Source: Gemmatimonadales bacterium
GTDB lineage: Bacteria > Gemmatimonadota > Gemmatimonadetes > Gemmatimonadales > GWC2-71-9
Length of the DNA stretch: 38,355 nt
NCBI GenBank assembly: GCA_013813435.1
Contig: JACCRS010000035.1
Coordinates: forward strand, 1-38,355
Direction of reading: 5' to 3'
Each line of letters begins with the position of its first letter. Positions within the stretch are counted from its first letter, which is position 1. Below are positions 1 to 38,355 of the stretch, one piece after another. The notes under the pieces were generated by a model. That model did not search any database, was not told the DNA's origin, and saw only the letters and a list, made by a program, of their open reading frames with translations. Both the position numbers and the translations under genes were made by a program.

Positions 1-36
1 GTGCTCCAGCGTCTCCGACGTTCCTTCACCTGCATC

Positions 37-309
37 GAGCTCGCAATCGGAGCCGAAGAACTCACCCTAATCGAATGAGACCTCCCGCTCATCCACGGAG
101 AACTCTCACTCACCAGCACAGAACCCACACCGATCCGCGAAGAACACGCAATCATCCGCGGAGACCTCACGCTGACCGGCGTGGAAGTCACGCGGACCGG
201 CGTGGAACCCACACTCATCCGCACAGAACCCGCAATCAGCCGCGGAGAAGTCACAATCAGGGGATCAGAACTCGAGATCAGCCGGTGAGAACCCGCAGGT
301 ATGGTCGTC
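37..309. repeat. Degenerate 21-bp tandem repeat, about 12 copies
   Basis: Units of 21 bases follow each other from 37 to 288, with a partial unit to about 309. Most units begin GAA or GAC and many end in CGCGGA, CACA or GCGTG. Because 21 is a multiple of three, each reading frame gives a seven-residue repeat. One plus frame stays open from 75, and one minus frame stays open from about 309 to the left edge. The plus frame with the most protein-like heptads (pattern E/D-L/P-x-x-I-x-x) is broken by TGA at 76 and 286, each replacing a codon such as GGA or GAA. No start codon with a good ribosome binding site was found. This may be a non-coding minisatellite or the decayed edge of a repeat protein gene. 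Confidence 0.75.
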
Positions 310-314
310 AGGGC

Positions 315-1004
315 TCACCGCTGGACCCCGAAGCTCCGCCACTCTTCCCGAAGAGCCTTGGCCAGCCCCGGATCGATGGGCATTTCACGGTACATCTCCT
401 CCGCCACTCCCCCCTCGGGCATCCCCAACCGCCGGCGCGCCTCGGCCACGCTCACCGACCAGAGCCCCTCCACCGGAATATCAAACAGGTTGGTCAGCCG
501 AGTGCGCCGGGCATAGTCGTAGGCCTGGTTGAAGATCCCCAGGGCTATGCCGCGGCCCACCTGGCGAAACGACGCGATGCGCCGGGCGCACTCCACGAAC
601 GCACCTCCATAAAAGAGCATCCACCCCACGGCCTTGGGCACGCCCCTCGACGCGAAGTAGAGGCCCTGCTCCGCCGCCTCGCCCGCCAGCAGAACCAGCG
701 GCGGCTCGTTGTGGGTGAACGTGGTTCCCGTGAGCACGTGGGAAGCATCGTGCACCAGGTAGATCTTCTCCGGGTCGCGTGAGCCGTTGATGAGCTTCCG
801 AAACAACTTTAAGAAGTGTGGCTTAGCTGGAATCGGCAGGCCAACATAGCCGTTTACGTCCCGGAAGCGCTGCACCGCCTGACCCAGGGTGAGGGTCTCG
901 CGGTCGGCCTCCCAGTCGTACGACGACAGCAGCAGGTTCCCCACCCGGTTGGCGGGGGCCTGCTCGGTGGACACCGAGGCCGCGGCAGACTGGCTCGAGC
1001 TCAC
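315..1004 (-). CDS. Coq4-like protein
   Basis: This is a 229-residue protein starting at a GTG whose last bases overlap the asnB stop (GTGA at 1004-1001), so it is probably translationally coupled to asnB. An upstream extension to 1133 only reads asnB in another frame. The Coq4 family shows a metal-binding HDxxH followed by a glutamate about eleven residues later. Here HDASH lies at residues 85-89, followed by VLTG and a glutamate at 100, one residue closer than in COQ4. A second glutamate is at 109. In eukaryotes COQ4 acts in ubiquinone synthesis; its role at the end of a polysaccharide operon is unknown. It has no signal peptide or clear membrane span. The family call rests on this motif and general layout, so it is moderate. 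Confidence 0.6.
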   Translation of the reverse strand: MSSSQSAAASVSTEQAPANRVGNLLLSSYDWEADRETLTLGQAVQRFRDVNGYVGLPIPAKPHFLKLFRKLINGSRDPEKIYLVHDASHVLTGTTFTHNEPPLVLLAGEAAEQGLYFASRGVPKAVGWMLFYGGAFVECARRIASFRQVGRGIALGIFNQAYDYARRTRLTNLFDIPVEGLWSVSVAEARRRLGMPEGGVAEEMYREMPIDPGLAKALREEWRSFGVQR

Positions 1005-2962
1005 GATACGCTCCGCGCGAGCGCCGCGGCGCCGGGCTCGGCCAGGCGATCCGCCAGCTCGATCTCGAGGTCGGCCTCGGACCGCCCCCCGATATAGCGC
1101 CGATACCAGACCTCCGCGCTGAGCAGGAGCCAAATCCGGTTGCCATGATCGTACCGGCGAGTCAGATGCTCATCGACGATCTGCTTGACCCGCTCACCGC
1201 GCAGATAACCTGCCTGCACCAGCTCGCTCTCGTGCAGCAGTCGCGGCGCGAGAGATTTGATCTCGTTCTCCAGGATGTACATCAAGGGCGACGCAAAGCC
1301 CTGCTTCTTGCGCCGCAGGACCTCGGGCGGCAGGTAGCGCTCCCCCAGACGCCGCTCCAAATAGCGCAGCTGGCGGCCGCGGATTTTTAGCGACGTGGGC
1401 ACCCGGGCCATGAACTCGGCGAAACGAGGATCCAGAAACGGAGAGCGTGACTCCAGGCTATACGCCATCGTCGCCCGGTCGAGAATGGTGAGGGACTGGC
1501 CGGGCAGCCGAGAGGCCGAATCCACGTACATCATGCGGTCGATCGGCTCCTCTGCGTTGGGAGCCGCATACAGGTCCAGCAGGCAGGCATCCGGTCTTGC
1601 GCCTAGCAGCTGGTCGCGGAAGCCAGGGGCATAAAGCTCGCTCCGGTGAGCTTCGTTGAACCAGAAGAACTGGAGACTCTCCGCATACCTTTCTCCGCCG
1701 GTTTTCCGGGCCATCAGGTCGACCCATCTGAGCTTGTGCGTGACGCTTTTGAAGGTGAACTGGTCCGGCAGCCGCCGCAGCACCTGATTGGCCACCACGT
1801 CGCGGATCGCCTCCGGCACCGCCCGGTAGCTGTCCAGCCAGCGATTCGCGGCATAGCGGTCGTATCCCCCGAAAAGCTCGTCGCCACCATCGCCCCCGAG
1901 CACCACTTTGACGTGACGCGCGGTCATCCTGGCCAGATGCAGGAGACAGATCGAGAGCGGATCGGCCGGTTCATCCAGGGCGGAAACCAGTCGGGGAAGA
2001 TCGTTCACCACGCTGGGTGTGACCTCCTCGGCGAAATGGCGGGTTCCGTAGCGCGCCGCTACTGCAGCCGCATAGGGCATCTCGTTGAGATCGCGGTACG
2101 GAATCCCCATCGAAAAGGTCCTGAGCTCCGAGCCGAGAGTTCGGGCGGCGTAAGAGGCAATGAGCGTGGAATCCAATCCACCGCTCAGGAACGCTCCCAC
2201 CGGTACGTCGCTCAGCAGGTGCAGCTTGACGGTCTCAGCCAGCAGCTCGTCGATCCGGTCCAGGGTCTCGTCTTCCGAATAGGTCCATTTAGGGCCGTAG
2301 CTCAGGTCCCAGTAGCGCTGGACCCGCGAGCGGCCGTTCTCCCAGATCATGTAATGAGCGGGTGGGAGGGCTCGCACCCGGACGAAGAAAGTCTCGGGAG
2401 GATGGACGAACCGCATGGTGAGGTACTGGTCCAAGGCCCGGGGAGAGAGCTCGGCAAGAGACGGGTCGTCGGCCAGCAGTGCCTTGATCTCAGAGGCGAA
2501 AGTGAGCTTACCTGCGGCCTCGGTGTAAAAGAGCGGCTTCTGTCCGAAGTGGTCCCGCGCTAGCAGCAGCCGGCTGCGGGTCCGGTCCCAGATGGCGAAC
2601 GCGAACATGCCGCGCAGCCGCTGGACCATTCTTTCGCCCTCGTCTTCGTACAGATGGACCAGAACCTCGGTATCGGTGCGTGTGCTGAAGCGGTGCCCCT
2701 TGGCCACGAGCTCGGCGTACAGACTCTCGTAGTTGTAGAGCTCGCCGTTGAACACCACGATTACGGTTCCGTCCTCGTTGGCGAGCGGCTGATGCCCTCC
2801 CGCCAGGTCTATGATGCTGAGCCGTCGCATACCGAGCCCGAGGCCACCTTCAACGAAGGTGCCCCAATCGTCGGGCCCCCGGTGCGCGATAGCGTTGCAC
2901 ATCCGGAGGATCTCCGCCTCGCTTACCCGCGCCGGACCGACCTTACCCGCTATGCCGCACAT
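1001..2962 (-). CDS. asnB: Asparagine synthetase, glutamine-hydrolysing
   Basis: The 653-residue cytoplasmic protein makes asparagine or a related amide from an acid, ATP and glutamine. It begins MCGIAGKVG, giving the Cys2 nucleophile of class II glutamine amidotransferases after Met removal. The N-terminal amidotransferase half runs to about residue 210. The synthetase half has the PP-loop SGGLDST and the motif GGDGGDELFGGYDRY. The length fits the long AsnB paralogues often found in exopolysaccharide loci, which may amidate a sugar acid or peptide rather than serve amino-acid supply; that is inference. The start ATG shares one base with the methyltransferase stop, and the end overlaps the Coq4-like start by four bases. 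Confidence 0.93.
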   Translation of the reverse strand: MCGIAGKVGPARVSEAEILRMCNAIAHRGPDDWGTFVEGGLGLGMRRLSIIDLAGGHQPLANEDGTVIVVFNGELYNYESLYAELVAKGHRFSTRTDTEVLVHLYEDEGERMVQRLRGMFAFAIWDRTRSRLLLARDHFGQKPLFYTEAAGKLTFASEIKALLADDPSLAELSPRALDQYLTMRFVHPPETFFVRVRALPPAHYMIWENGRSRVQRYWDLSYGPKWTYSEDETLDRIDELLAETVKLHLLSDVPVGAFLSGGLDSTLIASYAARTLGSELRTFSMGIPYRDLNEMPYAAAVAARYGTRHFAEEVTPSVVNDLPRLVSALDEPADPLSICLLHLARMTARHVKVVLGGDGGDELFGGYDRYAANRWLDSYRAVPEAIRDVVANQVLRRLPDQFTFKSVTHKLRWVDLMARKTGGERYAESLQFFWFNEAHRSELYAPGFRDQLLGARPDACLLDLYAAPNAEEPIDRMMYVDSASRLPGQSLTILDRATMAYSLESRSPFLDPRFAEFMARVPTSLKIRGRQLRYLERRLGERYLPPEVLRRKKQGFASPLMYILENEIKSLAPRLLHESELVQAGYLRGERVKQIVDEHLTRRYDHGNRIWLLLSAEVWYRRYIGGRSEADLEIELADRLAEPGAAALARSVS

Positions 2963-3771
2963 CAGGCTGCCTTTTTCCTTCCCCAGGCTACCAGCATGTA
3001 CCCGGGTGAAAATGGGATGAGGTTGTCGAGCATGGTCCAGGCTCGAAGCGCCGGATACACAGCGGAATACAGCTTGTACGCGGTGCCCACATTGTTCAGA
3101 GCCTCGGCCGACATCGGCGCGGTGTCGCCATGAAAGTCCTGCTCGGCGGTCTGTTTACCCTTCATGGACTTCTTGTGATACGCGTAGTTCAACAGGTCCT
3201 CGATGGACTCGGTGAAGAAGCGGCAGTAGTCGGCGGTGCCGGCGAGCACCAGGCCGTGGCGCTCCATCAGCGACCGGGCCGCCGCCGGGGGATACCCGTC
3301 CCGGGCGTGACCGAACCCCTCCGCGTCCGCGGTGAAGCCGAGAAGCTTCTTGAGCGCGTACCCCGCCCTGCCGCTCTCACCCTTGGGCGCCATGAAGAGA
3401 AAGTCCCCACCCGGCTTGAGCACCCGCACCATTTCGCGGAAGAAGGTATTGTCGTCCTCGATGTGCTCCAGAAAGTTGATAGCCGCCACCACGTCGAACG
3501 ACGCGCTCCGAAACGGCAGCTCGGCGTCGCTGGTCTGAAGCACGCGCTGGCCGACCAGCTGCTTTGCCGAGCGAACGTGATCGCGCTCGAAGTCAGTGCT
3601 CACCCAGGTACCGCCGCGCTCTCTGAGGAAGTGCGACGTAAGGCCGGTGCCGCACCCCACTTCGAGGCAGAGCCTTCCCTCGGTGCGGGGTACGTGCTTC
3701 ATCAGGGCGTTCACGGTCTGCTTCTTCTTGAGCGACTTGCGATAGAGCTGTAACTGCCAGGGTTCGGTCAA
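2962..3771 (-). CDS. Class I SAM-dependent methyltransferase
   Basis: This 269-residue cytoplasmic methyltransferase has the Rossmann SAM-binding motif LEVGCGTG near residue 36. The acidic STDFE strand follows, then the INFLEHIEDD and RVLKPGG signatures of the Methyltransf_11/25 group. Start choice: a TTG at 3771 with a strong Shine-Dalgarno (AAGGAG) six to seven bases upstream. Its stop overlaps the asnB ATG by one base, so the two are co-translated. Context suggests it methylates a glycan or a lipid-linked intermediate, but nothing in the sequence fixes the substrate. A 90-bp inverted repeat lies just upstream and separates it from the epimerase gene. Confidence 0.85.
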   Translation of the reverse strand: MTEPWQLQLYRKSLKKKQTVNALMKHVPRTEGRLCLEVGCGTGLTSHFLRERGGTWVSTDFERDHVRSAKQLVGQRVLQTSDAELPFRSASFDVVAAINFLEHIEDDNTFFREMVRVLKPGGDFLFMAPKGESGRAGYALKKLLGFTADAEGFGHARDGYPPAAARSLMERHGLVLAGTADYCRFFTESIEDLLNYAYHKKSMKGKQTAEQDFHGDTAPMSAEALNNVGTAYKLYSAVYPALRAWTMLDNLIPFSPGYMLVAWGRKKAA

Positions 3772-3786
3772 TTCAGATCTCCTTTA

Positions 3787-3876
3787 GTCATTGCGAGGGG
3801 GCGCAGCGCCCGAAGCAATCCAGCGGATCACGCGAGGCCGCTGGATCGCCACGCGGCCAGGGCCGCTCGCGATGAC
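3787..3876. repeat. 90-bp inverted-repeat element
   Basis: The ends are GTCATTGCGAG at left and CTCGCGATGAC at right, imperfect inverted repeats of 11 bases. Inside, CCAGCGG and CCGCTGG form a second stem. Elements with a GTCATTGCGAG...AGCAATCC edge are common short palindromic repeats in many bacterial genomes, so this is probably a MITE or REP-like copy. It fills almost the whole gap between the sugar epimerase and methyltransferase genes and would fold strongly in their shared transcript. Confidence 0.7.
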
Positions 3877-3886
3877 TCCGTTTCCA

Positions 3887-4882
3887 TCACAGCTCCCCGC
3901 TGCGCCGGTAATCCTCGTACGTGCGTCGAACCCCGTCTTCCAAATCTACCTGGGGGTTCCATCCGAGCACCCGGCGTGCCTTCGAAATATCGAACTCCGA
4001 ATCGCTATGAAAGAAATCCATGCGCCGGCGGTAGATCGGTGGATCGATTGCCAGCGCCGCCGATACGTCCTCCACCACGGCAGCCAGGCCCAGCATGGGG
4101 GCGAGGGGTAGCCGGATGCCGTATCTCCTGCTGCCCGTGACGGCTGTGACGTGGTCCAGCAGCTCACGCAGGGTGCAGGCACGGGGTCCGGCCACGATGA
4201 GCCCTTCACCCACCGCCTCTTCGCGCTCGCATGCCTTGAAGAAGGCGGACACGACGTCATCTACATACACCATGTGACGGCGCCCTTCCCCTCCGCCGAA
4301 AAGGGGAAACCGGCCCCGGCTTACCCCCTTGAACATCTTCAGCAAGCGCTGGTCTCGAGGCCCATAGACATCAGCCGGCCGCAGCACCGCCGCAGCCAAG
4401 CCGCAGTTCTCAGCGAAGTCTTGCACCAGCCGCTCCGCTGCGACCTTGGTGCGCTCGTAAATGTTACCGGGCGAGAGAGGCGACTCCTCCGAGGTAATGC
4501 CCGGCGCGCGATGGCCGTAGATGCCGATGGTGCTGCAGTAGACGAAACGCTGGACCCGCTCGGCGGTAGCCGCCTGAAGCAGGTGGCGGGTGCCATCGAG
4601 ATTGATCGTCTCGAAGAACTCATCGCTCTTGCCGCCCTCGCGCATGGCAACCGCGAGGTGGAAGATGTGAGTGACCCCCTGGGCGGCCCGGCGGCAGAGG
4701 TCCGCATCGGTGATGCTTCCGGGGAGCACCTCGGCGCCGATTCGCGCCAGAAGCCTGGCATTGGCCTCCTCCTCAGGCCGGTCGGTCAGACCGAGTACAA
4801 CTACCTCGGCGCCACGGCGCCTGCCCTCTTCGGCCAGATGCGAGCCGATGAACCCGGTGCCGCCGGTGACCAGCAACCTCAT
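3887..4882 (-). CDS. NAD-dependent nucleotide-sugar epimerase/dehydratase
   Basis: This is a 331-residue short-chain dehydrogenase of the extended type. The N-terminal GGTGFIG loop binds NAD(P). The catalytic set is visible as CSTIGIYG (Ser/Thr) and YERTK (Tyr and Lys, spaced YxxxK). Such enzymes epimerise, dehydrate or reduce UDP- or GDP-sugars in the cytoplasm. The length is typical for a GalE-like enzyme, but the substrate cannot be told. Its ATG overlaps the wecB stop by four bases (ATGA), so the two are coupled and probably act on the same sugar pathway. Confidence 0.88.
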   Translation of the reverse strand: MRLLVTGGTGFIGSHLAEEGRRRGAEVVVLGLTDRPEEEANARLLARIGAEVLPGSITDADLCRRAAQGVTHIFHLAVAMREGGKSDEFFETINLDGTRHLLQAATAERVQRFVYCSTIGIYGHRAPGITSEESPLSPGNIYERTKVAAERLVQDFAENCGLAAAVLRPADVYGPRDQRLLKMFKGVSRGRFPLFGGGEGRRHMVYVDDVVSAFFKACEREEAVGEGLIVAGPRACTLRELLDHVTAVTGSRRYGIRLPLAPMLGLAAVVEDVSAALAIDPPIYRRRMDFFHSDSEFDISKARRVLGWNPQVDLEDGVRRTYEDYRRSGEL

Positions 4883-5991
4883 GCGAACCGCTCGGCCAGT
4901 GCGCTCACGATGCGCCCGCTGGCCTGGCCATCGCCATATGGATTGACCGCATTGGCCATGCGCTCGTAGGCCTGCCGGGAGGTGAGCAGCTCGCCGGCCA
5001 CCTTCACGATCCGGTCGCGATCGGTTCCGACGATGACTGCGGTGCCCGCCTCCACTCCCTCCGGCCGCTCGGTTACTTCACGGAGAACCAGCACCGGTTT
5101 GCCCAGTGACGGTGCTTCCTCCTGCACGCCGCCGCTGTCGGTGAGCACGAGGTACGCACGGTTCATCAAATGCACAAATTCCAGATAGTCCACCGGCTCG
5201 ATCAAGAACATCCCCGGAAGGTCGCACAGCAGGCGCTCCACCGTCTGCTTGACCTGGGGGTTAGGGTGAACCGGCAGAACGAATTGAAGATCGGGATGGC
5301 GTCCGGCCAGCTCCCGGATTGCCGCACAGGTGGCCTGCAGTGGTGCGCCGAAGCTCTCCCGCCGATGGGTGGTCACCAGCACCAGCCGCCGGCCCGGATC
5401 CAGGGAGGCCAGTTGAGGCGAGCGGAAGCTGTAGTTCGGCTGCACGGTTTGCAGGAGCGCATCGATGACAGTGTTGCCGGTGAGGTGCACGTCGGCTGGC
5501 GGCACTCCCTCGCTCAATAGTGCGGTGCGTGCTTGGGGCGTAGGAGCGAAGTGGATGGAGGCGAGCCGGGCGGTCAGCACCCGGTTCATCTCCTCAGGAA
5601 AGGGCTGATAGCGGTTTCCGGTGCGAAGCCCGGCCTCGACGTGGCCTGAAGGAATCCGCTCGAGATACGCGGCGAAGGCAGCGGCAAAGCTCGTCATCGT
5701 GTCACCCTGCACCAGCAGCACGTCGGGCCGGATCTGCCGCAGCAGCGGCGGAAGCCGCTCCAGTACCCGCGCAGTCACCTCAGCCGGCGACTGCGCCGCA
5801 GTCATCAGATCGAGGTCGTAATCTGCCTGAAGGCCGAATACCCGGAGCACCTGGTCGAGCATGGCCCGGTGTTGAGCCGAAACGCAGATAATGCTCTCAA
5901 AGCGATCGGGCGCACCCTGGAGTGCCCGCACCACCGGCGCCATTTTGATCGCCTCCGGGCGGGTCCCGAAGACGCTGAGAACCCGGATCAT
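4879..5991 (-). CDS. wecB: UDP-N-acetylglucosamine 2-epimerase, non-hydrolysing
   Basis: The 370-residue cytoplasmic enzyme interconverts UDP-GlcNAc and UDP-ManNAc, supplying ManNAc units for surface polysaccharides. The family start FGTRPEAIKMAPV is present, then THRRESFG in the middle. The C-terminal UDP-binding region reads DSGGVQEEAPSLGKPVLVLR followed by TERPEG. The length matches the family (about 370-380). It is coupled by ATGA overlaps both to the deacetylase upstream and to the sugar epimerase downstream. Confidence 0.95.
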   Translation of the reverse strand: MIRVLSVFGTRPEAIKMAPVVRALQGAPDRFESIICVSAQHRAMLDQVLRVFGLQADYDLDLMTAAQSPAEVTARVLERLPPLLRQIRPDVLLVQGDTMTSFAAAFAAYLERIPSGHVEAGLRTGNRYQPFPEEMNRVLTARLASIHFAPTPQARTALLSEGVPPADVHLTGNTVIDALLQTVQPNYSFRSPQLASLDPGRRLVLVTTHRRESFGAPLQATCAAIRELAGRHPDLQFVLPVHPNPQVKQTVERLLCDLPGMFLIEPVDYLEFVHLMNRAYLVLTDSGGVQEEAPSLGKPVLVLREVTERPEGVEAGTAVIVGTDRDRIVKVAGELLTSRQAYERMANAVNPYGDGQASGRIVSALAERFA

Positions 5992-6845
5992 CGTTCGAGC
6001 GCGACTACCCGCAACCGCTCAGCAAGGGTCTGCAGCGTGACAAACCGGAAGCCTCGCTCGAGCACGGTCGCAAAAACCTGGCGCAGGATCTTGTCGCGCA
6101 CCCCTTCGTAGCACGGATGTCCGTACAGCACGACTGATTCATTCGCGTCGAGATGCTGATGCAGCTGCTGGAGCATCTCGGATTCGGGGGTACCGCGCGC
6201 GCCGTGGAACTCGAGGAACGGTATTGTGCGAGGGCCGGACAGAGTTACCGGGATCGTCCAATGCCCCACCGGGCGCCCGGCTACCGTTGCGCGGTGGGGC
6301 TCGCCGCCGATGGCGTCGCCGTTGTAGAGGAAACCCAGGTTATCGAGCAGGGCCATCACCCGCTCATCTGAATAGAACCCGGGTGAGGAGAAGCCCGCGG
6401 GTTTTCCGAAGTGCCGGACAAAGTGCCGGTAGGACTCTTCTACATCGGCCTCCAGGACCCGATCAGGCAGCTCGTGAAAGCGACGGCTCCATATCACGTG
6501 GTCCATGCCGCCGTGAAGACCCAGCTCGTGGCCTTCGGCCTGAAGGGATTGCAGCAGCGGAACGAACGAGAGTCCGACGGGCCGGGAAAGCGCGGTCTCG
6601 ATGACGAATCGCGGCCAGCCGGTCTTCTTGATGAGGTGCACCGCTTCGCGGTCGGCCAGCTTGGCTTTGGAGCGAGCCATACCGCTGCCGATCCACTCGA
6701 CCAGGTTGGTGGATCGCCCCATGTTCACAAAGAAAGTGTTGGGCACCCCGAAGTCCCGGCACACCGCGCGGATCTTGGGGAGTCCGTCGGTAGCACAGAC
6801 GCGATGATCTACGTCCCAGCGGAAGGCGAACAGCCGCTCGGTCAC
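5988..6845 (-). CDS. Polysaccharide deacetylase family protein
   Basis: This 285-residue protein starts at a GTG overlapping the glycosyltransferase stop (GTGA at 6845-6842); the longer frame to 7100 only repeats that gene out of phase. It has the NodB-homology fold markers FRWDVDH near the N-terminus (metal-binding aspartates), LGLHGGMDH (metal-binding histidines) and SSPGFYSDE. These enzymes remove acetyl groups from amino sugars with a divalent metal. No signal peptide is seen, so it probably works in the cytoplasm or on a lipid-linked sugar, as in other O-antigen loci. The exact substrate is not visible. Confidence 0.82.
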   Translation of the reverse strand: MTERLFAFRWDVDHRVCATDGLPKIRAVCRDFGVPNTFFVNMGRSTNLVEWIGSGMARSKAKLADREAVHLIKKTGWPRFVIETALSRPVGLSFVPLLQSLQAEGHELGLHGGMDHVIWSRRFHELPDRVLEADVEESYRHFVRHFGKPAGFSSPGFYSDERVMALLDNLGFLYNGDAIGGEPHRATVAGRPVGHWTIPVTLSGPRTIPFLEFHGARGTPESEMLQQLHQHLDANESVVLYGHPCYEGVRDKILRQVFATVLERGFRFVTLQTLAERLRVVALER

Positions 6846-8062
6846 CGGCTGGTCCTGGCGCCAACTTCGCGATAGAGCTGCTCGAATTGCGCTGCCGACT
6901 GGTCCCAGTCGAACAAACGCAAGGCGCGCTCCCGCCCCGCCTGCCCCATGGTGCGGCAGCGCTGCGGATCGGCGAGCAGCGACCCGATGGCCCCGGCCAG
7001 CGCGCCGGAATCTCCGCGGGGAACCACCAAGCCCGTAACGCCATGCTCGACGACCTCGGGAAGACCTCCGGCATCGCTTGCTACCACGGCAACCTCGCAA
7101 CCCATGGCCTCAGCCGCTGGTATGCCGAATCCTTCCTCCAGTGACGGAATGACCGACACCGCGGCCGCCCGGTAGTAGGGCGGCAGATCCGCGTTCGGCA
7201 CCCAGCCCAGGAATGTCACATCGGCCCCTATCCCAAGGTCCGCAGCCAGCCGCGCCAACTGAGGCCGCTCGAAGCCATCGCCGGCAAGCACCACCTTGAG
7301 ATCGGGGAACTTCGGCTTCAGCTGCGCTGCCGCCTCGAGAAGGAAGCGAATGCCTTTGCGGGGAAACAGCTGCCGGCAGGCAAAGATCATGTGGGGCCCG
7401 AACTGGAGGTCCGCTCGGCTGCCGTTGTCGCCGGGGCTGAACCGACGCAGGTCCGTGCCGTTGAAAACCAGGCGGATGCGCTCGCCGGGGGCGCCAGCCC
7501 GCAAGGCGTGCTGCCGGCAGTCCTCCGTGATGGCCGTCAAAGCACACGCGTGCCGCAGAGTCCAGCGCAACGCGGGCCGCACATACCAGCGGGTGGGGAA
7601 ATCGTACCCCTGCTCGGGATTTACGTAGACATCTCCACCGTGCATGGTGATGACGCTGGGAACCCCAAGCTTTCTAGCCGCCAACACCGCGGCCGGGCCG
7701 GTGGGTATTGCCCAGTGGGCATGGATGACGTCGGCTGGCTCCTCACGGACCTGGGCCATTATGGCGCGATGCTGAGCCTCGAGATAGTTGGCCATTACGG
7801 CCACCCGGGCAAAACGCCCCAGCCAGCTCACCCGGCTCTGGGCTACCCGGCCATAGGTCAGGTCGGCCGGGAGGTTCAGCGGGAACCGTACGATCTTCAC
7901 ACCATCGAACATGTCCTCGCGCGACAGCGAAGGATCGCCCGGGGTCACTACCGTGATCGAGTGCCCCCGGCGCACGAGGTGACGGTTGATGTCGTGGACA
8001 TAGGTGGCCTGAGTGTCGGTGGCGTGCTGTGGATACCAATAGGTGGGACAGATAATGCGCAA
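6842..8062 (-). CDS. Glycosyltransferase family 4
   Basis: This 406-residue retaining glycosyltransferase has a GT-B fold. The N-terminal domain starts RIICPTYWYPQ and carries HAHWAIPTG and TMHGGD. The C-terminal domain has RKGIRFLLEA, a donor-binding EEGFGIPAAEAMG (E-x7-E) and SDAGGLPEVV. The start is taken as TTG at 8062: GAGGAA lies about six bases upstream and the protein then begins as GT4 enzymes normally do. The longer frame to 8191 has no family similarity. It is the first gene of the polysaccharide operon and is coupled to the deacetylase. Confidence 0.88.
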   Translation of the reverse strand: MRIICPTYWYPQHATDTQATYVHDINRHLVRRGHSITVVTPGDPSLSREDMFDGVKIVRFPLNLPADLTYGRVAQSRVSWLGRFARVAVMANYLEAQHRAIMAQVREEPADVIHAHWAIPTGPAAVLAARKLGVPSVITMHGGDVYVNPEQGYDFPTRWYVRPALRWTLRHACALTAITEDCRQHALRAGAPGERIRLVFNGTDLRRFSPGDNGSRADLQFGPHMIFACRQLFPRKGIRFLLEAAAQLKPKFPDLKVVLAGDGFERPQLARLAADLGIGADVTFLGWVPNADLPPYYRAAAVSVIPSLEEGFGIPAAEAMGCEVAVVASDAGGLPEVVEHGVTGLVVPRGDSGALAGAIGSLLADPQRCRTMGQAGRERALRLFDWDQSAAQFEQLYREVGARTSR

Positions 8063-8064
8063 CG

Positions 8065-8094
8065 GAATTCCTCGGCCCCCGGCTCCGCCGGGGG
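8065..8094 (-). promoter_or_regulatory. Stem-loop abutting the glycosyltransferase ribosome binding site
   Basis: On the minus strand an 8-bp GC stem, CCCCCGGC and GCCGGGGG with a three-base loop (8076-8094), ends two to three bases before the GAGGAA site used by the TTG start at 8062. Such a hairpin could protect the 5' end or modulate ribosome access at the head of the polysaccharide operon. Only the structure and spacing are seen; the function is inferred. Confidence 0.5.
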
Positions 8095-8361
8095 ACTCTC
8101 TGGATGCTGTAGCCACCAGCCCCCCAGCTGTCATAATATAGTCATTGCAGGAGATACCTACAGGGCTAAAGGCTAGAAGATCGCAGTGCAAAGATCAACA
8201 TTTATGCCACTTGGAGCCCGTTCCAACGCTGGAGTTAGCTCCAGCCCGACCGGGGCTGACGAGCGGTCGCAACAGAAATCTGCTGCCTGCACGCCGCGAA
8301 CGTGGTACGATCGGCCGGCGCTAAGGTGTCGTCAGTCAGGATACCCAGGCGGGAGGTTAAC
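8095..8361. other. Intergenic region, probable operon promoter
   Basis: With the hairpin region this makes a 299-base stretch without a gene. On the minus strand an AT-rich TATATTAT at 8133-8142 could be a -10 box for the polysaccharide operon, but no good -35 box is spaced correctly. An 18-base perfect hairpin (7-bp stem) lies at 8228-8245. No convincing ORF is present. Confidence 0.35.
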
Positions 8362-8781
8362 TCAACCCCCCAGAAGAGAGCGCACTTTATGAGCGAGATC
8401 CTCCTGGGTGAAGGGTTTGGGGAGGAACGGCGCACCCGTTTCGAGGAGCCCACCTTGAAACACCTCGGAAGCGAAGCCGGACATGTAGAGGATCGGTTTA
8501 CCGGGCCAGCGCTGCTCGACGTGCCGCCCGAGCTCACGGCCATTCATGCCCGGCATTTTTATGTCGGTCAAGACAAGATGAATGGCAGCGGCATGCTGCT
8601 CGATGGTGGCTATGGCCTCACGGCCATGACTGGCCTCCAGAGTCTGGTAGCCGGTCCAGGTCAGCATCCGACTGGCTAGGTGACGAACGGCCTCCTCATC
8701 GTCGACTACGAGAACCGTATAGCCACCCGCCGGGCGCTCGGGTTGTGCCGAGTTGGTTCTCGTCGAGACTTGCTGCGCCAT
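8362..8781 (-). CDS. Stand-alone response regulator receiver protein
   Basis: The 139-residue protein is a single CheY-like receiver domain after a 20-residue tail. Acidic pair VVDDEE, phospho-acceptor Asp in LVLTDIKMPGMNG, switch residue in YMSGF and Lys in LPKPF are all present, so it should be phosphorylated. There is no output domain. It closely resembles the receiver at the end of the hybrid kinase at 34216-36882, sharing RWP, SG, GLL, the KP motif and a final KVR in the same order. This suggests it takes phosphate from hybrid kinases of that class. No kinase gene is adjacent. Confidence 0.9.
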   Translation of the reverse strand: MAQQVSTRTNSAQPERPAGGYTVLVVDDEEAVRHLASRMLTWTGYQTLEASHGREAIATIEQHAAAIHLVLTDIKMPGMNGRELGRHVEQRWPGKPILYMSGFASEVFQGGLLETGAPFLPKPFTQEDLAHKVRSLLGG

Positions 8782-8905
8782 GACCCTGGTCCATGCAGAG
8801 GCGAAAGGTGAGCCGGTGCAAACCGAAGTATCGCTCGTTCGTTTCTTCCCGCAAGCTCCGGCTGCCTCAGTGGACGTACAGCTGACCGGAATGTGTTCGA
8901 AAGCC

Positions 8906-9445
8906 CTACCGGGGAGACCCTGAAGGAGCTACCGGGGCGGACACGCCACCCGGTTGGGAGCAGGGAACCCTGCGATACGGAAATTCAATCCGGCGCGGAT
9001 TCCCGCCCGAACTTCCGTCAATCCACGCCATCACCGAGTCCGCTCCTAAGCGTCGATAGCCCACTATCTGCGGGTAATCATGCTCCGGAGCGGCAAAAAC
9101 GACGCTATCCGGCCCAACGCTGGTGGCGATGAACACGGCGGCGGGCTGGCGCGCGGGCCGGGCTTCAAAGATGATCTTTCCCGCCTTCTCGTGTATCAGT
9201 GTTAGCTCGTACTCCACCAGACCTTTGGAGCTGGTGGTGCGGGCCATACCGAGCATCGAGGCGCCGCGGACGCCCATGCGATGCTCTTCGACCACACGAT
9301 CGCCGGTGCGCATCTCCAGGCACCCCGCCATCCAGCTGAGTTGAATCACCGAAGGCATGGCCGTTGGGAGTGCTGGTCCCATCGGAACAAAGACCCCTCC
9401 GCCGGCCAGTATCAAGACCACAGCGCCGGCTGTCAGAATCCGCAT
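8906..9445 (-). CDS. DUF6265 family secreted protein
   Basis: This 179-residue protein has an N-terminal hydrophobic signal segment (residues about 4-25) followed by LSWMAGCLEMRTGDRVVEE and GASMLGMAR. Those are the hallmarks of DUF6265, a lipocalin-like beta-barrel domain found in exported proteins of unknown function. A later APEHDYPQ segment also fits. The ATG is preceded by GGAG at about six bases. It probably sits in the periplasm. The 124 bases between it and the receiver gene hold nothing recognisable. Confidence 0.75.
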   Translation of the reverse strand: MRILTAGAVVLILAGGGVFVPMGPALPTAMPSVIQLSWMAGCLEMRTGDRVVEEHRMGVRGASMLGMARTTSSKGLVEYELTLIHEKAGKIIFEARPARQPAAVFIATSVGPDSVVFAAPEHDYPQIVGYRRLGADSVMAWIDGSSGGNPRRIEFPYRRVPCSQPGGVSAPVAPSGSPR

Positions 9446-9559
9446 TTTCGCTCCAGGGTTGAAGTCAGGCGGGCGCGAATTCGATCATCCGGCCGGTGCG
9501 ACCAGCGCTCGCCGGCAGGGGTGCACAAGCTCAGGCGCGGTGTTAGTTTCCGCTCGCTG

Positions 9560-9649
<90 letters not shown>

Positions 9650-9661
9650 TCGATGCGAAAC

Positions 9662-9742
9662 AGCGTGAGCGGTGTGCAGTGAGCGGTGAGCGGGTCCCAG
9701 CATAATACCTCCCGCATACTGCTTACCGCTTACCGCTACCTG
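9662..9742. repeat. Palindromic short-tandem-repeat element, copy A
   Basis: The left arm has repeated GAGCGGT-type 7-8 bp units. The right arm has the complementary TTACCGCT units. Between them is a core with CCTCCCGCATAC at 9708-9719. The element fills the gap between tRNA-Ser and gltX. It matches the organisation of copies at 13110-13148 and 28711-28827; the latter shares 11 of the 12 core bases. Confidence 0.65.
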
Positions 9743-9755
9743 CTTTCGAGATAAG

Positions 9756-11198
9756 ATGACCACACCGCGCGTCCGCTTCGCCCCTTCCCCCACCGGCTAT
9801 CTCCACGTTGGCGGTGCCCGCACCGCCCTCTTCAACTGGCTGTTTGCCCGTCACAGCGGTGGCACTCACATCCTGCGTATCGAGGATACCGATCGCGAGC
9901 GGAGCACAGCCGAGCACACCAAGGTTATTCTCGACGGCCTTTCCTGGCTGGGAATTTCCTGGGACGAGGGGCCTTACTTTCAGGGCGAGTACGCGTCCCG
10001 CCACCGCGCGGATGCCGAGCGCCTGCTTGCGGCAGGCAAGGCGTACCGCTGTTTCTGCACTCGCGAGGAGCTCGACGCCCAGCGCTCGCAAGCCGACGCG
10101 TCCGGAATGGGATTTCGGTACGATCGCCGCTGTTACCGGCTCGCCGCCGTAGAGGTCGCGGCGCGGGTGAGCGCCGGTACACCGTCGACCATTCGATTTT
10201 TACTGGATGACGAGGAGATTGCCTGGAACGACGCGGTGCACGGCCGGATCAGCTTTCAGGGCAGAGATCTGGACGACTTCGTAATCCTGCGGAGCGACCA
10301 CACCGCCATATACAACCTGGCGGTCGTCTCGGACGACATCGACATGGGTATTACCCATGTTATCCGGGGTGACGACCACATCTCCAATACGCCGAAACAA
10401 ATTGCGCTGTACCGTGCCTTCGGCTACAACCCTCCGGTGTTTGCTCACGTGCCGATGATCCTGGGATCGGACGGGAAGAAGCTCTCGAAGCGGCACGGCG
10501 CTACTGCCGTCGGCGACTATCAGGAGCAAGGCATCTTCCCCGCCGCCATGCGTAACTTTCTGGCGCTTATGGGCTGGTCTCCGGGCGGCGATCGCGAGAT
10601 CATGACCGAGCCGGAGTTGGTGCGGCTCTTCACGCTGGAAGGCATTCAGAAAAAAGCCGCCGTCTTTGACACTACCAAGCTCGAATGGATGAACGGCCAG
10701 TACCTCTCGGCGTTGCCGGCCAGCGAGCTGCTACAACCGGTACGGCGACAACTCGCTCGCATGGGCATAGGTGACAGCCGCGACCTTGCTCCGCTGATCG
10801 ATTCGGTGAAAGCACGCTCCCGAACCATACTTCACGTCGCCGAACAGGTGGCGGTCCGGCTGGACCCCTCACGATCCAGCCCCGACGCTAAAGGGGAAGC
10901 CCTGGTCAGGAAAATGGGGGCCGCATTTTCGGGTAACCTGAGCCTTGCCGGAGCTGCATTGGAAGGGCTGCAAGCTGGCGAGTGGAATGCCGGCCGGCTG
11001 CTTGAAACGCTCCGGGCACTGGCTGAATCCAACGGACTCAAGCTGGGTGATGTCATGCAACCCATCCGGGTTGCACTCACGGGCTCAACGGTTTCGGAAC
11101 CGGTAAATGAGCTGCTGGAGGTGGTGGGTCGCGACAACAGCCTAAACCGCATCAGCGAGACGGCACGGCGCCTTGGCGGGGGTGTAAGCGCGGCGTGA
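9756..11198 (+). CDS. gltX: Glutamyl-tRNA synthetase
   Basis: The 480-residue class I aminoacyl-tRNA synthetase charges tRNA-Glu. The HIGH-type motif PSPTGYLHVGGA lies at residues 10-21. IEDTDRERS follows, then HVIRGDDHISNTPKQ, and the KMSKS-type loop DGKKLSKRHG near residue 240. A helical anticodon-binding domain forms the C-terminal third. The length is normal. The downstream CapA-like gene overlaps its stop by four bases (GTGA). An intergenic repeat element lies just upstream, and only a weak ribosome binding site precedes the ATG. Confidence 0.97.
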   Translation: MTTPRVRFAPSPTGYLHVGGARTALFNWLFARHSGGTHILRIEDTDRERSTAEHTKVILDGLSWLGISWDEGPYFQGEYASRHRADAERLLAAGKAYRCFCTREELDAQRSQADASGMGFRYDRRCYRLAAVEVAARVSAGTPSTIRFLLDDEEIAWNDAVHGRISFQGRDLDDFVILRSDHTAIYNLAVVSDDIDMGITHVIRGDDHISNTPKQIALYRAFGYNPPVFAHVPMILGSDGKKLSKRHGATAVGDYQEQGIFPAAMRNFLALMGWSPGGDREIMTEPELVRLFTLEGIQKKAAVFDTTKLEWMNGQYLSALPASELLQPVRRQLARMGIGDSRDLAPLIDSVKARSRTILHVAEQVAVRLDPSRSSPDAKGEALVRKMGAAFSGNLSLAGAALEGLQAGEWNAGRLLETLRALAESNGLKLGDVMQPIRVALTGSTVSEPVNELLEVVGRDNSLNRISETARRLGGGVSAA

Positions 11199-12481
11199 GG
11201 GTAAGCCATCCGTGGTTAGTCCTGACGGTGGCCCTGGGTTGCGCCAGGACTGCCCCCCCACCGCAGCCGCAGCCGCAGCCCGCGCCGCGCGCCGAGCCGG
11301 TGGACACCGGGGTACCGCCAGACTCACCGCTGCTCGAGCCGGCTCCGGCTCCCGCTCCCGTCTCACGCCTATACGCGCCAGTTCGCCTGGCGTTCGTAGG
11401 CGACATCAATCTCGGTACCGAAACGCTTCCCGACGGAGTGCCACCCGACAGTGGCCGCGGTCTGTTGGAGCGGGCGCGCCCCAGCCTGGTCGGTGATCTC
11501 GTAGTCGGAAATTTTGAGGGAGTACTGGCCGATACCGGCAGCTCTACGAAATGTCTGGCACCGCCCGCGCGACGGGGCACTCGCAAAGAGCCGGTCAAGG
11601 CCCGCGGTCCGAAGCCTCAACCAGCGACTCGTCCCAATTGCTATGCGTTCCGCACGCCAACCATGCTGGCCCCCCGACTGGTGGAGGCCGGCTTTACCCA
11701 CATGAACCTGGCCAACAACCACGCCAACGATCTGGGACCGGCGGGACGCGAATCGACCGATGAGGCACTCCTGGCGCTGGGGGTTCGCCTTTACGGCCCG
11801 CTCGGAGAGATCTCGGTGGACACGGTTCGGCGAGGTGAGAGCCTGACAACGGTGGCGCTGGTCGGTTTCGCTACCTATCCGTACGCCTACAACCTCCTGG
11901 ATATCGAGCGCAGCGCGGCGGTGGTAGACTCGATCCGTCCCGGCGTCGACCTCTTGCTGGTGACTTTTCACGGAGGAACAGAAGGAATAAACGCGCTACA
12001 CACCAGCGAGGCAGCCGAGTCACTGGGACGGGAGCCGCGCGGCGACCTTCGGCGCTGGGCTCGAGCCGTGATCGATGCGGGGGCCGACGCAGTGATCGGA
12101 CACGGTCCTCATGTGCTCCGGGGCATGGAGTTCTATCGCGATCGCCTGATAGCATACTCACTGGGCAACTTTGCCACGTATCGAGGCTTCAACGTGAGTG
12201 GGCCGCGGGGAATCACTGCGGTGCTACAGCTGGAGTTTTCCGAGGAGCGCAGGCTTCAGATCGCACGACTGGTGCCCATGATGCAGCTGCCCAGGCAGGG
12301 CCCCTTCCCCGATCCTGACAGCGCGGCGATCTCCCTCGTCCAGCGGCTATCAGCTGAGGATTTCGGGGCATCCGCCGCGGTTATCACGAGATCGGGAGAG
12401 ATCCTGATGCCCACGCAAGGCAAGGAACGTGATCGGCGCATCCCGACTATCCACCCAGGGCCGCCGCAACGCCCGGAATGA
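11195..12481 (+). CDS. CapA-family metallophosphatase-like lipoprotein
   Basis: This 428-residue protein has a short signal ending in the lipobox VALGC and then a Pro/Gln-rich linker, so it is probably an outer lipoprotein. The core is the PGA_cap domain, a calcineurin-like fold. Metal-site motifs FVGDINLG, VVGNFEG, NLANNHANDLG, TFHGG and GHGPHVLRG are intact. The family is tied to poly-gamma-glutamate capsule formation in Bacillus, but most Gram-negative members are of unknown role. The GTG start overlaps the gltX stop (GTGA), so it is coupled to gltX. Confidence 0.88.
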   Translation: MRVSHPWLVLTVALGCARTAPPPQPQPQPAPRAEPVDTGVPPDSPLLEPAPAPAPVSRLYAPVRLAFVGDINLGTETLPDGVPPDSGRGLLERARPSLVGDLVVGNFEGVLADTGSSTKCLAPPARRGTRKEPVKARGPKPQPATRPNCYAFRTPTMLAPRLVEAGFTHMNLANNHANDLGPAGRESTDEALLALGVRLYGPLGEISVDTVRRGESLTTVALVGFATYPYAYNLLDIERSAAVVDSIRPGVDLLLVTFHGGTEGINALHTSEAAESLGREPRGDLRRWARAVIDAGADAVIGHGPHVLRGMEFYRDRLIAYSLGNFATYRGFNVSGPRGITAVLQLEFSEERRLQIARLVPMMQLPRQGPFPDPDSAAISLVQRLSAEDFGASAAVITRSGEILMPTQGKERDRRIPTIHPGPPQRPE

Positions 12482-12543
12482 GGTGCGTGGTCGAAACCCC
12501 GCGCCTTGCCGTATTGTCTGGCCCCACCTACTGATTCAACGAG

Positions 12544-13110
12544 ATGACAGCCGCACCTGACCCCACCGGGGAAAACCCGGTCCCCACACCTGCCGCGATC
12601 GCGGCTACAGAAGAGCCGGTCCAGCTGAAGGTCACCCTGATAGATGATGAGCGGGTGCCTTCCGGCATGGTCTGCATGGGCACCTACCGCAACGACCGTC
12701 TGGTTGCTCGAGCGGTCCTATCACCGGAAGCGTGGGCTCAGATCGAAGAGCACCGATTCTTCGATCAACCGCTCCAGGTGGTTCTGGTGGCGCGGCTGGC
12801 GCCTCCAGGGCTACAGTGTCAGCTCTTCGCTATGGTGCCGCTCCCCCAGGACGAGCTGGACGACGCTGAGGAACCATGGGCTGCCAGTGTCCCCAGCTCC
12901 GCATATGAGTCGGTGCTGCAGAGCGAATCGGACGAGCAGGAGGATCCCCAGGTTGCCCCCATCCCACTCGGCAACATCGTACGTTTTGAGCGTGACCGGG
13001 TGCACCCGGACAGCCTGCCGCTCGAGACCGCCGATGTGCTAAAGAAGATTATCGAGGGAGGTACGTCGGAAGTGGTGGACCGGGCCCTCTCGGATCTGCT
13101 GGGGCTATGA
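12544..13110 (+). CDS. Acidic protein of unknown function
   Basis: I do not recognise this 188-residue protein. The first 25 residues are rich in Pro, Ala and Glu. A compact part (about residues 27-105) with alternating hydrophobic strands follows, including VTLIDDERVPSGMVCMGTY. An acidic linker (SESDEQEDP) and a C-terminal helical segment complete it. No signal peptide or membrane segment is seen, so it is probably cytoplasmic. It lies 62 bases after the CapA-like gene, so it may be in the gltX transcript. A copy of the short-tandem-repeat element begins at its stop codon. Confidence 0.65.
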   Translation: MTAAPDPTGENPVPTPAAIAATEEPVQLKVTLIDDERVPSGMVCMGTYRNDRLVARAVLSPEAWAQIEEHRFFDQPLQVVLVARLAPPGLQCQLFAMVPLPQDELDDAEEPWAASVPSSAYESVLQSESDEQEDPQVAPIPLGNIVRFERDRVHPDSLPLETADVLKKIIEGGTSEVVDRALSDLLGL

Positions 13111-13148
13111 AGCGGTGAGCTGTAAGCGGTAAGCGGGAAGCGGTAAGC
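13110..13148. repeat. Short-tandem-repeat element, half copy B
   Basis: AAGCGGT-type 8-base units are repeated about four times and end in AAATGCG. In copy A on the opposite strand the same units are followed at the same spacing by AGTATGCG. Only one arm is present here. It fills the gap between two convergent genes. Confidence 0.6.
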
Positions 13149-13156
13149 CAAATGCG

Positions 13157-13600
13157 TCACACAAACACGCCGGTTCGAAACCTCCAGATCCGGCTCAGTA
13201 GATCTTCCAGGTAGCCTTCGGTCATGAACACGTCCACCGCCGCCGCCGTGAACGAGGCATCCACGCCCCAGAGGCTCCCGCGCTTCAACTCACCCTCGAA
13301 GTCCGCCTGCACAAACACCCGTTCATCGCGAGAGTACACCGTCGGCAGCGCCTCCGCCAACTCGTGCGACACGCCGTTCGCTCCTGGTCCGCCGATGGCG
13401 ATGGTCGGATTGAGATGAAAGATCCGGTTTTGGAGATACCACAGATCGGCCACGACCACGGCTCTGCGGTAGGCGTGACCCAGGCCGCGGCGATCGATTT
13501 CCGACTTCAACCGGTAGGCTAGCGGGCGATCCCGTTCCTCGGCTGTGAGGGACGCTCCGGTGACCAGCACATCCGTCTCATCGGTGTCGACGAGCTTCAC
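13157..13600 (-). CDS. Protein of unknown function with GGPGAN motif
   Basis: This 147-residue protein starts at a GTG that overlaps the stop of the TonB-like gene (GTGA at 13600-13597). The longer frame to 14059 is only an out-of-phase reading of that gene. I cannot assign a family. Visible features are LVTGASL near the N-terminus, a central TIAIGGPGANGVS that looks like a small-residue nucleotide- or phosphate-binding turn, WGVD, and a helical C-terminus. It has no signal peptide. It is the last gene of the long minus-strand operon. The motif and the coupling suggest a real, conserved gene. Confidence 0.7.
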   Translation of the reverse strand: MKLVDTDETDVLVTGASLTAEERDRPLAYRLKSEIDRRGLGHAYRRAVVVADLWYLQNRIFHLNPTIAIGGPGANGVSHELAEALPTVYSRDERVFVQADFEGELKRGSLWGVDASFTAAAVDVFMTEGYLEDLLSRIWRFRTGVFV

Positions 13601-14550
13601 GGCGTGGCCGGCGTCTGGGGAGGGGGGGCGGTGCGCTGATTCCTTTCCAGCTCGCGCTCCCGCTCCTTTCTCAATCGGATTTCGCGGATGACTTGCTTGA
13701 ACTCCTCGAGGGTCTCCGCCCGCCGGGCGGCGTAGAGCAGATCGGCGCGCATTCCCATGAGGCGATTGTACGCCCGGTTCTGGTCTATGTTGCCGCCGGA
13801 GAGAGGAAGCAGTGCCAGAACCGCCGCTGGGATCTTGAGGCCGGCGACGTAAATGTTCTGCGAATCGAGTCCGAATTTTCGTCCGGCAACCTCGGTGGTC
13901 CAGCTGGGCAGCGCCACATTCCTGCTGGCCGGATCGCTGGCAATGGAGTCGAGATAAGCCTGCACGATGACCGAGACCACACTGTCCAGGAGCTCCGCCC
14001 GGCTCTGAGAAAGCCGCTGAGCCAGCTCCTCCGGCGGCAGTGGAAGTGGCCGAACCCAAAGGCGGCCCGCCGCCAGGCCGGGTCCGATGCGAGGCGCGCC
14101 GGTGGAGCTGGCGGGCGGCGCTCCGACTTCAGACTCCGGCTGCTCCACCCGCTCCGGAGTGGGCAGCACCGCCACGGCCTCCCGCGGGTTGGGGAGCACG
14201 GGTCGGGGAACTTGCCGGCCGGGCGTGCCGACGAGGCGTTCAGGCGCGTCACTGATTCCCCGTTCGCCCACCCGCTCTGGCAGCTGATAACGCATGATCG
14301 CCTCGTCGGACCCGCCGGCGGGGGGAGAGAGTACGATCAGCTGGCGGGGCAGCTTCGGCACATCCGGCAGCCGGCCGGTGATCCACCCGAAAAGCAGAGA
14401 ACTATGAATGAGGACGCTGACCGTGGTTGCCATCCAGGGCCAGCGGGAGCGGGTCCGCAAGTGGAGGTCAAACGGTCGTCGCAAGCGCGCCTCTGCCGAC
14501 GCGGTCAAGCGCGCGTCCCAGCCGTTGGGCCGCCAACTGTAGCCGGTCAC
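13597..14550 (-). CDS. One-span, proline-rich TonB-like protein
   Basis: The 317-residue frame has one N-terminal membrane span (about residues 39-57, MATTVSVLIHSSLLFGW), a Pro/Arg/Glu-rich periplasmic stretch and a C-terminal domain ending in a charged coiled coil (EEFKQVIREIRLRKERERE). This layout resembles energy-transducer TonB or periplasmic scaffold proteins, but I see no typical TonB C-terminal YP motif. The start is uncertain. GTG at 14550 overlaps the aminotransferase by 83 bases. TTG at 14460 and ATG at 14433 are alternatives, and none has a clear ribosome site. The downstream unknown gene is coupled to it. Confidence 0.65.
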   Translation of the reverse strand: MTGYSWRPNGWDARLTASAEARLRRPFDLHLRTRSRWPWMATTVSVLIHSSLLFGWITGRLPDVPKLPRQLIVLSPPAGGSDEAIMRYQLPERVGERGISDAPERLVGTPGRQVPRPVLPNPREAVAVLPTPERVEQPESEVGAPPASSTGAPRIGPGLAAGRLWVRPLPLPPEELAQRLSQSRAELLDSVVSVIVQAYLDSIASDPASRNVALPSWTTEVAGRKFGLDSQNIYVAGLKIPAAVLALLPLSGGNIDQNRAYNRLMGMRADLLYAARRAETLEEFKQVIREIRLRKERERELERNQRTAPPPQTPATP

Positions 14551-15664
14551 TATTTACCGTCAAGGCAATCCGGAAGAACCCTTCCCCCGCTGGTCCGAAT
14601 CCGCTTCCCGGGAGCACGACCACGCCCATTTCCTCGAGAGCGTGACGAGCGAACCCTGCGGAGGCCACTCCTTTCGGGAGTGGAATCCACAGATACATGG
14701 CGGCCTTGGGCGGCTCTACGGCAAATCCTACCTGGCGGAGCGCTCCTACCGCGGCATCGCGGCGGCGCTGCAGCTCGGAGCGAATCGGCTCGACCAGAGC
14801 TTCGCTTGCATCAAGCGTAGCTGCACCAGCCTTCTGCACTGCCAGGAACGGTCCGGTGTCAACGTAGGATTTTACCCGGGTGAGTGCACCGACCAGCTCC
14901 GGCCGACCCGCCGCAAAGCCCAGGCGCCAGCCCGTCATCGAATAGCTCTTTGACAACGAGAAGAACTCGATTGCCACATCGCGAGCTCCGGCAGTCTCGA
15001 AGATGCTGGGAGCGCGGTACCCATCAAAGGTCAGATCGCAATACGCATTGTCGTATGCGAGCAGAATGCCGTGCTCCCGGCAGATGGCCACCGTCCGCTC
15101 CAGATAGGCCGGGTTGGCTACGGCTGCGGTCGGATTGTTGGGATAGTTGATGAAGACAATTCTGGCGCGACGCAGCGTCTCCACCGGCACCTGGGCCAGC
15201 TGGAGCAGAAAGGAATTGTCCGGCTTGAGAGGGGCAATGTACGGCTCGGCGCCCGCCAACAAGGCTCCACCGATGTACGCCTGATAGCCAGGCTCAGGCA
15301 CGATGGCTACGTCGCCGGGATTAATTACCGTCAGGGGCAGGTGAGACAACCCTTCCTTGGAGCCTATCAGTGGTAAGGTCTCGGTAGCCGGATCGAAGTG
15401 GAGTCCGAATCGTCGCTCGATCCAGCGTGAGGCGGCTTGCCGGAACTCGGGCAGACCCTGCTGAAATCCGTACTTGCTCAGAGCAGGATTGCGCAGCGCG
15501 GCCCCCATAGCCTGCACCGCCAACTCGGGGGGCGGGGTGTCATTGTCGCCGGCGCCGAGATCTATGACGTCGACTCCGGCTTCAACCAGGCGCCGCTTGA
15601 TCGACGGAATCTCCGCCAGCGGGTAACCGGGCAGGCTCTCGACTCGCGTGCTGAGACGGATCAT
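14468..15664 (-). CDS. Class I/II PLP-dependent aminotransferase (DapL/aspartate type)
   Basis: This 398-residue enzyme starts at the ATG overlapping the FAH-family stop (ATGA at 15664-15661). Fold type I motifs are visible: IDLGAGDNDTPPP near the start, YGFQQGLPEFR, NYPNNPTAA for cofactor binding, YDNAYCDL, and the PLP lysine in SLSKSYSMTGWRLGF. The C-terminal arginine region is FFRIALT. The pattern is close to LL-diaminopimelate aminotransferases and related aspartate aminotransferases, so a role in lysine or aspartate-family metabolism is likely. Specificity cannot be fixed from sequence alone. Confidence 0.88.
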   Translation of the reverse strand: MIRLSTRVESLPGYPLAEIPSIKRRLVEAGVDVIDLGAGDNDTPPPELAVQAMGAALRNPALSKYGFQQGLPEFRQAASRWIERRFGLHFDPATETLPLIGSKEGLSHLPLTVINPGDVAIVPEPGYQAYIGGALLAGAEPYIAPLKPDNSFLLQLAQVPVETLRRARIVFINYPNNPTAAVANPAYLERTVAICREHGILLAYDNAYCDLTFDGYRAPSIFETAGARDVAIEFFSLSKSYSMTGWRLGFAAGRPELVGALTRVKSYVDTGPFLAVQKAGAATLDASEALVEPIRSELQRRRDAAVGALRQVGFAVEPPKAAMYLWIPLPKGVASAGFARHALEEMGVVVLPGSGFGPAGEGFFRIALTVNSDRLQLAAQRLGRALDRVGRGALATTV

Positions 15665-16287
15665 CGGCCCTCTGCGCCGGCAACAGGGTTGGAAAGGATG
15701 CCCACTCCGGGGATCTCCACCTCTACTACATCGCCTTGGTGCAGCGGAGCGGTTCCGGCCGGAGTACCGGTGGCGATGAGATCCCCCGGCTCCAACGTCA
15801 TGATGCCACTGAGAAAGGACACCAGCTCGGGAATCGAGAAATGCATGTCGGCCGACCGCGCCCGCTGGCGCTCGACGCCGTTTACCCGACAGATGAGGTC
15901 GAGGGAGCGCCAATCGAGGCTGCCGGCCACTCGCGGTCCGACCGGGCAAAAGGTGTCGAATCCTTTGGCCCTGCCCCACTGCCCGTCCTTCTTTTGGAGA
16001 TCTCGACAGGTGACATCGTTCACGCAGACATATCCGCCGATGGCGCGCTCGGCCCCAGCCACATCAGCATGACGGATCCGCTTGCCGATTACCACTCCGA
16101 TCTCGGCCTCGAACTCCACTCGGGTGGAGACGACTGGAAGCTGGATAGTGTCACCGGTGCCGATCAGTGCGGTAGGCGGCTTGAAAAAGATGATCGGGAC
16201 CTCAGGCATTTCGTTGCCCAGCTCCCGGGCGTGCTCCGCGTAATTCCGCCCGATACCGATGATCTTCGTGGGACGAACTGGTATCAT
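15661..16287 (-). CDS. Fumarylacetoacetate hydrolase family protein
   Basis: The 208-residue protein starts at the ATG inside the ATGA overlap with the helicase stop at 16287-16284. Family motifs: GIGRNYAEHA, FFKPPTALIG, VEFEAEIGVVIGKR with the metal-binding E-x-E, GYVCVNDVT, KGFDTFCPVGP and GDLIATGTPAG. Its short length matches the acylpyruvase / oxaloacetate decarboxylase group (FAHD1-like), which cleaves or decarboxylates beta-keto acids with Mg2+ in the cytoplasm. The natural substrate is not evident from the operon. Confidence 0.9.
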   Translation of the reverse strand: MIPVRPTKIIGIGRNYAEHARELGNEMPEVPIIFFKPPTALIGTGDTIQLPVVSTRVEFEAEIGVVIGKRIRHADVAGAERAIGGYVCVNDVTCRDLQKKDGQWGRAKGFDTFCPVGPRVAGSLDWRSLDLICRVNGVERQRARSADMHFSIPELVSFLSGIMTLEPGDLIATGTPAGTAPLHQGDVVEVEIPGVGILSNPVAGAEGR

Positions 16288-18785
16288 ACCGCGGCTCCGA
16301 TGCCCTGGCGGGCAAAGAAGTCTTCGCACTTGGTGCGGATCTGGGCCCAGCTGCCCAGCACGCGTTCCGCTCGGGGCAGCCCGTTTAGAAGTAAAGGGCC
16401 ATACCGCTTGGTGACGACTCGGCTGTCGAGCAAGATGACCACTCCGGTATCCTGACGGCTTCTGATGAGCCGGCCGAAGCCCTGTTTTAACTTGAGGGCG
16501 GCATGGGGAAGCAGATAGTTCATGAATCCGTCGAACCCCTCCTCGGCGAGACGCTCCAGGCGCGCCGCCGTGATCGGCTCGGAGGGGACTTTGAAAGGTA
16601 GCTTGTTCAAAACCAGGGCACGAAGCGCGCGGCCCGGCACATCGACCCCTTCCCAGAAGGAATCGGTGCCCAGAAGGATGGCATTCTCCAGCTCCCGGAA
16701 GCGTCGCAGCAGGACGTCACGGGGGGACTCACCCTGCACGAGAATAGGCCAGCGATCGCCGAGGCAGAGGCGTAGCTCGTGCGCTGCTCGCCGGAGCGCG
16801 GCGTGACTGGTGAACAGCACGAACATCCCGCCGTCGGAGGCGTATGCCAGATCGGTCACGACCTGCACCACCGCCGCACCGTGCGCCGGCTCATCCTCGC
16901 GGGGCTCCGGAAGATCGTTGGGAACTCCGAAGATGCATTGTGAGGGATAGTCGAAGGGTGACGCGAAGATCTCTCTGACTTTCACCGGTGAGGATTCACC
17001 GCTCAGCCCCAGCCGAGACTCCAGAAAGGCGAACTCACCCGCGGCCGCGAGCGTGGCGCTGGTGAGCACCACCGTACGAAGACGATCGAAGAGCAGCTCA
17101 CGGAGCACGGGAGCCAGATCGAGCGGTACCGCCGAGAGGCCGACGTGCTGGCCACGGGGGCTCCGCTCCATCCACCGCACCGTCGGAGCACCGCCAGAGG
17201 CGGGGCGGAGGGTGCGATTTAGGCCATCGGAGACTGCCTCCAGCCGGCGCAGGACGCCGCGAAGCTCCTGGAGAAGCTGCCCCCGGCGCTCCGTCTCCTC
17301 CGCTTGCGACAGCCGGTCGGCGATAGTCTCGACCGAGTCCCGCAACGACCGGAAGGCGCCCAGCGTCGAATCCAGGTCGAAGCCGAGTCCTTCTCCCCAG
17401 ATCGGATCGCCCGCAAAGCTGTCGTCCAGACGCTGTTGCCCACCACGCAAGTCTTCAAGCCGCTGATGCAGGCGGAGAAAGAGGGCCTCGCTCGAGCGGC
17501 GGGCATCGTTGATCGCAGGAAGCAGCCGCTGCTGTAACAGATCGAGGCTCGCGCGGCTCAGAAGATCGCTGCGGCCCTGAAGCTCGTAGGATAGCGTCGG
17601 TGCCAGACCCCGTCCGCCCCGCTCAAATCGCGCCAGCAGCCTCCGGACCGCTCGACTGGTCACTTGAATGCCGAGGTGATTGGCCGCGACGTCCTCCAGG
17701 TGGTGGGCCTCATCGAGGATCAAACGCTGGTAGGGCGGCAGCACCGCTGCTTCCTGCCAGTTGTCGGTCGTCTGCCGCACCGAGAGGTCGGCGGCGAGCA
17801 GGTGATGATTTACGACTACCACGTCGGCTTCCGCCGCGCGACGCCGCGCCCGAAACAGAAAGCAGCGGTCGAACTCCGAGCACTTGAGCCGGGTGCAGAG
17901 ATCGGGCTCGGCGCTCACCTCATCCCACACCTCGCTGCTCGGGGTAACCGGCAGATCGCTCAACGTCCCATCGGACGTGTGACCCGCCCACTCCGAAATC
18001 CCGATCAACTCGTCCAGCTTCTCCTGCTCGAGGAGGGTTCGTTGAGCCGATACCGCCTGGTGCATGCGGGCCAGGCAGAGATAGTTCCGCCAGCCCTTCA
18101 GCAAGGCAAAGGTGGGAGAGTAGCCGTCTGTGGTGAGCGCCTTCCGCAGCAGCGGGAGGTCCTTGCCCACCAACTGTTCCTGCAGGTTGATGGTGTTGGT
18201 GCTCACTACAGTTCGCTCGCCGTTTGCCCGGGCCCACGCCAGCGCGGGCACCAGGTATGCGAACGACTTCCCTACCCCGGTTCCAGCCTCCAGCAGCTGC
18301 ACGCCCCCGTCGTTGTAGCCGTCCGCGATATGGGCCGCCATGTCGCGCTGACTGCGGCGATCCTCGTAGCGGCGGAGCTGCTTCGCGATCGATCCGTGTT
18401 CTCCGAGGGTATCGACGATATCGAACGGATCTATCGGCGTGGTTGGCCGGTCGCGTGGAACTTCCACGACCATGTAGAGATCGGTTGCGTCGTTGCGCAG
18501 AATGCCAAAGCCCACTCCAGCATCGTGGAGGCCTGCGGCCACGTTAAGATCGGCTGCCGAAGGCTCCAGCACACCGCTGGGATGGTTGTGCAGAAGGACC
18601 TCGCCCCGACGTGCCCCTCCCGGCAGGGCCAGGACCATGTCGGCGGTGCCTCGCGCCACTACCCGGGCAGCAGTGATCACCCCGTCACGATCCATTCCCG
18701 CTACGAACGAAACCTCCCGACCACCAGCGCGTGTTATCTCGTTCGCGAGATAAGCCCGGACGCCCGGTGCTATCCGCTCGCTCAT
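16284..18785 (-). CDS. JAMM metalloprotease-DinG helicase fusion
   Basis: The 833-residue protein joins two domains. Residues 1-110 are a JAB/JAMM domain resembling RadC. Glu24 is followed by HNHPSG with His66 and His68, then Ser76 and Asp79, an exact H-x-H-x7-S-x2-D zinc site. From about residue 125 it is a DinG/XPD superfamily 2 helicase. It has Walker A AGTGVGKS (167-174), four cysteines for a 4Fe-4S cluster (237, 297, 302, 308), DEAH (358-361), VVLTSATL and the C-terminal LGTDSFWEGVDVPG and GFGRLIRS. DinG enzymes unwind DNA and R-loops; many carry an N-terminal exonuclease instead. Its ATG follows the Tat-protein stop by seven bases. Confidence 0.92.
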   Translation of the reverse strand: MSERIAPGVRAYLANEITRAGGREVSFVAGMDRDGVITAARVVARGTADMVLALPGGARRGEVLLHNHPSGVLEPSAADLNVAAGLHDAGVGFGILRNDATDLYMVVEVPRDRPTTPIDPFDIVDTLGEHGSIAKQLRRYEDRRSQRDMAAHIADGYNDGGVQLLEAGTGVGKSFAYLVPALAWARANGERTVVSTNTINLQEQLVGKDLPLLRKALTTDGYSPTFALLKGWRNYLCLARMHQAVSAQRTLLEQEKLDELIGISEWAGHTSDGTLSDLPVTPSSEVWDEVSAEPDLCTRLKCSEFDRCFLFRARRRAAEADVVVVNHHLLAADLSVRQTTDNWQEAAVLPPYQRLILDEAHHLEDVAANHLGIQVTSRAVRRLLARFERGGRGLAPTLSYELQGRSDLLSRASLDLLQQRLLPAINDARRSSEALFLRLHQRLEDLRGGQQRLDDSFAGDPIWGEGLGFDLDSTLGAFRSLRDSVETIADRLSQAEETERRGQLLQELRGVLRRLEAVSDGLNRTLRPASGGAPTVRWMERSPRGQHVGLSAVPLDLAPVLRELLFDRLRTVVLTSATLAAAGEFAFLESRLGLSGESSPVKVREIFASPFDYPSQCIFGVPNDLPEPREDEPAHGAAVVQVVTDLAYASDGGMFVLFTSHAALRRAAHELRLCLGDRWPILVQGESPRDVLLRRFRELENAILLGTDSFWEGVDVPGRALRALVLNKLPFKVPSEPITAARLERLAEEGFDGFMNYLLPHAALKLKQGFGRLIRSRQDTGVVILLDSRVVTKRYGPLLLNGLPRAERVLGSWAQIRTKCEDFFARQGIGAAV

Positions 18786-18792
18786 GGGGAAG

Positions 18793-20082
18793 TCACGTCT
18801 TCAGCTCCTTCTTCTTGGCTGCGGGGAACAACACGTTATTCAGAATCAGCCGGTACCCCGGCGAGTGCGGATGCAGTGAAAGATCGGTAGGTGCGTCGCC
18901 GATCTGGTGCTGCGGATCTTCCGGGTCGTGGCCCCCGAAGAAGGTCCAGGTGCCTTGCCCACGCTCTCCGTGGATGTACTTGACCCACGAGGCGCCGGGC
19001 TCTTCGGCCAGGACGGTTACACCCGGCTTCAGGGTCTTGCGGGTGAACGAGGTGGTGAGACCGTAGAAGTCGGGTATCACCTGGCGGTGGTTCTGCACCA
19101 GCATCGTTGCTACCGGATCGATCTTGGCGCTGAAGTTGAACAAAGTGTACGAGCCGAGTGGCTGACGCCGCTCAGGCGAGTTCACCTGATGACCGTCGAT
19201 GTCAGAATACACCGGGGTGGTGGGGCTTAGCTCCAACCGCGCATTGCGGAAGGCGAACGCTCGATCCCATTTCATCCGGGCAGTGGCATTGGGATCCATC
19301 GGATCGCCGTCGGCATACGAGGCTGCGATGTCATTGCCATCGGCGGCGAGCGTAAGATCTAGCGTCTCGGTGGCGGTGCACATTGCGAAAAGAAAGCCAC
19401 CTTTCTCGACGAAATCCGAAATGGCCACCGCAACCGCCCGCTTCAGTGCCGGTACGGAGGGAAGGCCCAGCGATCGCGCCATGGCTCTGTTGCGCTCCAC
19501 CATCTCGACCAGCCAAGCCGAGCCAGCGTAGTTAAGAAAGAACTTGGAGTATTGACCGGTGAAGTCCTCGTGGTGGAGATGGAGCCAGTCGTAGGTCTTC
19601 AGTTTTTGGCCCAGCACTTCGGCGTCCCAGACCTTCTCGAACTCGATGCCGGCATAATTCAGTGCCATGGTGACCGCATCATCCCACGGCGGGGCATTGG
19701 GTGGCGCATAGACCGCCACCTTGGGGGGCTTTTCCAAAGGCACCGCGTCCATGTTGCCATTCCGAAGCCCGCCCCGGATCTGCACCAGCTGACTGTCGTC
19801 TACCGGTTCCACCATGACCCCCGCCAAGGCGGCGTCGCGAGCTGTCCCAGCATCGCTCGGCAGCAGAAACGCCCCACTGCGGTAGTTCAGGAACCATTCG
19901 GCCTTCACACCCCGTTTGAGCGCCCGATACGCAACCCCGTATGCTTTCAGGTGGTCGGTCTGCGAATCATCCATCGGTATCAAGAGCCAGGCAGCCGTTG
20001 GCCAAGGTCCCAGCCAGGAGCGGGCGGGGTACAACGCCGCCAGACCGGCGCCGGCCCGGGAGACAAACTGGCGCCGTTTCAT
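18793..20082 (-). CDS. Tat-exported GATase-like protein (often labelled asparagine synthetase B)
   Basis: This 429-residue protein has a twin-arginine signal (KRRQFVSRAGAGLAAL). Relatives next to TPR genes are often named asparagine synthetase B, but I see neither the Cys2 amidotransferase start nor the SGGLDST PP-loop, so that name does not fit. Residues 120-240 read like a glutamine amidotransferase-1 or ThuA-type Rossmann fold. They include KVAVYAPPNAPPWDD, YDWLHLHHEDFTGQ and VEKGGFLFAMCTATE, with Cys235 at the nucleophile-elbow position. The C-terminal part has NFSAKIDPVATML and TWTFFGGHDPED. It is probably a periplasmic soluble protein. The ATG overlaps the TPR gene stop by four bases. 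Confidence 0.75.
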   Translation of the reverse strand: MKRRQFVSRAGAGLAALYPARSWLGPWPTAAWLLIPMDDSQTDHLKAYGVAYRALKRGVKAEWFLNYRSGAFLLPSDAGTARDAALAGVMVEPVDDSQLVQIRGGLRNGNMDAVPLEKPPKVAVYAPPNAPPWDDAVTMALNYAGIEFEKVWDAEVLGQKLKTYDWLHLHHEDFTGQYSKFFLNYAGSAWLVEMVERNRAMARSLGLPSVPALKRAVAVAISDFVEKGGFLFAMCTATETLDLTLAADGNDIAASYADGDPMDPNATARMKWDRAFAFRNARLELSPTTPVYSDIDGHQVNSPERRQPLGSYTLFNFSAKIDPVATMLVQNHRQVIPDFYGLTTSFTRKTLKPGVTVLAEEPGASWVKYIHGERGQGTWTFFGGHDPEDPQHQIGDAPTDLSLHPHSPGYRLILNNVLFPAAKKKELKT

Positions 20083-21812
20083 GTTCGCGGCACAGCTCCG
20101 CGTGCCTCATCGAGCTTACGCCGCGCCTGAGGTACGAGGGCGCTTTGAGGGTAATCAAGAATGAGATGCTCCAGCACCTGGACCGCCTCGGCCTCCCGTC
20201 GGGCCGAGATCAGCACATCGGCTAACGCGAGGTTCGCCGCCGGCGCGGTTACTGGGGCCTCCTTTACAGCGGCTGCCCGCAGCAGCCGTTCCGCATCGGC
20301 CGGCTTTCCCGACGCTGCCGAGAGTCGCCCGGCCAGCAGGTGCAACTCGGCCCCGCCCTGTCGAGCCGGTAGGTGAGCCGCCACCCGCTCGAGTTTTCCG
20401 ATGGCGTCAGCGGTGTCGCCCCGCTCCAACTGGAGCAGCGCACTGCCGAGCTCCGGCAGGCTGTCGCGCTCCAGAGGCTGCAGCAGAGCGAGGAACGCCG
20501 TACGGAGGGTCGCCTCCGACCGGTCGCCCGCGTAGGGACCCGCCGCCTTGAACAGATCGACTGCGCCTCGGACATCACCCCGGTACAATCGGATTCGCCC
20601 ACTCAGCGCCAGACCCTCCACGCTGCTGTCCGGGGCGATAGCCGAATCAGCTCGCACCAGATCACCCGACCTCATCCAGCCGAGGGCGAGGCCCCGGCGC
20701 AGGTGATCGTACTCGTCGGCCGAGAGTTTCGGTTGGAGCTGCCCCAGCCGCTCTGCCGCCTGATCCAGTTTCCCCTCGCTGATGAGCACGCTCACCAAAG
20801 TCGTGGCCGCGTCGGAGGCGACTGATGAGGGCGCGGCTTGGTCGTCGGTCAGACCAGCCAGCATCCGGCGGGCGCCCGCTCTGTCGCCCGACGCAGTGTA
20901 GGCCTGCGCCGCCTCCAGGCGAAGACGCGACGCTTGCGCTTCCGGCGAGCGTTCGGCGAGCGCCTCGAGCACTAGCCCCTGAGCCTGCTTGGCCTCCGAA
21001 CCACGCAGCATCTTGAGTTGGTCCAGCAGCGACCGGAGTACGGCGATGGCTTGAACCCGATCGGCGGGTAGTGCCGGGGCCAGGGTGCGAGCTGCACCCA
21101 GTGGATCACCCCAGTGGGCCCGTAGATCGGCCTCGATGCGCCGCGAGACCAGGTCGGTCTCACCACCAAGCAGGCGGAGAAGATGGTCGCGGGCAGGAGG
21201 GGGGGCCTGGCTGACGGTCGCCACGGCGGTGGCGCGATAGCCGGGCAGCCGGCGAACTGCCAGGAGCCATTCGCGGAGCGCGACGGTGTAGTCCCCTTCC
21301 GAGAGAGACAGCTGCGCCATCTCGGCGGCCATCGCGTCGGGCCGTCCCAGCCGTTCCCGGCCCCTGAGATACGCCGCCCTGGCCCCGGCCCTATTCTGCC
21401 TGCCGAGCTCGGCGGCACCCCACTCGCGGTAGGGGGCCTCTTCGGTGGGGGCGCTCCGCGCCCAACGCTCCGCCGTGGCGCGTACGCTGTCCGACTGATC
21501 AGTGGCGGCCCAGGCACGGAGCGCCACACCGTACACTGCCGAGCTCGAGGGCGCTGCCTCGAGCGCTGCCCGCACCGCCGGCAGGATGTCGGCGCCCTGG
21601 TTCAAGGGCAGCAGAGAGCGCTCCAAACCCAGAAGGGCGGAAACATCAGCAGGTCGGTTGGTCAGCACCGCTCGGTATGCCGCGGCGGCCCCGGCGTAGT
21701 CACCCCGCCGCTCGAGATCAAAAGCGCGAGTCATCCCGGGCTGCTGCGACCACACAGGGACGGGCAGCAGAAGTAGCACGCTCCATATGGCTGGGACAAG
21801 ACGCAGGCACAT
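20079..21812 (-). CDS. Secreted TPR-repeat protein
   Basis: The 577-residue protein starts at ATG 21812 with GAGG eight bases upstream; extending to 21905 would only re-read the DUF4175 gene. The signal peptide (LVPAIWSVLLLLPVPVWS) leads to a periplasmic helical solenoid. Several 34-residue TPR-like units are recognisable, for example GDYAGAAAAYRAVLTNRPADV near the N-terminus and AEAVQVLEHLILDYPQSALV at the C-terminus. The middle is Ala/Leu/Arg-rich and more degenerate. TPR proteins act as scaffolds. The tight coupling to DUF4175 and the Tat protein suggests a shared envelope complex. Confidence 0.82.
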   Translation of the reverse strand: MCLRLVPAIWSVLLLLPVPVWSQQPGMTRAFDLERRGDYAGAAAAYRAVLTNRPADVSALLGLERSLLPLNQGADILPAVRAALEAAPSSSAVYGVALRAWAATDQSDSVRATAERWARSAPTEEAPYREWGAAELGRQNRAGARAAYLRGRERLGRPDAMAAEMAQLSLSEGDYTVALREWLLAVRRLPGYRATAVATVSQAPPPARDHLLRLLGGETDLVSRRIEADLRAHWGDPLGAARTLAPALPADRVQAIAVLRSLLDQLKMLRGSEAKQAQGLVLEALAERSPEAQASRLRLEAAQAYTASGDRAGARRMLAGLTDDQAAPSSVASDAATTLVSVLISEGKLDQAAERLGQLQPKLSADEYDHLRRGLALGWMRSGDLVRADSAIAPDSSVEGLALSGRIRLYRGDVRGAVDLFKAAGPYAGDRSEATLRTAFLALLQPLERDSLPELGSALLQLERGDTADAIGKLERVAAHLPARQGGAELHLLAGRLSAASGKPADAERLLRAAAVKEAPVTAPAANLALADVLISARREAEAVQVLEHLILDYPQSALVPQARRKLDEARGAVPRT

Positions 21813-21817
21813 GAGGA

Positions 21818-24800
21818 TTACCTCGCGGAGGGCTGGGACAGGCGGCGAAAGTAATCTACCACCAGCCGCCGTTCCTCCGGAGAGAGCTGCTGGAGCTCCT
21901 CCCACGTGGGCACCCTCAGTCTGCGATGTTCGTCTTCCAACCTTGCTCTTAGTGCTGGCGGAAGACGGATGCTGTCGCCGCTGGCGGTACTGCTCTGCCG
22001 TTCCTTCTTCTCGTCCTCCTCCCGTCCCTGGAGTGTGCGCCCGGCGTCGAGCATTCGGCGGAAGAGCCGCTGCTGCCGCTCCACTGTCTGGCGCTCCAGC
22101 CGTCCAGCCTCCAGTCTGCGAGAGAGCTGCGCCGCCTCGTCGGCCATTTCACCGGCGCCGGGGATACTGCCCTCTCCCCGCATCTTTTCCAGCTCCTGCG
22201 CCATGGCCCGCTGCTTAGCCGCCAGCCTTTGCAGCTGCTCCCTGATGGCACCGCTGCCCGCCATCGGCAGCATTCCAGCTCCCTGCTGTCCGAGACCGCC
22301 CTGTTGTTGGGCCAGCTGAGCCAGCCGCTCCAGCGTTTCCGCCAGACCCGACCCGGACTGAGAGCCGGACACATCTCCCCGGGCTCGAAGCAACTGGTGT
22401 GCTGCCGCGTTCAGCCCGTCGACTGCCTCGCCGGCCTGCTCCGCCGCTTCCCGGCTGTTGGGGGAGGCCGAGGAGATCGCCTCGCGAGTCTGCTGCATTC
22501 GCATCTGGGCGGCTCCGAGAGCCGCGCCGATTTGAGGAGGAACCAGAGCATTTTTACCGCCTGCTTGCCTCACTTGATCCAGAACCTTCTGAACGCCTTC
22601 CTCAATCGCTGCCTGCTCGCCGCGGGTCGATGCATCGGGAGGTCCACCCTCGCGCAGCTGCTCCTGCACCTGAAGCTGGCGTTGGGCCAGGCGGCTGGTT
22701 TCGCTCAAGGCCTGGTCAATGGCTTGAACCACCTCTTTACGCCATTCCTGCTGCATCTCCTGACGCCGGCTTTGCAGTTGATCACCCAAAGGGGCGAGTG
22801 AGCGTGAGGCCTCTTCTCCCTGCTGCCTTGCCTTGGGGCGCTGGCCCTGTTGAGCCGACCGGGCCGCCTGCTGCATCTGCTGGGCGGCCTTGCCGGCCTG
22901 CTGCGCCAAATCCTTCAACCCGGACTGACTTCCCTCCGAGGCAGCGTCCCTGGATATCTTGTCCAGCGCCCTTGCCATGGAATCGGTTCTAGCGGCAAGC
23001 TGGCGTTCCGCCAGTGCCGAGCGAGCGCTATCAGCAGCGGCAACCTGCTGGTTCCACTCCCGTTGCTCGCGCGCCAGCTCCTTTGATTCCTGACTCAAGT
23101 TGGCGAGATCACCTTCCAGCGCGGCACGCCGGAAGAGCTCACGGCTGCGCTCCAGTGCTTCTCGGAGCTGTTTCTGCGCTTCCGCCAACTGCTCCAGTGC
23201 GAGCTTGGTGCGTTCGGCGTCCAGATCTTTCAGGGCCTGCTGCAGGCCGGCAAGCTTTTCCCGAAGCTCGGGTGAGAGCGCGCGCTCAAGCTGAGCTCGG
23301 ATTTCGGAGAGCTGCCGCTGCCAGGCTGTGTCGCTCATTCCGGCGGCATCGGCGCTGCGGCGGAGTGCATCCAGCGACTTTTCCAGCGATTCGGCTTGCC
23401 GGATCAGCTCTTCCTGCGACTTGGCCGCTCCCTCTGCCCGCTGAGCCTCCTCATACGAAAGCGACTCCTCGTCCTTGGTGCCCAGCCCGCCGGCCGGGCG
23501 GGACCGCTCCCGCGCCAGGTCATCCGTCTGCCGCTCAACCCGCTTGCTGGCCTCGGTAATGGAGTCGAGTCGGCCGGCGATCGCTTCAGTAGCTTCGCGT
23601 TGCGCTGCTCTTACCTCGCTCATCGTTGGCAGACGCAGGACGAACTCACGCGAGCGGCCCGACTGACCTCGGGGTGTGTTGTCTCTGACGGTTGCGAAGT
23701 ACCGCACCGTATCGCCCGGCAGGAGACCGCGCCGGTTCAGGTCAAGAGTGTAAGTGAGAATCGCACGATCAGGACGCTCTACCGGCACCGATACGATGTC
23801 GCGCCGCGAAGAATCGACCAGGCCGAACCGACTGATTCGGCGGCTCTCCACGGTGATGGCCGTGATGCTGTGGTCGTCCCGGGCGTCGATGACCAGCGGC
23901 ATCAAGAGGCTCACGGGAGCGAGCGTGTCCGCACCAGGTACCGGGATCTCCACCAGGGGAGCGCTGTCGGGCACCAGCCGGATGGACAGCCGGACTGAAT
24001 CTCCCGCGAGAGGCGCTCCAGTGGCAGTGAGCAGTTGCAGGCCGTAGTCGCCAGAGCGGCGCGGTGCGAAGGTGCCGCTGAAACGGGTCTCCGCTACCTC
24101 CAGCGTCTCCGCCTCGTCCCTGGTTTTCCAGGCTGCAGCTGCAAGGCGTGCAGTGGCCTCCCCCCGCGTCTCGAGCCGCGTGCCGACCGGCAGGATGAGA
24201 GTATCACCACTGGTAGGCACCGGCTCACTATCGAGGCCCAGATACGCGGGATACCGCGCAATCACGCTCAGCGAGCCGAGAAAGGCCGGCAGCCGCACTC
24301 GCACCATGACAGTGTCGGAAGAGCGCCCCCCGCTGGTTAGACGGACGAACAGGTCACTCTGAAGAGGCGGAGTCGAAATCCGGGCGCGGCCAACAGAGTC
24401 GAGGCGAACTCCTTGGGCCTTCCAGGCCTCGCCCGGTGAGCGCAACCATAACATTGCCGCCGTGCGACCCAAGGCCTCGAGGTGCAACTCCACCGGTTGC
24501 CCGCGGTCTACCAGGTGCTGGCCGGCGCGGATCCGCACCGGTGCCATCGTGGCTTCCCACGCCCGCTTCGGATGCCACAGCGCCGCCGCAGGCCCCTGCG
24601 CCGGCCCTGCCGAGGTAAACGCCACGGCGCCCGCTGCCAGACATAGCAGCCCCGCGACTGAAATCCTTCGCACTGGCCGGGCGATCGGTTCCACTGCGGT
24701 GCCGCCTCGCCGTGCCACGTCCTCCGCCTGAGACCTGTCGGCCAGCTCAAGCAGTTCGCCGCTGGTGCCGGACGCAGCCGTATCCAGAAGTGAGGTGAGA

Positions 24801-25096
24801 GTGCCCCGTCGCCATGCGCCAAGCTCTTCCAGGCCCCGCGCCAAGCTGATGGTTGAGAGCCGACTCTGCGCCAGCCAGGCCAGGTACGCCACGCAAAAGA
24901 AGCTCAACAGAGCCATCACCCAGGCAAGCAGCACCCAGTAGGGCGCGCTGAACCAACCGAGCCGGACGGTCCAGGACCAGGCACCGAGCAACACGGCCAC
25001 CGTCCCGACCCCCAAGGTTGCCCAGCCCATGCCGCTGCGGGCTCTGAGAGGTCGGGCGAGCCGTTGCAGTTCGCTGTGGGTGGCGGGTGCCGTCAC
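21818..25096 (-). CDS. DUF4175-like large membrane protein
   Basis: This 1092-residue protein starts at a GTG overlapping the DUF4159 stop (GTGA). Two membrane spans (about residues 24-44 and 52-75) and a third hydrophobic segment (147-164) lead into beta-rich immunoglobulin-like periplasmic domains (about 180-490). A long Gln/Glu/Arg-rich coiled coil (about 500-800) follows, then a Gln/Gly-rich tail with GGLGQQGAG. The order matches DUF4175 proteins, which have no known function and often lie with DUF4159, MoxR and DUF58 genes. I find no catalytic motif, so a structural or force-bearing envelope role is plausible but inferred. Confidence 0.8.
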   Translation of the reverse strand: MTAPATHSELQRLARPLRARSGMGWATLGVGTVAVLLGAWSWTVRLGWFSAPYWVLLAWVMALLSFFCVAYLAWLAQSRLSTISLARGLEELGAWRRGTLTSLLDTAASGTSGELLELADRSQAEDVARRGGTAVEPIARPVRRISVAGLLCLAAGAVAFTSAGPAQGPAAALWHPKRAWEATMAPVRIRAGQHLVDRGQPVELHLEALGRTAAMLWLRSPGEAWKAQGVRLDSVGRARISTPPLQSDLFVRLTSGGRSSDTVMVRVRLPAFLGSLSVIARYPAYLGLDSEPVPTSGDTLILPVGTRLETRGEATARLAAAAWKTRDEAETLEVAETRFSGTFAPRRSGDYGLQLLTATGAPLAGDSVRLSIRLVPDSAPLVEIPVPGADTLAPVSLLMPLVIDARDDHSITAITVESRRISRFGLVDSSRRDIVSVPVERPDRAILTYTLDLNRRGLLPGDTVRYFATVRDNTPRGQSGRSREFVLRLPTMSEVRAAQREATEAIAGRLDSITEASKRVERQTDDLARERSRPAGGLGTKDEESLSYEEAQRAEGAAKSQEELIRQAESLEKSLDALRRSADAAGMSDTAWQRQLSEIRAQLERALSPELREKLAGLQQALKDLDAERTKLALEQLAEAQKQLREALERSRELFRRAALEGDLANLSQESKELAREQREWNQQVAAADSARSALAERQLAARTDSMARALDKISRDAASEGSQSGLKDLAQQAGKAAQQMQQAARSAQQGQRPKARQQGEEASRSLAPLGDQLQSRRQEMQQEWRKEVVQAIDQALSETSRLAQRQLQVQEQLREGGPPDASTRGEQAAIEEGVQKVLDQVRQAGGKNALVPPQIGAALGAAQMRMQQTREAISSASPNSREAAEQAGEAVDGLNAAAHQLLRARGDVSGSQSGSGLAETLERLAQLAQQQGGLGQQGAGMLPMAGSGAIREQLQRLAAKQRAMAQELEKMRGEGSIPGAGEMADEAAQLSRRLEAGRLERQTVERQQRLFRRMLDAGRTLQGREEDEKKERQSSTASGDSIRLPPALRARLEDEHRRLRVPTWEELQQLSPEERRLVVDYFRRLSQPSAR

Positions 25097-25761
25097 CCGC
25101 CGAATCCCACTGCGTAGCTGAAGAGATTCACGCCCATTCGAAGGGCTGCCTCGCGCTTATCCCGGGGGTCGTTGTGCACCTGCGGGTCCTCCCAGCCATC
25201 GCCGAGATCGGTCTGGTACGAGTAATACACTACGAGCCGGCCTTCCAGGAAGATGCCGAACCCCTGCCCCGGCTTGTCGTCGTGGGCGTGAATCTTCGGC
25301 ACTCCTTTGGGAAAGTCGTAAACCAGGTGATAGATCGGGTGGTCCAGGGGAACCTCGACCAGCGGCTGATCGGGGAAGAGCCGGGCCAGCTCTCGCCGGA
25401 TCGAGACATCCATACCGTAGTTGTCGTCGGCGTGGAGAAATCCTCCCTGCTGCAGATATCTCCGGAGGGTAAGAAGGTCACGGTCGCTCCAATGCACATT
25501 GCCGTGCCCCGTCATGTAGAGATAGGGAACGGTCCAGAGCTCGTCGTCGCCCAGAGTAACGACCTTTTCCGTAGCGTCGACCCGCAGAGAGGTACGGCTT
25601 CTGATGGCGGAGAGCAGGTTCGGGAGGCTCGACGGGTTGGCGTACCAGTCGCCCCCACCGTCATAATGGAGGCGTCCGATCGTCATGACCGGATCAGGAT
25701 CGACCGTCACGGGAGGCCCCCCGCCGGCGATGCCCAGGACCAGGACCATCCGTGGTATCAC
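25093..25761 (-). CDS. DUF4159 protein
   Basis: The 222-residue protein starts at a GTG overlapping the rsmI stop (GTGA at 25761-25758); ATG at 25749 is an alternative. A short hydrophobic N-terminus could be a signal peptide. DUF4159 hallmarks are present: RLHYDGGGDWY near residue 30, PYLYMTGHGN (79-88), GGFLHADDNYG (106-116) and a late GVNLFSYAVG. The fold is related to glutamine amidotransferase-1 or ThuA proteins, but the nucleophile position holds Asp rather than Cys, so amidotransferase activity is unlikely. It is coupled to DUF4175 downstream. Confidence 0.85.
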   Translation of the reverse strand: MIPRMVLVLGIAGGGPPVTVDPDPVMTIGRLHYDGGGDWYANPSSLPNLLSAIRSRTSLRVDATEKVVTLGDDELWTVPYLYMTGHGNVHWSDRDLLTLRRYLQQGGFLHADDNYGMDVSIRRELARLFPDQPLVEVPLDHPIYHLVYDFPKGVPKIHAHDDKPGQGFGIFLEGRLVVYYSYQTDLGDGWEDPQVHNDPRDKREAALRMGVNLFSYAVGFGG

Positions 25762-26600
25762 GGCAGCTCCATTACCAGCTTATAGGCTTCGTTTCTGGGA
25801 AGGCCCAGGGACTGGGTGAGACGCTGCACCACTTCACGGCGGCTCAGCCCCCCCGCCAGCAGCGATGTGGCTTGCTCCACGGCATCTTCGGTTCGATCCG
25901 GTTCCGCGGCAGGCTGACCTGTACCTTGAAGCACAATCGTGAGCTCGCCACGCGGGGGCACTCCTGTATAATAGTCGGCGAGGTCGCCCAGGGTCCCGGT
26001 ACGGATCTCTTCGTGCATCTTTGTCAGCTCGCGCCCAACCACAGCGGTTCTGCCAGGGCCGGCCAGGGGAATGAGCTCCTCCAGCAGCGCCACCAGGCGC
26101 GGCGGAGCCTCAAAGAACACTACGCTCCATTCCTCGGCGGCCGCCCGGCTCAGGAGGCGAGTTCGCTCCCGGCCTTTGCGGGGAATGAAGCCGAGAAAGA
26201 GATAACGGTCGGCCGGCAGCCCCGCCGCGGAGAGGATGGTGGCAACCGCGGATGGACCGGGGATCGGAACCACCGAAATCCCCGAGGCGCGGGCCTCGGC
26301 CACGAGATCGGTTCCCGGATCGCTTACCGACGGCGTCCCTGCATCAGAAACCAGGGCGACATCACGGCCGGATCGCAGGATGTCGAGGATTGTCTCCAGC
26401 CGGTGTTCGACGGAATGGGCATGGAAGCTCAGGAGGGTCGGCCGCGCCTCGAGGTGGGTCAGCAGCCCGCGGGTGCGGCGGGTGTCCTCCGCGGCAACGA
26501 CCGGAACTTTCGACAGCAGCTCCACGGCACGCCTCGACAGGTCACCAAGGTTGCCGAGTGGAGTAGCGACGACGTAAAGGGTGCCGAAGGAGACGGGCAT
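25758..26600 (-). CDS. rsmI: 16S rRNA (cytidine-1402-2'-O)-methyltransferase
   Basis: The 280-residue cytoplasmic enzyme methylates the ribose of C1402 in the 30S decoding centre. It belongs to the tetrapyrrole-methylase fold. Conserved stretches are LYVVATPLGNLGDLSRRA, AAEDTRRTRGLL, LVSDAGTPSVSDPG and PIPGPSAVATILSAAGLP, then FLGFIPRKG. The length is typical. It lies 35 bases after trxA and its stop overlaps the DUF4159 start, which places the envelope genes under the same transcript. Confidence 0.95.
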   Translation of the reverse strand: MPVSFGTLYVVATPLGNLGDLSRRAVELLSKVPVVAAEDTRRTRGLLTHLEARPTLLSFHAHSVEHRLETILDILRSGRDVALVSDAGTPSVSDPGTDLVAEARASGISVVPIPGPSAVATILSAAGLPADRYLFLGFIPRKGRERTRLLSRAAAEEWSVVFFEAPPRLVALLEELIPLAGPGRTAVVGRELTKMHEEIRTGTLGDLADYYTGVPPRGELTIVLQGTGQPAAEPDRTEDAVEQATSLLAGGLSRREVVQRLTQSLGLPRNEAYKLVMELP

Positions 26601-26635
26601 GGTGGATTTGCACCTAGCGCCGCTGCACCTGCCGC

Positions 26636-26974
26636 CTAGCTCAGATGCTGCTTGATCTTCCCTTCGAGGGTCGCCTTCGGCACCGCGCCTACGACGGTGT
26701 CGACGTGCTGCCCGTTTTTGAAGAAGAGGATGCTCGGGATGGAGCGGACGTTGAACCGCATGGCGGTCCGCTGGTTGGCATCGACATCAACCTTGGTCAC
26801 TTTTGCCTTGCCTGCATATTCACCGGCGAGTTGGTCGAGGATCGGCGCCACGATCTGGCAGGGCCCGCACCATGACGCCCAGAAATCCACGAGCACGAGT
26901 CCATTGGCTTGCTCGATCTCCGCGGCAAACGAGGCGTCGCTCACGTGCACGGTCAAAGTATTCGTCGCGCCCAT
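26636..26974 (-). CDS. trxA: Thioredoxin
   Basis: The 112-residue cytoplasmic thioredoxin reduces protein disulphides. The active site WCGPC lies in FWASWCGPCQIVAPIL, followed by KVDVDANQ, the cis-proline region NVRSIPSILFF and the C-terminal GAVPKATLEGKI helix. The ATG has a good Shine-Dalgarno (AGGAG). It is the first gene of the 13.8-kb minus-strand operon and is divergent from the epimerase gene across 61 bases, where the promoters should lie. I could not pick out convincing -35/-10 boxes there. Confidence 0.95.
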   Translation of the reverse strand: MGATNTLTVHVSDASFAAEIEQANGLVLVDFWASWCGPCQIVAPILDQLAGEYAGKAKVTKVDVDANQRTAMRFNVRSIPSILFFKNGQHVDTVVGAVPKATLEGKIKQHLS

Positions 26975-27035
26975 GTTGATTATTCTCCTGTTCCGTTATT
27001 TCGGACTGCTATCCTGAGATTCGCTGGAGGCATCA

Positions 27036-27431
27036 TTGGCTGATCGCCCCCGCATTGCCCACGTTGGAATTGCCGTGCCCGACCTGGAAGCGGCAGTCGC
27101 ATTCTATCGCGATGTCCTTGGCATCGTACCCGGCCCGCCTGAGACCGCCGACGGCGCCACCATCCTGTCACTGCATTTCGGTGATTCAGATGTGGAGTTG
27201 CTCGCTCCGCTTACCACAGCCAGCCCAATAGGGAAATTCCTCGCTAAGCGCGGTCCGGGCATTCACCACATCTGCTACCGGGTCCCCAACCTCGATGCGG
27301 CACTGGAGGCCTGCCGGGTGGCGGGTTACCGCCTGGTGGACGAGATCCCGCGAAGGGGAGCGGCGGGACGCCGGATTGCCTTTGTCCATCCGAAGGCTAC
27401 CGAGGGAATTCTGATCGAACTGACTGACTAG
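27036..27431 (+). CDS. mce: Methylmalonyl-CoA epimerase
   Basis: The 131-residue vicinal-oxygen-chelate protein interconverts (2R)- and (2S)-methylmalonyl-CoA in propionate and odd-chain metabolism. Two VOC modules are visible. IAHVGIAVPDLEAAVAFYRD supplies the first metal histidine, and GIHHICYRVPNLDAAL the second. The end GILIELTD carries the metal glutamate. The start is TTG at 27036 with GGAGG five bases upstream. No mutase gene is in the window. Confidence 0.9.
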   Translation: MADRPRIAHVGIAVPDLEAAVAFYRDVLGIVPGPPETADGATILSLHFGDSDVELLAPLTTASPIGKFLAKRGPGIHHICYRVPNLDAALEACRVAGYRLVDEIPRRGAAGRRIAFVHPKATEGILIELTD

Positions 27432-27456
27432 CTGGTTGAAAGATAACAGCGGCCCT

Positions 27457-27472
27457 CCGGGAAGGTTCCCGG
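27457..27472. other. Stem-loop between convergent genes
   Basis: CCGGGAAGGTTCCCGG is a perfect 16-base palindrome between the epimerase and lipoprotein genes, which face each other. It may act as a weak bidirectional terminator, but no T-run follows on either strand. Confidence 0.35.
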
Positions 27473-27478
27473 CTCGCT

Positions 27479-27946
27479 TCATGGGGCGCTGTCGGCTGCG
27501 GCGCCCTCCTCATCACACGGGCGTGCGGGGTTTCCCGCGGCGGCGAGGTCCACCTGGGTAACAAGCCAGGTGCCGTTAGCGGCCTTTATAGCCACGAATG
27601 GCACGCTCCAGGTGCAGGTGTTCCGCTTGATCTCGACCTGAAGCGCCCTGCGACTCTCGTCCGGCTGAGGCACGTCGGATGTGATGCGGAAAGACTGGTT
27701 TCGAAGATAGGCCTGCATGATAGTCACCCGCCGTTGATAGTCAGGCGGCTGTCTGGTCTTGGAGGCCGGACCGGCGGCGGTACCCCATAGAGATGCCATC
27801 CTATCGATGTTGCTGTCGGCAACCGCCTGCATGAAGCTTCTGACCGCACCGCTCGACGAGCTGGCAGGCTCCGCAGCCGGGGCGCCGGTGCCCCCGCCAC
27901 AGGCGGTCAGGACAAGTACCGTTCCGAGCCACCGTTGCTTGGTCAC
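27479..27946 (-). CDS. Small lipoprotein, NTF2-like
   Basis: This 155-residue protein has a signal ending in the lipobox LTAC, so it is a likely lipoprotein, then a Gly/Pro/Ser linker. From about residue 32 the sequence VRSFMQAVADSNIDRMASLWG, followed by a beta-rich half ending in NGTWLVTQVDL, has the layout of NTF2/SnoaL-like domains. The function is unknown. The start is GTG at 27946 with only a weak ribosome site. It faces the epimerase gene and diverges from pdxJ. Confidence 0.7.
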   Translation of the reverse strand: MTKQRWLGTVLVLTACGGGTGAPAAEPASSSSGAVRSFMQAVADSNIDRMASLWGTAAGPASKTRQPPDYQRRVTIMQAYLRNQSFRITSDVPQPDESRRALQVEIKRNTCTWSVPFVAIKAANGTWLVTQVDLAAAGNPARPCDEEGAAADSAP

Positions 27947-28005
27947 AAGTCTCTCGCTGAGCTAATGTTAGGTTGCGAAGTTAACCGGCACCGGAGCGGT
28001 GAGCA

Positions 28006-28731
28006 ATGACTTCCACTCGGCTCTATATCAACGTCGACCACGTAGCCACCGTGCGCGAGGCACGCCGCACCGACGAGCCTGATCCGGTGGCAGCCGCGTT
28101 GCTGTGCGAGACGGCGGGCGCGGAAGGGATCACCGCCCACCTGCGTGAGGATCGCCGGCACATCCAGGATCTCGACGTGGAACGTCTGAGGGCATCGGTC
28201 CGAGTGCTCAACCTGGAACTTGCCACCAGTCCGGGAGTGGTGGCACTGGCCTGCCGGCTTCGACCATACCAGGCCACCCTGGTGCCGGAGCGGCGGGAGG
28301 AGATCACTACGGAGGGAGGTTTGGACCTCAGCCGGCCCCACCCCATGCTCAGAGAGACGATTCGGAGCCTGGAGGAATCGGGAGCCCGAGTCAGCCTGTT
28401 CATCGACCCGGACCTCAGCACCATCGATGCGGCTAAGGATCTGGGAGTTCCGGCTGTGGAGCTGCACACCGGGCGGTATGCCAACTCCTGGCGTCGGGGG
28501 GTCGCGGCACTGGACGAGCTCCGTCAGGCCGCGAGACACGCGGCCGATATGGGTCTCTTCGTTCATGCGGGACACGGATTGACCTACGCCAACGTGGCTC
28601 CCGTAGCAGCCATTCCAGAGATCGAAGAGCTCAATATAGGCCACAGCGTGGTGAGCCGGTCGATTATGGTGGGGATGAAGGCGGCGGTAAGTGAGATGCG
28701 TGAGGCGATGCAGCTGGGAGCTGGGAGCTAA
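28006..28731 (+). CDS. pdxJ: Pyridoxine 5'-phosphate synthase
   Basis: The 241-residue cytoplasmic TIM-barrel enzyme condenses 1-deoxyxylulose 5-phosphate with 3-amino-2-oxopropyl phosphate in vitamin B6 synthesis. The family start LYINVDHVATVREARRT is clear, then GITAHLREDRRHI, NLELA and VELHTGRYAN. The end has HAGHGLTYANV and IEELNIGHSVVSR. GGAG lies nine bases before the ATG. The last residues (MQLGAGS) and the stop codon are formed by the short-tandem-repeat element that begins at about 28711, so the native C-terminus may have been replaced. Confidence 0.95.
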   Translation: MTSTRLYINVDHVATVREARRTDEPDPVAAALLCETAGAEGITAHLREDRRHIQDLDVERLRASVRVLNLELATSPGVVALACRLRPYQATLVPERREEITTEGGLDLSRPHPMLRETIRSLEESGARVSLFIDPDLSTIDAAKDLGVPAVELHTGRYANSWRRGVAALDELRQAARHAADMGLFVHAGHGLTYANVAPVAAIPEIEELNIGHSVVSRSIMVGMKAAVSEMREAMQLGAGS

Positions 28732-28827
28732 CAGCGTTGATGCAGCGATCCCTGCCGCATACCTTCCAGCCCAAGCTCCAAGCTCCAAGCTCCAAGCTCC
28801 TAGCTCCTGACTCCTTACTCCTGACTT
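28711..28827. repeat. Palindromic short-tandem-repeat element, copy C
   Basis: The left arm repeats AGCTGGG units. The right arm repeats AGCTCCA / AGCTCCT / ACTCCT units, roughly complementary to the left. The core CCTGCCGCATAC at 28751-28762 differs from copy A by one base. It overlaps the pdxJ 3' end and stops just before the next start codon at 28835, leaving no Shine-Dalgarno for that gene. Confidence 0.65.
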
Positions 28828-28834
28828 AACCCGC

Positions 28835-30535
28835 ATGACTACTCCCCTTGGCGCTGCAGACTTCTTTGCCCTCGAGTCCGGGGAGTGTCTGGACCGCCTC
28901 GAGCACCTCGTATCGCAGCCCGACCCGCCGCCTGCCGACGAGTTCCTGCGCAGCGCACGGGTGCTCCGGGGCTCCGCGCTTATGGCTGGCCATACCCAGA
29001 TCGCCCGAGCGGCCGCAGGGTTGGAAGCGCTGGCCCGCGCTCGCCGGGACCACAAACGCGCCTGGGATGCCGCCACCCGCGAGCAGGTGGCCCAAGCGGT
29101 CGAGGAGTTCCGCCTGCTGGTGCGGCGGGTACAGGAGTGGACTGACGCCGACACCGCGCGCGCCCTCCGGTTGGGTAAGAACTTGGAGAGTCTGGCTGGC
29201 CGCTCGGGTACCGACTTCGCCGACCAGCCGGCCGGCAAAACAGAGCGGCCTGAGTTGCATACCGGCGTTCGGGCCTTTGTGGCGCGAGAGGGAGCCTTGA
29301 TCGCGAGCGCGCTGGACCGCGCCGCTCGAGCCCTCCGAGCCACCCCAGGCGACCGCGAGCCGCTCTACAATGTGATCCGCCGCATGCAGTCACTGCGAGG
29401 GCTCGCGGAGTTGGGCGACCTGGTGCCGCTCCCGGAAATTCTCGATGGCATAGAGCTCGCCGTGGGCGACCTAACCCGATTGTTCGCGCCACCTCCGGAT
29501 GTGGACCAGGTCATGGAGTGTGCCGGTCGGGCTCTGACCCGCATCTCGCGCGACGTTGCCGAGCACGGCCGTCCTGACCCCGAAGCCGAGGAGGCCCGCC
29601 GCTTCACCGAGCTCCTGCTGCGAGCGTTTGCCGTCGAGCGGGACGTGGTTTCTATCGAGTCGCTCTATTTCTCCGGCGACCGCGAGCCGCTGACCCAGCC
29701 ATTGGCGCAGCCCCAGTTCACGCCACCCGAGCCCCTCGGCCCGCTCGAACTGGTGAGCCAGGGCGAGCATCTGTGTCAAACGGCTGACCTGATCGCCGGG
29801 TCCCGGTCAGCCATTCAGCGAGATCTCCGGCTCTATCATCTGCTCGGAGTTCTGCGATCTGCCGCCACGCCAAGTCCCGACCCGGTCGCCGGAGCGCTGG
29901 GAATCTTCGCCCGATCGGCGCAAGAGGCACTTGCGGCCGGCGTGGCAAGCCGCGCGGTGGCGGAGCTGGCTGCCCGCCTGCGCGAGGCGGGCGAGCTGCT
30001 GCGTGCAGTGGGAGAAACCGACGACCGCATGCTGATCTCCCGCCGCTTGCTCGATGTGGCGCACCGCCTCGATGGCTTGCGATCAGCCGAGCCCCCACCA
30101 GCTGCGGCCGAACCTCCGATAGTGCCGATTCACTCGCTGGCATACGACACAGAAGAGGGGATCGTGCCGATAGAAAGCCTGGCGCCCGATGGGCCGGTCG
30201 ATGCCGAACCTCCCCCCGGAATGGAAGCAAGCTTTCGTACTTTCGATCTGCTGATTCGCCAGCGCGGATCAGTTCCTCCATCCCTGAACAGCCTGCTGGG
30301 GCAGACGCCGACCCCCGCCGTGGAGGCCCCGGCAGACCGAGGCCCCTCAGCCAGGGAGGAGGAACCGGTGGCTATCCGGACTTTGACATATCGAGGTCAT
30401 GCGGCCCTCGAGCGCGCGGTTACCGTGCGACACCAGATAGCTGCCGAGCTCTCGAAAGAAACCAGCTTGGAATCGTTGCAACCGCTGCTACAGGAGTTGC
30501 TGGACCTGGTGCCGCTGGCGCTTGAGCACTCCTGA
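28835..30535 (+). CDS. Hpt-like protein lacking phospho-histidines
   Basis: The 566-residue, Ala/Arg/Leu-rich helical protein has two segments like Hpt domains of CheA-type proteins. Residues 41-48 read ARVLRGSA where an active Hpt has AHTLKGSA, so His is Arg42. Residues 184-191 read MQSLRGLA, so His is Gln185. A linear motif of the form V-x-I-x-S/T-L recurs four times near residues 271 (VVSIESLYFSG), 429 (IVPIHSLAYDT), 443 (IVPIESLAPDG) and 511 (PVAIRTLTYRG), in a Pro/Glu-rich C-terminal part. No kinase or receiver domain is present. It is probably a cytoplasmic scaffold derived from a two-component protein. The next gene overlaps its end by 14 bases. Confidence 0.72.
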   Translation: MTTPLGAADFFALESGECLDRLEHLVSQPDPPPADEFLRSARVLRGSALMAGHTQIARAAAGLEALARARRDHKRAWDAATREQVAQAVEEFRLLVRRVQEWTDADTARALRLGKNLESLAGRSGTDFADQPAGKTERPELHTGVRAFVAREGALIASALDRAARALRATPGDREPLYNVIRRMQSLRGLAELGDLVPLPEILDGIELAVGDLTRLFAPPPDVDQVMECAGRALTRISRDVAEHGRPDPEAEEARRFTELLLRAFAVERDVVSIESLYFSGDREPLTQPLAQPQFTPPEPLGPLELVSQGEHLCQTADLIAGSRSAIQRDLRLYHLLGVLRSAATPSPDPVAGALGIFARSAQEALAAGVASRAVAELAARLREAGELLRAVGETDDRMLISRRLLDVAHRLDGLRSAEPPPAAAEPPIVPIHSLAYDTEEGIVPIESLAPDGPVDAEPPPGMEASFRTFDLLIRQRGSVPPSLNSLLGQTPTPAVEAPADRGPSAREEEPVAIRTLTYRGHAALERAVTVRHQIAAELSKETSLESLQPLLQELLDLVPLALEHS

Positions 30536-31556
30536 CGCCGGAATCCGGCGGAGCCTCCTCCGACGGAGCCTGCCCGCCATCATCGGCGTTGGGCTTTCGG
30601 TAGGCTTGCTGGCCTGGGCGCTGCACGATGTCAGCCTGTCCGAAGTGCTGCGCCATATCCGGTCGGCTCGACCGGGCCCGCTCACTGTTTCGGTCATTCT
30701 CGCCACAATCACCTTTCCGATTCGACTGGTGCGCTGGCGTCTGTTGCTGAGAGACGAACGGGGTCAGGCACTTGCAGCCGGCCCCCTTTGGCATGCCATT
30801 GCTCTGGGCTTCATGGCCAACAATGTTCTGCCGCTGCGAGCCGGGGAGCTGATCCGCTCCTATACCGCGGCCCGGCTTGCCCCTGCCCGTTTTACCACCG
30901 TGATCTCGTCCGTAGCGGTGGAGCGAATCTTCGACGGGCTCACCGTGGTCTCCCTGCTCACGCTGGCGCTGTTCAGCTCGGATCTGCCCGGCTCGGCAGC
31001 AATCGGCGGCAGATCGGTCGCGCAGCTCGCACGCATTGCCGGCGCCATGGGCCTGGTCGCTTTGTTGGGTGCGGCCATGGTTGTCGCAGCCCCGGAGACG
31101 GCGGAACGCGTCGTGAGACGACTCCTCCCCCATAGCCGATCGGCGGACCGGGTCATCGATCTCATCGAAGGAGTCCGGCAAGGCCTCGGCGTCCTGCGTT
31201 CGCCTGCCCGCTTAACAAAGGTAGTTTTCTGGTCCCTGGTGCTGTGGCTGGTCAATGCCTTCGCCTTTTACGTCGGTTTCGCCGCATTCGATATACCGGT
31301 GAGTTATTCCGGAGCTCTTCTGCTTCAGGGCCTGCTAGTCCTCGGCATCTCCATACCTTCCACCCCCGGCTTCTTCGGTCCCTTCGAAGCCGTCATCGTA
31401 GCTGTGCTTGCCCTCTATGGAGTACCGGGCAGCCTGGCCTTTTCCTATGCCATCGCGTTCCACATCACCACCTTCATTCCGATCACGTTACTGGGGCTCT
31501 GGTCCATGGCGCGGTTACCGGAGGGATACAGCGTCCTGCGTGGGAGCTCTGCATGA
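30522..31556 (+). CDS. LPG-synthase-type (UPF0104) membrane protein
   Basis: The 344-residue inner-membrane protein has about eight hydrophobic segments. Recognisable are IIGVGLSVGLLAWAL, FMANNVLPLRAGELIRSY, SVAVERIFDGLTV and the late SIPSTPGFFGPFEAV. The pattern NxxxPxRAGE and the PS-x-P-G-x-x-G motif define the lysylphosphatidylglycerol-synthase transmembrane family, whose free-standing members include lipid flippase-like proteins. No transferase domain is attached. The start is taken as TTG at 30522; no strong ribosome site is seen, and translation may be coupled to the upstream gene. Its stop overlaps the ispE start (ATGA). Confidence 0.85.
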   Translation: MSTPDAGIRRSLLRRSLPAIIGVGLSVGLLAWALHDVSLSEVLRHIRSARPGPLTVSVILATITFPIRLVRWRLLLRDERGQALAAGPLWHAIALGFMANNVLPLRAGELIRSYTAARLAPARFTTVISSVAVERIFDGLTVVSLLTLALFSSDLPGSAAIGGRSVAQLARIAGAMGLVALLGAAMVVAAPETAERVVRRLLPHSRSADRVIDLIEGVRQGLGVLRSPARLTKVVFWSLVLWLVNAFAFYVGFAAFDIPVSYSGALLLQGLLVLGISIPSTPGFFGPFEAVIVAVLALYGVPGSLAFSYAIAFHITTFIPITLLGLWSMARLPEGYSVLRGSSA

Positions 31557-32458
31557 CGTCGACAGTCGTGACGATTTCGGCGCTGGCTAAAGTCAATCTT
31601 TTCCTCCGGGTGCTCGCCCATGAGGAGAACGGCTACCATGGGATCGAAACTCTTTTTTGCCTCATCGGTCTTGCCGACACCGTGCGGGCCGAGCGACGCG
31701 AGGGACGTGGAGTGACGATCGATGTCTCGGGGGCGGATCTTGGAGTGCCGTCGCAGAATCTGGCACTGCAAGCAGCCGCCGCCGTCCTGGAGGCGGTTGG
31801 ACATGGATTCGCGATCCATTTGACTTTGACAAAGCGCATTCCGGTCCGCGCCGGCCTGGGAGGCGGTTCGAGCGACGCGGCAGCGGCGTTGCACGTCGCC
31901 AACCGCCTGGCCGGTGATGCCGTTCCGCGCCACGAATTGCTTCAGATCGCTGCAAGGCTCGGAAGCGATGTTCCATTCTTTGTCTCTGGAGCTCCACTGG
32001 CGCTGGCATGGAATCGAGGTGAGCGGTTGCTGCGGCTTCCGGCCCTCGCGGCTGCTCCGGCCTTGCTGCTCACTCCACGGGTTTCGGTGGCGACTGGCGA
32101 GGCGTATGGTTGGGTCGACGCGGCAAGGCAATCGGCGGGGCGGCGGGGGGCCGTAGCTCTCGATCTAGATGCCCTATCAGGCTGGGGCGATATAGCGCGC
32201 ATGGCAGGGAACGACTTCGAGTCACCGGTGTTCGGCCGGCATGGCGAAATTCGCACCGCATTCGAGGCGCTGGCTGGCACCCGGCCCCTGCTATGCCGCA
32301 TGAGTGGTTCGGGGTCGACTCTCTTTGCGATCTACCGTTCAGGCCGGGACCGCGATGACGCCGAAATGATGCTCGGCCGGAAGCACGGGGTTGTCACCGC
32401 CCTGGAAACCATGGCTACTCCCGCGCCCGGCGCAGAGGAGATAAGCCCTCCCGCCTGA
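31553..32458 (+). CDS. ispE: 4-diphosphocytidyl-2-C-methyl-D-erythritol kinase
   Basis: The 301-residue GHMP-family kinase phosphorylates CDP-methylerythritol in the MEP isoprenoid pathway. It begins with AKVNLFLRVL, then GYHGIETLF, the ATP-binding PVRAGLGGGSSDAAA, GSDVPFFVSG and the C-terminal CRMSGSGSTLF. The start is the ATG in the ATGA overlap with the membrane-protein stop, preceded by GGGAG. A longer frame to 31244 only re-reads the upstream gene. The lipid-related neighbour upstream is consistent with isoprenoid or envelope supply. Confidence 0.93.
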   Translation: MTSTVVTISALAKVNLFLRVLAHEENGYHGIETLFCLIGLADTVRAERREGRGVTIDVSGADLGVPSQNLALQAAAAVLEAVGHGFAIHLTLTKRIPVRAGLGGGSSDAAAALHVANRLAGDAVPRHELLQIAARLGSDVPFFVSGAPLALAWNRGERLLRLPALAAAPALLLTPRVSVATGEAYGWVDAARQSAGRRGAVALDLDALSGWGDIARMAGNDFESPVFGRHGEIRTAFEALAGTRPLLCRMSGSGSTLFAIYRSGRDRDDAEMMLGRKHGVVTALETMATPAPGAEEISPPA

Positions 32459-32506
32459 TTCGCATCATGCCCGCCATCGAGTCAGGTGGCTTCCGGAGCT
32501 TCCAAT

Positions 32507-34207
32507 TCAGGTGATCTGCAGAATTCTTGCGACCGAGGGTACTCCCTGGGCGTCGAGAACGAATAGCAAGTAGTGGCCCGGAGGCGCCACACTCCCACTC
32601 GCGGGAGCCGTCACAGCCAGGCCTCCGGCGGCTCTTTGGAACGCCAGCTCGAGCAAACGCTGGTTCTGATCGAAGCCGTGAGTCACGGAACCCAGGCGTA
32701 TCAACGTTATCCGAACCACACGGGGTGCATCAGGGGTGGCCAGGAAGAACTGCTGGCCGTAAGCCAGCGAACTGGGGGCATCGTGGATAGAGGGCCGCGG
32801 TCCACGGAACAGGTAGGGAGGTGAGAAGATTTCCGCGTTCAGCTCGCGCGGAAGACCTACGCCGTCGCCACTGCCGCTGTGCAGAATCCGCCCGTCGGGC
32901 AAGAGCAGCGTGGTCGAGTGGTAGACCCGGGTCACCCGGCTGCCGGCCAGGACGCTCCAGGTTTCTGTTCCGGGATACCACACCTCGGCGGCGCGCACTG
33001 CGCCGGCGGGATCGCTGAATCCGGCGGCACTGGTTCCGCCGGTGGCGAGCACACCGCCATCGGGTAGAATCGTGGTGTTGAACTGGCGGCGGGCGTGGCT
33101 CATGGGCTGGGTGTACCGCCACAGGGGGGTGGCAGAGTTGAGGTCGATTATTTCGGCTGTGCTCGTGGGCTTCCCATCGGGAGGATCGCTTCCGCCCACA
33201 ATCATCACCCGCCCAGAGCTGTACATCACCGCCGAGCCATAGTCCCGACGCCCGTAGTTGCTCGGAGCGGCGGGGAGCCAGCGACCTGTCCCCCGAGGAT
33301 CGAGGTAGGCGCTCCGCTGCAGCTCGCCGGCGTAGAACACCAGGCCGTTCGGGGCCAGGAAGGTGCGGGGATAATACGGGAGTGCCCGATCCGCGCCGGA
33401 GAGCGGGCGCCAACCGTCGCCGGTCCAGACCTCAGGGGTTTCTACGGGGATGCTCGTCTCGTCCCGGCCGGCCAGGGTGAGAACCTGGCCATCAGCCAGC
33501 GTGGTATTGGTGGGATACCAGCGACCCCGACTCATCGGTGCCACGGGGGTCCATGCCCGCGACGCAGGGTCGAAAATATTGGCGTCGGGCAAGCCATGTT
33601 CATCGCTGATGTGGCCGCCGGATACCATCAGCCGGCCGTCGGGGAGGAAAGCATGGCCGCTGCAGAACAGCATGGTCGAGCTGGGAGCCACTGTGAATGC
33701 GCCGGTTTGGGGGTGCCACACATGGGGATCCCCTGCTCGGCCCCATGAGAGCACCTCTCCGCTGGGAAGCAAGTGGAGGTGGACTGCCACCACTGGCCAG
33801 CTGAAGCTGTGGGACCATTCTCCTACGCTTGCTTGAGGCTCGGGAGCGGTTGTCGGCTGACAGGCAGTGCCGCCGTTATCGACCGGCGGTATGTCATCAC
33901 CTTGGTAGGAGAGCTGCAGGGTCCCGGTCTGAACGGTTGTGAGTCGGGTTGTGCTGAGGGTACTGTCGCTGGTCCGCGGCAGCAGGAGCAACTCGCCTTG
34001 CTCCGAGGTGCCGATCACCTGATACTGCGCGGTCAGCTCTACGGCACTGCCGCTCTGGAGATCAAAGTCGTTGCCGCAAACGTACGCGGCCGTAATCGGC
34101 GCTGTGACTCTTTCCCCAGGGTCGGTCTTCAGACTTTCGTCACAACCCATAACGACGGGAACTAGCAGAGCCGCCAACAGCTTTCGTAGAGGCGGGTGCG
34201 GCAGCAC
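32507..34207 (-). CDS. Copper radical oxidase (galactose/glyoxal oxidase-like) lipoprotein
   Basis: The 566-residue protein has a signal and lipobox VVMGC (Cys22). A poorly conserved N-terminal region is followed by kelch-type beta-propeller blades and a C-terminal DUF1929 domain. All copper-radical residues can be placed: Cys182 (FCSGH) and Tyr231 (GRWYPT) for the Cys-Tyr cofactor, Tyr429-His430 (RVYHST) and His510 (VTHGFDQNQR). It should oxidise an alcohol or aldehyde with O2, releasing H2O2, outside the cell membrane. The substrate is unknown. Start GTG at 34207 is eight bases after the hybrid-kinase stop, so the two are probably co-transcribed. Confidence 0.87.
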   Translation of the reverse strand: MLPHPPLRKLLAALLVPVVMGCDESLKTDPGERVTAPITAAYVCGNDFDLQSGSAVELTAQYQVIGTSEQGELLLLPRTSDSTLSTTRLTTVQTGTLQLSYQGDDIPPVDNGGTACQPTTAPEPQASVGEWSHSFSWPVVAVHLHLLPSGEVLSWGRAGDPHVWHPQTGAFTVAPSSTMLFCSGHAFLPDGRLMVSGGHISDEHGLPDANIFDPASRAWTPVAPMSRGRWYPTNTTLADGQVLTLAGRDETSIPVETPEVWTGDGWRPLSGADRALPYYPRTFLAPNGLVFYAGELQRSAYLDPRGTGRWLPAAPSNYGRRDYGSAVMYSSGRVMIVGGSDPPDGKPTSTAEIIDLNSATPLWRYTQPMSHARRQFNTTILPDGGVLATGGTSAAGFSDPAGAVRAAEVWYPGTETWSVLAGSRVTRVYHSTTLLLPDGRILHSGSGDGVGLPRELNAEIFSPPYLFRGPRPSIHDAPSSLAYGQQFFLATPDAPRVVRITLIRLGSVTHGFDQNQRLLELAFQRAAGGLAVTAPASGSVAPPGHYLLFVLDAQGVPSVARILQIT

Positions 34208-34215
34208 GCAGAAAG

Positions 34216-36882
34216 TCAGGACCTCGTCTCTCGCGCATCTACCATTTCACGAACTTTATTGGCTAGTACTTCCGGAGCGAGAGGCTTCTGCAGGAACTCC
34301 TGGCCCTCGCCCAGCAGGCCCCGGCGCACCACGTCCAGGCCGGTGTATCCCGAAGTGAAGAGGACCGGCACTTCCGGCCAGCGCTCCGCCAGCCGCACCG
34401 CCATTTCACGCCCACCCATGTCAGGCATGACCACATCAGCCACCACCAGGCTGATGCACCCACCCTGGGCTTCGGCACGGGCGAGCGCCTCACGGCCATT
34501 ACCGGCCTCGAGAACGACGTAGCCGCATTCCCGCAGGGTTCTCGCCATGATACCGCGAACCATTTCCTCATCCTCGGCCACCAACACCGTCTCGTCGGCG
34601 CGGGCACTCGGGGCCGGCGCCCGGATGGTCAGCAGATCAGGGGATGTTGTCGCCACCGGGAGGTACACCTTGAAAGTGGTGCCCAGCCCGGGCTCGCTGT
34701 AGACCCAGATGAACCCCCCGCTCTGCTTGACGATCCCGTACACCGTCGACAGCCCGAGGCCGGTTCCCTGCCCCACTGCTTTGGTAGTGAAAAAGGGCTC
34801 GAAGATCCGCCCTATGGTGGCTCTATCCATTCCATGTCCGGTGTCGCTGACAACCAGTACCGCGTACTCCCCGGGCTTGAGCGTCGCAACCGATTTTTCC
34901 GCCGCGTAGGCCTGGTCGAGCGCCACCGTTGTGGTTTCGATGGTCAGCCTGCCCCCCTCGGGCATGGAATCGCGGGCGTTCAGAGCCAGGTTGATGAGCA
35001 CCTGCTCCAGCTGGCCGGGATCGGCGCGCACCGGCCCGAGGGTAGGCGACAGATGGATTCGAAGCGCCCGGATCTCGCCCAACGTGCGGCTGAGAATTGG
35101 CTCGAGACTGCGCACGGTTGCATTCAAATCGAGGATCTGCGGCTGCAGTACCTGCCGGCGGCTGAACGCCAGGAGCTGCTGGGTGATTCCCGCGGTGCGC
35201 TTGGCGGCGCGCCAGATCTGGTCCACATCCTCCCGCACCGCCGGCAGAAGATCGTCGCGCTGGAGCACGTAATCGGCACAGCCCAGCACCACCGACATCA
35301 TGTTATTCGCCTCGTGGGCTATCCCGCCGGCAAGCTGACCGACCGAATCCATGCGCTGCGACTGCCGCAGGCGCTCCTCCATGTGCCGCCGCTCGGTGAT
35401 GTCGAGGCAGACCCCGGTGAGGTATAGCCAGGTGCCGCCCTGATCCCGCACAGCCCTTCCCTGATCGGCCAGCCAGCGCACCCGTCCGTCGGGAAGGACG
35501 ATCCGGAATTCGTAGTCTACTCCCCCACTGCCTTCGAACGCCTGCTGAACCGCTGCGGCTACAAAGACCCGGTCGTCCTGGTGAACTCGCTGGAGAAAAT
35601 GATCGTAGTGCGTTACCGCGGCTCCCGGTCCGAGGCCGTAGAGCTGCCGCATTCCCTCATCCCAGCTCAGCGAATTCGTCGGGATATCCAACTGCCAGGT
35701 ACCCATCCGGGCCGCCTTGAGCGCCAGTTTCAGGCGTTCCTGGCTCTTTGACAGCGCCTCCGCTGCCTGCCTTCGCTCCGTGACGTCCCGCTTGATCGAG
35801 GAGGCTCCGACCACCTTTCCTTGCGCATCTCGTATAGGGGACACGCTCACCGTGACATAGATCCGCGCCCCATCCTTTCTGATCCGTTCGGTCTCGGAGA
35901 ACTCCACCGCTTCTCCCTGACCAATGCGTTCGAGCAGCACCCGCTCGGAGTGGTGCAGATCCGGGGGAATCAGATGGTAGATTGGGCGCCCTACCATCTC
36001 TGCCGAACCGTACCCGAAGATCCGCTCGGCAGCCGTGTTCCAGCTGGTTACCACCCCGTCCAGCGTCTTGCCGATTATCGCCTCGGATGACGACGCCACG
36101 ATCGCCGCGAGACGGGCCCTTGTCTCTTCCGCGCTGCGCTGGGCGGTGACGTCGCGGGTAAAGCAGCGAGTGTGGATGAATTCACCATCGTCGAAGTAGA
36201 CGCTGGAGTCGATAAGCACGTGCTTGAGCGAGCCGTTCTTGCAGCGAAGCCGGGCGGGGTAGTCGTGCAGCACCTCGCCGGCAGTCAGCCGCCCCAGAAT
36301 GTCGTTGATGGTATCCCGGTCCTCATGAAACTCTATGATGTTGCGGCCGACATACTCCTCCCGGCGATAGCCCAGCAAATCGAGCTCTGCCCGGTTGGCC
36401 CGCAGGATGGTGCCATCGGGCCCAACCCAGTGCAGCCCGATCGTGGCGCTTTCAAAGAAGTCGGCCAGCTGCTGCTCCTGTTGCCGCAAGGCAGCCTCGG
36501 TCTTCTTCAGGTCATCGATGTCGACCGAAGTGCCCACCCAGCTTTGAATCCGACCGCGGCCATCGCAATAGGGGCTGACCCGTGCCAGCATCCAGCGGTA
36601 GGCGCCGTCATGGCGGCGGTAGCGCAGCTCCATCTCGAATGGCTGTTTCAACTCAACCGCCTGGTCCCACCGCTTCCGAACGGCAGCCGCTTCGTCGGGG
36701 TGATTGAACTGCGCCCAGCCGCCAGCGTTGATCTCCTCCAGGCTGGAGCCGGTGTATTCCCGCCAGGTGCGGTTGACGTACAGGATCTCGCCCGTCGGGG
36801 CGGTGACCCAGAAGAAGCCGGGCGCCGCGTCGCCCAGGGCCCGGTACCACTCCTGGCCGGTGCGAAGCGCCGTCTCAGTCAT
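34216..36882 (-). CDS. Hybrid histidine kinase with four PAS domains and a receiver
   Basis: The 888-residue protein has no membrane span, so it senses cytoplasmic cues. From the N-terminus there are four PAS/PAC units, with PAC-like ends at TSVDIDD, TRDVTAQR, KRDVTERR and CLDITERR. A HisKA domain follows with phospho-His in GGIAHEANNMMSV. The ATPase domain has NLALNARDSM, DTGHGMD, FEPFFTTK and GTGLGLSTV. A C-terminal receiver has Asp in VVADVVMPDMGG and Lys in LQKPL. The start is ATG 36882, where the first PAS aligns; an extension to 36960 adds nothing. It probably lacks a dedicated DNA-binding output. The copper-oxidase gene follows in eight bases. Confidence 0.92.
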   Translation of the reverse strand: MTETALRTGQEWYRALGDAAPGFFWVTAPTGEILYVNRTWREYTGSSLEEINAGGWAQFNHPDEAAAVRKRWDQAVELKQPFEMELRYRRHDGAYRWMLARVSPYCDGRGRIQSWVGTSVDIDDLKKTEAALRQQEQQLADFFESATIGLHWVGPDGTILRANRAELDLLGYRREEYVGRNIIEFHEDRDTINDILGRLTAGEVLHDYPARLRCKNGSLKHVLIDSSVYFDDGEFIHTRCFTRDVTAQRSAEETRARLAAIVASSSEAIIGKTLDGVVTSWNTAAERIFGYGSAEMVGRPIYHLIPPDLHHSERVLLERIGQGEAVEFSETERIRKDGARIYVTVSVSPIRDAQGKVVGASSIKRDVTERRQAAEALSKSQERLKLALKAARMGTWQLDIPTNSLSWDEGMRQLYGLGPGAAVTHYDHFLQRVHQDDRVFVAAAVQQAFEGSGGVDYEFRIVLPDGRVRWLADQGRAVRDQGGTWLYLTGVCLDITERRHMEERLRQSQRMDSVGQLAGGIAHEANNMMSVVLGCADYVLQRDDLLPAVREDVDQIWRAAKRTAGITQQLLAFSRRQVLQPQILDLNATVRSLEPILSRTLGEIRALRIHLSPTLGPVRADPGQLEQVLINLALNARDSMPEGGRLTIETTTVALDQAYAAEKSVATLKPGEYAVLVVSDTGHGMDRATIGRIFEPFFTTKAVGQGTGLGLSTVYGIVKQSGGFIWVYSEPGLGTTFKVYLPVATTSPDLLTIRAPAPSARADETVLVAEDEEMVRGIMARTLRECGYVVLEAGNGREALARAEAQGGCISLVVADVVMPDMGGREMAVRLAERWPEVPVLFTSGYTGLDVVRRGLLGEGQEFLQKPLAPEVLANKVREMVDARETRS

Positions 36883-37103
36883 GGGAGTACCTGAGACAGT
36901 CGCGCAGGCATAGCTGGTTGGCGTGGCGTGCGCCGGAAGGCTGCATCGGTCCTGAAGCAAGGGTAGCGCGGACGGTAGCCCTCACGAGGAGGGAGCTCAA
37001 AAGTATGGGTCCTTCAACGGGCATGGCAAGAGGCGGTGCGAAAAGGCCTTCGTGCCGGGCAAGAGTTTGTTTAGCTTCAGACTTCCGGCAGGCCAATCTG
37101 CGG

Positions 37104-37174
37104 TGGCCCTTCGTCCAACGGCAGGACAGCGGACTTTGGATCCGTTAATGGTGGTTCGAATCCACCAGGGCCAA
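37104..37174 (+). tRNA. tRNA-Gln (UUG)
   Basis: Acceptor TGGCCCT pairs with AGGGCCA at 37167-37173, with discriminator A at 37174. The anticodon loop CTTTGGA gives UUG. The T-arm GGTTCGAATCC is normal. The gene is 71 nt and CCA is not encoded. The 221 bases between it and the kinase start hold no recognisable gene. Confidence 0.95.
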
Positions 37175-37187
37175 CTGGAGTAACGAT

Positions 37188-37352
37188 ATGCTGGACAACT
37201 TTGATGGGACAACTCTGGCCCGGGTTATCGGCCCTGCAGCGCGAGTGGCAGCGCCTTCTCCGAAGACTGCGGCTAGTCCAGAGGCCATGAAAATTGAACT
37301 GAGTGCTAATGAACCTGATTCTCTCTGTGATGACTCTAAGTTGTGGCGCTAG
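37188..37352 (+). CDS. Possible small protein (54 residues)
   Basis: An ATG at 37188 has GGAG seven bases upstream and opens a 54-codon frame ending TAG. The product begins MLDNFDGTTLARVIG, is Ala/Pro/Ser-rich in the middle and then has MKIELSANEPDSL. It has no signal or membrane span. The Ala/Pro stretch leading to an IELS motif faintly recalls the N-terminal half of short FlgM-like anti-sigma factors, but no flagellar gene is present and the part that would bind a sigma factor is missing. It may be a small gene, a truncated remnant or chance. Confidence 0.3.
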   Translation: MLDNFDGTTLARVIGPAARVAAPSPKTAASPEAMKIELSANEPDSLCDDSKLWR

Positions 37353-37490
37353 TGGTGAATCGCTTGGCTACAGGGAATTCGGCCTTACGCCCATACGCTA
37401 ACAGAAACGCCGCGCTGGCTGCTCCTTCAAAGCGGATGCTAAAGCGGCTTTTATCAGCTGTCAGGTGCATTCCATAGCTCACATCGGACA
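37353..37490 (+). other. Unassigned transcribed region before the terminator
   Basis: Together with the small ORF this makes 316 bases between tRNA-Gln and a strong plus-strand terminator. It does not match tmRNA, RNase P, 6S RNA or a riboswitch that I recognise. It could be the 3' part of a tRNA/small-ORF transcript or a small RNA. Confidence 0.3.
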
Positions 37491-37522
37491 AGAGCCGCCC
37501 TCGCAGGGGCGGCTCTTTTTTT
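37491..37522 (+). terminator. Rho-independent terminator
   Basis: AGAGCCGCCC and GGGCGGCTCT form a perfect 10-bp stem around a six-base loop TCGCAG, followed directly by a run of seven T (37516-37522). It is the strongest terminator in the window and points with the plus strand, closing transcription from the tRNA-Gln side. Confidence 0.92.
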
Positions 37523-37572
37523 ATACGCCCGGATTACGCCGGGACCCTCTGCGCCTCCGTGCGAACCGGAAG

Positions 37573-37603
37573 CCACCGGGGGTCCATAGCGGACGCTCGG
37601 TGG
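37573..37603 (-). other. Stem-loop after the PKD gene
   Basis: CCACCG pairs with CGGTGG and TCC with GGA around loop ATAGC; including G-C and G-T pairs the stem is about 13 bp with one mismatch. It lies 19 bases past the PKD gene stop on the minus strand. It may end or protect that mRNA. There is no T-run, so a rho-independent role is uncertain. Confidence 0.45.
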
Positions 37604-37622
37604 CCACGGGTGCGGGTTACAA

Positions 37623-38355
37623 CTACCGAACCTCTGTCGCTTCTACCGTGAGAACGACGTCGGCGAAGTCTGGCTCTCCCGCTGCGCCCGGGTTGCCGCC
37701 ATCCTCGAAACTGATCGTCCAGTTGGGAAAGGTTCCCGTTACGTGCCCGGCAGGGGCGCCTACGGCCGGGTCACCGGAGTCCGGGCGGCCCTGGTTGAAC
37801 CGTATCCACACCTGGCTGCCCGCCTCGAACACAATCCGTGAGTCGGTGGGACCGCCGAAGATCCCGAGCGACTCGCCGGCCGTCCTCAAGCACACATTCA
37901 AGAAGACCTGGTCCCCGATTGGCGGCGGGATGGTGATTCTGCTCCCCAGGAGGTCGCAGCTGATCCCGCTCAGCGTGAGCATCACGGTGGACCGCACCGC
38001 AATGTCGAGGGCGCAGTCCACGCGACTACCCGAAGTGGTGCAGCCCTGGGCGACCAGAGGCGGCGGAGACGCGGTGACCGTCTGCGTTTCGACGTCGGTG
38101 GCGCCCTCGTTGTCCGTCACGGTGAGCGTGACCGTAAAATCGGTGGGAGCGGTAACCGTGTAACGGTGCGACGGATTATTCAGCTCGGAAGTAGCGCCGT
38201 CGCCGAAGGTCCACGCATAGGTAGCAATCGTACCGGGGTCCACGTCAGTGCTGGTGCTGGTGAAGCTGCAGTCCGCTGCATCACAGTCGTGGGTGAAACC
38301 CGCAGTCGGTGGCGTGTTGACCAGGACGACAGGAGCGACGGCGACCGTCTGGGTC
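37623..38355 (-). CDS. PKD-domain surface protein, 5' end beyond the window
   Basis: The frame is open from the right edge to TAG at 37623 (about 243 residues seen), so the start and N-terminus are missing. It opens with the end of one PKD domain (TQTVAVAPV), then NTPPTAGFTHDCDAADCSFT with a cysteine pair, the PKD core YAWTFGDG, and FTVTLTVTDNEGATDVETQT. PKD domains are beta-sandwiches found in exported and surface proteins. The last 145 residues are an unassigned beta-rich domain with four cysteines (near QGCTTSGSRVDCAL and NVCLRT) that may form disulphides. It is probably a large exported adhesin, enzyme or binding protein. Confidence 0.85.
   Translation of the reverse strand, partial: TQTVAVAPVVLVNTPPTAGFTHDCDAADCSFTSTSTDVDPGTIATYAWTFGDGATSELNNPSHRYTVTAPTDFTVTLTVTDNEGATDVETQTVTASPPPLVAQGCTTSGSRVDCALDIAVRSTVMLTLSGISCDLLGSRITIPPPIGDQVFLNVCLRTAGESLGIFGGPTDSRIVFEAGSQVWIRFNQGRPDSGDPAVGAPAGHVTGTFPNWTISFEDGGNPGAAGEPDFADVVLTVEATEVR

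Follow-up and report, generated by a model that had tools for sequence, protein, structure and literature searches.

A Gemmatimonadota form of RadC-like DinG, with a RadC-type JAMM domain at the N-terminus of an iron-sulphur helicase

A recent review divides DinG-like proteins into ten subgroups, one of which, 'RadC-like DinG', carries a centre of one glutamate, two histidines and one aspartate that is likened to that of JAMM proteases (Cheng 2025, PMC11981726). According to this review, RadC-like DinG is found in organisms without HolC, is represented by a model protein from Desulfuromonas soudanensis, resembles YoaA in closing motor domain 2 with a C-terminal helix, and had not yet been the subject of any research. 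RadC fused to DinG/RAD3 helicases is also mentioned in PMC5512222, and both this work and PMC3482391 (2012) argue that RadC-type JAMMs are nucleases rather than ubiquitin-tail peptidases, noting that the groove for a ubiquitin-like (Ubl) tail is missing. Our literature search found no further use of the name 'RadC-like DinG' beyond the review, and no paper demonstrating an activity for RadC itself, with the RadC-only search swamped by the radiology term rADC.

Here, we describe a complete gene for an 833-amino acid protein, running from ATG to stop on the minus strand of a Gemmatimonadales contig; the window is the whole stretch of DNA analysed, 38,355 nucleotides long. We identify the protein as the form that RadC-like DinG, a class already described, takes in Gemmatimonadota. 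The initial annotation of this DNA had implied that the fusion was new, which the review and the earlier mention of RadC-DinG/RAD3 fusions contradict; its reservation that the architecture might prove already common and characterised holds for common and described, and does not extend to experimental characterisation. The gene and its parts are as follows, all on the minus strand.

16284..18785, minus strand: RadC-like DinG, an N-terminal RadC-type JAMM domain and a YoaA/DinG-type Fe-S SF2 helicase, 833 aa (ORF, Pfam, NCBIfam, AlphaFold2, Foldseek)
18456..18785, minus strand: RadC-type JAMM domain, residues 1-110 (Pfam PF04002; profile and Foldseek matches to RadC 2QLC)
18501-18758, minus strand: Pfam RadC match (PF04002), residues 10-95
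18714..18716, minus strand: JAMM Glu24, kept in 69/71 homologues
18582..18590, minus strand: JAMM His66-Asn67-His68 within HNHPSG, a RadC-type signature (H66 in 69/71, H68 in 70/71)
18549..18560, minus strand: JAMM Ser76 to Asp79 (S76 in 71/71, D79 in 69/71)
18264..18290, minus strand: Walker A, EAGTGVGKS, residues 166-174 (translation, alignment)
17862..18077, minus strand: Fe-S segment with C237, C297, C302 and C308; the last three are invariant, and one sister clade has Ser in place of C237
17703..17714, minus strand: Walker B box DEAH, residues 358-361 (translation, alignment)
16374..16850, minus strand: Helicase_C_2, residues 646-804, including SFWEGVD and QGFGRLIR (Pfam E 6e-42)

Both halves of the protein are recognised by family models and lie in one reading frame, as first noted from the sequence. 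The RadC model PF04002 matches residues 10-95 (E 5e-7; 30.1 bits, cut-off 22.1), and DEAD, DEAD_2 and Helicase_C_2 all exceed their Pfam cut-offs in the remainder. Translation and alignment bear out the Walker A motif, four cluster cysteines, DEAH box and C-terminal motifs (SFWEGVD and QGFGRLIR) that had been read from the DNA. Among NCBIfam helicase models, YoaA (NF053712) scores best and ahead of the DinG models, at 577.2 bits over residues 126-809, below its curated cut-off of 680; DinG NF008729 reaches 420.8 bits against a curated cut-off of 598, and the stand-alone RadC model NF000642 reaches 24.8 bits against 180.

The N-terminal domain presents Glu24, His66, His68, Ser76 and Asp79 with the spacing H-x-H-x7-S-x2-D, and these putative zinc-site residues sit on a predicted JAMM fold. 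AlphaFold2 models of the full-length protein, from an alignment of 54 homologues (pLDDT 88.2, pTM 0.82), and of the first 118 residues alone (pLDDT 87.5, pTM 0.81) are confident; the full-length model includes a helix at 813-826. When these models were compared with known structures by Foldseek, E. coli DinG (6FWR) ranked first for the full-length protein and RadC 2QLC (E 8.6e-6) for the N-terminal domain, followed by weaker matches to CSN5, Rpn11-type proteins and AfJAMM. A sequence profile of the JAMM domain also picks RadC 2QLC (E 1e-7), so that Pfam, profile searches and structure prediction agree on what the initial annotation had called a JAMM and a DinG-type domain, the N-terminal part being predicted to fold as JAMM. 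Because the same profile matches the stand-alone RadC of the protein's own genome (E 8.5e-9) far better than that genome's Ubl-type Prok-JAB (E 0.022), we assign the domain, by sequence, to the RadC type and not to the Prok-JAB type that acts on Ubl tails. A chance motif is ruled out by its conservation in 69 of 71 homologues, by the RadC match found in 52 of the 54 alignment members, and by the confident prediction of a RadC-like fold.

Of the 71 aligned homologues, 69 retain the complete set of five JAMM residues, and each residue singly is kept in 69 to 71. The two exceptions belong to one genus (g71, genomes G135 and G144, each of 2 Mb), in which the glutamate, first histidine and aspartate have been lost together, so that the domain stays without its metal site; no RadC match is present anywhere in these two genomes. 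Over 13 close pairs, dN/dS in the JAMM domain lies between 0.055 and 0.156, near the helicase value, with the proviso that these are simple Nei-Gojobori estimates in which some dS values approach saturation. The site is under strong purifying selection, and the early impression that it looks catalytically intact is upheld at the level of sequence and predicted fold.

On the helicase-part tree, the JAMM domain disappeared as a whole on at least four occasions and was inactivated on one, and the helicase motifs that we checked persist in the JAMM-less and inactivated proteins. In eight Gemmatimonadota genomes lacking the domain we found no displaced copy: each has a single RadC match, a stand-alone RadC, and split genes or a missed domain are thereby ruled out as the source of the JAMM-less proteins. 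Repeated loss shows that the helicase can do without the JAMM domain. Because the site is intact in nearly all homologues and dN/dS is low, yet the domain has been lost repeatedly with the helicase motifs retained, we regard it as a module that is dispensable to the core helicase and yet selected for catalysis.

Two further variations were seen among relatives. In three proteins (L038, L039 and L040), the JAMM domain is absent along with the upstream block of DUF4175, TPR and 429-aa genes described below, and the place close upstream is taken by a 16S rRNA methyltransferase gene, an arrangement that a single deletion extending into the helicase gene could have produced. In 16 relatives forming one clade (families f4, f5 and f6), serine replaces the first cluster cysteine (C237 in the present protein), giving SCCC in place of CCCC; no other cysteine lies near the substituted position, and the remaining three are invariant. 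Single substitutions of cluster cysteines are already known in DinG-like proteins, and here a whole clade carries one.

Of 121 Gemmatimonadota genomes sampled, 101 have the gene, usually with no other DinG-type match; within the set of closest relatives, it is present in 41 of 43 near-complete genomes. Riflebacteria also carry a RadC-DinG fusion, and a tree of the helicase part, a quick search with some long branches, places the fused proteins of Gemmatimonadota and Riflebacteria in one group (SH-aLRT 96) separate from the YoaA and DinG of E. coli and from other DinGs. HolC was found in none of 41 genomes, this one included, with E. coli and Caulobacter as positive controls, ruling out a YoaA-HolC partnership. 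Nor does the fusion appear to have come from a mobile element, since searches of phage, plasmid and viral collections did not find it: the phage matches among those listed cover the helicase part only, the one plasmid match turned out to be a normal RadC, and no DinG match accompanies RadC at any of 52 viral loci.

Within the window, the gene sits in an apparent operon, with these neighbours:

18793..20082, minus strand: upstream operon partner of 429 aa, unmatched in Pfam, NCBIfam and PDB, separated from the DinG start by 7 nt
20079..21905, minus strand: upstream TPR protein, conserved neighbour (neighbourhood comparison)
21818..25096, minus strand: upstream DUF4175 protein, conserved neighbour (neighbourhood comparison)
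15661..16287, minus strand: downstream FAA-hydrolase-family gene, whose likely ATG forms a 4-nt overlap (ATGA) with the DinG stop

Across the class, the genes largely follow the order DUF4175, TPR, 429-aa protein, DinG, FAA hydrolase, aminotransferase, and no Ubl, E1 or peptidase gene occurs in the conserved operon or neighbourhood. The 429-aa protein has a Tat-like N-terminus and 59-82% identity across the class, and in distant relatives it is more conserved than the helicase. The genome's separate Prok-JAB is located elsewhere (contig C54), beside a CysM-like gene and a ThiS-MoeB(E1)-rhodanese fusion, which leads us to reject a Ubl-linked reading of the JAMM in the fusion. The apparent Prok-JAB operon also includes an Rrf2-like regulator, and from these gene names, read in part from the sequence, it likely encodes a sulphur-carrier pathway for cysteine.

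We propose, with a confidence that stops just short of even, that the protein is an ATP-driven YoaA/DinG-type Fe-S helicase that carries an N-terminal RadC-clade JAMM zinc hydrolase and acts on a target exposed by its motor. The motor would load on single-stranded DNA and, judging from its family, move with 5'-3' polarity, and the JAMM domain would hydrolyse something that the motor exposes, from the N-terminal position that the nuclease domain occupies in ExoDinG and EndoDinG. As to the target, the full E/H/H/S/D set is a peptidase set, which counts against a preference for nucleic acid, and to our knowledge every biochemically characterised JAMM enzyme cuts peptide or isopeptide bonds. We nevertheless weakly favour a nucleic-acid bond or DNA end structure, at close to one chance in two, because of the shared N-terminal position and the published argument about RadC. 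A DNA-bound protein or peptide adduct is the less likely target, and it keeps a minority share of the probability because of that full residue set and of the reactions that JAMM enzymes are known to catalyse. The initial annotation had pointed to this second target, suggesting that a protease or isopeptidase could clear DNA-bound proteins or peptide adducts during unwinding. The structural neighbours that follow RadC, which are deubiquitinase-type JAMMs, would suit such an enzyme, but we consider it the less likely of the two: the domain is RadC-type and bears only a weak relationship to the Ubl-type JAMM of this genome, it has no Ubl, E1 or peptidase neighbour, and RadC-clade JAMMs have been argued to be without the Ubl-tail groove (PMC5512222, PMC3482391). 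With the published leaning towards nucleic acid, these points leave the protease idea without specific support.

What probability remains is shared by a non-enzymatic role, hydrolysis of a nucleotide or metabolite, and other targets. That the domain can vanish without loss of the helicase, and that genus g71 retains it without a metal site, would both be expected of a folding or protein-binding module that is not an enzyme; we hold this to be improbable, given that the site is otherwise intact, that glutamate, histidine and aspartate disappear together, and that dN/dS is about as low as in the helicase. A hydrolase acting on metabolites or nucleotides, linked to the neighbouring operon and not to DNA repair, could account for the conserved company of DUF4175, TPR, 429-aa, FAA hydrolase and aminotransferase genes, but the Riflebacteria fusion occurs without these neighbours and the fusion to a helicase argues for DNA, and we judge it very improbable.

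RadC occurs widely, under a name that has been described as misleading. The proteins described here join a RadC-type domain to a helicase whose class is known; strong selection keeps the metal site of the domain, and the domain has been naturally removed several times. The fusion therefore places the question of what RadC-type JAMMs cut in a specific DNA context, and it supplies negative controls of natural origin. The RadC-type JAMM of this helicase may be a new kind of zinc hydrolase that works in cis on DNA or on DNA-attached proteins, coupled to translocation by the Fe-S helicase. We advance this claim tentatively, as one that we would sooner doubt than assert; if true, this would be the first enzyme of the RadC clade for which a substrate could be defined.

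Compared with the known systems, the 833-aa protein agrees with RadC-like DinG (PMC11981726) in its RadC-like JAMM domain, which is N-terminal and has E, two H and D at its centre, its YoaA-like helicase, the absence of HolC, and a helicase core with Walker A, DEAH and C-terminal motifs; we found no defining difference, although Gemmatimonadota are unnamed in the main text of the review and some class-level relatives of the present protein have Ser at the first cluster Cys. E. coli YoaA supplies the best helicase model, but the present protein falls below its cut-off, bears the extra N-terminal JAMM domain, and belongs to a lineage without the HolC partner. ExoDinG and EndoDinG (for example S. 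aureus DinG, 8ZEF) likewise combine a DinG helicase with an N-terminal hydrolase domain, which here is a JAMM rather than an exonuclease or endonuclease fold. Stand-alone RadC (NF000642) shares the HNHPSG...PS..D signature, and its relative 2QLC is the top structural match, whereas the present protein is without the canonical N-terminal part of RadC and lacks the VHPREVF segment, seen as an 8-residue gap. To the described class we add that in Gemmatimonadota it is usually the sole DinG-type gene, that it lies there in a conserved operon, that it also occurs in Riflebacteria, and that the strength of selection on its metal site can be set beside natural loss variants.
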